NCBI GenBank assembly: GCA_015067885.1
Contig: SVLO01000019.1
Location: forward strand, 1-43,442
From: Oscillospiraceae bacterium
Lineage (GTDB): Bacteria > Bacillota > Clostridia > Oscillospirales > Oscillospiraceae
Length of the DNA stretch: 43,442 nucleotides
Direction of reading: 5' to 3'
Position numbers and translations under genes: made by a program. Position 1 is the stretch's first letter; each line of letters starts with the position of its first letter. Shown here piece after piece: positions 1 through 43,442 of this stretch. Below the pieces are notes generated by a model. It searched no databases. It was not told the DNA's origin and saw nothing but the letters and a program-made list of their open reading frames with translations.

Positions 1-644
1 TTGTCATGAATGTGCAGTGCTTTTAAAATTGGTGCAGATACACCTCTAATAAATTCCTCTGGTGGGTAGCCCGTTAACATGGCATGTCCGACGTCCACGC
101 AGGCCACTATCCAAGGGGAATCAATCTTTGCAACGATTCTGTTTAGCTCCTCGGGTGAGCCGATCTTCCCAATGATCCGTTTGGTTTCGGGGTCTTTTGC
201 AAATAGGTTTTCCACCGCAACACGGACACCAAACTTTTCACAATAGGGTATTAAGCTTTTGTAATAGCGAACATTATACTCTTCAAAATCAACCCCTGCG
301 GGTACTGTAATTGCATGTACAATTATATTTTTTGCGCCCAAAAGAGCTGCGGCTTCAATCGCATGGATTAGCCACAAATATTTTTGATCTGTAAGATCAA
401 ATTTGCAGCCGTAACGAATCGTAAAAGGCGCGTGGGCCTGGTTACATTCTATACCGGCTTTGTCAAGATGCTTTCTCAATTCAACGGCATGCTCTATATA
501 GGAAGCCCCCAACACCTCCTCTTTTTCGTTTCCCCAATAAAAGGAATAATCAATCGCATCAAACCCAGCCTCTTTTGCCAAATCCACAGCTTTATATTCC
601 CCAAATCGCTCAACAAGTCCATAAGATTCTATAGAAAGTTTCAT
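1..644 (-). CDS. Sugar phosphate isomerase/epimerase-like TIM-barrel protein (partial)
   Basis: The leftward frame is open from an ATG at 644 to the window edge, giving about 214 residues of a protein that continues outside. An AGGAGG-type site sits 7 bases before the ATG. The sequence has the look of the xylose-isomerase-like TIM-barrel family (AP endonuclease 2 fold): an N-terminal SIESYG strand, AGFDAIDYSF, the NQAHAPF segment, VVHAIT-like IIVHAIT, VAVENL and a CVDVGHAML strand. In that family the conserved Glu, His and Asp side chains usually bind a divalent metal and isomerise or epimerise a sugar or its phosphate. It is the last visible gene of the leftward araD operon, 94 bases after the glycerophosphodiesterase, with no terminator between. 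Substrate cannot be told. The DNA is AT-richer than most of the window. Confidence 0.8.
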   Translation of the reverse strand, partial: MKLSIESYGLVERFGEYKAVDLAKEAGFDAIDYSFYWGNEKEEVLGASYIEHAVELRKHLDKAGIECNQAHAPFTIRYGCKFDLTDQKYLWLIHAIEAAALLGAKNIIVHAITVPAGVDFEEYNVRYYKSLIPYCEKFGVRVAVENLFAKDPETKRIIGKIGSPEELNRIVAKIDSPWIVACVDVGHAMLTGYPPEEFIRGVSAPILKALHIHD

Positions 645-738
645 TTTTCATCCTCCAAAACTTTGTGCCTGTAACGACACGGAAACATATGATATTATCC
701 AACAACCGCACACAGCAATCATCTACGTGTATTTCCTT

Positions 739-1530
739 CTATCGCAGTCCCGACGCTCTTAAAATCTTGTCTGCTTCATAAATATCGTTAGACGTAAACA
801 TACGGCAGCCAAGTGCAATATATTTTTCGTAATCCTCACGTACATCCGGGACACAAACGCAAGGTAGTATGCTGTTAAACAAGCAGTGGTTAAAATTATC
901 AGGGTAATCCAATGGTTTTTTGCCGGGTTTATCAGGATATAGGCAGCACCAATCATAAAGCTCCGTTTGGGGTGCTTCGGCTGTATCTTTCGTTCTTTGG
1001 CATTGCAGGATGCCCTGACCATGGATCGGAAATTTATGGCCCTGCGTTTTCCAGATGTGCTCCAAAACCCGATCGCTGAAGGAATTTATCATTGAACGCG
1101 CTGTCAATCCGTTTTCCTCTATCAATGCAATCAACTTATCGGCTGTACGGAAAGCAAACGCATCACCAACCTCCGTGGGATAGTCTTTTAATTCCCAGTT
1201 AACGCATATCTGCATATCCTTTATCAAAGCGATAAACTCTTTGACGGAAGGTACCGGCGTATTTTTATAGTCTGAAGAAAACCAACTGCCAGCATCCAGC
1301 GCTTTGATTTCAGCCAAAGTCATTTGGTCAGTCAGCCCGTCATGGCCAGTGGTGCGAGCCGTATTGCGATCATGCATAATAATCAGTTCGCCGTCCTTGG
1401 TCATATGAACATCCGTTTCTATCATATCCACACCGAAAGCAATTGCCTTTTCAAAAGCAGGCATCGTGTTTTCAGGTGCCGTTTTACGATCTCCCCGGTG
1501 CGCCGCAAGAATAATTCTATCTCCGTTCAT
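739..1530 (-). CDS. Glycerophosphodiester phosphodiesterase family protein
   Basis: The 263-residue protein begins AAHRGD with PENT shortly after, followed by IETDVHMTKDGELIIMHD. These are the HRG-PENT and E-x-D-HD signatures of the GDPD family, whose members use His, Glu, Asp and a divalent metal to hydrolyse glycerophosphodiesters to glycerol phosphate and an alcohol. No signal peptide is seen, so it should act in the cytoplasm. The length fits the short UgpQ/GlpQ-like bacterial class. The ATG has an AGAGGA site 4-5 bases upstream. It starts 12 bases after the dehydrogenase gene in the same leftward operon. Being next to a glycerol-1-phosphate-dehydrogenase-family gene suggests the two act in sequence on a phosphodiester product, which is inference. 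Confidence 0.9.
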   Translation of the reverse strand: MNGDRIILAAHRGDRKTAPENTMPAFEKAIAFGVDMIETDVHMTKDGELIIMHDRNTARTTGHDGLTDQMTLAEIKALDAGSWFSSDYKNTPVPSVKEFIALIKDMQICVNWELKDYPTEVGDAFAFRTADKLIALIEENGLTARSMINSFSDRVLEHIWKTQGHKFPIHGQGILQCQRTKDTAEAPQTELYDWCCLYPDKPGKKPLDYPDNFNHCLFNSILPCVCVPDVREDYEKYIALGCRMFTSNDIYEADKILRASGLR

Positions 1531-1542
1531 CGTATCCTCTTT

Positions 1543-2790
1543 CTATGACAGTTCAAAGCATTTTCGTATTCTCATAAGGGTCAATCTGTTTCTAACCATC
1601 GGCGAATACTTTAGCAGCACATCTTCGAGATCACGAGAAACGCCTATTTCATCAAGTGTCGACTTTACTGCTAATTCTTTATACAGGTCTTCAAGTTGCT
1701 TTAAATCCGGCAATTGACAAACCACTTCACAAATAGCATTCCAGTTCGCCTGCAATGTCGCAGCAGTAATCTGCTCTGCGGCATCGTTTCTGTTTTCTTC
1801 TAAAATACCGGGGGCCAGCTCTGCGCCAAAAATGCTTGTAATAAGCTCCGGGGAAAACACCTCATAATCCTTGTAAGAAGGCTGCGGCAACGAAGCCAAC
1901 CGCCGGTACTCTTTGATTGCAAGCAGGGTTCCTACACCGACTTTTTCACCATGCAATGCGTCGGAGCTGTTTTCGATCAAAGGGGGATTCATTTCAATGA
2001 AGTGGGAAATATGGTGTTCTGCACCTGAGGCCGGTCTGGAATTACCGATCATTTGCATAGCAAGGCCGGAAAGCAGCAGGCCGCACATTAGGTTTTCATA
2101 TGCCTTATCATCTCTGGAAACAATACCCTCTGCTGATTTCAAAACATTTTCGGTTGCTTGCCGGGTGAGTTCCGCAATGGTATCGCAGTAAAACTCTCCG
2201 GTCAGCAAATTTCCGACTTTCCAATCCGTGAGTGATACATATTTTCCTACCATATCGCCAAATCCGGATTTCGCAAGGCGGATCGGCGCATTTTTAATAA
2301 TATCCAGGTCAGCAACAACAATTCTCGGAGCAACCGCAGTCAGTGTTTTTTTGCATCCGTTCCAGGTCATTGCAGCAACCGATGAACAGAATCCGTCTAC
2401 GCTGGCCGCCGTGGGGCAGGATACAAAAGCAAGTTTTTTCTTATACGCGCAATAACGTGAAATATCGTGAATTGTTCCCGAACCTATGGCAATGATGATT
2501 TCCGTTTCTTTCGGCAGTTTTTCCTGCAGCAACTCCACACCGTGCTCATTTGCGTGCAGATTTTCAGCAGGTAGGATCACCTGCGCATCCACCTGCGGGT
2601 GTCTGTCTTTCGTTGCCTTATATGTATTGTCATCATATACTGCCACACTGTAGCCTCGCATGCCGTTTTGTTTCATGTAAGTGCTTATATTTTTTAGGAC
2701 ACCACTTTCTATCACGCAAAACTGCGTTTCCATTTTGTGTGTGCGTCCACAGGAACACACACCGTCATATTGCTTACTGTCTATGATCAT
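1543..2790 (-). CDS. araM: sn-glycerol-1-phosphate dehydrogenase family protein (AraM/EgsA-like)
   Basis: The 415-residue protein belongs to the iron-alcohol-dehydrogenase-like G1P dehydrogenase family. It shows the dinucleotide loop IGSGTIHD, the SCPTAASVDGF segment, the metal Asp in GFGDMVGKY, and His residues in EHHISHF and LHGEKVG that should complete the Ni/Zn site. Family members reduce dihydroxyacetone phosphate to sn-glycerol-1-phosphate or the reverse. The ATG at 2790 was chosen because GGGAGG lies 8 bases before it and the upstream gene stops at 2792; an in-frame ATG at 2829 would overlap that gene. In Bacillus subtilis araM lies in the arabinose operon with araD, and the same pairing appears here. 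The N-terminal CSCGRTH is a Cys/His cluster of unknown meaning. The actual polyol-phosphate substrate is uncertain. Confidence 0.87.
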   Translation of the reverse strand: MIIDSKQYDGVCSCGRTHKMETQFCVIESGVLKNISTYMKQNGMRGYSVAVYDDNTYKATKDRHPQVDAQVILPAENLHANEHGVELLQEKLPKETEIIIAIGSGTIHDISRYCAYKKKLAFVSCPTAASVDGFCSSVAAMTWNGCKKTLTAVAPRIVVADLDIIKNAPIRLAKSGFGDMVGKYVSLTDWKVGNLLTGEFYCDTIAELTRQATENVLKSAEGIVSRDDKAYENLMCGLLLSGLAMQMIGNSRPASGAEHHISHFIEMNPPLIENSSDALHGEKVGVGTLLAIKEYRRLASLPQPSYKDYEVFSPELITSIFGAELAPGILEENRNDAAEQITAATLQANWNAICEVVCQLPDLKQLEDLYKELAVKSTLDEIGVSRDLEDVLLKYSPMVRNRLTLMRIRKCFELS

Positions 2791-2791
2791 T

Positions 2792-3484
2792 TCATTTTCC
2801 TCCCTGCCCGTAATAAGCATTGCTGCCATGCTTGCGCAAGTAATGCTTATCCAGCAACGCCTGCTGCAATTTTGCTTTCTGGTTCAGCAGCAATGTATTC
2901 CAGGCCATCATTGCCGTTTCTTCCAAAACGATGGCATTCTCCACTGATTTCAAAGCATCCTTGCCCCAAGCAAACGGCCCGTGAGAATGGACAAGCACAG
3001 CAGGAACATCGTTAGGATGGATGCCGGAAAATGCTTCAACAATTACCCTTCCCGTTTCCTTTTCATATTCGCCCGTGATCTCTTCAACTGTCATTTTCCG
3101 CGTGACAGGAACTTCACCGTAAAATGTATCCGCATGGGTCGTTCCCAACGCCGGGATCGGCATGCCCGCCTGAGAAAAAATCGTTGCCCACCGGGAATGG
3201 GTATGGGTAATTCCGCCAACCTCAGGAAATGCTTTGTATAATTCAAGATGGGTAGGCAAATCAGAGGAAGGCTTCAGTTTTCCTTCTACAACACGCCCAT
3301 CCAAATCAACTACGACCATATCTTCTGCTGACATCGCATCATAAGCAACGCCAGACGGCTTGATCACAACATATCCAAGTTCCCGGTCGATCTGGGAAAC
3401 ATTGCCCCAGGTCAGCACAACAAGTCCACTGTCTTTCAACAATCGGTTTGCCAAATAAACGCTTTCTTTTATGTGCTCTAACAT
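2792..3484 (-). CDS. araD: L-ribulose-5-phosphate 4-epimerase (class II aldolase family)
   Basis: The 230-residue protein is a class II aldolase/epimerase. It has the TWGNVSQ and IKPSGV phosphate-binding segments, the [11 protein letters not shown] region, the THTHSRWAT zinc-ligand pair and a later HSHGPFAWG histidine. AraD-type enzymes interconvert L-ribulose-5-phosphate and D-xylulose-5-phosphate; SgbE and UlaF paralogues do the same in other pathways. Start choice: AGGAG lies directly before two earlier ATGs at 3493 and 3490, too close to use, but 9 bases before the ATG at 3484. It is first in a leftward operon, one base from the dehydrogenase gene. No araA or araB homologue is in the window, so the pentose may come from another route than arabinose. 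Confidence 0.9.
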
Positions 3485-3499
3485 CAACATCATCTCCTA

Positions 3500-3527
3500 T
3501 TGACATTGGTAATGCGGATGTTATAAT
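3500..3527 (+). promoter_or_regulatory. Sigma-A promoter of the DeoR-type regulator
   Basis: TTGACA (3500-3505) is followed after 16 bases by TATAAT (3522-3527), both perfect consensus. Transcription should start near 3535, leaving about 65 bases of leader before the regulator. The -35 box lies in the leader of the opposing operon. Confidence 0.8.
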
Positions 3528-3554
3528 TATAATATTCTGCATGTAAATGCGCAA
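3526..3554 (-). promoter_or_regulatory. Promoter of the araD operon, overlapping the DeoR promoter
   Basis: On the minus strand TTGCGC (3554-3549) and TATAAT (3531-3526) are spaced by 17 bases. The two opposing -10 boxes share the 12-base perfect palindrome TTATAATTATAA at 3521-3532, so the promoters face each other and should compete. A DeoR-type repressor would plausibly bind here, but no separate operator was resolved. Confidence 0.65.
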
Positions 3555-3598
3555 TTAGTGGCGCTATATTAGATAAATGAGCAACAGAAGGTGTTTAT

Positions 3599-4333
3599 AT
3601 GAGCATAAGCGACCGTCAAAAGCAAATACTGAACATTTTGAATGACAGAACTTTTATCACCGTGCGCGAATTATCCAACCTCACTTTTACATCCGAATCC
3701 AGTATTCGTCGGGATCTGACATATCTACAGAATAACGGTCTTGTGAAACGGTTGCATGGTGGTGTTTCATCTATCCCGCCTATGGCAAATGTGGCAAGCT
3801 TTTACGACAGAACACACAAGAACGTAAAAGAGAAGCGATCTATCGCGCAAAAGGCATCTGTTCTGCTAAAAGATGGGCAAACCGTATTGCTTGATAGCTC
3901 CACATCTGCGACTTTCCTGCTTCCTTATATTGCAAAGCATCATAATATGACCGTATTCACCAACAATCTATCCACTGCGTTACACGCCATCGAATTGGGT
4001 ATCCAAACCCATTGTTTGGGTGGTCGCGCGATCAATGGTGGCACAGCATTGTCCGGAACCGAAACATTTACTGCGCTTTCCAATATTATGGTGGATATGC
4101 TTTTCTTCTCTTCTCAATCCTTAGACAGCCGTGGCAACATCTCCGATACCACTGAAGAAGAAAATTATGCCCGTAAAATGATGCTAAATTCCGCGAAAAC
4201 AAAGGTGTTCCTATGTGACGGTGAAAAGTTCAACACCCAAAGCACCTATAAGCTTTGCAATCTTAATGAGATCGATTGCGCAGTTTTTGATATCCCCTAT
4301 CTCGATTTGAACACACAATGTAAGATATTATAA
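3599..4333 (+). CDS. DeoR/GlpR-family transcriptional regulator
   Basis: The 244-residue protein opens with the DeoR winged helix (SDRQKQILNILND, TVRELSN, SESSIRRDLTYLQNNGLVKRLHGGV, about residues 3-55). The rest is a DeoRC effector domain of the ISOCOT fold with KRSIAQKAS, LLDSSTSATFLLPYI, TNNLSTA and LCDGEKF. These regulators are usually repressors released by a phosphorylated sugar. It is divergent from the araD operon and separated from it by about 114 bases of overlapping promoters, so that operon is the probable target. AAGGTG lies 7 bases before the ATG. A strong terminator follows directly. Like the operon it faces, its DNA is AT-rich for this window. Confidence 0.92.
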   Translation: MSISDRQKQILNILNDRTFITVRELSNLTFTSESSIRRDLTYLQNNGLVKRLHGGVSSIPPMANVASFYDRTHKNVKEKRSIAQKASVLLKDGQTVLLDSSTSATFLLPYIAKHHNMTVFTNNLSTALHAIELGIQTHCLGGRAINGGTALSGTETFTALSNIMVDMLFFSSQSLDSRGNISDTTEEENYARKMMLNSAKTKVFLCDGEKFNTQSTYKLCNLNEIDCAVFDIPYLDLNTQCKIL

Positions 4334-4335
4334 TA

Positions 4336-4366
4336 AAAGGCCTGACCGATTCGGTCAGGCCTTTTT
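4336..4366. terminator. Two-way intrinsic terminator
   Basis: A near-perfect inverted repeat with 12-base arms (AGGCCTGACCGA and its complement) is flanked by A-runs on the left and T-runs on the right. It can end the DeoR gene on the plus strand and spoVAC on the minus strand. Confidence 0.9.
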
Positions 4367-4368
4367 GG

Positions 4369-4812
4369 CTAGAACAATGTGGTTATCCAATAAATGATCC
4401 CGTAAATCACGCTGGCGCTGATACCGTATACGATGACAGGGCCTGCGACGGTGAACAGCTTCACCGCCATACCGGTAACGTAGCCTTCGGTCTTGAACTC
4501 CAGTGCCGGGGCGGCCACCGCGTTGGCAAAGCCGGTGATAGGCACCAGCGTCCCCGCCCCGGCAAAGCGGGCAATGCTGTCAAACACCCCAAGTCCCGTC
4601 AGCAGTGCCGCCGCAAACACCAAAATCACCGACACCACGGTAGAGGCGGTATCCTTGTCCACCCCGGCCGCCTGAAAGGCGTGGACCAGCAGCTGCGCCG
4701 CCGTGCAGATGCCCCCGCCCACAAAAAACGCCCACAGACAGTTTTTCAGTATGGGGGACGGCGTTTGGTAGCTGTCCACCAGCTTACCGTACTCCTCATT
4801 GCTCAGATCCAT
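4369..4812 (-). CDS. spoVAC: Stage V sporulation protein AC
   Basis: The 147-residue membrane protein matches SpoVAC in length and in its signature stretches: VDSYQTPSPILKNC near the N-terminus, AFFVGGGICTAAQ, LLTGLGVFDSIARFAGAG, VPITGFANAVAAPALEFKTEG and a final membrane segment. SpoVAC is part of the inner-membrane channel that moves dipicolinic acid and calcium into, and out of, the spore; Bacillus SpoVAC is also mechanosensitive. An AAAGGAG site lies before the ATG. The usual partners spoVAD and spoVAE are not next to it: downstream is the terminator at 4336-4366 and upstream is a gene on the other strand. It may be a lone paralogue of a complete spoVA operon elsewhere. I could not fix a sigma-G promoter in the 107 bases upstream. 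Confidence 0.93.
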   Translation of the reverse strand: MDLSNEEYGKLVDSYQTPSPILKNCLWAFFVGGGICTAAQLLVHAFQAAGVDKDTASTVVSVILVFAAALLTGLGVFDSIARFAGAGTLVPITGFANAVAAPALEFKTEGYVTGMAVKLFTVAGPVIVYGISASVIYGIIYWITTLF

Positions 4813-4919
4813 ACTATCACTCCTTTCCCCTATTTTGAGGGAACTCCTCCAAAAATATGCACGCTACGTCGCATACCCGCACGATTTTGTGGTACCTTTG
4901 CCATGCAGGAGGTGAGAAT

Positions 4920-5480
4920 ATGGAGCTGTTTTTCTGTCCCGACCTGGTAAACCGCGAGGACGCATACGCCCTTTTGGCCCACGCGGTCCGACAGGTGTAT
5001 TCCCTTGACAGCCTCCCTGCCATCGGGCGCAGCGAGCATGGCAAGCCCTTCTTCCCCGACCTCCCGCAGCTTCAATTCAACCTCAGCCACAGCGGCAGCT
5101 TCGCCCTGTGCGCTTTGGACGACTCCCCCATGGGCGTGGACATCGAAGCCATCCGTCCTCACCACCCCCGGCTGGCCCGGCGCATCTGCTCCCCCGCCGA
5201 GCTGGAGTGGCTCAACGAACAGGACGACCGCCACCGCGTCCTGCTGTCCCTGTGGACGAAAAAGGAGGCCCGTGTCAAATATACCGGAACCGGTCTGACC
5301 GTCCCCATTCGCGAAATTCGCGTCCCCTTTGATGAGGACGCAGTATTGGACGGTCTGCACTTCCGCACCCTGTCCAGCGACGGTTGGGTTGGTGCCGTGT
5401 GCGGACATACCCTGTCCACTGCATTCCATACCGTTTCTGCCGCCGAATTGAAAAAACTTGACACAGCCCGAAACAAATGA
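4920..5480 (+). CDS. 4'-phosphopantetheinyl transferase (Sfp superfamily)
   Basis: The 186-residue protein carries the Sfp/AcpT core: GKPFF, FNLSHSG, GVDIEAIRP (metal-binding Asp and Glu) and WTKKEARVKYTGTGL (W-x-x-K-E-A-x-x-K). These enzymes move phosphopantetheine from CoA onto a serine of carrier proteins of fatty-acid, polyketide or peptide synthases. No synthase gene is in the window, so the target carrier is unknown; it might serve the primary acyl carrier protein or secondary metabolism. The ATG at 4920 is chosen because AGGAGGTGA precedes it; an in-frame start at 4857 lacks such a site. It is somewhat shorter than Sfp itself (about 224 residues). The -35 box of the following T-box transcript lies inside its last codons. 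Confidence 0.9.
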   Translation: MELFFCPDLVNREDAYALLAHAVRQVYSLDSLPAIGRSEHGKPFFPDLPQLQFNLSHSGSFALCALDDSPMGVDIEAIRPHHPRLARRICSPAELEWLNEQDDRHRVLLSLWTKKEARVKYTGTGLTVPIREIRVPFDEDAVLDGLHFRTLSSDGWVGAVCGHTLSTAFHTVSAAELKKLDTARNK

Positions 5481-5489
5481 TAGTATAAT
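5458..5489 (+). promoter_or_regulatory. Probable promoter of the cysE-cysS T-box transcript
   Basis: TTGACA at 5458-5463 is followed by TAGTAT (5481-5486, 17-base spacer) overlapping TATAAT (5484-5489, 20-base spacer). Which -10 is used is unclear. The -35 is inside the end of the phosphopantetheinyl transferase gene. Confidence 0.55.
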
Positions 5490-5494
5490 GAACT

Positions 5495-5716
5495 GTAAGC
5501 GCAACGACCGGAAAAGTAGCGTTCTTCCCTTTTAACAGAGAGGGGCCGTCACCGACTGAAAGCGGCCCTTGAAAGGCGAATGTGAAGTGCGTCCGCGAGC
5601 GCGGCGGGTAATGCCGCCCGGCCCGGCCCCGATATCGGCCATCGAGTGATAAATGAGAGTGGAACCGCGAGTCATCGCCTCTTATGCCCCTGTGGGCATA
5701 GGAGGTTTTATTTTTT
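5495..5716 (+). promoter_or_regulatory. T-box leader specific for tRNA-Cys
   Basis: A full T-box leader precedes cysE. Stem I has AGTA (5' side of the specifier loop) near 5515, the AGAG bulge and a G-T-C-rich apical region. On the 3' side TGC (5588-5590, Cys codon) is followed by G as expected for a specifier. The T-box core GAGTGGAACCGCG is at 5657-5669; its TGGA pairs with UCCA, matching the U discriminator base of bacterial tRNA-Cys. A terminator (stem 5678-5705, T-run to 5716) follows. Uncharged tRNA-Cys should favour the antiterminator and turn on cysE and cysS. The specifier was read by eye, without folding. Confidence 0.9.
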
Positions 5717-5738
5717 CCGAGCAAAGGAGTTTTGCCCT

Positions 5739-6371
5739 ATGTTCAAATCCCTGAACGAGCTGCTGGGCGCCTATCAAAAGCGCGACCCCGCCGCCCGCTC
5801 CAAGCTGGAGATCTTCCTGCTGTACCAGGGTGTTCACGCCATAATCTACCACCGCATCGCCCACTTTTTCTATCGCCATAAGCTGCGCTTTTTGGCCCGC
5901 TGCGTATCCCAATGGAGCCGCAGGCGCACCGGCATCGAGATCCACCCCGGCGCCACCATCGGCAAGCGCCTGGTCATCGACCACGGCATGGGCATCGTCA
6001 TCGGCGAGACCGCCGAGATCGGTGACGACTGCCTGCTGTACCACGGGGTCACCCTGGGCGGTACCGGCAAGGACCAGGGCAAGCGCCATCCCACCATCGG
6101 CAACAACGTGCTGGTGTCCACCGGTGCCAAGGTACTTGGCCCCTTCAAGGTAGGGGACAACGCCCGCATCGCCGCCAACGCCGTGGTGCTGTCCGAGGTA
6201 CCCGCCGATGCCACCGCCGTGGGCATCCCGGCCCAGATCGTCCGCATCGCCGGCCGCAACACCCACTATGCTGACGAGGTGGATCAGACCAGCGTCAACA
6301 ACCCCACCCTCGACAAGCTGGCCGCTTTGGCCCAGCGGATCGAAGATTTGGAGAAGCAGATAAATTCGTAG
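5739..6371 (+). CDS. cysE: Serine O-acetyltransferase
   Basis: The 210-residue protein makes O-acetylserine from serine and acetyl-CoA, the first committed step of cysteine synthesis. A short helical N-terminal part (RDPAARSKLEIFLLYQGVHAIIYHRIAHF) is followed by left-handed beta-helix hexapeptide repeats with GIEIHPGATIG, IDHGMGIVIGETAEIGDD, YHGVTLGGTGK and RHPTIGNNV, then a tail rich in charged residues. The His of DHGMG and of YHGVTLGG are the expected catalytic residues. The ATG at 5739 follows AAAGGAG by 9 bases; earlier in-frame starts lie in the T-box terminator. It is under the Cys T-box and is followed 75 bases later by cysS, a classic cysteine supply pair. Confidence 0.95.
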   Translation: MFKSLNELLGAYQKRDPAARSKLEIFLLYQGVHAIIYHRIAHFFYRHKLRFLARCVSQWSRRRTGIEIHPGATIGKRLVIDHGMGIVIGETAEIGDDCLLYHGVTLGGTGKDQGKRHPTIGNNVLVSTGAKVLGPFKVGDNARIAANAVVLSEVPADATAVGIPAQIVRIAGRNTHYADEVDQTSVNNPTLDKLAALAQRIEDLEKQINS

Positions 6372-6417
6372 GGGCGACCTGTGGTCGCCCGCGGCCCGAT
6401 GAGGGCATCGGGCCCTA
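6370..6417. repeat. GGGGCG/GCCC palindromic repeat between cysE and cysS
   Basis: Two adjoining small palindromes, GGGGCGACC-N3-GGTCGCC and GGCCCGAT-N6-ATCGGGCCC, begin with TAGGGGC and end with GGGCCCTACA. The same framing (TAGGGGC ... GCCCCTA) with different stems recurs near 16719-16770, 18427-18532 and 41363-41395. It overlaps the cysE stop codon. Confidence 0.65.
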
Positions 6418-6446
6418 CATATTTCAATATTTTGGAGGTTATCAAA

Positions 6447-7892
6447 ATGTATCTATACAATTCCGCCACCCGCAAGAAGGAAGAATTCCAGACCCACACT
6501 CCCGGCCACGTGGAGATGTACACCTGCGGCCCCACCGTCTACCACTTCGCCCACATCGGCAACCTGCGCTCCTACATCATGGAGGACGTGCTGGAGAAGT
6601 TTCTGCGCTATGAGGGCTACAGCGTCAACCGCGTGATGAACATCACCGACGTGGGCCACCTGACCAGCGACGCCGACGAGGGCGAGGATAAGATGGTCAA
6701 GGGCGCAAAGCGCGAGAACAAAACCGTTATGGACATCGCCAAGTTCTACACCGATGCCTTCTTCGCCGACTGCGCAAAGCTCAACATCAAGACCCCCGAG
6801 GTGGTGCAGCCCGCCACCGGCCTCATCGCCGAGTTCATCACCACCGTCCAGGGCCTGCTGGAAAAGGGTTTTGCCTACGAAGCCGGCGGCAACGTGTACT
6901 TCGACACCTCCAAGCTAAAAAGCTACCACGTCTTCCACAACCACGATGAGGAGGACCTTGCCGTGGGCGTGCGCGAGGGCGTGGAAGAGGACGAAAACAA
7001 GCGCAACAAGAACGACTTTGTGCTGTGGTTCACCAAGAGCAAGTTCGAGGACCAGGCCCTGAAGTGGGACTCCCCCTGGGGCGTGGGCTATCCCGGCTGG
7101 CACATTGAGTGTTCCTGCATCTCCATGAAGTACAACGGCGAGTATTTGGACCTGCACTGTGGCGGCGTGGACAACGCCTTCCCCCACCACACCAATGAGA
7201 TCGCCCAGTCCGAGGCCTATTTGGGCCACGCCTGGTGCAAGCAGTGGTTCCACGTGGCCCACCTGAACACTAACTCCGGCAAGATGAGCAAGAGCAAGGG
7301 CGAGTTCCTCACCGTCTCCCTGTTGGAGGAAAAGGGCTACGACCCCATCGTCTACCGTTTCTTCTGCCTGCAGAGCCATTACCGCAAGGGCCTGGTGTTC
7401 TCCTGGGAGAATCTGGACAACGCCACCGTGGCCTTCAACAAGCTCCTGTCCCGCATCGCCGCCCTCAATCCCGAGGGCGAGGTGGACGGTGCCGTGCTGG
7501 CCGAATACGAGGGTAAATTCAAAGAGCAGATGGGCAACGACCTGAACACCTCCATGGGTGTCACCGCCCTGTACGACGCCCTGAAGGCCAAGACTAACGA
7601 CGCCACCAAGCTGGCCATTTTGGACAGCTACGACCGGGTGCTGTCCCTTTCCCTGCTGGATAAGGCCGCCCGCGTCCGTGCCGAGCAGAAGAAGGCCCAG
7701 GCCAACCAGGCCGCCGGCGGCTACACCGTCACCGGCGAGGGCGACGCCGAGATCGACGCCCTGGTGCTGGCCCGCGGCGAGGCCAAAAAGGCCAAGAACT
7801 TCGCCGAGGCCGACCGTATCCGGGATGAGCTGAAGGCCCGTGGCATCGAGGTCACCGACGTCCCCGGCGGCGCAAGCTGGAAGAGAGTGTAA
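6447..7892 (+). CDS. cysS: Cysteinyl-tRNA synthetase
   Basis: The 481-residue class I synthetase charges tRNA-Cys. Its zinc-site Cys in MYTCGPTVYHFAHIGNLR precedes the HIGH motif (here HIGN), the remaining ligands are in WHIECSC and HHTNEIAQ, and KMSKS appears in SGKMSKSKGEF. A DALR-like helical region and a short C-terminal ARGEAKKAKNFAEADRIRDEL segment, typical of the family, follow. The ATG at 6447 has TTTGGAGG 6-7 bases upstream; the frame is open to 6381 but that part is repeat sequence. It shares the Cys T-box with cysE. Its stop codon lies in the first bases of the next repeat, so a repeat element sits hard against the gene's end. Confidence 0.97.
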   Translation: MYLYNSATRKKEEFQTHTPGHVEMYTCGPTVYHFAHIGNLRSYIMEDVLEKFLRYEGYSVNRVMNITDVGHLTSDADEGEDKMVKGAKRENKTVMDIAKFYTDAFFADCAKLNIKTPEVVQPATGLIAEFITTVQGLLEKGFAYEAGGNVYFDTSKLKSYHVFHNHDEEDLAVGVREGVEEDENKRNKNDFVLWFTKSKFEDQALKWDSPWGVGYPGWHIECSCISMKYNGEYLDLHCGGVDNAFPHHTNEIAQSEAYLGHAWCKQWFHVAHLNTNSGKMSKSKGEFLTVSLLEEKGYDPIVYRFFCLQSHYRKGLVFSWENLDNATVAFNKLLSRIAALNPEGEVDGAVLAEYEGKFKEQMGNDLNTSMGVTALYDALKAKTNDATKLAILDSYDRVLSLSLLDKAARVRAEQKKAQANQAAGGYTVTGEGDAEIDALVLARGEAKKAKNFAEADRIRDELKARGIEVTDVPGGASWKRV

Positions 7893-7945
7893 AAGGCTTC
7901 TCCTTGAGGAGAAGCTGTCAGCCGCAAGGCTGACTGATGAGGTGG
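7891..7945 (+). repeat. Left terminal repeat of the DUF559 element (copy A)
   Basis: A 55-base unit made of two small hairpins: GGCTTCTCC-TTGA-GGAGAAGC and GTCAGCC-GCAA-GGCTGAC, ending TGATGAGGTGG. It recurs with one mismatch at 8370-8424. The ending GAGGTGG forms the ribosome site of the gene that starts at 7951. Confidence 0.9.
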
Positions 7946-7950
7946 AAATC

Positions 7951-8301
7951 ATGAACCACACCAACAATCCCAAATTGACCCCGAACGCGCAAACACTACG
8001 CAGGACCATGACCAAGGAGGAGCGACATCTTTGGTATGATTTTTTGAAATCCCTCCCCGTCACGTTCCATCGTCAGAAGGTCATCGGTCCCTATATCGCA
8101 GATTTTTATTGCGCCTCGGCGAAGCTGGTCATCGAGTTGGACGGCTCACAGCACTATGAAGGTTCCGGCCAAAAAACGGACCGTGTCCGTGATGAATATT
8201 TGCGTGGCTTAGGGCTTACAGTTCTGCGTTATTCAAATCTTGATGTTTCCAAAAACTTTACCGCTGTGTGCGAAGATGTCCTCTCTCACATCCCCAAATA
8301 A
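7951..8301 (+). CDS. DUF559 domain protein, Vsr-like predicted nuclease
   Basis: The 116-residue protein is a stand-alone DUF559 domain (PD-(D/E)XK-like, related to Vsr). Visible motifs are LRRTMTKEERHLWYDFLK, FHRQKVIGPYIADFYC and LVIELDGSQHY, with the D of ADFYC and the E, D and H of IELDGSQH forming the expected metal site; the tail LRGLGLTVLRYSNLDV is also family-typical. A DNA-cleaving role is inferred from the fold; no member's reaction is assumed here. The start at 7951 uses GAGGTGG at the end of the terminal repeat. It lies 58 bases after cysS, between inverted repeats, so it was probably inserted there and may be read from the cysS transcript. Confidence 0.88.
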   Translation: MNHTNNPKLTPNAQTLRRTMTKEERHLWYDFLKSLPVTFHRQKVIGPYIADFYCASAKLVIELDGSQHYEGSGQKTDRVRDEYLRGLGLTVLRYSNLDVSKNFTAVCEDVLSHIPK

Positions 8302-8353
8302 CACCTCATCCGACCTCGCTGCGCTCGGCCACCTTCCCCTCAAGGGGAAGGCT
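8302..8353 (-). repeat. Right terminal repeat of the DUF559 element (inverted, diverged)
   Basis: Read on the minus strand it is AAGCCTTCCCCTTGAGGGGAAGG, a GCGCAGCG-containing hairpin, and GGATGAGGTG. It mirrors the left repeat in layout but differs in many bases, as compensated hairpins do. It starts at the base after the nuclease stop codon. Confidence 0.8.
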
Positions 8354-8369
8354 TGGTCATCGCCTCCCA

Positions 8370-8424
8370 AAAAGGCTTCTCCTTGAGGAGAAACTGTCAG
8401 CCGCAAGGCTGACTGATGAGGTGG
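8370..8424 (+). repeat. Second copy of the left terminal repeat (copy B)
   Basis: Identical to 7891-7945 except for one base (GAGAAG versus GAGAAA). It stands alone, with no nuclease gene after it, and is followed by TCAAATAAA and a terminator. Confidence 0.9.
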
Positions 8425-8439
8425 TCAAATAAATACACA

Positions 8440-8473
8440 AAAACACGAGTCATCAGAAGATGACTCGTGTTTT
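8440..8473. terminator. Two-way terminator between the DUF559 element and the XRE gene
   Basis: AAAACACGAGTCATC, a 4-base AGAA loop, then the exact complement ending in GTGTTTT. It can stop transcripts from cysS on the plus strand and the XRE gene on the minus strand. Confidence 0.85.
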
Positions 8474-8702
8474 ATCGTTTCGCACCGGGTTTAGGTCCCG
8501 CGCCCCCGACACCGAGAATATAGTCCGTTGTGGTCTTGTAAAGCTCTGCCAGTCGAATCAAGACATCGGTAGGAATATCTCTCAACCCGCGCTCATAGCG
8601 GCTGTATTGCGGCTGTTTCATGCCAAGATAATCCGCCACCTGCTGTTGGGTCAGGTCGTGATCCTCCCGCAAATCCCGCAATCTGGGATAGTAATTGTCC
8701 AT
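8472..8702 (-). CDS. XRE-family helix-turn-helix regulator
   Basis: The 76-residue protein is essentially one lambda-repressor-like HTH: LRDLREDHDLTQQQVADYLGMKQPQYSRYERGLRDIPTDVLIRLAELYKTTTDYILG. Such small proteins bind short palindromes, often autoregulating and controlling a divergent neighbour. The start is uncertain: the ATG at 8702 gives the conventional length but has only a weak GAGAG 14 bases upstream; an in-frame ATG at 8720 would add six residues. It is divergent from the membrane protein gene at 8816, and inverted CC(G/A)TTTGG sites flank that gene's promoter. The same DYLLG/DYILG ending is seen in the second XRE protein at 17822. Confidence 0.88.
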   Translation of the reverse strand: MDNYYPRLRDLREDHDLTQQQVADYLGMKQPQYSRYERGLRDIPTDVLIRLAELYKTTTDYILGVGGAGPKPGAKR

Positions 8703-8718
8703 GTCAACACCAACTCTC

Positions 8719-8788
8719 ATATCCGTTTGGTATTGACATCCTAACACGCAAATATTACAATTATCCCATCCAATAACCATTTGGATAT
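8719..8788. promoter_or_regulatory. Candidate paired operator of the XRE regulator
   Basis: ATATCCGTTTGGT (8719-8731) and ACCATTTGGATAT (8776-8788) form an inverted pair sharing ATATCC and TGGT; both contain CC(G/A)TTTGG. They bracket the promoter at 8733-8761. Assigned by symmetry only. Confidence 0.4.
8733..8761 (+). promoter_or_regulatory. Promoter of the 161-residue membrane protein gene
   Basis: TTGACA (8733-8738), 17-base spacer, TACAAT (8756-8761). Start near 8768 gives a leader of about 48 bases. It lies between the two inverted CC(G/A)TTTGG sites. Confidence 0.75.
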
Positions 8789-8815
8789 ACCATTACACGG
8801 ACAGGAGAGAGATAA

Positions 8816-9301
8816 ATGCACCCAAAAGTCGAATCTTACATCCAGGAAAAAGAAGCCGCCAGGAAAAGCACTTACGAAAAAGAGAAACAGACATTTCTCC
8901 TTCGAGAGCACTTCACTGAATTTGTCCCAAATCCAAAGCAAGATGTCGGATACACCGATGAATACCCCTGCCAGAAATCCGACCCCGAAACGGGAAAGAT
9001 TTGTTACGGCAAGATGGTTCCCATTGAAATCAGCGACGAGGAGTATGAGCTGCTGCGTGCTGCTTCCGGAACCGTCGGCGCAAGCAACCAAAACAAGGTT
9101 GCCTCCCTTCTTCAAGTGATTGCATATGTCATCTATTGCTCCGCCGCTCTTGCCGCACTGATTCTGTTCCTTTCCGGTGACGAAAACCTGTGGCCCTTTG
9201 CCTTCGCTGCCATCCCCGCAGGTTTGATCAGCGGCACCTCCTTCCTCGGCTTCGCCGAAATTATCAAGTTGCTGCATCAAATCAACCGTAAAGTAAAGTA
9301 A
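8816..9301 (+). CDS. Hypothetical two-span membrane protein
   Basis: I do not recognise a family for this 161-residue protein. Residues 1-95 are hydrophilic, with a charged helical start (ESYIQEKEAARKSTYEKEKQ) and a DEYPCQKSDPETGKICYG stretch whose two Cys could form a small metal knuckle. Two hydrophobic spans follow (VASLLQVIAYVIYCSAALAALILFL and LWPFAFAAIPAGLISGTSFLGF), then a basic tail, LLHQINRKVK. That suggests a cytoplasmic N-terminal domain tethered to the membrane. GGAGAGAG precedes the ATG, it has a consensus promoter, and a terminator follows at once, so it is a single-gene unit. The divergent XRE gene is its likely regulator. Confidence 0.8.
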   Translation: MHPKVESYIQEKEAARKSTYEKEKQTFLLREHFTEFVPNPKQDVGYTDEYPCQKSDPETGKICYGKMVPIEISDEEYELLRAASGTVGASNQNKVASLLQVIAYVIYCSAALAALILFLSGDENLWPFAFAAIPAGLISGTSFLGFAEIIKLLHQINRKVK

Positions 9302-9311
9302 AGTAAAACAG

Positions 9312-9345
9312 ACGGTGCCGAGCAGTTGCTCGGCACCGTTTCGTT
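9312..9345. terminator. Terminator between the membrane protein gene and sufB
   Basis: ACGGTGCCGAGCA pairs with TGCTCGGCACCGT, followed by TTCGTT. It lies between convergent genes and may act for both. Confidence 0.8.
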
Positions 9346-9354
9346 ATGCCCTGT

Positions 9355-10272
9355 TTACTTCAAGAACCCGTTGACGATCTGTTCCTCGGCCTCCTGCTCG
9401 GTCAGGCCCAGGGTCATGAGCTTGATGAGCTGCTCGCCGGCAATTTTGCCGATGGCCGCCTCGTGAATGAGGCTGGCATCAATATGATTGGCGGTTATCT
9501 CCGGCACGGCGGTGACGTGGGCCTTGTCCATGATAATGGCGTCGCACTCGGTATGGCCGGAGCAGGCGGCGTTGCCGTTGATGCGGGAGAAAAATTCCTG
9601 CCGGGACTCGTCCTTGGCCACGGAGCGGGAAATGACGTTGGCGCTGCAGCCCTCGCCGTCCATGTCCACGGTGAACTCGGTGCGGGCGTACTGCTGGCCG
9701 TGGGTCATGATTTTCTCCTTGACGATGAGGGTGGCCTTCTCGGCCAGCTTGGCAGAGGTCTTGCGGTCGGTGGAGTCCACGCCCTTGATTTGGGTGGTCT
9801 CCATCTCCATCCAGCTGCCCTCGGCCATCTCGATAACGCTCTCGGGATTCATGACCCGCTGGCCGTTGCCGTCACCGTTGGCGTAGTGGCGCTCCACGTA
9901 GCGCACCTTGGCGTTTTTGCCCACGAAGAAGCGGTGGATACCGTCGTGCTGGCTGGTTTCGTCACCGCTGTTGTGGATGCCGCAGCCGGCCACGATGACC
10001 ACGTCACAGTCCTCGCCAATGTAGAAATCGTTATAAACCATCTCCTTCAGGCCGGACTGGCTGATGAGGACGGGGATGTGAACGCTCTCGTTCTTGGTGC
10101 CGGGCTTGATGATGATATCAATACCGGGGCCGTCGGTCTTGTTGACGATGTCGATATTGGCGGTGGTGTTCCGTCCGGCGGATTCGCCGTTGGACCGGAT
10201 ATTATAGGCGCCCGAAGGCACCTCGTGCAATTCAGCTACCTGCTCAAGCAGGCCGCGCTCGATACTGTTCAT
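9355..10272 (-). CDS. sufB: SufB/SufD-family Fe-S scaffold protein (short, SmsB-like)
   Basis: The 305-residue protein is a SufB/SufD beta-helix scaffold partner. Recognisable parts are the SQSGLKEMVYNDFYIGEDCDVVIVAGCGIHNSG core, KIMTHGQQYARTEF, the SRSVAKDESRQEFFSRINGNAACSGHTECDAIIMD segment and the HEAAIGKIAGEQLIKLMTLGLTEQEAEEQIVNGFL tail that contacts SufC. Typical SufB is about 465 residues and SufD about 420, so this is the short form seen with minimal SufCB (SMS) systems. AGGAGG lies before the ATG. It is second in a leftward pair, 14 bases after sufC. No SufS, SufU or SufD gene adjoins, so sulfur delivery must come from elsewhere. Confidence 0.9.
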   Translation of the reverse strand: MNSIERGLLEQVAELHEVPSGAYNIRSNGESAGRNTTANIDIVNKTDGPGIDIIIKPGTKNESVHIPVLISQSGLKEMVYNDFYIGEDCDVVIVAGCGIHNSGDETSQHDGIHRFFVGKNAKVRYVERHYANGDGNGQRVMNPESVIEMAEGSWMEMETTQIKGVDSTDRKTSAKLAEKATLIVKEKIMTHGQQYARTEFTVDMDGEGCSANVISRSVAKDESRQEFFSRINGNAACSGHTECDAIIMDKAHVTAVPEITANHIDASLIHEAAIGKIAGEQLIKLMTLGLTEQEAEEQIVNGFLK

Positions 10273-10286
10273 ATTGCAAGCCTCCT

Positions 10287-11012
10287 TTACAGCTTGTCCG
10301 CCAGCACGCTGCACACGCTGCCGGTGCCAGCCAGCAGATGGGGCAGCACCTGGTCCCGGGTGCCTTCCCGCTCCACACGGCCGCCGGCCAGCACGATGAT
10401 GCGGTCGGCAATGTTCAGGATACGCTCCTGGTGAGAGATGATCATGATGGAACCGTTGATGGTCTGGTGCATCTTCTCAAAGACCTGGATCAGGTTGCCG
10501 AAGGACCACAGGTCGATACCCGCCTCCGGCTCGTCAAAGACGGACAGCTTGGTACCCCGGGCGATGATCATGGCGATCTCAATGCGCTTGAGTTCACCGC
10601 CGGACAGAGAGGCGTTGACCTCCCGGTTGATGTAATCCTTGGCACACAGGCCCACCTCGGACAGGTAGTTGCACGCCTCGGACACCGTGATGGCCTTGCC
10701 CGCCGCCATGGTGATGAGGTCCCGGACCGTCAGGCCCTTGAACCGCACCGGCTGCTGGAAGGCGAAGCTGACGCCACGCCTGGCCCGCTGGGTGATGTCC
10801 AGGTCGGTGATGTCCTCCCCATCCAGAAGGATACGGCCGGTGGTGGGCTTGATGATACCCGCAATGACCTTGGCCAAAGTGGACTTGCCGCCGCCGTTGG
10901 GGCCGGTGATGGCAACAAACCGCTCGTCAATGGTCAGGTTGATGTCCTTCAAAATTCCCTTTTGCTGCTCCGGAGTGTTTACTTCGAAGCTGATGTTCTT
11001 CAGTTCAAGCAT
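10287..11012 (-). CDS. sufC: Fe-S cluster assembly ATPase SufC
   Basis: The 241-residue ABC ATPase has Walker A GPNGGGKST near residue 37, a Q-loop (FAFQQP), signature LSGGELKR, Walker B LSVFDEPEAGIDLW and switch His in IISHQE. The combination SFAFQQPVRF and EPEAGID is typical of SufC, which powers the SufB scaffold rather than transport; there are no membrane partners. The ATG at 11012 follows GGAGGAGACC. It is first in the sufCB unit, with a promoter at 11072-11100 and a Fur-box-like sequence between promoter and gene, suggesting induction when iron is short. Confidence 0.95.
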   Translation of the reverse strand: MLELKNISFEVNTPEQQKGILKDINLTIDERFVAITGPNGGGKSTLAKVIAGIIKPTTGRILLDGEDITDLDITQRARRGVSFAFQQPVRFKGLTVRDLITMAAGKAITVSEACNYLSEVGLCAKDYINREVNASLSGGELKRIEIAMIIARGTKLSVFDEPEAGIDLWSFGNLIQVFEKMHQTINGSIMIISHQERILNIADRIIVLAGGRVEREGTRDQVLPHLLAGTGSVCSVLADKL

Positions 11013-11055
11013 ATTGGTCTCCTCCGTATGGTCACGCGGCATTGCCGCTATTATT

Positions 11056-11068
11056 AATGATAACCATT
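11056..11068. promoter_or_regulatory. Fur-box-like site at the sufCB promoter
   Basis: AATGATAACCATT matches the 13-base core of the classical 19-base Fur box (AATGATAATCATT) at 12 of 13 positions. It lies just downstream of the -10 box, around the predicted start point, where a repressor would block sufCB. Confidence 0.55.
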
Positions 11069-11071
11069 CTT

Positions 11072-11100
11072 ATTATAATGCATGATCCCTTATTTGTCCA
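11072..11100 (-). promoter_or_regulatory. Promoter of sufCB
   Basis: On the minus strand TGGACA (11100-11095), 17-base spacer, TATAAT (11077-11072). Start near 11065, about 53 bases before sufC. Confidence 0.75.
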
Positions 11101-11192
11101 CAGTTATTTTGCCACAATTTCCCCTCAAACAGACGAAAATGACAAAAAAAACTCCGGGGCGACACACAGCGATTATTATAGCTAATTTCCTC

Positions 11193-11221
11193 TTGCTTTT
11201 CAATATGTTTTATGTTATAAA
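11193..11221 (+). promoter_or_regulatory. Promoter of the Phe T-box transcript
   Basis: TTGCTT (11193-11198), 17-base spacer, TATAAA (11216-11221). The start should be just before the T-box leader that begins near 11238. Confidence 0.75.
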
Positions 11222-11237
11222 AGGTGTGAGTTAAATG

Positions 11238-11467
11238 CGAGGAACGGGAAAATAGCGTGTTTTCGCTTATCAGAGAGGGGTGGTCACCGGCTGAAAGCCG
11301 CCCCGAAGCGTGTCGCTTGGTTCGCCCGGGAGCTGCCGCAGAGATGCGGACGGTGGCCCACCGTTATCGGGGTATGAGTGTGCGCCCTAGGGCGCAAATG
11401 CGGGTGGTACCGCGGAAGGAGGTTGCCTTTCGTCCCTGTTTGTTGTGGGATGAGGGGTATTTTTTTC
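11238..11467 (+). promoter_or_regulatory. T-box leader, probably specific for tRNA-Phe
   Basis: The leader has the CAGAGAGGGG AG bulge (about 11269), an apical G-T-C-A-C-C-G-G region, the T-box core GGGTGGTACCGCGG (11402-11415) and a terminator whose arms CGTCCC and GGGATG precede TATTTTTTT (to 11467). Beneath the helix AGCG/CGCT, the 3' side of the specifier loop reads TTC-G (11321-11323), a Phe codon followed by G. TGGT in the T-box pairs with ACCA, fitting the A discriminator of tRNA-Phe. It should raise expression of the MFS gene, pheS and pheT when phenylalanine is short. Folding was not computed. Confidence 0.88.
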
Positions 11468-11501
11468 GCCTATGCCACAGGGGTCTGAAAAGGAGGCCGC
11501 A

Positions 11502-12767
11502 ATGCATCTCTACAAGCAAGATACCTATCAGCACAACGCCAGTATGCGTTTGCTCATCACCTTCATCAGCTCGGTCAGCAGTTCCCTGTTCCCCCTGACG
11601 GTGCTGCAGAGCTTTCTGCTCGGAAAAGGACTGAGCTATGACGATTTGGCACTGTACTCCACCCTGGGTACCGTGGCCACCGCCCTGGTGCTGTTCCTGC
11701 TTCCCGGTCTGGCTGACGCGGTCAAGCGGTTCTCCTCCTTCCGGCGAATGTTGGTTCTGATCACCGCCATGCTGGCAACCACCCCCCTGACCCTGCTGCT
11801 GATCCGGCTGTTCGCCCCCGATATGCCCGGAGGCACAGTGTTCCTGCTGATTTTATTGGCCCACATCATTGCCAGCGTGCTGCACACGGGTCTGTATTCC
11901 ACCTTCGACCCCAAGGCCATGGTTCGCCTTGGCCTGAACGGTCCCAACATCACCCGGCTGATCGGCCTGACCAGTTTGTTGTCCTATGTGGCCACCATTT
12001 TGAGCAGCCTGATCATCCCCTTCTTTACCGATTCCGACACCCGGGACCCCTATGTGTGGCTGCCCGCCCTGTCTGTGGGCGGTATCCTGCTGGCGGCCTG
12101 CCTGATGTTCCTGTACCGCCCCGGTTCCGAGGATGTCATCTCCCCCGCACGAAAGCACGTATCCCCCCTGCACGTGTGCCGGCAGATCTTCCCCCTGCCC
12201 CAGTTCCGGCTGCTGATGGTCCCCAACATCCTGCGCTCTGTGGGCGACAGCGTGCGTGCCTTTCTGACCCCCATCGGTCTGGTGGTCTTTGCGCAGGAAT
12301 CCTCTGCGGTGGGTCTGTTCACCATCGCCGGCTCCGTGGGCGGCACCCTGGGCTGCCTGCTGCTGGTGGTGCTGCAAAAGCGGGTCAACCTGGGTCGGCT
12401 GTACCTGCTGGCCACAACCACCATCGGTGCGGTACTGGTGGCCTCCTGTGCCATCCACAGCCTGCCTCTCTACGCCCTTGCGGTAGCTCTGTCCTCCTGC
12501 AGCTTTATGCTGTACGGCTCTCTGCCCGGCATCGTGACCTATCAGTACGTCCCCGCCGACGTCATCGGCAGCTTCTCCGCCCTGCGGCTGTTCATATTGA
12601 ACCTGTTCAACAGCGCCTTCGGCTACGTCATCGGCGTGATTTTGGACTGGAACATTCCGTTCCTGCCCCTGTCCATTGCCGCGCTGTTGGCCTATTTTGC
12701 CAGCGGCGTACTGTTCCAGCGTGCCTGCCGCAAGATGGATGCAGATAAGGCAACCGAACCCTCTTAA
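11502..12767 (+). CDS. MFS-type transporter under Phe T-box control
   Basis: The 421-residue protein has about 12 hydrophobic spans in two halves, the pattern of a major facilitator. A DAVKRFSSFRRM loop after span 2 resembles the MFS inter-span 2-3 motif, and a hydrophilic loop with YRPGSEDVISPARKH joins the halves. No specific subfamily is recognisable, so substrate is open. The ATG at 11502 follows AAAGGAGG. It sits directly after the T-box terminator and 34 bases before pheS with no terminator, so it should be co-transcribed with pheST. That makes an aromatic amino acid or dipeptide importer a reasonable guess; an exporter is also possible. Confidence 0.87.
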   Translation: MHLYKQDTYQHNASMRLLITFISSVSSSLFPLTVLQSFLLGKGLSYDDLALYSTLGTVATALVLFLLPGLADAVKRFSSFRRMLVLITAMLATTPLTLLLIRLFAPDMPGGTVFLLILLAHIIASVLHTGLYSTFDPKAMVRLGLNGPNITRLIGLTSLLSYVATILSSLIIPFFTDSDTRDPYVWLPALSVGGILLAACLMFLYRPGSEDVISPARKHVSPLHVCRQIFPLPQFRLLMVPNILRSVGDSVRAFLTPIGLVVFAQESSAVGLFTIAGSVGGTLGCLLLVVLQKRVNLGRLYLLATTTIGAVLVASCAIHSLPLYALAVALSSCSFMLYGSLPGIVTYQYVPADVIGSFSALRLFILNLFNSAFGYVIGVILDWNIPFLPLSIAALLAYFASGVLFQRACRKMDADKATEPS

Positions 12768-12801
12768 CATTTTGTAAAACCCACGAAAGGATGAATAATA
12801 G

Positions 12802-13827
12802 ATGAAAGAACAGTTAGCAAAGATCCGCGCCGAGGCGCTGGCCGCCTTTGACGCCGCCGCCGACAGCGCCGCCCTGGACGCCCTGCGCGTGCAGTACCTG
12901 GGCAAGAAGGGCGAGCTGACCGCCGTGCTGAAGATGATGGGCGGCCTGTCCGCCGAGGAGCGCCCCGTCATGGGCCAGCTGGCCAACGAGGTACGCGCCG
13001 CCCTGGAACAGGCCATCGAGGCCACCGCCAAGAAACTGGAGGCCGCCGCCCTGGAGCAGCAGCTCAAGGACGAGGCCCTGGATGTCACCATCCCCGGCAC
13101 CCCCGCCGTTATGGGCCACAAGCACCCCATGTACATCGCCCTGGACGAGATCAAGGACATCTTCATCGGCATGGGCTTCACCGTGCTGGACGGCCCCGAG
13201 ATCGAGCTGGCCGAGCTGAACTTCGACCGCCTGAACGCCGAGGAAGGCCACCCCTCCCGCGACTGGTCCGACACCTTCTACTTCGATGAGGATAGCCGGG
13301 TGATGCTGCGCTCCCAGACCAGCCCTATGCAGGTGCGCGCCATGGACACCATGGACCTGCCCATCCGTATTGTGGCCCCCGGCCGCGTGTACCGCAAGGA
13401 CGAGGTGGACGCCACCCACTCCCCCATGTTCCATCAGGTGGAGGGTATGGTCATCGACAAGGGCGTGACCATGGCCGACCTGAAAGGTACCCTGAACACC
13501 GTGGTGGAGCAGTTGTACGGTGAGGGTACTAAGACGAGATTCCGTCCCCACCACTTCCCCTTTACCGAACCCTCCTGCGAGATGGATGTACAGTGCCACA
13601 AGTGCGGCGGCGAGGGCTGCCCCACCTGTAAGGGTGAGGGCTGGATCGAGCTGCTGGGCGCCGGCATGATCCACCCCAAGGTGCTGAAGATGGCCGGTAT
13701 CGACACCGAGGTGTACTCCGGCTGGGCCTTCGGCATCGGTCTGGAGCGTACCGCCATGCGCCGGTTCAAGATCGCCGACCTGCGCCTGATCTTCGAAAAC
13801 GATATCCGTTTTCTTGAACAATTCTGA
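12802..13827 (+). CDS. pheS: Phenylalanyl-tRNA synthetase alpha subunit
   Basis: The 341-residue protein is the catalytic alpha chain of the (alpha-beta)2 enzyme that charges tRNA-Phe. It opens with a coiled-coil tRNA-binding arm (residues 1-85) and continues with class II motifs: MGFTVLDGPEIE, the motif 2 region RSQTSPMQVRAM with GRVYRKDEVDATHSPMFHQVEG, the CHKCGGEGCPTCKGEGWIELLGAGM stretch and motif 3 FGIGLERTAMRRF. Length is normal. AAAGGA lies upstream of the ATG. It is the middle gene of the Phe T-box operon. Its last 17 bases, with the stop codon, form the left arm and loop of an 11-bp hairpin. Confidence 0.97.
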   Translation: MKEQLAKIRAEALAAFDAAADSAALDALRVQYLGKKGELTAVLKMMGGLSAEERPVMGQLANEVRAALEQAIEATAKKLEAAALEQQLKDEALDVTIPGTPAVMGHKHPMYIALDEIKDIFIGMGFTVLDGPEIELAELNFDRLNAEEGHPSRDWSDTFYFDEDSRVMLRSQTSPMQVRAMDTMDLPIRIVAPGRVYRKDEVDATHSPMFHQVEGMVIDKGVTMADLKGTLNTVVEQLYGEGTKTRFRPHHFPFTEPSCEMDVQCHKCGGEGCPTCKGEGWIELLGAGMIHPKVLKMAGIDTEVYSGWAFGIGLERTAMRRFKIADLRLIFENDIRFLEQF

Positions 13828-13890
13828 TTGTTCAAGAATTAGGAATTAGGAATGAGGAATTTCTAATTCCTAACTCCTCATTCCTAATTT
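13811..13890. repeat. Palindromic repeat between pheS and pheT
   Basis: TTCTTGAACAA (13811-13821) and TTGTTCAAGAA (13828-13838) form a perfect 11-bp stem around the pheS stop codon. Next to it (13837-13890) is a second, larger inverted repeat built from TTAGGAATTAGGAATGAGG and its approximate complement. A half copy of the latter is at 18544-18580. No T-run follows, so it is more likely a processing or attenuation hairpin, or a repeat element, than a terminator. Confidence 0.75.
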
Positions 13891-13911
13891 AACAAAAAGG
13901 GAGTTGTAAAT

Positions 13912-16605
13912 ATGAACTTATCTCGTAAGTGGCTCAGCGAGTTCGTCACCGTTGACGCCAACGATAAAGATTTTGCAGAAGCTATGACCCTGTCCGGCTC
14001 CAAGGTGGAGGTCACCGAGGACCTGGGCGCCGAAATTTCCAACGTGGTTGTGGGTAAGGTGCTGGCTATGGAGCGCCACCCCAACTCCGACCACATGTGG
14101 GTGTGCCAGATCTGCGTGGGCGACCCCGAGGAGCCGGTGCAGATCGTCACCGGCGCGTGGAACGTCCACGCGGGCGACTACGTCCCCGTGGCCAAGCACA
14201 AGTCCACCCTGCCCGGCGGCATCAAAATCGAAAAGGGCAAGCTGCGCGGTGTCCCCTCCAACGGCATGCTGTGCGGCCTTTCTGAGCTGGGCCTGGACGA
14301 GCGTGACTTCCCCTACGCCGTCATCACCGCCGCCGCCATCCTGGGCGACTACAAGCCCCTGGACCCCGAAAAGCCCTCCATCCCCGCTGACATCCAGCCC
14401 GGCCACAAGATTTACGGCCCCGTGGTGGCTGCCGCCGTCACCGCCGTCGAGAACGCCGGCGTGAACCTGTGGTCCGTCACCGTCAACGACGGCAAGGCCG
14501 ACGCTACCCTGACCACCCCCTGCCAGAACCTGCACGAGGGCGATTTGGTGGCCTACAACACCAAGGCTGGCTCCATCTGCACCCTGGCCGATCTGCACGC
14601 CCAGCAGGCGGAGTTCCCCCACTGCATCCCCGACGGTATCTTCATCCTCCACGAGGAGGGCATTTCCTGCGGCGACGATTTGAAGCCCGTCATCGGCGCT
14701 GACGACCACGTGGTGGAGTTTGAGATCACCCCCAACCGTCCCGACTGCCTGTCCGTCATCGGCCTGGCCCGTGAGGCCGCCGCCACCTTCAACGCCGAGC
14801 TGCGCCTGCACGACCCCGTTGTCAAGGGCGGCGCCCAGGGCGACCTGATGGAGCTGCTGGATGTGGAGACTCCCGCCGACGACCTGTGTCCCCGCTACAC
14901 CGCCCGTATGGTGCGCAACGTGAAGATCGCCCCCTCCCCCAAGTGGATGCGGGAGCGGCTGCGTTCCATGGGCGTGCGCCCCATCAACAACATCGTGGAC
15001 ATCACCAACTACGTCATGCTGGAGTATGGCCAGCCCATGCACGCCTTCGACTACCGCTACGTTAAGGGCGGCAAGATCGTGGTCCGCCGTGCCAAGGACG
15101 GCGAGGAGCTGACCACCCTGGACGGCAATGTGCGCAAGCTGAACTCCAATATGCTGGTCATCGCCGACGACACCCGGGCCGTGGGCCTGGCCGGTATCAT
15201 GGGCGGCCTGAACAGCGAGATCGTGGACGATACCGTGGACGTGGTCTTCGAGTCCGCCAACTTCAACGGCACCTGTATCCGCAAGACCGCCCTGGCCCTG
15301 GGTATGCGTACCGAGGCCAGCGCCAAGTTCGAGAAGGGTCTGGACATCCTCAACACCCTGCCCGCCGTGGACCGCGCCTGCGAGCTGGTTGAAATGCTGG
15401 GCGCCGGCGAGGTGGTGGACGGTGTCATCGACATCCTCAACTACGTACCCCAGCCCACCGTGCTGGACCTGCGTCCCGACAAGATCAACGAGCTGCTGGG
15501 TACCGACGTCAGCAAGGACGAGATGGTTCGCATCCTGCGTAAGGTCGGCTTCGACGTGGACGGCGAGAAGGTCACCGTCCCCTCCTTCCGCGGCGACGTG
15601 GAGCATTACTCCGACCTGGCCGAGGAAGTGGCCCGGTTCTTCGGCTACAACAACATCCCCTGCACCCTCATGCGGGGCCAGACCACCCTGGGCGGCTACT
15701 CCCCCGTCCAGCAGTTGGAGCGCCGTTTGGGCGAGCTGTGCCGCAGCTTCGGTTATGACGAGATCATCACCTACTCCTTCATCTCCCCCACCGCCTACGA
15801 CAAGATCCGCTGGCCCGAGAACTGCGCCAAGCGTGAGTCCTTCAAGATCCTGAACCCCCTGGGCGAGGATACCTCCATCATGCGCACCACCGTGCTGCCC
15901 TCCATGCTGGAGATTTTGACCCGCAACTACAACTACCGCAACAAGAACGCCAAGCTGTACGAGGTGGGCCGCATCTACCTGCCCGGCGGCGACGACGGCC
16001 TGGCCGTGGAAAACAAGGTGCTGTCCCTGGGCGCCTACGGCGAGGGCATGGACTTCTACGCCATGAAGGGCGTGGTGGAGTCCATCCTGCGTGATCTGCG
16101 GGTGGAGAGCATGGAGTTCGTCCCCGTCAGCGACAACCCCTCCTACCACCCCGGCCAGTGCGCCGAGGTGTACGTGGACGCCCGCAAGATCGGCGTTTTG
16201 GGTCAGATCCACCCCCTGGTGGCACAGAACTTCGACGTGGATGCCAAGCTCTTCTGCGCCGAGCTGGATTTCGAGCAGTTGAAAGCTGTTAAGGGTCCCG
16301 ACGCCCAGTACGTTCCCCTGCCCAAGTTCCCCGCCGTCACCCGCGACATCGCCGTGGTGTGTGACGAGGCGGTCACCGTGGGCGCGCTGGAGGCCGCCAT
16401 CCGTAAGGGCGGCAAGGCCCTGCTGAAGGAAGTCGCCCTGTTCGACATCTACCGCGGCAAGGGCGTGGACGAGGGCAAGAAGTCCGTGGCCTTCAGCCTG
16501 GTCCTCCGGGCCGACGACCGCAGCCTCACTGCCGACGAGGCCGACGCCGACGTGAAGTCCATCCTGTCCGCGCTGGAAGCTGACTGCGGCGCTGTACTGC
16601 GCTGA
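13912..16605 (+). CDS. pheT: Phenylalanyl-tRNA synthetase beta subunit with a ~100-residue insertion
   Basis: The 897-residue beta chain has the N-terminal EMAP-like tRNA-binding domain (VVGKVLAMERHPNSDHMWVCQI), B3/B4 editing region (RYTARMVRNVKIAPSPKWMRERLRSMGVRPINNIVDITNYVMLEYGQPMHAFD), B5 and core parts (AEEVARFFGYNNIP, NPLGEDTSIMRTTVLPSML) and the C-terminal anticodon-binding domain (PAVTRDIAVVCD). Usual length is about 800. The excess is a block at about residues 136-235, between FPYA (from 133) and FPHCIPDGIFIL (from 235), that interrupts the normal FPY-PDGI run inside the tRNA-binding domain region. The two FP-aromatic/His boundaries look alike, as if formed by a local duplication or insertion. 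A GGGAG site precedes the ATG. The gene ends the T-box operon; a terminator follows. Confidence 0.96.
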   Translation: MNLSRKWLSEFVTVDANDKDFAEAMTLSGSKVEVTEDLGAEISNVVVGKVLAMERHPNSDHMWVCQICVGDPEEPVQIVTGAWNVHAGDYVPVAKHKSTLPGGIKIEKGKLRGVPSNGMLCGLSELGLDERDFPYAVITAAAILGDYKPLDPEKPSIPADIQPGHKIYGPVVAAAVTAVENAGVNLWSVTVNDGKADATLTTPCQNLHEGDLVAYNTKAGSICTLADLHAQQAEFPHCIPDGIFILHEEGISCGDDLKPVIGADDHVVEFEITPNRPDCLSVIGLAREAAATFNAELRLHDPVVKGGAQGDLMELLDVETPADDLCPRYTARMVRNVKIAPSPKWMRERLRSMGVRPINNIVDITNYVMLEYGQPMHAFDYRYVKGGKIVVRRAKDGEELTTLDGNVRKLNSNMLVIADDTRAVGLAGIMGGLNSEIVDDTVDVVFESANFNGTCIRKTALALGMRTEASAKFEKGLDILNTLPAVDRACELVEMLGAGEVVDGVIDILNYVPQPTVLDLRPDKINELLGTDVSKDEMVRILRKVGFDVDGEKVTVPSFRGDVEHYSDLAEEVARFFGYNNIPCTLMRGQTTLGGYSPVQQLERRLGELCRSFGYDEIITYSFISPTAYDKIRWPENCAKRESFKILNPLGEDTSIMRTTVLPSMLEILTRNYNYRNKNAKLYEVGRIYLPGGDDGLAVENKVLSLGAYGEGMDFYAMKGVVESILRDLRVESMEFVPVSDNPSYHPGQCAEVYVDARKIGVLGQIHPLVAQNFDVDAKLFCAELDFEQLKAVKGPDAQYVPLPKFPAVTRDIAVVCDEAVTVGALEAAIRKGGKALLKEVALFDIYRGKGVDEGKKSVAFSLVLRADDRSLTADEADADVKSILSALEADCGAVLR

Positions 16606-16622
16606 TCCTTTACATCTGTTGT

Positions 16623-16657
16623 AAAAAGACGGATGCCCATGGGCATCCGTCTTTTTT
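16623..16657 (+). terminator. Terminator of the pheST operon
   Basis: AAAAAGACGGATGCCC pairs across an AT loop with GGGCATCCGTCTTTTTT, a 16-bp stem with T-run. Confidence 0.95.
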
Positions 16658-16659
16658 AT

Positions 16660-16770
16660 CGGGGCGGCGGGATGCGCGGGTCGGAACAGACGTTCGCCCT
16701 GCGCACCACGCCAACGGCGCAGGGGCGGGTCTTGACCCGCCCGCGGGTACACACTGTGCGCCCCTTAAGG
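16660..16770. repeat. GC-rich palindromic repeat region
   Basis: Between the pheT terminator and the next promoter lie stacked small palindromes including GGGCGGGTC-TT-GACCCGCCC and a GCGCAC...GTGCGCC-type end with GCCCCTTA. They resemble the TAGGGGC...GCCCCTA repeats elsewhere in the window. No gene is visible. Confidence 0.55.
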
Positions 16771-16773
16771 CGG

Positions 16774-16802
16774 TTGTTTTTTCCCGCGTTTCGTGGTATA
16801 CT
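16774..16802 (+). promoter_or_regulatory. Promoter of the zinc protease gene
   Basis: TTGTTT (16774-16779), 17-base spacer, TATACT (16797-16802); predicted leader about 30 bases. Confidence 0.7.
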
Positions 16803-16837
16803 GTGAATGTATCTTTTTCATTACGGAGGTTTCCGCC

Positions 16838-17533
16838 ATGCCCTACTTCTACTACTATTGGGACCCCACCTATCTTTTGGTCGTTATCGGCGCGGTCCTT
16901 TCTCTGATCGCATCGTGGAAGGTCAAGCACACCTTCAATAAATTCAGCCGTGTCCCCAGCGCCCGCGGTCTGACCGCCGAGCGTGTCGCCGCTATCATTC
17001 TGCATCAGGCCGGCATCACCGACGTGCGCATCGAACACGTCAAGGGCCACCTGTCCGACCACTACGACCCCAAAAACAAGGTTTTGCGTCTTTCCGACAG
17101 CGTGTATGGGCAGATCTCCGTGGCCGCTTTGGGTGTCGCCGCCCACGAGTGCGGCCACGCCATTCAGCACCATACGGCCTACGCTCCCCTGAAACTGCGT
17201 TCCATGTCCGTACCTTTGGCAAACATCGGCTCCGCTCTGTCCTGGCCTCTGCTTATCTTTGGCATCATACTGGAAATCTCCGGTCTTGCCCTCGCCGGCG
17301 TATTTCTGTTCAGCTTTGTGGTGCTGTTTCAGCTCATCACCCTGCCGGTGGAGTTCAACGCCTCCAACCGTGCCATGGCAATTTTGAAGGACACCGGCAC
17401 ACTGCAGGGGAATGAACTCGCCGGCGCCCGAAAGGTGCTGTCCGCCGCCGCCATGACTTACGTGGCCGCAGTGGCCTCCTCCATCCTGCAGCTGATCCGC
17501 CTTCTTTTGCTGTCCCGCCGCAGCGACGATTGA
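16838..17533 (+). CDS. Membrane zinc metallopeptidase, YugP-like
   Basis: The 231-residue protein begins MPYFYYYWDPTYLLVVIGAVLSLIA, a membrane anchor after a short aromatic start, followed by the HTFNKFSRVPSARGLTAERVA stretch typical of the YugP/Zn_peptidase_2 family. The zinc motif HExxH is present as HECGHAIQH near residue 104-112, and further membrane spans follow, with the family's EFNASNRAMAILKD segment carrying the probable third ligand Glu. These proteins are integral-membrane peptidases of unclear substrate. GGAGG precedes the ATG at 16838; the frame is open upstream to 16793, but that part overlaps the promoter. It has its own promoter and terminator. Confidence 0.92.
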   Translation: MPYFYYYWDPTYLLVVIGAVLSLIASWKVKHTFNKFSRVPSARGLTAERVAAIILHQAGITDVRIEHVKGHLSDHYDPKNKVLRLSDSVYGQISVAALGVAAHECGHAIQHHTAYAPLKLRSMSVPLANIGSALSWPLLIFGIILEISGLALAGVFLFSFVVLFQLITLPVEFNASNRAMAILKDTGTLQGNELAGARKVLSAAAMTYVAAVASSILQLIRLLLLSRRSDD

Positions 17534-17546
17534 TAATAGCACAAAA

Positions 17547-17575
17547 CGGGAGCAGACCGAACCGGTCTGCTCCCG
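17547..17575. terminator. Hairpin between convergent genes
   Basis: CGGGAGCAGACCG and CGGTCTGCTCCCG with a 3-base loop form a strong 13-bp stem. The flanking A/T tracts (ACAAAA on the left, AATATTATT on the right) let it act as a modest terminator both ways. Confidence 0.75.
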
Positions 17576-17579
17576 AATA

Positions 17580-17732
17580 TTATTCCTCGGCGGAAATATA
17601 GCCCTCCTCCGCCTCCTGCTGGGCGGTGATCAGCCGCTGCAGGGCCTTTCCGTAGTTGGCCTGTTCCATGTCCTCCACCGCGTCCGCCACGGCCGCAAAC
17701 AGCTTGAAGTATAGTTCCTTGTATATTGACAT
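17580..17732 (-). CDS. Hypothetical 50-residue acidic protein
   Basis: A 50-codon leftward gene starts at the ATG at 17732, 4 bases after GAGGTGAT, and ends at 17580. The product begins MSIYKELYFKLFAAVADAV and continues as an acidic, Gln/Ala/Glu-rich helix ending GYISAEE; it probably forms one or two amphipathic helices. No signal peptide or membrane span is seen and no family is recognised. It is divergent from an XRE regulator, with a large inverted repeat between them, so the two look like a regulated pair; an antitoxin-like or small modulator role cannot be decided from sequence. Confidence 0.75.
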   Translation of the reverse strand: MSIYKELYFKLFAAVADAVEDMEQANYGKALQRLITAQQEAEEGYISAEE

Positions 17733-17754
17733 ATAATCACCTCAACAGCATTGT

Positions 17755-17794
17755 ATCTTAAAACAAGATAGATTTCAATATCTTATTTTGAGAT
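17755..17794. promoter_or_regulatory. Inverted-repeat operator between the 50-residue gene and the XRE gene
   Basis: ATCTTAAAACAAGAT (17755-17769) and ATCTTATTTTGAGAT (17780-17794) are inverted copies with 13 of 15 positions paired, and each arm is itself ATCT...AGAT symmetric. That gives two adjacent operator-like sites, 25 bases centre to centre, in an 89-base divergent gap. Confidence 0.65.
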
Positions 17795-17821
17795 GTTTTA
17801 TGCTGTTTCTGGGTGATAACA

Positions 17822-18058
17822 ATGCGCTATGAGCCAATGAAATTCGAAAATATCCGCAGCCTCCGCATTGATGGTGGTTACACGCAGGCGCAGATTGCGG
17901 AATATTTGAATGTCAAACAGAACACATACTCTCAGTATGAAATCGGCACATTAAATTATCCCATCGATGTGCTGATGAAACTTGCCGACTTCTACGGTGT
18001 CAGTGTGGACTATCTGCTGGGCCGCACCGGCGTCAGCACGCCCTATCCCAAAAAGTAA
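17822..18058 (+). CDS. XRE-family helix-turn-helix regulator
   Basis: The 78-residue protein is a single HTH domain: FENIRSLRIDGGYTQAQIAEYLNVKQNTYSQYEIGTLNYPIDVLMKLADFYGVSVDYLLGRT. It is a paralogue in type of the regulator at 8472-8702. The ATG at 17822 has GGGTGAT 4-5 bases upstream; a GTG nine bases earlier lies in that site. It is divergent from the 50-residue protein and likely binds the ATCT...AGAT inverted repeats between them, repressing itself and perhaps its neighbour. A repeat element begins 15 bases after the stop codon. Confidence 0.9.
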   Translation: MRYEPMKFENIRSLRIDGGYTQAQIAEYLNVKQNTYSQYEIGTLNYPIDVLMKLADFYGVSVDYLLGRTGVSTPYPKK

Positions 18059-18072
18059 ACGGCACCCTCAAC

Positions 18073-18192
18073 GCCTCCCTCTGATGAGGGAGGTGGCAAA
18101 AATCTTTGATTTTTGACGGAGGGAGAGAAATCAGGGTAACCCTTCTCTCCCTCAGTCAGCTTTCGCTGACAGCTCCCTGATCAGAGGGAGCC
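18073..18192. mobile_element. Gene-less palindromic element related to the DUF559 element ends
   Basis: About 120 bases with inverted ends GCCTCCCTCTGATGAGGGAGG and, on the other strand, GGCTCCCTCTGATCAGGGAG. Its right end, read inward, continues AGCTGTCAGC-hairpin-GCTGACTGA, the same plan as the DUF559 element's left end (AGCTGTCAGCC...GGCTGACTGA). An AAAAATC-TTTG-ATTTTT hairpin lies inside. It carries no gene and looks like a non-autonomous derivative. Confidence 0.65.
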
Positions 18193-18275
18193 TTGGACAC
18201 GTAAACCGCACCCCCAACTGCGCACTGCAGCCGGGGGTGTTTTGTGTGTATGGGGTTTCGCCCCGCGGGGCGCAA

Positions 18276-18429
18276 AAAGCCTTCCCCTTGAGGGCTGCAC
18301 AGCCGTCGGCAGCTTTGCTGCCCTACGGATGTGGTGTGCCCCTTGCGGGTACATGGGGCCGCTCGTTATACGCCACCTCACCCGTCATTTGCTGCGCAAA
18401 TGCCACCCTCCCCTCAAGGGGAGGGCTTT
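18276..18429. mobile_element. Second gene-less palindromic element
   Basis: Terminal 19-base inverted repeats AAAGCCTTCCCCTTGAGGG (18276-18294) and CCCTCAAGGGGAGGGCTTT (18411-18429) differ at one position. They match the CTTCCCCTTGAG end of the DUF559 element's right repeat at 8302-8353. The inside has small GC-rich hairpins (GGCAGC-TTT-GCTGCC, ATTTGC-TGC-GCAAAT) and no gene. Confidence 0.65.
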
Positions 18430-18535
18430 ATCGGGCGGCCAAAGGCCGCCCCTACACCAAGACCGAAACGCTTCCGTAGGGGCCGGCGCCCCCGACGGCC
18501 CAAAGCGGGCGCACATTGTGCGCCCCTACCACCCT
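18430..18535. repeat. GGGGC/GCCCC palindromic repeats
   Basis: Tandem small palindromes (GGGCGGCC-AAA-GGCCGCCCCTAC, then GTAGGGGCCGGCGCC and GGGCGCACA-TTG-TGCGCCCCTAC) carry the GTAGGGGC/GCCCCTAC framing also found near 6370, 16719 and 41363. With its neighbours this makes 18059-18583 a gene-free repeat cluster. Confidence 0.65.
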
Positions 18536-18543
18536 TTCTATGC

Positions 18544-18580
18544 TTAACTCCTAATTCCTAACTCATAATTCCTAATTCTT
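18544..18580. repeat. Half copy of the AATTCCTAA repeat
   Basis: An AT-rich run of CTAATTCCTAACTC-type units matching one arm of the palindrome between pheS and pheT (13837-13890). It ends next to the AraC gene's stop codon. Confidence 0.6.
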
Positions 18581-18583
18581 ATC

Positions 18584-19378
18584 TCATATCTCTTGTCTGC
18601 GGTACTGCCGGGGCGACAGCTTATACTTGGCCACGAACCGGCGTGAAAAGTAGAACTGGTCGCAAAAGCCGAGGGTGCTGCTGATCTGGGCAATGCTCAT
18701 GCGAGTGGTTTTCAGCATCAGCTCCCCACGGAACAGTACCAGGTCCTCGATATACTTGCGTGGGGTGCGCCCTGTTTCTCTCTTGAACTTCTGACGCAGA
18801 GTGACCTCCGCCACAAACAGCGCCTCGGCAATTTCCCCACAGGTCAGGTTGTAGGACAGATTGGCCTGAATGTACTCCATGGCCCGGCCGACCACAGGTG
18901 AATAGGTCTTTGGCTGCATCTGCTCGGCGGGATAGGTGGCCAGCAGCCGGGATATCACGTCGTACAGCTTGTGCCGCAGAGCCAGCGACTGGGCAAGCTC
19001 CCCTCCGGCCAGGCAGAGCATTTCATTCAGTTCCCCCTCGTGCATGGGAACACTGTGGATCTGCTGCAGATGGCGCAGCAGGTCCATTCCATCCGGACCC
19101 AAAATGTTGAAATGAAAAAACAGCTTGACCAGTCGGTCATCACAGCGATAAGAGAACTTCATGCCCGCGGGCATCAGGTAGGCGTTGCCCGGCTTCATCA
19201 CAATGTCCTCACCGTTTCTGGTCAAGACGCCCTCTCCCTCCGCCACAAGGTACAGGCAGGAATAAGGCTGCAGACTGTCGATATGACGCCACCGGCTGTC
19301 CAGCTCCACATACTCAGCATCAGCCAGTACGCGCAGCTCCGGCGGGTTGAGATATTCCTTCCCAAACTTCTCTTTCAT
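18584..19378 (-). CDS. AraC-family transcriptional regulator
   Basis: The 264-residue protein has an N-terminal cupin-like sensing domain (VAEGEGVLTRNGEDIVMKPGNAYLMPAG, about residues 45-75) and a C-terminal double HTH (AMEYIQANLSYNLTCGEIAEALFVAEVTLRQKFKRETGRTPRKYIEDLVLFRGELMLKTTRMSIAQISSTLGFCDQFYFSRRFVAKYKLSPRQYRRQ). This is the usual activator layout for carbohydrate or aromatic catabolism. The ATG at 19378 has GGAG 9 bases upstream; the frame is open to 19453 but that lies at its promoter. It is divergent from two tandem amidohydrolase genes, its likely targets, across a 143-base gap with a long perfect palindrome. Confidence 0.92.
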   Translation of the reverse strand: MKEKFGKEYLNPPELRVLADAEYVELDSRWRHIDSLQPYSCLYLVAEGEGVLTRNGEDIVMKPGNAYLMPAGMKFSYRCDDRLVKLFFHFNILGPDGMDLLRHLQQIHSVPMHEGELNEMLCLAGGELAQSLALRHKLYDVISRLLATYPAEQMQPKTYSPVVGRAMEYIQANLSYNLTCGEIAEALFVAEVTLRQKFKRETGRTPRKYIEDLVLFRGELMLKTTRMSIAQISSTLGFCDQFYFSRRFVAKYKLSPRQYRRQEI

Positions 19379-19434
19379 ATCAAAATCTCCATATTTTATA
19401 TCAAAAAATCTATGGTTTCTTCCATCGGACACCC

Positions 19435-19463
19435 TATAATTACAATATAGCATTGTAATTATA
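19435..19463. promoter_or_regulatory. 12-bp-arm perfect palindrome overlapping the AraC promoter
   Basis: TATAATTACAAT (19435-19446), loop ATAGC, ATTGTAATTATA (19452-19463). The outer bases GGAC and GTCC extend the symmetry loosely. Each arm contains a TATAAT. It overlaps the -10 box of the AraC gene and is a strong operator candidate; AraC proteins more often use direct repeats, so the binder is unproven. Confidence 0.65.
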
Positions 19464-19486
19464 TGTCCATATTTATTTTACAACAA
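19458..19486 (-). promoter_or_regulatory. Promoter of the AraC gene
   Basis: On the minus strand TTGTTG (19486-19481), 17-base spacer, TATAAT (19463-19458). The -10 is inside the palindrome, suggesting autorepression. Confidence 0.65.
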
Positions 19487-19521
19487 GGCAACTGACAAAG
19501 TCAACAATGGGAGGTCATTTC

Positions 19522-20421
19522 ATGTTTATCGACATCCATGCTCACTGCTATTGGAAGCGGGTCCCCTTCGCCAACAACTTCCAAAATCCCGAAGAACTCA
19601 TCGCTGATTTCGACAAGCTGGGCATCGAAAAAGGCTGCCTGCTACCCATTGTCAGCTCCGAGATCTACTTCCCCCAGTCCAACGAGGACATCCTGGACAT
19701 GGCGGAGAAGTACCCCGACCGCTTTATCCCCTGCTGTAACATTGACCCCCGGGCCATGACCAACTCCCCCTTCGCCCCCCTGGACCGCCCCCTGCAGTAC
19801 TACAAGGAGCGCGGCTGCAAAATTTTGGGCGAGGTGATGCCCGGCCTGGACCTGCTGGACGACCGGGTGCAGAACCTGTTCTGCTGCGCCGAAAAGGTGG
19901 GCCTGCCCGTCATTTACGAGGGGGCGTTCACCCGCGACCGGGCCTTCGGTATGTACGACGACCCCGGTCTGCCCGGTCTGGAGATCACGCTGCAGCGTTT
20001 CCCTGACCTGATGATCTTCGGCCACGGCCCCGTGTTCTGGCACGAGCTGGCCAAACTGGGTACCCCCGGTGAGCGGGGCGTCTGCCGTCCCTTCCTGTTC
20101 CGGGGCGGCACCTGGCGCCTGCCCGAGGGTCCCATCGAGGAGGAGGGCGTGGTACCCAAGCTGCTGCGCCGCTACCCCAACCTGATGTGCGACCTGTCCG
20201 ACCTGACCCCCCACAATATGTTCACCCGGGACGAGGACTTCGCCATCGCCTTCCTCAACGAGTTCCAGGACCGCTGCTGCTTCGGCACCGACTTCTGCGG
20301 CCTGAATATGCCCGTGGATATGGTCCCCCTGCTGCTGCGCTGGCGGGAGACCGGCAAGCTCAGCGAGTCCGTCTTCCAGAAAATCGCCCGGGAAAACGCC
20401 ATCCGTCTGCTGAACCTGTGA
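19522..20421 (+). CDS. Amidohydrolase_2-family metal-dependent hydrolase, copy 1
   Basis: The 299-residue protein is a TIM-barrel amidohydrolase of the ACMSD/resorcylate-decarboxylase type. Visible metal-site elements are MFIDIHAHCY (HxH at residues 6 and 8), a His in MIFGHGPVFWHEL and the Asp of CCFGTDFC. Family members hydrolyse or decarboxylate small acids, but no substrate can be assigned. GGGAGG precedes the ATG at 19522. A close paralogue follows 23 bases later; long identical runs such as NEDILDMAEKYPDRFIPC show recent tandem duplication. Divergent AraC gene upstream is the likely regulator. A decarboxylase or lactonase role is equally possible. Confidence 0.88.
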   Translation: MFIDIHAHCYWKRVPFANNFQNPEELIADFDKLGIEKGCLLPIVSSEIYFPQSNEDILDMAEKYPDRFIPCCNIDPRAMTNSPFAPLDRPLQYYKERGCKILGEVMPGLDLLDDRVQNLFCCAEKVGLPVIYEGAFTRDRAFGMYDDPGLPGLEITLQRFPDLMIFGHGPVFWHELAKLGTPGERGVCRPFLFRGGTWRLPEGPIEEEGVVPKLLRRYPNLMCDLSDLTPHNMFTRDEDFAIAFLNEFQDRCCFGTDFCGLNMPVDMVPLLLRWRETGKLSESVFQKIARENAIRLLNL

Positions 20422-20444
20422 CCATTCCTTAGGAGGTAACAACC

Positions 20445-21347
20445 ATGTTTATCGACATTCACGCCCACTGTTACAAAAAGCGAGTCCCCTACTTTATGAG
20501 CTGGCATCAGCCCGAGGAACTGATCGCCGACTTTGACAGACTGGACATCGAGCGGGGCTGTCTGCTGCCCGTGGTCAGCTCCGAGGTCTACTTCCCTCAG
20601 ACCAACGAGGACATCCTGGATATGGCGGAGAAGTACCCCGACCGGTTCATCCCCTGCTGCAACGTGGACCCCCGGGCCATGTCCAACTCCCCCTTCGCCC
20701 CCCTGGAGCGCCCCCTGAAATACTACAAGGAACGTGGCTGTAAGATTTTGGGCGAGGTAATGCCCGGCGGTATGCGCATCCTGGATGACCGGGTGCAGAA
20801 TCTGTTTCGCGCCGCGGAGGAGGTGGAGATCCCCGTCATTTACGAGGGGGCCATCTCCCTTGACCGTTCCTTCGGTCTGTATGACGACCCCGGCCTGCCC
20901 GGTTTGGAGATCACCCTGCAGCGTTTCCCTGACCTGATGATTTTCGGCCACGGCCCTGTATTTTGGCACGAGCTGGCTATGCTGGAGACCCCCGGCGAGC
21001 GGGGCGTGGCCCGCTCCTTCCTCTACCGTGGCGGCAACTTCGGCCTGCCCAGCGGCCCCATCCGGGCCGAGGGCGTGGTACCCAAGCTGCTGCGCCGCTA
21101 CCCCAACCTGATGTGCGACCTGTCCGACGGCACCCCCGCCAATATGTTCTCCCGGGATGAGGATTTCGCCATCGCCTTCCTCAATGAGTTCCAGGACCGC
21201 TGCTGCTTCGGCACCGACTTCTGCGACTACCGAATGGACGTGCCTCTGATCCCCATGCTGCTGCGCTGGCGGGAAACCGGCAAACTCAGCGAGTCCGTCT
21301 TCCAAAAGATCGCCCGGGAAAACGCCATCCGTCTGCTCAATCTGTAA
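20445..21347 (+). CDS. Amidohydrolase_2-family metal-dependent hydrolase, copy 2
   Basis: This 300-residue protein is the tandem paralogue of the preceding one, with the same metal-site pieces: MFIDIHAHCY, MIFGHGPVFWHEL and CCFGTDFC. Differences cluster in a few places that line the barrel mouth: WKRVPFANNFQN versus KKRVPYFMSWHQ, GLDLLDD versus GGMRILDD, AFTRDRAFGMY versus AISLDRSFGLY, and GLNMPVDMVP versus DYRMDVPLIP. That pattern suggests two related substrates or a heteromeric enzyme. AGGAGG lies before the ATG and a terminator follows the stop codon, so the two genes form one unit. Confidence 0.88.
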   Translation: MFIDIHAHCYKKRVPYFMSWHQPEELIADFDRLDIERGCLLPVVSSEVYFPQTNEDILDMAEKYPDRFIPCCNVDPRAMSNSPFAPLERPLKYYKERGCKILGEVMPGGMRILDDRVQNLFRAAEEVEIPVIYEGAISLDRSFGLYDDPGLPGLEITLQRFPDLMIFGHGPVFWHELAMLETPGERGVARSFLYRGGNFGLPSGPIRAEGVVPKLLRRYPNLMCDLSDGTPANMFSRDEDFAIAFLNEFQDRCCFGTDFCDYRMDVPLIPMLLRWRETGKLSESVFQKIARENAIRLLNL

Positions 21348-21363
21348 AGTATTATATCTTCAC

Positions 21364-21405
21364 ACCTCCTGTCGTGTATGCCATCACGCGGCAGGAGGTT
21401 TTCAT
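21364..21405 (+). terminator. Terminator of the amidohydrolase pair
   Basis: ACCTCCTG and CAGGAGGT close a stem whose inner part (CGTG, CACG) also pairs; TTTTCATTTT follows. Confidence 0.8.
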
Positions 21406-21449
21406 TTTCCACAACCCTTGTGTAAAATCACAATATTTAGTAGTTTGGA

Positions 21450-21478
21450 TTGCTTTTTATTGATATATGTGGTATAGT
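21450..21478 (+). promoter_or_regulatory. Promoter of the permease leader
   Basis: TTGCTT (21450-21455), 17-base spacer, TATAGT (21473-21478). Start near 21485 gives a leader of about 110 bases that contains an intrinsic terminator. Confidence 0.75.
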
Positions 21479-21512
21479 AAGCGGGAAGTGAACCATCGCA
21501 GCCCCCGGTAAG

Positions 21513-21551
21513 GATCGTTTTCCGACTCACGCAAAACGATCTCTTTTTTTG
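21513..21551 (+). terminator. Leader terminator (attenuator) ahead of the permease gene
   Basis: GATCGTTTT (21513-21521) pairs with AAAACGATC (21533-21541), followed by TCTTTTTTT. It lies between the promoter and the GTG start at 21596, so the gene can only be made by readthrough. Only about 28 bases precede the stem, too few for a large aptamer; a protein such as PyrR or nucleotide-dependent initiation might control it. The classical PyrR binding sequence was not found. Confidence 0.75.
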
Positions 21552-21595
21552 GGTGTTTCGGTGGGAAACGGAGAGAAAGAAAGGAGTTTTTCATC

Positions 21596-23038
21596 GTGAA
21601 TCTGATCTACGGCATCAAAGACAAACCCAAGTTTGGTCAAATGCTGGTTTTCGCCTTCCAGCAGATTTTGGCTATCCTCGCCGCCACCATCGCAGTTCCC
21701 GCCATTATCAACAGCAACTCTGACGTTTTGGCTACATTCCCCGAATTCGCAACCGGCCAAGGGATGTCCGCCGCCGCCGCCCTGTTTGGCGCCGGTGTCG
21801 GCACTATCATCTACCAGCTGTTCACCAAATTCAAAAGTCCCGTGTTCCTGGGCTCCTCCTTCGCTTTTATCGGCTCCATGTGCGCCGCCTTCGCCGGTGC
21901 CGCATCGGCTCAGGCCGGTTTCGCCGGTATTATTTTGGGCGCTTTCTTTGCCGGTCTTGCGTATGTGGTTATCGCTTTGGTCATCAAGTTGGCCGGTGTG
22001 CAGTGGATCAACAAGCTGATGCCTGCCGCCGTCATCGGGCCCACCGTGACCATCATTGGTCTGTCTTTGGCCGGCAATGCCGTGGGCGACCTGACCAAGG
22101 GCAAAGTGCTGGTGGAGGACGTCACTCGTGTTGTTGGCAAAATTGATGGTGTTGAAGCCATTGTCGACCACACTGATATGGTCTCCGGTGCCAGCCCCTA
22201 TGTTTGCCTGATTTGCGGACTGATTACCTTGTTCTCCGTGATTTTGATTTCTGTCTACGGCAAGAAGATGGCCAAGCTGATCCCCTTCATCTTGGGCATC
22301 CTGATTGGCTACATTGCTGCCGCTATCTTCACCGTCATCGGTATCAAGACTAACAACCCGGATCTTCTGGTCATTGATTTCTCCGCTTTCAAGGATATGA
22401 CCCTGTTCGCCATCCCTGATTTCACCTTTATTCAGGCCTTCAAGGGTGTAAAGATTGACGCCACTTACATCGCCACCATAGCCGCGGCTTATATCCCTGT
22501 GGCTTTTGTGGTCTTTGCCGAGCATTTGGCCGACCACAAGAACCTGTCCACCATCATTGGCCAGGACCTGACCGAGGACCCCGGTCTGCACCGCACTCTG
22601 CTGGGCGACGGCGTGGGTTCCATGTTCGGTGCCTTCTTCGGCGGCTGCCCCAACACCACCTATGGTGAGTCCGTTGGCTGCGTGGCTATCACCCGCAACG
22701 CCTCTGTGATCACCATCACTACCACCGCCATTATGGCCATGGTCATCTCCTTCTTCAGTCCCTTTGTCACCTTCCTGGCTTCCATCCCCAACTGTGTCAT
22801 GGGCGGCGTGTGCATCACCCTGTACGGCTTCATCGCCTGCTCCGGTTTGAAGATGATTCAGAAGGTGGACCTGAACGAGAACCGCAACCTGTTCGTGGTC
22901 GCTGTCATTCTGATTACCGGTATCGGCGGCCTGTCCATCACCTTTGGCAAGGTCACCATTACCTCCATTGCCTGCGCCTTGATTTTGGGTATCATCGCCA
23001 ATTTGGTGCTGTCCGGCAAGGACAAGGCCAAGAAGTAA
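21596..23038 (+). CDS. NCS2-family uracil/xanthine permease
   Basis: The 480-residue membrane protein has about 14 hydrophobic spans and the NCS2 pattern: FAFQQILAILAATIAVP at the N-terminus, PVFLGSSFAFIG, MPAAVIGPTVTIIGLSLA, the VFAEHLADHKNLSTIIGQDL motif, LLGDGVGSMFGAFFGGCPNTTYGESVGCVAITRNAS and a NRNLFVVAVILITGIGG segment. The GPNTTYGE-like block with FAEH closely resembles UraA/PyrP uracil permeases. Start is GTG at 21596, with AAAGGAG 9 bases upstream. A leader terminator suggests control by pyrimidine or purine supply. A terminator follows the gene. Confidence 0.93.
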   Translation: MNLIYGIKDKPKFGQMLVFAFQQILAILAATIAVPAIINSNSDVLATFPEFATGQGMSAAAALFGAGVGTIIYQLFTKFKSPVFLGSSFAFIGSMCAAFAGAASAQAGFAGIILGAFFAGLAYVVIALVIKLAGVQWINKLMPAAVIGPTVTIIGLSLAGNAVGDLTKGKVLVEDVTRVVGKIDGVEAIVDHTDMVSGASPYVCLICGLITLFSVILISVYGKKMAKLIPFILGILIGYIAAAIFTVIGIKTNNPDLLVIDFSAFKDMTLFAIPDFTFIQAFKGVKIDATYIATIAAAYIPVAFVVFAEHLADHKNLSTIIGQDLTEDPGLHRTLLGDGVGSMFGAFFGGCPNTTYGESVGCVAITRNASVITITTTAIMAMVISFFSPFVTFLASIPNCVMGGVCITLYGFIACSGLKMIQKVDLNENRNLFVVAVILITGIGGLSITFGKVTITSIACALILGIIANLVLSGKDKAKK

Positions 23039-23054
23039 ATCCCACCCATCAACC

Positions 23055-23090
23055 AAAAGGCGTGCGCCCCACGGCGCACGCCTTTTCCTT
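23055..23090 (+). terminator. Terminator of the permease gene
   Basis: AAAAGGCGTGCGCC and GGCGCACGCCTTTT around CCAC, then CCTTTT. Confidence 0.93.
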
Positions 23091-23093
23091 TTG

Positions 23094-23122
23094 TTGACAG
23101 CCCCCCGTTTCTTTGGCATAAT
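23094..23122 (+). promoter_or_regulatory. Promoter of the riboswitch-controlled efflux gene
   Basis: TTGACA (23094-23099), 17-base spacer, CATAAT (23117-23122). Start near 23128, directly before the riboswitch aptamer. Confidence 0.8.
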
Positions 23123-23126
23123 AGAC

Positions 23127-23217
23127 AAAACTGAGCAGGCGATGGACTTGTTGCAGGTTCATGGGGCCGGGCCGCACCGCGGCAGCAGGTATGATCTCAA
23201 CACCTGTGGGACAGTAG
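23127..23217 (+). promoter_or_regulatory. NiCo (czcD-type) transition-metal riboswitch aptamer
   Basis: The leader shows the conserved blocks of the NiCo riboswitch in order: ACTGAGCAGGC (23130-23140), a variable helix, GCCGGGCCGC (23166-23175), GCGGCAGCAGG (23178-23189 region), a variable helix and GTGGGACAGT (23206-23215). These form the four-way junction that binds transition metals cooperatively. The class was described as sensing Co2+ and Ni2+; later work argued for Fe2+ as a physiological ligand. Metal binding is expected to sequester the 5' arm of the terminator and switch the downstream exporter on. Confidence 0.9.
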
Positions 23218-23240
23218 CTGTCCCGCGGGTGTATTTTTAT
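23201..23240 (+). terminator. Riboswitch expression-platform terminator
   Basis: CACCTGTGGGACAG (23201-23214), loop TAG, CTGTCCCGCGGGTG (23218-23231), then TATTTTTAT. The 5' arm includes GGGACAG of the aptamer, so the aptamer and terminator are mutually exclusive. Confidence 0.88.
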
Positions 23241-23304
23241 CCTCCGGGACACAAACTTTGCTGCGCTATCATAGAATGGGCCAGCAAAAGTACGGAGGTC
23301 GCCT

Positions 23305-24177
23305 ATGACAGAAACCAACAAAATCATCGCCCGTGTGTCCCTTGTAACCATTGCGGGAAACGTGCTTCTCACCGTATTTAAGCTCTTTGCCGGCATTGCC
23401 GGTTCATCCGGCGCTATGGTATCCGACGCCATCCACACACTGACCGATGTTTTAACAACGGTCATCGCATGGCTGGGTACCCGGTTTTCCAGCCAAAAGG
23501 CGGACCGGGCGCACCCCTACGGCCACGAACGGATCGAGTGCACCGCTTCTCTCATTCTCGGTTTCATCCTGTTTTCCACCGCCGTTTCCATCGGTTTGGT
23601 CGGTATAAAAACGATCCTTTCCGGTCAGTACGATGCCATTCCCAGCCCCGGCCCCGTGGCCCTGGTCGCCGCCATTGTGTCCATCCTGACCAAGGAGGCC
23701 ATGTACCGGTACACCCGCCATTATGCCAAGCAAATTCAATCCGCCGCCTTTATGGCTGACGCCTGGCACCACCGCTCCGACGCGCTGTCCTCGGTAGGTT
23801 CCCTCGTGGGCGTGGGCGGGGCCATGCTGGGACTGCCGGTCATGGACGCCATCGCCAGCGTGGCCATTTGCCTGTGCATTTTGAAGGTGGCTGTGGACGT
23901 CCTTTCGGACGCGTTCAAAAAGCTGCTGGATACCGCCTGTCCCGAGGAGGACGAGTCCCGTATCCGCGCCCTGATCCTTGCCGACCCGGAGGTCATTCGC
24001 CTGGACCGGCTGCGCACCCGCCTGTTTGGCGATAAGATCTATGTGGATGCCGACATCTGTGTGGACCGGACCCTCTCACTGGAACAAGCCTGCGCCATCA
24101 CATCAAGGGTACACGATGGGGTGGAGCGGAGCTTTGACAACGTCAAGCACATTATGATCCATGTCAATCCCGCCTGA
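23305..24177 (+). CDS. Cation diffusion facilitator (CDF) efflux transporter
   Basis: The 290-residue protein has six membrane spans and a C-terminal cytoplasmic domain. Metal-site motifs are SDAIHTLTDV in span 2 and ADAWHHRSDALSS in span 5, each with HxxxD and an extra Asp; AHPYGHERIE follows span 2, and the C-terminal domain ends with a His-containing strand (VKHIMIHVNP). CDF proteins are metal/proton antiporters that export Zn, Fe, Co, Ni or Mn. An ACGGAGG site precedes the ATG. The NiCo riboswitch ahead of it points to export of Co2+/Ni2+ or surplus Fe2+. A two-way terminator follows, shared with the type VII locus. Confidence 0.95.
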   Translation: MTETNKIIARVSLVTIAGNVLLTVFKLFAGIAGSSGAMVSDAIHTLTDVLTTVIAWLGTRFSSQKADRAHPYGHERIECTASLILGFILFSTAVSIGLVGIKTILSGQYDAIPSPGPVALVAAIVSILTKEAMYRYTRHYAKQIQSAAFMADAWHHRSDALSSVGSLVGVGGAMLGLPVMDAIASVAICLCILKVAVDVLSDAFKKLLDTACPEEDESRIRALILADPEVIRLDRLRTRLFGDKIYVDADICVDRTLSLEQACAITSRVHDGVERSFDNVKHIMIHVNPA

Positions 24178-24183
24178 GAACAT

Positions 24184-24221
24184 AAAAAGCGTGCCGGAGC
24201 GGTTGCTCCGGCACGCTTTTT
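24184..24221. terminator. Two-way terminator between the CDF gene and the type VII locus
   Basis: AAAAAGCGTGCCGGAGC and GCTCCGGCACGCTTTTT with a GGTT loop, A-run and T-run on either side. It ends both converging units. Confidence 0.93.
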
Positions 24222-24241
24222 ATGCTCTGTTTTCCGTGCGA

Positions 24242-24571
24242 TCACAGCAGTATTGCACGCTCAATCGTGCGGTGGGCAGACTCCGTGTCCTCTTCGATGA
24301 TCGCTCTCAGCCTGAGGCTGAGGGCAACCGCCTCATCGTCAACGTCATCCAGCAGCTTGGCCATTCGGCCAAAATACTCGATGAGCTGATCAATGTCACG
24401 AAGGACCGAATTATACTGGTAAGCAACCGTTGGGTCACTCACCATTCTCATGCTCACAACCGCCTCACGCAAGCGGAGGGCCAGCTTTCGCTCTTCGCGC
24501 AGTTTGGATACATGATCCCGCAACAACCCGGTGTCCAAAAATACGCCGTCCTGGCTGTGGTTTCTGCTCAC
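24242..24571 (-). CDS. Hypothetical 109-residue helical protein, last gene of the type VII-like locus
   Basis: No family is recognised. The product is predicted to be mostly helical and charged, with LLRDHVSKLREERKLALRLREAVVSM, YNSVLRDIDQLIEYFGRMAKLLDDV and ALSLRLRAIIEEDTESAHRTIERAI, three amphipathic helices separated by short turns. It has no signal peptide or membrane span. It starts at a GTG whose GTGA overlaps the TGA of the preceding gene by 4 bases, so the two are translationally coupled. That tight link suggests the product binds the preceding helical protein, as a partner or chaperone; this is inference. The two-way terminator at 24184-24221 ends the operon. Confidence 0.8.
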   Translation of the reverse strand: MSRNHSQDGVFLDTGLLRDHVSKLREERKLALRLREAVVSMRMVSDPTVAYQYNSVLRDIDQLIEYFGRMAKLLDDVDDEAVALSLRLRAIIEEDTESAHRTIERAILL

Positions 24572-24933
24572 AGAACGGAATCGACCTTGATAGCCGCCTT
24601 GATCACGCTCTTGGCCGCGTCAGTCGCATCCTCGATGGTGGACGCAATGTTCTGACCCATATCGGTCATCTGCTGGAGGGTCTTCTCCAGGCCCGCCTTG
24701 ACGCCCTTCAGCGCCTCGTAGGTATCCTTGGCCGCCTTCACGTTGACGTTGATGCGCTCCACCATAGCCTGGTAGTTGCTGTCGGCATCCTCGATGAACT
24801 GGTCCAGGTTGTTTCTTTCCTGTTCATATCGGGTAATAACATCCATCAGCTGATCCATCTTTTGCTGGATGTTATCAATGCGGGTTTGCATTGCTTGCGC
24901 AGAAAATTTTTCCTTCTTATCCAGAGCTGCCAT
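24568..24933 (-). CDS. Helical ESX-like small protein (121 residues)
   Basis: The product is almost wholly helical: KFSAQAMQTRIDNIQQKMDQLMDVITRYEQERNNLDQFIEDADSNYQAMVERINVNVKAAKDTYEALKGVKAGLEKTLQQMTDMGQNIASTIEDATDAAKSVIKAA. Heptad-like spacing suggests a long helical hairpin with a turn near ADSNY, the shape of WXG100/ESX-type proteins, though there is no W-x-G and the length is slightly over 100. AAGGAGG precedes the ATG at 24933. It lies 18 bases after another helical small gene and overlaps the next. It could be a secreted substrate, a heterodimer partner or a structural component; the sequence does not decide which. Confidence 0.82.
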   Translation of the reverse strand: MAALDKKEKFSAQAMQTRIDNIQQKMDQLMDVITRYEQERNNLDQFIEDADSNYQAMVERINVNVKAAKDTYEALKGVKAGLEKTLQQMTDMGQNIASTIEDATDAAKSVIKAAIKVDSVL

Positions 24934-24951
24934 TATGTTTCCCTCCTTCTA

Positions 24952-25272
24952 TTAACCGAACAAGTTGTTGATGACGTTTCCGATTTCTTCCTTCACCCGG
25001 TCAACGACCTCACCCACGGTGTTGAGGATCGTGGTCACGGTTTCGGCAATCGCACCGATCGCCTGATAGGTCTCCTGCGCGGCGTTGAGCATCAGATCAG
25101 CGCAGTTGACCAGCTCGTCCATGAAGGTACCCTCGTCAAAGGCGTTTGCATCCTTCAGCGCCTCGGTAGCCTCGGTCATGGCGCGGTAGTAATCCTCGTT
25201 GATTTCCTCGACTCTCGCAAGCCAAGCTTTCGCAGTTTGTCTGTCCTTAATCGCAAAGTTCATCTGTGCCAT
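24952..25272 (-). CDS. Helical WXG100-like small protein (106 residues)
   Basis: This 106-residue protein has the size and two-helix plan of WXG100 proteins: helix one AIKDRQTAKAWLARVEEINEDYYRAMTEATEALKD, a turn at NAFDEGTF where WXG would be expected, and helix two FMDELVNCADLMLNAAQETYQAIGAIAETVTTILNTVGEVVDRVKEEIGNVINNLF. The turn contains F-x-E-G rather than W-x-G. The C-terminal amphipathic run is rich in Val/Ile. AGGGG lies 8 bases before the ATG. It follows the 63-residue gene after 65 bases and precedes another helical gene. Membership in the ESX superfamily is inferred from shape and from the EssC-type ATPase in the same operon. Confidence 0.82.
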   Translation of the reverse strand: MAQMNFAIKDRQTAKAWLARVEEINEDYYRAMTEATEALKDANAFDEGTFMDELVNCADLMLNAAQETYQAIGAIAETVTTILNTVGEVVDRVKEEIGNVINNLFG

Positions 25273-25337
25273 TTGTTTACCCCTGCTTTCTGAATTTTAT
25301 TTTTATTATACATCCATTTGCGGAATGGATTGTATCC

Positions 25338-25529
25338 TCATAGGTTCCGGATTTTTGTCCGGATTTTTTTAATTTTCTCTTCCACCTGGTCTATGGCGGT
25401 GAGATAGGTGCGATACAGCTCGCCGCCGAAAAACTCACCCACATCCTCCTGATCTCGTTTTACCTCGTTCAGAAGCTTGTTACAGTAGGTCACACTGATT
25501 CTGCGGCGCTGTGCCAGTTCTTCCTCCAC
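25338..25529 (-). CDS. Hypothetical 63-residue basic coiled-coil protein of the type VII-like locus
   Basis: A GTG start at 25529 follows AAGGAGGGG by 5 bases and lies 12 bases after the YukD-like gene. The product, EEELAQRRRISVTYCNKLLN...EVEEKIKKIRTKIRNL, is charged and helical with a basic tail, lacking membrane spans or a secretion signal. A GELYRTYLTA turn splits two helices, so it may be a very short ESX-like hairpin or a small adaptor. I recognise no family. Its position between the ubiquitin-like gene and two helical genes is the only hint of function. Confidence 0.72.
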   Translation of the reverse strand: MEEELAQRRRISVTYCNKLLNEVKRDQEDVGEFFGGELYRTYLTAIDQVEEKIKKIRTKIRNL

Positions 25530-25541
25530 AAGGACCCCTCC

Positions 25542-25793
25542 TTAAATCAGATACAGCTGCATACCGTCCTTGATCCCGTAATCCTGCAGGGACCGGGCGG
25601 GGTCCAGCAGACCTGCCGGCTCCTTCAAGCACAGTTGTTCCCCATTTGACACCACGTATCGTCCGTTCGTAATTTCCGCGACGCCGTCCACCAGGACCTT
25701 GTTCAAATCCCGGATGGGGACATCCGTGGGGACGAAAATGTCAAAGCGGTCACCGGTGGCCGGTATGCAGATTTCAACCAAAACCTTGTTCAT
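25542..25793 (-). CDS. YukD/EsaB-like ubiquitin-fold protein
   Basis: The 83-residue protein has the length and secondary-structure pattern of YukD/EsaB, small ubiquitin-like proteins of Firmicute type VII secretion loci: a first strand pair (KVLVEICIPATGDRFDIFVPTDVPIRDL), one helix (RDLNKVLVDGVAEITN), then strands with SNGEQLCLKEPAGLLDPARSLQDYGIKDGMQLYLI. The final GIKDGMQLYLI matches the family's usual C-terminal strand, and there is no Gly-Gly tail for conjugation. A GGGTGCGGAACCTGT leader gives a weak ribosome site. It is 23 bases after the EssC-like gene, so the pair is the best evidence that this is a type VII locus. Confidence 0.88.
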   Translation of the reverse strand: MNKVLVEICIPATGDRFDIFVPTDVPIRDLNKVLVDGVAEITNGRYVVSNGEQLCLKEPAGLLDPARSLQDYGIKDGMQLYLI

Positions 25794-25816
25794 ACAGGTT
25801 CCGCACCCCTTTTTGC

Positions 25817-28800
25817 TTAAATGATTTCCTTCTCATCCGGGTCCGCGTCCGCGCTCAGAAGTTCGCCGCAAGGCATGATCATCTTATGGAACGCATTGCG
25901 ATACCGCATGACAAAGCGGTTGTAGTTGGGATTGACCGTTTCCATCCGTTTGTACTCTACGGTCAAGTTGGTAAGCCACTGTGTATGGAACTGACCACCG
26001 AAGAGCAGCGAGAAGTCGCTCTTGCTGAAGCTGCGGAACACGGCATTGTTGGCCTTGCTCTCATCCTCGGGGTAGAAGCAGCCGGCAAAGTAGATGTTGA
26101 AGCCCTTCAGCTTGCTGAACACCTCGGCAAAGGCCATCTCCTTGTCCGCTTCTGCCAGATCCGCAAAACTCTCAAACAGCACAAACAAGGGAGCCGTTTT
26201 GCTGCGGATATACCTTGCGGCCTTGATGGTACGTCCTCCATCCGTCGCCGGAATACCGTGCTGCTCACAGTACTCGTTGCGGTAGGGTACGCGGTACTTA
26301 GGGATATACTCCGTAAGCAGGAAGTCAAACAGTCTGGACACTTCCTCACTGTTGGAGCCAAACACGCTGTAGCGGTCCCCAAAGAGGTCGCGCAGCTCCC
26401 CCTCGGTGTCCCGGTCGAAGATGGTGCCGGCATTTCGGCGGACAACGATAACCTCGGCATTTTCCCGCCGGAAGGCAGACAACAGGTTGAAGATAACCGG
26501 CTTGACACCCAAAGGATTGCCAAAATACAGGCCCATGGTGTGCAGCTGCTGCAGCGGGATGGCGACGGGCTGCATACTCTGCATGGAGAAGCCAAGAGGA
26601 ATACGGTCCGGCGCGAAGGAGTTGCAGAAGGGCGCGTACTCCAGCTTGTCATCCATAACGGGCAGGCACTTTGCCGCCTTGCACCCCTGCAGTTGGGCGG
26701 CACGGGCCTTCAGTTCCTCCCTGAGGACCTGGCCCTGCTGCTGCACATCCAACTCACTATGGGGTACCGCCACCTGATATTCCAGGGCGATCCCGTCGAT
26801 GTTGCACAGACCGCGGCCCGTGATCTCCGGAGGCACCGTGGCATTGCGCAGGGTCAGAATGTCGTTGTAATCGAACTTATCCTTGGCCTGCAGCGTGATT
26901 CTGTAATCCAGCTCCAAATTGACCTTGGCGCTGAATTCATTCATGTGGTTGACAGAGAACATGAAACGGATGCCATAGTTCGTCGCATCGCGCATATTCT
27001 TGCTGATGTAAAGGCTGTACTCCTGTCCCTTTACAAAATCGCCGATATTGGTCCAGCCGTCCAAAACGACCAGCACCACGGGAAGCTTGTCGATTTTGAT
27101 GTAATCATCATAACTGAAAACTTCCGCTTTTGCAAACAGTTTCTTCCGCTCGTCCACGATCTCCTGCACCAAAGCGAGCAGGCGGTCAAAATCCGCCTCG
27201 TTTTCCTTGGTCAGGTAGGCGCCGCAATGGGGAGTATTGTGGAACACGCTCAGAACGCCGCCGGACAGGTCCAAAATGTAGAAGTTTACCTCTTCCGGGG
27301 TGTAGTTCATCACAAGGGAGTAGAGCATGGTCTTGAAGAAGGTACTCTTGCCGCTGCCGGCCAAACCGCACAGCGCCATGTGATGGAAGGACCGCAGGTC
27401 GAGATACAGGGGGAACTGCTTCTGATGCACCGGGTCGTCCACACGACCGATCAGGGCGGGCAGACCACCCTCCGGCGCCGCGTCACCCTCCTGCACCACG
27501 TCGTTGTACTCCAGCAATGCGGGCAACGGCTCGCACCAAAGGCTTTTGGGTACAATGTTCTCGCGCTTGGCCAGGTCGGACAGATACTTGACGATGGCGA
27601 CGATCTGCTTGCTTTCCGCCTTTGCCTTGACCTTCTTCTCCTTGGCGTGCAGGATCACCTGACCGGCATTGTCCACAAACTCTACGGAGTTGTCCTTTTC
27701 TTTGACGATCTCTTCCTGCGGCACGTAGCCGGCGCCGCACCAGGCGGACTGACCCAGGGCAAAGAACTCGTTGTAGCCCACCTGCAGATAGAACCGGCCG
27801 GTCTGCTTCAGCTCGGCCGCCTCGGGCCGCTTGAGCATTTCCATACTGTCGCTTCGGTCCTGAACGCGCAGACAGGCGCGGAACTTGGTGTTACTCCAAA
27901 TCTGATCGTTCACCACGCCGCCGGGCTTTTGGGTAGCCAAAATCAGATGCACACCCAGGCTTCGACCGATACGGGCAGCACTGATCAGAGCGTCCATAAA
28001 CTCGGGTTCCTGCTTTTTCAACTCTGCAAACTCATCGGAGATGATGAACAGATGGGGCATAGGCTCGGACACCCGCTTGTTGCGGTACAGGCGCTGGTAG
28101 TCGTAGATGTCCATGGTGCCTTCGCCGGTCTCGCTCTTGGCGCGTTTGAACATCTCCTGCCGTCTGCTCAGCTCACTGTGAATGGAGGTCAGCGAACGCT
28201 GAATGGCCGCGCCGTCCAGGTTGGTGATGGTGGCGACCACGTGGGGCAGATGGATGCCGCGCTTGGGGTCCACAAAGGCGTCGGCCAGGCCGCCGCCCTT
28301 GTAGTCGATCAGGACAAAGGCCACCTCGTCCGGGCTGAAGTTGACCGCCAGGGACAGGATATAGGTAATGATAAATTCCGACTTACCGGAACCGGTCATA
28401 CCGGCCACAAGGCCGTGGGGACCCTGATACTTTTCGTGCAGGTCCAGGGTGAACAGCTTTCCGTCCGTACCCACGCCAATGGGTACCGCCAGGGACTTGA
28501 CGGGGTTGTTGAGTTCCCATCGGGACAGGGGGTTCAGATGCTCCACCCGACCAACACCGTACATCTCCAGGAAGGTGACCATGGAGGGCAGGGTGTAGCT
28601 TACGTCCGAGTCCATGAGCAGACCGATTTTGGACAGGCTGCTCATGCTTCTTCTCAGACTCTTCGAGTCGACAACATCCTCGTATATGGTTATATTCGTC
28701 GCGCTGGGATCGTTCAGATCGATCAGCTGCTTTTCCCGGCGCAGATCCACCAGCTTGGTACACTCCTTTGGGACATTCTCAAAGGCAGGTACGAAGGAGA

Positions 28801-30535
28801 AGCCGCAATACTGGTCCTCCTGCAGCAGTTCCTTGAACAGCTCCGATTGCTCAAACAGGTTTTTGTCAAGGGCAAAGACGATATAGGCAGGCTTCTTGCC
28901 CGCATCGTTGCTTTGGCTGGTTTTCTTTTTCTCTTTCTCTTTGGTTTCAATGTCGCGGAAGTATTTGGTGATGGTCTGCACGTCGGAGGAATTGGCGGCC
29001 ACGAAACGAACCGTCCGCTCGTTGTCCCAAAAATGGCGCAAATACTTGGTAAATGCCAGTTCCTTCTCCATAGTTTCCGGCGCCAGCACTACCATTTTGA
29101 CATCGTCATAAGCGTGGGTGATGGCAATGTAAGCAATGAGCTTGATCACCATTTGCAGGCTTTGACTCCGGGAACCCAGAATTCCGAACACCCAGTTATC
29201 CTTCAGAGAAACGGTAATGGGTACGTTGCGCAGCACGGACGGTTTCTCCGCCAAGGCATACATTTCCTGCTCCAGGAAATCAGGTTCCATTTGGAACTTC
29301 TGCTTATTGTACTTCTTCTCTGCCACCATGGGGATGATGCCGGTACCCAACCGGACGGTCAGGAAGTCGTCATCTTTCTTTCTGCGCTCCCACAGACGGC
29401 TTCGCTTTTCCACAAAGCCGAGGGTCGCGTTAAAGTCCGGGAAGATATCACGGAAGAACCGCTCTTCAAAGTCGATCTCCGTGGCAATTTCGTTCTCGAT
29501 GAATTTCAGATACTCGCGGTAGCGCTCCACACGCTTTTCCTCATAATCTTTCCGGTCCTTCTCCGTAAGACCCTGAGTCATGGCCGGAAATACCAGTGAC
29601 GTAAGCGCACCAAGGTAGTTACCGGTGAAGATCGCCTGGCCGCCCATGACCGCCTGACTGCCCATACGCAGCGCCAAAGGAACCTTAGTTTTGGGCAGGG
29701 GGTGCGGCGGGGACTCGATTTCGATCACCTTTTCGTCCAGCTTATACTTCTTTCTGGGCTTTCGGTCATAGAGGCTGTCCGCCGTGCCGGTGGGGGGCAA
29801 ATACGTCAGGTTGTTCTTCCGGCTGAGGGGAACCACTCTCTGGCTCATGATCCGGCACTTGTCCGCATTGTTCATGGCAATATAGCCCGGACCGACAATG
29901 ATGCACAGGCCCAGTATGTGGATCACGTCACCCAGCACCAGCTCCGTCGATTGGATCTGCCTTCCGTTTACATAGACACCGTTTTTGCTGTTTTTGTCGG
30001 TAATGGTCAGCTTATTTCCCACATATTTCAGCACCGCGTGTTCTCTGGAAACAAGATGGTTCATGTACTGGATGTCGCAGGCCGGCTCTCTGCCGATAAA
30101 GATGTCCATGTCCCGCTCCACATAATAGGGCTGGAACACGCGGCTGCTGTCGCTGTCATCCTCCAGGTACAGAGAGAATACCTTATCCTCCACATGGATC
30201 AGGCTCAGGGAGTTGCTTTGCAGGAACATCTCGTTCTTTTTGGTCCGCACGCCCCCATTTGTGGAGTTGCTTTCCATGGGCGAGAAGTAGCTGCTGTTGG
30301 CCGCAAAATAACCGCCGTTAGCAACGCAGGCCTTCCACTGGGAATTTTCGGCCACGATCGATATATGGTCCCCCGCAATGGGAAAGGTGTACTTTCCCTC
30401 GAAGGTTTCCGGCAGCCACAGTTCACCCATGCCACCGTTCTTTTCAATCAAAATCGCATGAATACCCGTCCCCTGCGCCACGCCGTCCTGCGCAGACTGG
30501 TTCCCGCCGATGACGATTCCGGACTCATTGGGCAT
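25817..30535 (-). CDS. essC: EssC/YukB-type FHA-FtsK/SpoIIIE ATPase of a type VII secretion-like system
   Basis: The 1572-residue protein is the motor of a Firmicute type VII system. The N-terminus has a degenerate FHA-like domain and then a clear FHA domain at about residues 140-210 (IGREPACDIQY, VSREHAVL, NSKNGVYVNG). Two weak hydrophobic stretches around residues 290-325 (VPLALRMGSQAVMGG, YLGALTSLVFPAM) may be the membrane anchor. Three ATPase domains follow: the first with GMTGSGKSEF near 711 and VLIDYKGGG; the second with GLAGSGKSTF near 1057, ILDLSGG and VVLDGW; the third near 1335 with a degraded loop (GNPLGVKP). The ATG at 30535 follows AAGGAG by 9 bases. No EssA, EssB or EsaA gene is in the locus. 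Confidence 0.93.
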   Translation of the reverse strand: MPNESGIVIGGNQSAQDGVAQGTGIHAILIEKNGGMGELWLPETFEGKYTFPIAGDHISIVAENSQWKACVANGGYFAANSSYFSPMESNSTNGGVRTKKNEMFLQSNSLSLIHVEDKVFSLYLEDDSDSSRVFQPYYVERDMDIFIGREPACDIQYMNHLVSREHAVLKYVGNKLTITDKNSKNGVYVNGRQIQSTELVLGDVIHILGLCIIVGPGYIAMNNADKCRIMSQRVVPLSRKNNLTYLPPTGTADSLYDRKPRKKYKLDEKVIEIESPPHPLPKTKVPLALRMGSQAVMGGQAIFTGNYLGALTSLVFPAMTQGLTEKDRKDYEEKRVERYREYLKFIENEIATEIDFEERFFRDIFPDFNATLGFVEKRSRLWERRKKDDDFLTVRLGTGIIPMVAEKKYNKQKFQMEPDFLEQEMYALAEKPSVLRNVPITVSLKDNWVFGILGSRSQSLQMVIKLIAYIAITHAYDDVKMVVLAPETMEKELAFTKYLRHFWDNERTVRFVAANSSDVQTITKYFRDIETKEKEKKKTSQSNDAGKKPAYIVFALDKNLFEQSELFKELLQEDQYCGFSFVPAFENVPKECTKLVDLRREKQLIDLNDPSATNITIYEDVVDSKSLRRSMSSLSKIGLLMDSDVSYTLPSMVTFLEMYGVGRVEHLNPLSRWELNNPVKSLAVPIGVGTDGKLFTLDLHEKYQGPHGLVAGMTGSGKSEFIITYILSLAVNFSPDEVAFVLIDYKGGGLADAFVDPKRGIHLPHVVATITNLDGAAIQRSLTSIHSELSRRQEMFKRAKSETGEGTMDIYDYQRLYRNKRVSEPMPHLFIISDEFAELKKQEPEFMDALISAARIGRSLGVHLILATQKPGGVVNDQIWSNTKFRACLRVQDRSDSMEMLKRPEAAELKQTGRFYLQVGYNEFFALGQSAWCGAGYVPQEEIVKEKDNSVEFVDNAGQVILHAKEKKVKAKAESKQIVAIVKYLSDLAKRENIVPKSLWCEPLPALLEYNDVVQEGDAAPEGGLPALIGRVDDPVHQKQFPLYLDLRSFHHMALCGLAGSGKSTFFKTMLYSLVMNYTPEEVNFYILDLSGGVLSVFHNTPHCGAYLTKENEADFDRLLALVQEIVDERKKLFAKAEVFSYDDYIKIDKLPVVLVVLDGWTNIGDFVKGQEYSLYISKNMRDATNYGIRFMFSVNHMNEFSAKVNLELDYRITLQAKDKFDYNDILTLRNATVPPEITGRGLCNIDGIALEYQVAVPHSELDVQQQGQVLREELKARAAQLQGCKAAKCLPVMDDKLEYAPFCNSFAPDRIPLGFSMQSMQPVAIPLQQLHTMGLYFGNPLGVKPVIFNLLSAFRRENAEVIVVRRNAGTIFDRDTEGELRDLFGDRYSVFGSNSEEVSRLFDFLLTEYIPKYRVPYRNEYCEQHGIPATDGGRTIKAARYIRSKTAPLFVLFESFADLAEADKEMAFAEVFSKLKGFNIYFAGCFYPEDESKANNAVFRSFSKSDFSLLFGGQFHTQWLTNLTVEYKRMETVNPNYNRFVMRYRNAFHKMIMPCGELLSADADPDEKEII

Positions 30536-30610
30536 CACAATCAACTCCTTATTTCAAGCCACTTATCACACCTATCAGGCGCCTTGGCTGACAAGACAAA
30601 TATATACGCA

Positions 30611-30638
30611 ATTATACACTTTTTTCGACAAAAGTAAA
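30611..30638 (-). promoter_or_regulatory. Promoter of the type VII-like operon
   Basis: On the minus strand TTTACT (30638-30633), 16-base spacer, TATAAT (30616-30611). Leader about 70 bases. Together with the MATE promoter it fills the 309-base gap 30536-30844, where no gene is seen. Confidence 0.6.
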
Positions 30639-30776
30639 GTGTTTTTTCATCTCAAAAACGCAGGAATATCCTCCGTTCCCCCCATCTGCGGTATGACTGG
30701 TTTGCAGCAGACGCGCAATCTCACCTAAACATCACACCAAGCACAAGATACGCAAACAAACGGGCAAAAAATCCCC

Positions 30777-30805
30777 TTGTTTTTTGCAATGACTCGGTAT
30801 ATAAT
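30777..30805 (+). promoter_or_regulatory. Promoter of the MATE gene
   Basis: TTGTTT (30777-30782), 17-base spacer, TATAAT (30800-30805); leader about 33 bases. Confidence 0.75.
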
Positions 30806-30844
30806 CCACGTAAAATGTGACCTTGCTGCTTCGAGGTGATTTCC

Positions 30845-32233
30845 ATGCGAGCGAAAGACGTCAATATGCTTTCCGGCCCCATTCTGAAGGGGCTGTGGGC
30901 CATCGCCGCCCCGGTGATGATCATGAATGTGATCAACTCCCTGTTCAACATCGTGGACATGACGGTGCTAAAGGCCTTTGACACCACGGGTATGGCCGTG
31001 GGCTCGGTGGGTGTGTGCAATGCGCTGGTTTCCCTGGCCACCCTGTTTGTCAGCGGCCTTGCCTCCGGCGCCAACGTGGTCATCGCCACCTATTTGGGCA
31101 AGCGGGAGCAGGACCGGGTAAACCGCTCCGTGGGCACCTCCATCGCCGTTTCCCTTTTGACTGGCCTGCTCTTCGCCGCGGTGGGCGTATCCCTGGCCGG
31201 CACTGTCCTGGGCTGGATGAACTGCCCGCCGGAGCTGTTCGCCGGGGCCGCGCTGTATCTCCGGCTGTACTTTGCCGGCATCCCCGCATTCATGCTCTAC
31301 CAATTTGCCACCAGCGCGCTGCGCTCCTGCGGCGATTCCCGCACCCCTATGGTCATATCCATTTCAGGTGCCGTAGTGAAGATTTGCATCTCGATGACGA
31401 TGGTGGCAGTATTCCGGATGGGTGTTTGGGGCGTTGCCCTTGCCACCATCCTGTCCTGGGTGGTGATGGCCGCTTGGGCCTTGATTTGTTTGGTTCGGGC
31501 CCAGGGCACCGTTAAGCTCTACGCTCAGCATATCCGCTTTTACCGCCCCGAGCTGCCCCAAATTCTGCGCATCGGTCTGCCTGCCGGCCTGCAAATGGCG
31601 CTAACTAATCTGGCAAACGTGTTCATCACCACCGCCGTCAACGGCTTCGGCGCCCAGGCCGCCACCGGCGTTTCCATCGCCAACACCTACGACGGTCTGC
31701 TTTACAACATCTGCGCCGCCACCGCCCTGGCCGTCATGCCCTACGTCAGCCAAAACGTCGGTGCCGGCAACGTCCGGCGCGCCGACCGCTCCGTTTGGGA
31801 GGGAGTTGCCCTCACCGCCGGAATCGGCATTTTCTTCGGTCTGCTGTCCGCCTTCTTTGCCGTTCCCCTGTCCTCCACCATGTCCGGCGACCCGGTGGTG
31901 ATCGACTATTCCCGGCAGAAGATGATCATCATTTCCAGCACCTATTTCCTCTGCGGCATCAACGATATTTTCAGCGGCGCTCTGCGCGGTATGGGCAAGT
32001 CCACCTACCCCGCTGTAACCACCCTGCTGTTCATGTGTGGGTTCCGCATCGTTTGGGTGTACGCCATTTTCCCCCTGTTCCCCAATTTGACCTTCCTGTA
32101 TCTGGTGTGGCCCATCAGCTGGCTGGCCTGTATCCTGTGCGCCCTTCCGATATATTTCGGAACCAAGCATCATTTGGACTCCCACTATGCCAACCGCCCC
32201 CTCGTCCCCACGCATATCAAAAAAGCAAAATAA
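30845..32233 (+). CDS. MATE-family efflux transporter
   Basis: The 462-residue protein has 12 hydrophobic spans in two related halves, as in MATE drug/sodium antiporters. Family features include an N-terminal MLSGPILKGLWAIAAPVMIMNVINSLFNIVDMTVL, the GSVGVCNALVSLATLFVSGLASGANVVIATYLGK segment of half one and YVSQNVGAGNVRRADRSVWEG plus DIFSGALRGMGKSTYPAV of half two. Substrate cannot be told; MATE proteins of Clostridia export cationic drugs or small metabolites. The ATG at 30845 follows GAGGTGAT; a GTG at 30836 lies in that site. It is a single-gene unit with its own promoter and terminator, divergent from the type VII-like operon. Confidence 0.95.
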   Translation: MRAKDVNMLSGPILKGLWAIAAPVMIMNVINSLFNIVDMTVLKAFDTTGMAVGSVGVCNALVSLATLFVSGLASGANVVIATYLGKREQDRVNRSVGTSIAVSLLTGLLFAAVGVSLAGTVLGWMNCPPELFAGAALYLRLYFAGIPAFMLYQFATSALRSCGDSRTPMVISISGAVVKICISMTMVAVFRMGVWGVALATILSWVVMAAWALICLVRAQGTVKLYAQHIRFYRPELPQILRIGLPAGLQMALTNLANVFITTAVNGFGAQAATGVSIANTYDGLLYNICAATALAVMPYVSQNVGAGNVRRADRSVWEGVALTAGIGIFFGLLSAFFAVPLSSTMSGDPVVIDYSRQKMIIISSTYFLCGINDIFSGALRGMGKSTYPAVTTLLFMCGFRIVWVYAIFPLFPNLTFLYLVWPISWLACILCALPIYFGTKHHLDSHYANRPLVPTHIKKAK

Positions 32234-32243
32234 ACGTGCAAAA

Positions 32244-32275
32244 CGGCAGGAGACAAAACTCCTGCCGCTTTTTTC
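32244..32275 (+). terminator. Terminator of the MATE gene
   Basis: CGGCAGGAG and CTCCTGCCG around ACAAAA, followed by CTTTTTT. Confidence 0.9.
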
Positions 32276-32304
32276 GCAAACCGTAAAATCTGCCGGAACG
32301 AAAG

Positions 32305-32337
32305 AACGCGCCGCAACAAACTGTTGCGGCGCGTTTT
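32305..32337. terminator. Hairpin after rpsU
   Basis: AACGCGCCGCAACA and TGTTGCGGCGCGTT with a 3-base loop. The plus-strand side has TTTTT; on the minus strand, the direction of rpsU, CTTTCGTT follows. It probably serves rpsU and backs up the MATE terminator. Confidence 0.8.
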
Positions 32338-32343
32338 TGGTTC

Positions 32344-32526
32344 TTAGTAGAACTTCTTGCGGTTCTTGCGGGCAGCCTCGGACTTCTTGCGGCGCTTGAC
32401 GCTGGGGCTTTCGTAATGCTCACGCTTACGGACCTCGGCCAGGACACCGGACTTGGCACAGCTACGCTTAAAGCGCTTCAGGGCGCTTTCCAGAGATTCA
32501 TTTTCACGAACACGGACTTCCGACAT
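32344..32526 (-). CDS. rpsU: 30S ribosomal protein S21
   Basis: The 60-residue protein is S21: [60 protein letters not shown]21 sits on the platform of the small subunit and aids initiation. The ATG at 32526 is fixed by GGAGGGAT 6-7 bases upstream; the frame is open to 32565, outside the conserved protein. It has a perfect consensus promoter 74 bases upstream and a hairpin downstream, so it is transcribed alone here rather than with dnaG/rpoD or yqeY. Confidence 0.98.
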
Positions 32527-32599
32527 TGTATATCCCTCCCTCCGATGTTGAGGAGTAAACTCCATAAAAGGGCCATAGATATGGCTTTAACAGTAAACT

Positions 32600-32628
32600 A
32601 TTATATGCAAAACAATATCACTTGTCAA
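32600..32628 (-). promoter_or_regulatory. Perfect consensus promoter of rpsU
   Basis: On the minus strand TTGACA (32628-32623), 17-base spacer, TATAAT (32605-32600). All 12 positions are consensus, as expected for a ribosomal protein gene. Confidence 0.88.
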
Positions 32629-32695
32629 GGATGGTTTTGCAAGAAACTTGTGAATTTTTTCAAAACATCCTCATTTTCCCGCAACCGTCCTGTTT

Positions 32696-35122
<2,427 letters not shown>

Positions 35123-35199
35123 ATTGAACACTTCCTGTATTTGAAACTTCGGCTTTGTCCACTCGGGGCAAAAGCCGCCATTTGGGTACACGTTTGTTT

Positions 35200-35228
35200 A
35201 TTATATACGAGTTACATTCAAAATTCAA
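35200..35228 (-). promoter_or_regulatory. Promoter of leuS
   Basis: On the minus strand TTGAAT (35228-35223), 17-base spacer, TATAAT (35205-35200). Start near 35193. The position supports the TTG start at 35122. Confidence 0.78.
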
Positions 35229-35277
35229 GACCAAACCGATGCTCCCCCGACTTTTTTCGCAATTTTTTTAATCGGTA

Positions 35278-35306
35278 TTGCACTTGACCCATATTTTTCG
35301 TATAAT
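35278..35306 (+). promoter_or_regulatory. Promoter of the 37-residue membrane protein gene
   Basis: TTGCAC (35278-35283), 17-base spacer, TATAAT (35301-35306). Leader about 33 bases to the ATG at 35345. Confidence 0.75.
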
Positions 35307-35344
35307 GGCATCGAACCTTGACGAAAGAAAGGGGCTTCAGCCAA

Positions 35345-35458
35345 ATGCAATCGGTTTTTTCAGCTATCTTTATCCTTTTGTTTTTCCTGCTCAGCCTGGC
35401 AACCAGTATCACAACGCTGATCCTCTACTTGGTTTTGAGCAAAAAGAACCGTTCATAA
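35345..35458 (+). CDS. 37-residue single-span membrane microprotein
   Basis: A 38-codon frame between leuS and trxA, on the opposite strand to both, encodes a short peptide: a brief start (MQSVFSA), one long hydrophobic span (IFILLFFLLSLATSITTLILYLVL) and a basic end (SKKNRS). The positive-inside rule puts the C-terminus in the cytoplasm. AAGGGG lies 10 bases before the ATG, a consensus promoter lies upstream, and the stop codon overlaps a strong terminator. Promoter, ribosome site, frame and terminator fit within about 210 bases, which argues for a real gene. No family is recognised. Small membrane peptides often modulate a larger membrane protein or are type I toxins; nothing shows which. 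Confidence 0.72.
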   Translation: MQSVFSAIFILLFFLLSLATSITTLILYLVLSKKNRS

Positions 35459-35493
35459 GAAACGCCGTGGCCTGTGCCACGGCGTTTCTTGGT
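35457..35493. terminator. Two-way terminator between the microprotein gene and trxA
   Basis: AAGAAACGCCGTGGC and GCCACGGCGTTTCTT with a CTGT loop, 15-bp stem. It should end both converging transcripts. Confidence 0.85.
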
Positions 35494-35503
35494 ATTTACT
35501 GCA

Positions 35504-35818
35504 TTAACCCAGCTTGTCCAGCACGTCGGTGTAGACCTGGACGGGCATGACGCCCACCTTGCGCTCCACCTCGGCGCCGTCCTTGAAGAAAATGACGGTG
35601 GGGATGGACATGACGCCGTACCGAATGGCCAGCTCCTGCTCCTCATCCACGTCGAGCTTGCCCACGATGGCCTTTCCTTCGTACTGCTCACCGATAGCCT
35701 CGATGGTGGGGGCCAGCATCTTGCAGGGGCCGCACCAGCCTGCCCAAAAGTCCACCAGCACAGGCTGGCCGGTGGCCAGCGCTTTCTCAAAGCCCTCTTT
35801 GTTGAAATGAACGGTCAT
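35504..35818 (-). CDS. trxA: Thioredoxin
   Basis: The 104-residue protein has the classic fold and active site: VLVDFWAGWCGPCKMLAPTIE (WCGPC), KLDVDEEQELAIRYGVMSIPTVIFFKDG with the cis-Pro of SIPT, and the VGVMP segment before the last helix. It reduces disulfides in cytoplasmic proteins. A GGAGGATATAAAT ribosome site precedes the ATG. It lies 12 bases after the trxB-like gene and is probably co-transcribed with it and possibly with the AraC gene further upstream; the two-way terminator at 35457-35493 ends the unit. The reductase next to it is the presumed electron donor. Confidence 0.97.
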   Translation of the reverse strand: MTVHFNKEGFEKALATGQPVLVDFWAGWCGPCKMLAPTIEAIGEQYEGKAIVGKLDVDEEQELAIRYGVMSIPTVIFFKDGAEVERKVGVMPVQVYTDVLDKLG

Positions 35819-35830
35819 ATTTATATCCTC

Positions 35831-36685
35831 CTATTTGTTTTTACTGTCAAGGTATTCTGCTGCACACTCTCCGGCTACCAAGCCTTCCCCCACCGCCTTG
35901 GCCACCTGATAGGGTCGGCCGGTGCAGTCTCCGGCGGCAAACACACCGGGTAGGTTGGTGGCCATGGAGCGGTCCACCCGAATGGCTCCGTTTTCTGTTT
36001 CCAACCCGGCCAGCAGGTCGGCGGGAGCCACCGCTTTTCGCAGGAAGAACACGCCGTCACAAGGGTGCGCTTTCCCATCCAAAAGGATGCCGTCCACCCG
36101 GTCCGTGCCGGTCACTTCCAGTTTGCCCAGCGACAGAAATCCGATACCATCGTCCAGTTCTTTCGGTCTTTCCGTGTCAATGTAAGTCACTTTACAACCA
36201 ATGGATTGCAAGAAGTTGGCCTCCGCCGCAGCGTCGTCAGCGCGACCAACCACCACCACCTCCCTGCCCCGGTACAGCATACCGTCGCAGGTGGCGCAGT
36301 AGCTGACACCACGGCCCAGCAGCCCCTCTTCCCCGGGGTATTTGGCGGTCTGCACCACGCCGGGGGCCAGCACCAGGGCGCCGGCCTGATAGACCTCGCT
36401 GCCCACGCTCAGGGCGTAGCTGTCACCCCAGCTCATGGCGGCAATGACCCGGCCGGTGATGAACTCGGCACCCTTGCTCAGCGCATGGGATTTCAACTTG
36501 TCCATTAGCTCCATTCCCGTCAGGCCGGGCAGGCCGGGGTAGTTGTCCACCCGCTCCGCCCGGGCAAGGGCGCTGCTCTCCACCGGGTTGCCGATGACAA
36601 GCGCCCGCTTGTCCCGGCTGCGGGCGGCGATGGCGGCGGCAAGGCCCGCCGGGCCGCTGCCCAAGATGATGATCGTCTGCTCCAT
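35831..36685 (-). CDS. Thioredoxin reductase-like flavoprotein lacking NAD(P)H motifs
   Basis: The 284-residue protein has the TrxR flavin fold: FAD motif GSGPAGLAAAIAA near residue 9, the redox pair in YCATCDGMLYRG near residue 131, and GVFAAGDCTGRPYQVAKAVGEG at the end. The usual NADPH domain motifs GGGxSA and HRRxxxR are absent: the corresponding places read VVVGRADDAAAEANF and TYIDTERPKEL. It is also shorter than the usual 305-320 residues. In Clostridium, ferredoxin-linked flavin thioredoxin reductases (FFTR) lack exactly these motifs and take electrons from ferredoxin. That is the best guess here. AAGGAG lies before the ATG, trxA follows after 12 bases, and the AraC gene ends 10 bases upstream. 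Confidence 0.88.
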   Translation of the reverse strand: MEQTIIILGSGPAGLAAAIAARSRDKRALVIGNPVESSALARAERVDNYPGLPGLTGMELMDKLKSHALSKGAEFITGRVIAAMSWGDSYALSVGSEVYQAGALVLAPGVVQTAKYPGEEGLLGRGVSYCATCDGMLYRGREVVVVGRADDAAAEANFLQSIGCKVTYIDTERPKELDDGIGFLSLGKLEVTGTDRVDGILLDGKAHPCDGVFFLRKAVAPADLLAGLETENGAIRVDRSMATNLPGVFAAGDCTGRPYQVAKAVGEGLVAGECAAEYLDSKNK

Positions 36686-36695
36686 AGCTTTCTCC

Positions 36696-37571
36696 TTACG
36701 ACACGCTGTCCCGATAGGCGGTGGGCGCCATACCGGTCACCCGCTTGAACATACGGGTGAAGTGGTGGATACTGGAATAACCCAGTTGTTCGGAAATCTG
36801 TGTGATATTGTAACCGCCCTGACGAATCAAGGCCTTGGCACGTTTGATTTTCAGGTGGGTCCAGTGGTCCACGGGGCTTGTCCCGGTGGCCTCACGGAAA
36901 ATGCGGCAGAGATAGGTGCGGCTGACGCTGAAGTGCCGGCACAGCACGTCCAGGGACGGCGGCTCGGCCAGGTGCTGCTCCATGTAGCTCTCCACCGAGT
37001 CGGACAGGGAACTCTCTGCCAAACGCCGGGTGTCCGGAGTCTGACTCATGGCCAGCACCGTGTTTTCATCACTGCGGATCAGGGAGAACAAAAACTCCAC
37101 CAGGTAGCATTCCATCAGCTGGGCCGCGCCGGGGGCAGCCCGTGAGAAATCGGGGGCCGCCTTGTCCGCGTAGTCCCCCGGCAGCTTGCCAAGGGCGTTG
37201 CGCGCCTCCTCCAAAAACAGGGACAGGATCCGGCGGGGCGCCCGCTCCAGGGTGAATATCTTGCGGTTGAAGAAGGACATCACGGGACTGGCGCAGGAAA
37301 AGGACACCACCACCACGTTGCTGGCATCCTCGCCGTTGGCGATGTGGGAGTGGTTCTCCCCCGGCTGGTGGAAGATGACCTGACCCCGGCTGAGGCTGCA
37401 GCCGATGCCGTCCACCACGGCGTTGATGCTGCCGTCGTCCACGTAGACCAGCTCCCAGAAATCGTGTTTCTCCGGCGGGTGATAAAAATTCTTGTCGAAT
37501 TCAAAGTAGTAAAGGGCGTGGAACCCCTCAATTTCAATCTCCCGCTTGATGGGAGTCTGTTCAAAACTCAT
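36696..37571 (-). CDS. AraC-family transcriptional regulator
   Basis: The 291-residue protein has a cupin sensing domain with the HDFWELVYVDDGS and GQVIFHQPGENHSH motifs (about residues 35-75) and a C-terminal double HTH (SVESYMEQHLAEPPSLDVLCRHFSVSRTYLCRIFREATGTSPVDHWTHLKIKRAKALIRQGGYNITQISEQLGYSSIHHFTRMFKRVTGMAPTAYR). AGGAGG precedes the ATG at 37571. It is divergent from the PIG-L operon, its probable target, and has a consensus promoter of its own. Downstream, trxB starts after only 10 bases, so regulator and thioredoxin system may share a transcript. The first segment reads YYFEFDKNFYHPPEKHDFWELVY, common in regulators of sugar operons in gut Clostridia. Confidence 0.92.
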   Translation of the reverse strand: MSFEQTPIKREIEIEGFHALYYFEFDKNFYHPPEKHDFWELVYVDDGSINAVVDGIGCSLSRGQVIFHQPGENHSHIANGEDASNVVVVSFSCASPVMSFFNRKIFTLERAPRRILSLFLEEARNALGKLPGDYADKAAPDFSRAAPGAAQLMECYLVEFLFSLIRSDENTVLAMSQTPDTRRLAESSLSDSVESYMEQHLAEPPSLDVLCRHFSVSRTYLCRIFREATGTSPVDHWTHLKIKRAKALIRQGGYNITQISEQLGYSSIHHFTRMFKRVTGMAPTAYRDSVS

Positions 37572-37637
37572 CTTCCAACCTCCTCTCGTGTACGATATGT
37601 TAAATAATGAAAACAAATGGGTAAATACTTTTTTTGT

Positions 37638-37666
37638 ATTATACCATATAATTTTATCGTATTCAA
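37638..37666 (-). promoter_or_regulatory. Promoter of the AraC gene of the PIG-L operon
   Basis: On the minus strand TTGAAT (37666-37661), 17-base spacer, TATAAT (37643-37638). TACGATA (37591-37597) and TATCGTA (37655-37661) form a wide inverted pair in the same gap. I saw no convincing plus-strand -35/-10 pair for the PIG-L operon, fitting activator dependence. Confidence 0.65.
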
Positions 37667-37715
37667 TAAGCTGCCCACTATGCAGTTAAAAATAATCAAC
37701 AGGAGGAAAAGACAA

Positions 37716-38417
37716 ATGAACGTTCTTGCAATCGGCTGTCATCCCGACGACATCGAGGTCGCCTGCGCCGGCACCCTGGCCAAGTATGTCAAGCAGGGCC
37801 ACAACGTTACCGTCTGCCACGTGTGCAACGGCAACCTGGGCCACGCCATCATCCAGCCCGACGAGCTGCGCACCATGCGCGCTCAGGAGGCCCGCAACGC
37901 CGGCGCTTTGGCCGGCATCAAGGTGGTCACCTGCGACGTGGGCGACCTGCTGGCCTACCCCGATAAGGAGCAGCGCGACCGCGTGGTTGCCGTCATCCGT
38001 GAGGCCCAGCCCGACGTCATCATCACCCACAGCCCCAACGACTATATGCCCGACCACACCGCGGTGAGCAAGCTGGTCTTCGACGCCACCTTCGCCGCCT
38101 CCGTCCCCCACTACATGGACGGCCAGGGTCAGGCCGCCGCTCTGACCCCCCTGTACTACATGGACACCCTGGCCGGTGTCAACTTCCAGCCCACCGAGTA
38201 CGTGGACATCACTGACACCATCGACCTGAAGCTGGAGATGCTGGAGTGCCACGTCAGCCAGATGAAGTGGATGCGTGACCACGACAACATCGACTTTGCC
38301 GAGTTTGTCAAGACCTGCGCCCGCTTCCGCGGCCTGCAGAGCAACGTCCAGTACGCCGAGGCGTTCACCTCTTGCTACGCCTGGCCCAAGGTGTTCACCA
38401 AGCGTATGCTGCCCTGA
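37716..38417 (+). CDS. PIG-L family deacetylase (LmbE-like), first of two
   Basis: The 233-residue protein is a PIG-L/LmbE zinc-dependent de-N-acetylase: VLAIGCHPDDIEVACAGTLAKYVKQGH holds the A/C-HPDD motif, VIITHSPNDYMPDHTAVSK holds the later zinc His, and the C-terminal half has FxPTEYVDITDTIDLKLEMLECHVSQMKW. Known relatives deacetylate N-acetylglucosamine bonded to inositol, malate, lipids or glycopeptides. The ATG at 37716 follows AGGAGG by 9-10 bases; an in-frame ATG at 37617 lies on the opposing promoter. It heads a rightward operon of at least six genes behind a divergent AraC regulator. Codon use is strongly GC-ending, as in highly expressed genes of the window. Confidence 0.93.
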   Translation: MNVLAIGCHPDDIEVACAGTLAKYVKQGHNVTVCHVCNGNLGHAIIQPDELRTMRAQEARNAGALAGIKVVTCDVGDLLAYPDKEQRDRVVAVIREAQPDVIITHSPNDYMPDHTAVSKLVFDATFAASVPHYMDGQGQAAALTPLYYMDTLAGVNFQPTEYVDITDTIDLKLEMLECHVSQMKWMRDHDNIDFAEFVKTCARFRGLQSNVQYAEAFTSCYAWPKVFTKRMLP

Positions 38418-38438
38418 CCTTAAAGGAGGCTACATATC

Positions 38439-39308
38439 ATGAGCAAGAAACTGCGCGTTCTGATGATCGGCGCCCATCCCGACGACTGCGACATCTCCTG
38501 CGGCGGCACCGCCCTGAAGTACGTTCAGGCCGGCCACACCGTCAAGTTCCTGTCCCTGTGCAACGGCGACCGGGGCCACCACGCTATGACCCCCGACGAG
38601 ATCCGTGTCCGCCGCCGTGGCGAGTCCCTGGCCGTGGGCAAGTTCGTCGGCCTGGAGTACGACGTGTGGGAGGACTCCCACGACTGCATGGTGGAGGCCA
38701 CCATCGCCAACCGCGAACGGCTGGTCCGCGACATTCGTCGGTTTAATCCCGACATCATCTTCTGCAACCGCCCCAACGACTACCACGCCGATCACCGCAA
38801 CGCCGCCATCCTGGTGCAGGATGCGTCCTATATGCTGATCGTGCCCAACTTCTGCCCCGACACCCCCGCCATGGCCGACACCCCCGCCATCCTCTTCTTC
38901 AGCGATGACTTCCAAAATCCCCCCTTCGTCCCCGACGTGGCCGTGGATACCACCGACGTCATCGACAAGCAGTTTGAGATGATGGACCTGCACGTGTCCC
39001 AGATGTACGAGTGGCTGCCCTGGACCTACCACACCCTGGACACCGTGCCCGAGGGTGCCGAGGAGCGGCTGGAGTGGCTGCACGGCACCCGGGTCCCCCG
39101 CGAGGGTACTCCCCTGACCCTGGAGCAGATGAACCAGCCCCAGCACAGCGAGATCTGCGAGTACCGCTTCGCCCGCAAGGCCGCCAAGTTCCGCGACGCG
39201 CTGATCCGCCGCTACGGCGCGGAGAAGGGCGGCAAGGCCTGCTTTGCCGAGGCGTACCAACTGTGCGAGTACGGCGGCCCCTTCACCCAGGAGCTGATCC
39301 CCTTCTAA
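38439..39308 (+). CDS. PIG-L family deacetylase (LmbE-like), second of two
   Basis: This 289-residue protein is a second PIG-L enzyme: VLMIGAHPDDCDISCGGTALKYVQAGH has AHPDD, FNPDIIFCNRPNDYHADHRNAAILVQDA the second His site, and VDTTDVIDKQFEMMDLHVSQMYEWL the same C-terminal plan as its neighbour. It is longer, with an FCPDTPAMADTPAILFF loop and a C-terminal extension. The pair are related but clearly diverged, so they probably remove acyl groups from different positions or substrates, or one acts as a partner. An AAAGGAGG site lies 10 bases before the ATG and 21 bases separate it from the first enzyme. Confidence 0.93.
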   Translation: MSKKLRVLMIGAHPDDCDISCGGTALKYVQAGHTVKFLSLCNGDRGHHAMTPDEIRVRRRGESLAVGKFVGLEYDVWEDSHDCMVEATIANRERLVRDIRRFNPDIIFCNRPNDYHADHRNAAILVQDASYMLIVPNFCPDTPAMADTPAILFFSDDFQNPPFVPDVAVDTTDVIDKQFEMMDLHVSQMYEWLPWTYHTLDTVPEGAEERLEWLHGTRVPREGTPLTLEQMNQPQHSEICEYRFARKAAKFRDALIRRYGAEKGGKACFAEAYQLCEYGGPFTQELIPF

Positions 39309-39379
39309 GGGGCGCCCCGGTCATTACTTTGTTAAGTTAAAAAACTTAAAATAAACAAAACGAAAAGGAGAACAAGATT

Positions 39380-40318
39380 ATGGATTTCATGAGCACTGTT
39401 AAGAACTCCCTGCTGGAAGGCTTCTATCCCGCCGGTTGGGATATGGCCAAGATCGACGCCTGCTGCGAGAAGGGCATGCAGCGTGAGGATTTCTGGCACA
39501 AGGACTTCCAGCCCGTCGCCTGCGACAACATCCACGAGTTTGACATGATGATGGGCCACGAGATCGCCCAGCAGATCAAGCTGGCCCGTGAGCGCGGCGA
39601 GAAGCTGGCCATGATCATCCCCGTTGGCCCCATGGGTATGTACCGCTGGGCCGTCTACTTCCTGAAGGAGTGGAACGTCAAGTGCGACCACTGCTACACC
39701 TTCAACATGGACGAGTGGGCTGACGAGAACGGCACTACCCTGCCCAACACCGACCCCGCCGCCTTCGAGTTCTGCATGAAGCAGGCTTTCTTCAACCCCC
39801 TGGGCGAGCTGACCATCCCCGAGAGCCAGCGTAACTTCGCCACCAAGGAGAACCTGCCCACCTACGCCGGCAAGATCGCCGCTCTGAAGGCCGAGGGCGC
39901 CAAGCTGGTGCTGATCTTCGGCATCGGCCGTATGTGCCACATCGCCTTCTGGGAGCCTCAGTTCGCCGAGGAGTTCGAGACCGAGGCCGAGTGGAAGGCT
40001 CAGACCCACCGCATCGCCGCCAAGCTCCATCCCCTGACCATCGAGCAGAACGCCATCACCAGCTTCAAGAGCCGCACCACCCTGGTCCCCTGCCGCGCCA
40101 ACACCGTTGGCCCCGGCCTGCTGTTCCAGGCTGACTACATCATCGGCGGCGCCGACGGCGCCCTGGGCCGCGGCATGGGCTGGCAGGGCATGAGCTTCCT
40201 GACCACCCTGCACTACGGTCCCAGCATGTGGATCACCTCCAGCTATATGCCCACCTTCCCCGGTAAGCTGTTCTACCTGAGTGAGCTGGCCGGTCCCCTG
40301 GTCCCCGACGTGAACTGA
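39380..40318 (+). CDS. Glucosamine-6-phosphate isomerase/deaminase-like protein with altered active site
   Basis: The 312-residue protein is NagB-like: [25 protein letters not shown] gives the phosphate loop region, [11 protein letters not shown] corresponds to the NMDEY motif with its Asp, and [14 protein letters not shown] corresponds to NagB's GIGxDGHIAFNEP. There the catalytic Asp141 is replaced by Met, while His143 and Glu148 remain; Asn before Glu is Trp. A long N-terminal extension (about 75 residues) and a C-terminal [27 protein letters not shown] tail are unusual. It may act on a different amino or keto sugar phosphate, perhaps as an isomerase only. The leader 39332-39350 has a small TTAAGTT...ACTTAA hairpin. 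AAAGGAG lies before the ATG. Confidence 0.85.
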
Positions 40319-40323
40319 TCGAT

Positions 40324-41352
40324 ATGGGCTGTTGTAACAAGAAAACCCCCGATCTGTGGATCGGCGGCAACGTCATCGTTGACGTTGTCAAGCGCGTGGA
40401 CTGCTACCCCGAGCAGGGTATGCTGGCCAACATCACCGCTATGCCCCAGCAGTCTGTGGGCGGCTGCGTGACCAACACCATCATCGACCTGGCCAAGATG
40501 AATCCCGACTTCGGTCTGGGCGCCATCGGCCTGGTGGGTGAGGACGCCTACGGCGACTACGTGGTGGGTGAGATGGACCGTCACGGCATCGATACCCAGC
40601 GGGTCAAGCGCACCGCCACCGCCGCTACCAGCTTCACCGACGTGATGAGCGTCCAGGGCGGCGAGCGTACCTTCTTCCACGCCCGTGGCGCCAACGCCCA
40701 GTTCTCCCCTGCCGACGTGGACCTGTCCACTTTGAAGGGCAAGCTGCTGCACATGGGCTACATCATGCTGCTGGACGGCTTTGACGCCGACGACGCTGAG
40801 TACGGCACCGTCATGGCCCGCTTCCTCAAGCAGGTGCAGGACATGGGCATCAAGACCTCCATCGACGCCGTCAGCGACAGCATGGGCAACTTCCGCACCA
40901 AGATCCCCCCCGCCCTGGCCTACTGCAACTACGCCATCATCAACGAGATCGAGTGCTGCGCCGTTTGGGATCTGGAGCCTTATAACGAGGACGGCTCCCT
41001 GAACGAGGGCAACATCCGTCTGGCTATGGAAAAGATGGCCGCCTGCGGTGTCAAGGACAAGGTGGTGGTCCACTGCAAGCCTGCCGGCTTCTGCCTGGAC
41101 GTGCCTACCGGCACCTTCACTCGTGTCAACTCCCTGAAGCTGGACCCCGCCCGCATCGCGGGCAGCGTGGGTGCGGGCGACGCCTTCTGTTCCGGCTGCC
41201 TGTACTCCATCATGCAGGGCTACTCCGACGAGGATATGCTGTCCTACGCCTCCGCCGCCGCGGCTGCCAGCCTGTTTGCGGAGAATTCCGTGGACGGCAT
41301 GCTGCCCGCCGACCAGGTTTGGGAACTGGCAAAGACCTGCCCCCGACTGTAA
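40324..41352 (+). CDS. PfkB-family carbohydrate kinase
   Basis: The 342-residue kinase has the PfkB signatures: an N-terminal WIGGNVIVDVVKRVDCYPEQG, the QSVGGCVTNTIIDLAKM glycine motif, and GSVGAGDAFCSGCLYSIMQG, in which GAGD carries the catalytic Asp. PfkB enzymes phosphorylate ribose, fructose, tagatose-6-P, adenosine and related compounds; no subgroup can be fixed here. It starts 5 bases after the NagB-like gene with no clear ribosome site, so it is probably translated by coupling, at an amount tied to that protein. It begins MGCCNKK, a Cys pair of unknown meaning. In this operon it is the only visible kinase and would make the sugar phosphate used by the following dehydrogenases. Confidence 0.92.
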   Translation: MGCCNKKTPDLWIGGNVIVDVVKRVDCYPEQGMLANITAMPQQSVGGCVTNTIIDLAKMNPDFGLGAIGLVGEDAYGDYVVGEMDRHGIDTQRVKRTATAATSFTDVMSVQGGERTFFHARGANAQFSPADVDLSTLKGKLLHMGYIMLLDGFDADDAEYGTVMARFLKQVQDMGIKTSIDAVSDSMGNFRTKIPPALAYCNYAIINEIECCAVWDLEPYNEDGSLNEGNIRLAMEKMAACGVKDKVVVHCKPAGFCLDVPTGTFTRVNSLKLDPARIAGSVGAGDAFCSGCLYSIMQGYSDEDMLSYASAAAAASLFAENSVDGMLPADQVWELAKTCPRL

Positions 41353-41362
41353 TCAAACGCGG

Positions 41363-41397
41363 CCGGTCAGCACACGCTGCTGACCGGCCCCTACCAA
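41363..41397. repeat. GCCGGTCAGC palindromic repeat
   Basis: GGCCGGTCAGCA-CACGC-TGCTGACCGGCC ends in GCCCCTACC, the framing shared with repeats at 6370, 16719 and 18430. It lies between the kinase and dehydrogenase genes of the operon and may act as a processing hairpin. It has no T-run. Confidence 0.65.
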
Positions 41398-41424
41398 CCC
41401 CTATCAAAGGAGAGAGAAACAGCA

Positions 41425-42642
41425 ATGAAACAAGCTGTTATGTACGGCGGCGGCAACATCGGCCGCGGCTTCGTTGGCGCTCTGCTCAGCCAGTCCGGCT
41501 ATGAGGTCACCTTCATCGACGTGGCCGAGGCGGTCGTGTCCGACCTGCAGCAGCGCCGCACCTACCCCGTGCGTTACGTGTCCAGCGAGGGACACACCGA
41601 CGTGTGGATCGAGAACGTTACCGCCGTCAACGGCAACGATGCCGAGGCCGCTGCCAAGGTCATCGCCAACTGTGACATCATGGCCACTGCCGTGGGCGCC
41701 CGCATTCTGAAGTTCATCGTGCCCAACATCGTGGCCGGTCTGCGTCAGCGCTGGCAGAATAACGGCGGCCCCCTGAACATCATCATCTGCGAGAACCTCA
41801 TGGACGCCAACAAGGTGCTGGAGGGTATGATCAAGGAGCAGCTCACCGCCGACGAGTGCAAGAAGTTCGACGAGACCGTGGGTCTAGTGGAGGCTTCCAT
41901 CGGCCGCATGGTCCCCGTCCAGACCGATGAGATGAAGGACGGCGACCCCATGCGCGTGTGCGTGGAGCGCTACGGTTTCCTGCCCACGGATAAGGAGGCC
42001 TTCAAGGGCGGTGTCCCCGACATCCGAAACATGGTCCCCTACGAGCCCTTCGATTTCTACATCAAGCGCAAGCTGTATGTCCACAACATGGGCCACGCCA
42101 CCTGCGCCTACCTGGGCGACCTGCTGGGCCTGGAGTACATCTACCAGTCCATCGACGTGGCCGAGGTCCGCGTGCTGGTGCAGAACGCCATGCTGGAGAG
42201 CGCCATGGCCCTGTGCAAGAAGTACGGCGCCGACCCCATCCACCTGCAACTGCACATCACCGACCTGCTGGGCCGCTTCACCAACGCCGCCCTGGGCGAC
42301 ACCTGTCAGCGCGTGGGCGGCGACCCCGCCCGTAAGCTGGCCCCCGCCGACCGCATGATCGGCTCTTCCCTGCTGGCGCTGGAGCAGGGCATCACCCCCG
42401 CCTACATCGCCGTGGGTGCCGCCGCTGCCGTCCACCGCTATATCCGCGAGGCCGAGGGTATGGACCAGTCCATGGACTCCGCCGCCAAGGTGCTGGCCGA
42501 GGTTTCCGGCCTGGCCGCCGACAGCAAGCTGGCCCAGCTGATCCTGCCCATGTATCAAAAAATCCTTAACGGTGCCGCTCCTGCCGAGCTGCGCCGCGCC
42601 GCCGATGCCCTGAAGCATGCCAGCATCGGCGAAGTCGTGTAA
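41425..42642 (+). CDS. Mannitol-1-phosphate 5-dehydrogenase-like polyol dehydrogenase
   Basis: The 405-residue protein belongs to the MtlD long-chain dehydrogenase family: Rossmann start AVMYGGGNIGRGFVGALLSQSGYEVTFIDV, ENLMDANKVLEG, VEASIGRMVPVQ and the active-site stretch KLYVHNMGHATCAYLGDLLG with its Lys, Asn and His. Such enzymes convert mannitol-1-phosphate and fructose-6-phosphate (or related pairs) with NAD. Length is about 20 residues over E. coli MtlD (382). No mannitol PTS gene is seen, so the polyol phosphate is probably generated inside this pathway. AAAGGAGAGAG precedes the ATG at 41425 and the next gene starts 15 bases after the stop codon. Confidence 0.88.
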   Translation: MKQAVMYGGGNIGRGFVGALLSQSGYEVTFIDVAEAVVSDLQQRRTYPVRYVSSEGHTDVWIENVTAVNGNDAEAAAKVIANCDIMATAVGARILKFIVPNIVAGLRQRWQNNGGPLNIIICENLMDANKVLEGMIKEQLTADECKKFDETVGLVEASIGRMVPVQTDEMKDGDPMRVCVERYGFLPTDKEAFKGGVPDIRNMVPYEPFDFYIKRKLYVHNMGHATCAYLGDLLGLEYIYQSIDVAEVRVLVQNAMLESAMALCKKYGADPIHLQLHITDLLGRFTNAALGDTCQRVGGDPARKLAPADRMIGSSLLALEQGITPAYIAVGAAAAVHRYIREAEGMDQSMDSAAKVLAEVSGLAADSKLAQLILPMYQKILNGAAPAELRRAADALKHASIGEVV

Positions 42643-42657
42643 AGGAGGAACTACACT

Positions 42658-43442
42658 ATGAATACCAAAGCCATTCGTATCCACGGCAAGATGGACCTGC
42701 GCATGGACGACGTGACCCTGCCCGACGTGGGTCCCGACGACGTGCGCGTGCGCATCGTTTCCGACAGTATCTGTATGTCCACCTACAAGGCCGCCATCGA
42801 GGGTCCCGAGCACAAGCGCGTACCCGACGACTGCGACGTGAACCCCACCATCGTGGGCCACGAGTTCTGCGGCGACATCGTGGAGGTCGGTGAGAACTGG
42901 AAGCACAAGTACAAGGCCGGCGACAAGTTCGTCATCCAGCCCGCCCACTTCTACAAGGGTTCCCAGATGGCTCCCGGCTACTCCTACTCCTTCTGCGGCG
43001 GCAACTCCGAGTACGGCAACGTCCCCATCGAGAACCTGATCTGCGACTGCCTGCTGCCCTACGATTCCGATACCTACTACTACGGCTCCCTGGCCGAGCC
43101 TTTGAGCTGCGTCATCGGCACCTTCCACGCTATGTACCACACCAAGGCCGGCTCCTACGTCCACGAGATGGGCATCAAGGAGGGCGGCAAGATGGCTCTG
43201 CTGGCCTCCGTCGGCCCCATGGGTCTGGCCGCCATTGACTACGCCATCCACTGCGACCGCCGCCCCTCCCTGCTGGTCATCACCGACATTGACGACGCCC
43301 GCCTGAAGCGCGCCGCCTCCATCTACACCGTGGAAGAGGCCGCCAAGTACGGCATCGAGCTGCACTACGTCAACACCCGCATGGAGAACGCCACCGAGTA
43401 CCTGCGCAGCCTGACCGGCGGCACCGGCTACGACGACGTGGT
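42658..43442 (+). CDS. Zinc-dependent alcohol dehydrogenase, L-sorbose-1-phosphate reductase-like (partial)
   Basis: The first 261 residues of a medium-chain dehydrogenase are present; the end is outside the window. VSDSICMSTYKAAIEG, NPTIVGHEFCGDIVEVGENWKHKYKAGD, SLAEPLSCVIGTFHAMYHTKAGSYVHEMGI and VGPMGLAAIDYAIH are close in pattern to SorE-type L-sorbose-1-phosphate reductases, which reduce L-sorbose-1-P to glucitol-6-P. The Cys of ICMS and the His-Glu of GHEF are the catalytic zinc ligands; the structural four-Cys zinc loop of classic ADHs is not evident. AAAGGAGG lies before the ATG. Together with the PfkB and MtlD-like proteins it could complete ketose to ketose-P to polyol-P to ketose-6-P. 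The specific sugar is unproven. Confidence 0.88.
   Translation, partial: MNTKAIRIHGKMDLRMDDVTLPDVGPDDVRVRIVSDSICMSTYKAAIEGPEHKRVPDDCDVNPTIVGHEFCGDIVEVGENWKHKYKAGDKFVIQPAHFYKGSQMAPGYSYSFCGGNSEYGNVPIENLICDCLLPYDSDTYYYGSLAEPLSCVIGTFHAMYHTKAGSYVHEMGIKEGGKMALLASVGPMGLAAIDYAIHCDRRPSLLVITDIDDARLKRAASIYTVEEAAKYGIELHYVNTRMENATEYLRSLTGGTGYDDV

Follow-up and report, generated by a model that had tools for sequence, protein, structure and literature searches.

A DUF559 nuclease gene enclosed by repeats of the intrastrand-triplex type: a candidate one-gene mobile element of Clostridia

The question raised by this locus is whether a small nuclease gene and the inverted hairpin repeats that enclose it form one element and, if so, what the nuclease does to the repeats. 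The gene lies in a stretch of 43,442 nucleotides of an Oscillospiraceae bacterium (contig SVLO01000019.1), referred to here as the window. A preliminary description of this DNA had proposed that the DUF559 nuclease may cut or move the very repeats that carry it. The best explanation of the data gathered since, held with somewhat better than even confidence, is a one-gene element with triplex ends, on which its nuclease acts and which it spreads.

The element, its ends and its nuclease

The element is located between the stop codon of cysS (6381-7892, plus strand), the host gene directly upstream, and a terminator-like hairpin at 8440-8473. It is compact, with a single gene in about 460 bp. The left end (LE; 7891-7945, plus strand), located in the sequence and by its fold as single-stranded DNA, is a triplex unit of the G-form and consists of hairpin 1 (7896-7915), hairpin 2 (7917-7934) and a third-strand tail, TGATGAGGT (7935-7943). 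The gene (7951-8301, plus strand), identified by profile match, encodes a DUF559 (PF04480) nuclease of 116 amino acids and is followed by the right end (RE; 8302-8353, minus strand), an inverted unit of the C-form with hairpin 1 at 8332-8351 and its tail at 8303-8311. Both ends are built of the same three parts and are mutually inverted, with the tails, that of RE included, facing the gene. LE contributes GAGGTGG, a ribosome-site-like sequence, immediately 5′ of the ATG, and RE starts one base past the TAA stop codon. A second left end at 8370-8424 (plus strand) is a copy of the first, identical to it in 54 of 55 bases, and the sole difference falls within hairpin 1. This is the layout that the preliminary description had drawn, with the gene between inverted hairpin repeats, its ribosome site formed by the end of the left repeat, its stop codon adjoining the right one and a 55-base left-end copy with one changed base, and every part of it was found in place.

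Folded as single-stranded DNA, LE reaches -15.7 kcal/mol (z -4.9), and none of 200 shuffled sequences folds equally well. Judged from their letters, the units hold what defines the motifs called BoxC, PIT or TM, namely a purine/pyrimidine hairpin and a third block mirroring its purine arm. The tail mirrors the purine arm of its own hairpin 1 at eight or more of nine positions in 180 of 204 units, which were selected without regard to tail sequence; the same score was reached by 15 of the 204 with the arm of another class, by 21 with a shuffled arm and by 23 in direct orientation. Among 76 distinct arm/tail pairs scoring at least 7, and hence preselected by the code, G stood over G in 378 of 420 cases, A or T over A in 203 of 212 and T over C in 32 of 37. 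The antiparallel purine-motif triple helix is built of these triplets. Because the tail mirrors the purine arm in triple-helix code, the ends were classified as intrastrand-triplex motifs. The covariation indicates that arm and tail are matched to each other, and a triplex in the cell would be a potential fold of such a sequence. The outermost pair was GGC with a tail T or GCC with a tail G in 249 of 254 distinct units, a count in which the adjoining tail bases were fixed by the search pattern and the outermost tail base was free. Hairpin 2, on the other hand, is free in sequence and keeps only its self-complementarity, with a stem of at least five in 62 of 99 distinct sequences compared with 8 after shuffling. 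A tail test with an anchor that ignored the arm gave no discrimination (own class 4.12, other class 3.51 of 9 positions); we think that this anchor was badly set, but the outcome still counts as a failure of the test. The two forms can be paired in several ways, as seen at individual loci and not in a systematic count: G-form with C-form in the window, C with C in L002 and G with G in L065 and L069. A search of the repeats of six loci against Rfam at E ≤ 0.1 returned no match for them, the only hits being tRNA, T-box and plastid ones in L276.

The window protein matches PF04480 with 103.7 bits (Pfam curated cut-off 20.6; E 6.5e-30), and the conserved residues of the family are E24, R41, Q42, D51, E62, D64, H68, D77 and R80. 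In the alignment used for the tree, E24 is kept in 95 of 95 proteins, E62, D64 and H68 in 96 of 96, D51 in 94 of 95 and D77 in 95 of 96. The conserved acidic residues and the histidine correspond to the set of Vsr-type nucleases, and a catalytic role for them is putative. The fold predicted for the protein is of the EDxHD or Vsr-like homing endonuclease kind, and the closest characterised folds are those of the homing endonuclease I-Bth0305I (PDB 3r3p) and Vsr (1cw0). Vsr acts on T:G mismatches. Homing endonucleases reside in introns or inteins or are free-standing at one target, and to our knowledge no repeats of the present kind have been described for them. The Pfam entry for DUF559 reads 'unknown function'. 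As a separate observation, the available text of PMC8836110 identifies the gene that precedes the one for MAM, an anti-inflammatory protein, in Faecalibacterium strain A2-165 as a DUF559 gene.

The same genome holds further copies of the ends. The DNA of LE has matches at 12 places at E ≤ 0.001 (16 at E ≤ 10), and the genome carries two DUF559 genes, both enclosed by such ends (the second at C23:56706). The preliminary description had pointed to two places in the window where the repeat ends recur without the gene, and both are real. At 18276-18429, a gene-less pair belongs to the class of the element, with its left half rearranged and an intact unit at 18375-18425 on the minus strand. At 18073-18192, a gene-less pair of inverted units spanning 18074-18191 has the architecture of the element, but its tail is GGAGGGAGA instead of GATGAGG, so that it represents a sister class and not, as had been assumed, the same repeat. 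LE-RE pairs that belong to the class of the element but lack the gene are found elsewhere in the genome, intact at L005, L006 and L008 and with an interrupted left hairpin at L009 and L011; the gene-less pairs measure about 110-155 bp.

Linkage of DUF559 genes to their own repeat class

The generality of this arrangement was analysed in two sets of DUF559 loci, 99 from the genus and the family (family set) and 80 from named records, mostly Clostridia metagenome-assembled genomes (named set), with one locus common to both (L252 = L190). Loci with a flank shorter than 150 bp were left out of the linkage count (10 of the 99 and 4 of the 80), and three named loci with a short flank were left out of one further look at the named set. 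A generic double-hairpin detector gave an enrichment (51 of 59 loci on either side) but was unspecific, with 101 of 341 and 129 of 774 control genes also scoring; the detector of triplex units was therefore used instead. With it, a unit was found within 350 bp of the DUF559 gene at 85 of 89 family-set loci and 72 of 76 named loci, compared with 44 of 341 control genes in G000 and 31 of 766 in G029. Where the units on each side had one direction, the tails pointed inward at 32 loci and outward at 6. In 12 of the 99 and 7 of the 80 loci, a TGA stop runs directly into the right-end hairpin, which places the stop codon inside hairpin 2 (for example L193, L200 and L207), and at some other loci the C-terminus of the DUF559 protein is a read-through of the right end.

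The units can be sorted by their tails into classes (ATGAGG, GAGGGATTG, GAGGGAGAG, GAGAGGG, GGGGGATT and others), and these classes follow the phylogeny of the nuclease. The tree comprised 96 proteins, three of the 99 having been dropped for a length below 90 amino acids; 77 were labelled, and the other 19 of the 96 could not be assigned clearly to a class. On this tree, 17 changes of class are counted, compared with 39-49 in 200 shuffles of the labels. When labels were swapped only within single genomes, in the 14 genomes that hold several classes, 22-34 changes resulted and the number never came down to 17, which indicates that a DUF559 gene carries its own repeat class regardless of the host. 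A tree of the conserved core alone, in which read-through tails are unable to aid the class match, gave 16 changes compared with 39-49 in the full and 18-36 in the within-genome shuffle. Gene and ends are almost certainly one inherited unit. The preliminary description had allowed for two outcomes that would have gone against it, DUF559 genes lying mostly away from such repeats in related genomes and repeats and gene arriving separately; the genes turned out to be overwhelmingly adjacent to the repeats, and class and gene to be inherited together.

The number of repeats in a genome is also linked to the gene. At least five class-a units were present in 13 of 61 genomes of the genus, all 13 of which carry DUF559, and the 33 of the 61 without DUF559 had at most three (Fisher 5.7e-6); the threshold of five was picked after the counts were seen, and many of the genomes are incomplete. 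Contrary to a strict rule, the repeat-rich genomes G023 and G030 showed only DUF559 genes of other classes. The genomes of the genus also bear on another reading, in which a Y1/RAYT (IS200-type) transposase encoded elsewhere in the genome would mobilise the repeats as REPs or MITEs. In REP/RAYT (TnpA-REP) systems and their REPINs, a single enzyme gene is flanked by hairpin repeats, many gene-less inverted pairs exist and the repeat class follows the enzyme, and the inverted hairpin pairs described here do resemble REPINs. Yet Y1_Tnp exceeded its cut-off in 8 of 13 repeat-rich and 20 of 48 other genomes of the genus (p 0.23), and was without a match in G023, G028, G060 and G010, the richest of all, in contrast to DUF559 with its 13 of 13. 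Y1/RAYT was accordingly rejected as the mobiliser, and we consider such a mover highly improbable. The likeness to REP/RAYT is one of form, a DUF559 gene flanked by cognate hairpin repeats made of other parts. The linked enzyme is PF04480 and not Y1_Tnp, PD-(D/E)XK/Vsr-like instead of an HUH tyrosine nuclease, as the preliminary description had anticipated in comparing the two systems; moreover, the repeats are larger and carry a mirror-repeat tail in place of a short guide.

A further reading makes the nuclease a passenger, with another duty such as mismatch repair of the Vsr kind or defence, that merely gathers beside recombination-prone triplex repeats. It would agree with the association of triplex motifs with genome instability made by Holder et al. 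in the available text of their paper (PMC4666352), with the connection between cytosine methylation and Caulobacter VsrA, also a DUF559 protein, in that of PMC12907096, and with the cyanobacterial plasmid copies next to DUF1156, DUF499 and PglX genes. However, it leaves unaccounted for the class matching inside single genomes, the inward orientation of the tails, the stop codons that overlap an end in some copies and the near-universal linkage across both Clostridia sets, and we regard it as improbable.

Several loci showed additional arrangements. At 8 of the 99 (L021, L026, L035, L039, L040, L043, L202 and L221, from the genus of the window and two other genera), DUF559 is fused in frame to RNase HI (PF00075) by a linker formed by read-through of the right-end repeat, apparently at one site across several genera. 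In five genomes of the genus (L030, L033, L034, L036 and L038), class-e repeats and DUF559 stand directly upstream of a gene that we take, from its N-terminus, to be ruvB. Long, near-identical direct repeats of up to about 130 bp (ungapped scores 81-129) bracket the DUF559 genes of L066, L068, L069 and L074, as if whole repeat arrays had been duplicated around the gene.

Empty sites, gene-less copies and a possible mechanism

The preliminary description had suggested a comparison of sites with and without the element, and empty sites were found in three settings, all by comparison between species. After cysS, 30 relatives have DUF559 in 6 cases, repeats alone in 2 and neither within 330 bp in 22; in G033, one of those without the element, a terminator-like hairpin similar to that at 8440-8473 of the window stands some ten bases after the cysS stop codon. 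Seven sites of G000 could be compared with G029, in which three are empty (C17:73411, C23:90540 and C17:6340); of the other four, one has units in both genomes, two have a different sequence in G029 and one is a shared DUF559 gene beside gyrA. The third setting is a recurrent context, AACTGATAAAGGGCGCACTTCTATAC ... terminator ... AACTGTTTTACGGACACCC (L334-L363), which was observed in 20 of 150 family genomes at up to five places per genome, and whose variable middle part hosts triplex elements; Rfam gave no match for L344, L345 or L350 of this context. It is empty in L344, L345 and L349, and is filled elsewhere by LE-DUF559-RE of classes b, c and d. In L337, LE is joined to RE at the borders of the gene and the gene is absent, which looks like an internal deletion, and in L348 and L351 a single leftover hairpin remains. 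Gene-bearing and gene-less copies, which the preliminary description had likened to autonomous and non-autonomous elements, are thus found together with empty sites. No target duplication was seen at the cysS or the G000/G029 sites, where divergence of the flanks prevents an exact placement of the junction. Many of the copies are old and stand at shared sites (gyrA, ruvB, rnhA, cysS), so that the gene is often inherited vertically.

The following sequence of events would account for these forms. A single-stranded end would fold into a duplex hairpin with a pyrimidine 5′ arm and a purine 3′ arm, hairpin 2 would act as a spacer of free sequence, and the G/A/T-rich tail would fold back antiparallel onto the purine arm as a third strand. 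The Vsr/homing-type nuclease would recognise ends of its own class in their folded form, reading hairpin and third strand jointly, while the DNA is single-stranded or extruded, for example at replication forks, and would nick beside them. Through this nicking the element, and in trans its gene-less LE-RE copies, may reach new intergenic sites, often adjoining terminators, by being copied or moved; the gene-less copies may arise as internal-deletion derivatives. It is quite likely that the enzyme acts on its repeats; that it also spreads them is a less secure proposition, although one that we favour.

The main rival, which we judge unlikely and the passenger role still more so, is homing of the gene into existing repeats. 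The repeats would spread by other means, the nuclease would cut gene-less LE-RE copies, and repair from a gene-bearing copy would install the gene. Under this rival, the restriction of abundant class-a repeats to genomes with DUF559 has no explanation. The overlap of gene end and right end seen in some copies is what would be expected of one unit, and the joined ends of L337 resemble a deletion. Compared with a MITE and its IS parent, a one-gene element spread by its nuclease has in common that gene-bearing and gene-less copies share their ends and that an internal-deletion form exists (L337); it differs in having no DDE, HUH, tyrosine or serine enzyme and no visible target duplication.

Triplex repeats and DUF559 genes in Escherichia coli and other phyla

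The intrastrand-triplex motifs of bacteria, BoxC, PIT or TM_ECO, were described by Holder et al. (2015). According to the available text of that paper (PMC4666352), the motif of E. coli (BoxC, TM_ECO) is present in 23 copies in MG1655 and in two types, combined when they form an inverted pair; the authors found no mobility gene near the triplex motifs and called their origin unclear, and neither 'nuclease' nor 'DUF' occurs in that text. The Clostridia units share with these motifs a layout in three blocks, the last of which mirrors the purine arm, and the intergenic location; in the window, the inverted pairing of two types is also seen. In contrast, they have a hairpin 2 of free sequence where the E. 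coli motif has a 3-base loop, and they come in many classes and enclose a nuclease gene. The CD and NMR work reported in that text concerns the E. coli motif (PMC4666352).

The ycjD gene of E. coli K-12 is a DUF559 gene (PF04480 E 1.4e-49; NC_000913, 1351407-1351760), and a BoxC/TM unit of the same three-block design, CCCTCGCCCCTCTGGGGAGAGGG-TTA-GGGTGAGGG, is located about 170 bp downstream of it. At the stop codon of the K-12 gene there is only a degenerate unit; strain S1-SRB-02-B has a second unit, in inverted orientation, which includes the stop codon of ycjD. No unit was found upstream (left) of ycjD in E. coli. The sapF-ycjD-fabI stretch is covered to at least 80% in 3333 of 5426 E. coli genomes. 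These extensions to ycjD and to other phyla, the triplex nature of the repeats and the nearest folds, I-Bth0305I and Vsr, all go beyond the preliminary description.

DUF559 genes on plasmids were sampled for diversity, 20 in total (12, then 8) among the 30 listed of 43 plasmid records that carry a YcjD relative; the 20 come from Pseudomonadota, Deinococcota, Cyanobacteriota and one Bacilli. The detector found a unit at 15 of the 20. As a background, five control stretches of 50 kb each contained 14 units in their 250 kb, and 9 of these were from Azospirillum. Units with a shorter stem were recognised by eye in four more copies (two of Picosynechococcus, one of Pseudanabaena and that on Sphingomonas p6), and no unit was found at the Thermoactinomyces copy. 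A phylum-wide sample of 28 further PF04480 loci, mostly weak matches and many within large proteins, contained any unit in only 2 (1 of 15 with a frame of up to 200 amino acids); the same two had come up when a narrower range of offsets was used, and the loci without a unit include two strong matches at contig edges. DUF559 genes are therefore not all of this kind, and the link concerns the YcjD/Clostridia type and not PF04480 as a whole.

These data raise the prospect, to which we give about an even chance, that orphan triplex repeats (BoxC/TM in E. coli and those of cyanobacteria, Deinococcus, alphaproteobacteria and the Clostridia kin) all belong to a single, widespread type of mobile element, either as its ends or as remnants without the gene. 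Its sole gene would be a YcjD-type DUF559 nuclease that reads a triple helix as the end signal, nuclease lineages would co-evolve with their own arm/tail code, and K-12 would be a strain that still has both ycjD and its repeats. If true, the only enzyme of such a mobile element would be a restriction/Vsr-type nuclease, and the end that is recognised would be a triple helix; we know of no transposon with such an end signal. It might also be a cause of the repeat-rich, rearranged genomes of gut Clostridia and cyanobacteria. The link between repeats and DUF559 offers both a testable function, BoxC/TM repeats having been, on the available text of PMC4666352, without a known way of spreading. A search of the open literature, outside which most subscription papers fall, found no paper that mentions both 'DUF559' and 'triplex'.

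Three minor observations concern the surroundings of such genes. A complete class-a LE-DUF559-RE (L276) was found, with two tRNA genes nearby, on a contig of 415 kb that had been binned as Anaerolineaceae, and may reflect either a transfer across phyla or contamination of the metagenome-assembled genome. The plasmid DUF559 genes of Picosynechococcus and Synechocystis (L370, L371, L393 and L396) adjoin DUF1156, DUF499 or BREX PglX genes. Finally, the sapF-fabI interval of E. coli (L366) is occupied, depending on the lineage, by ycjD together with triplex repeats or by the eef efflux operon, which the available text of PMC12817139 describes in E. coli strains.
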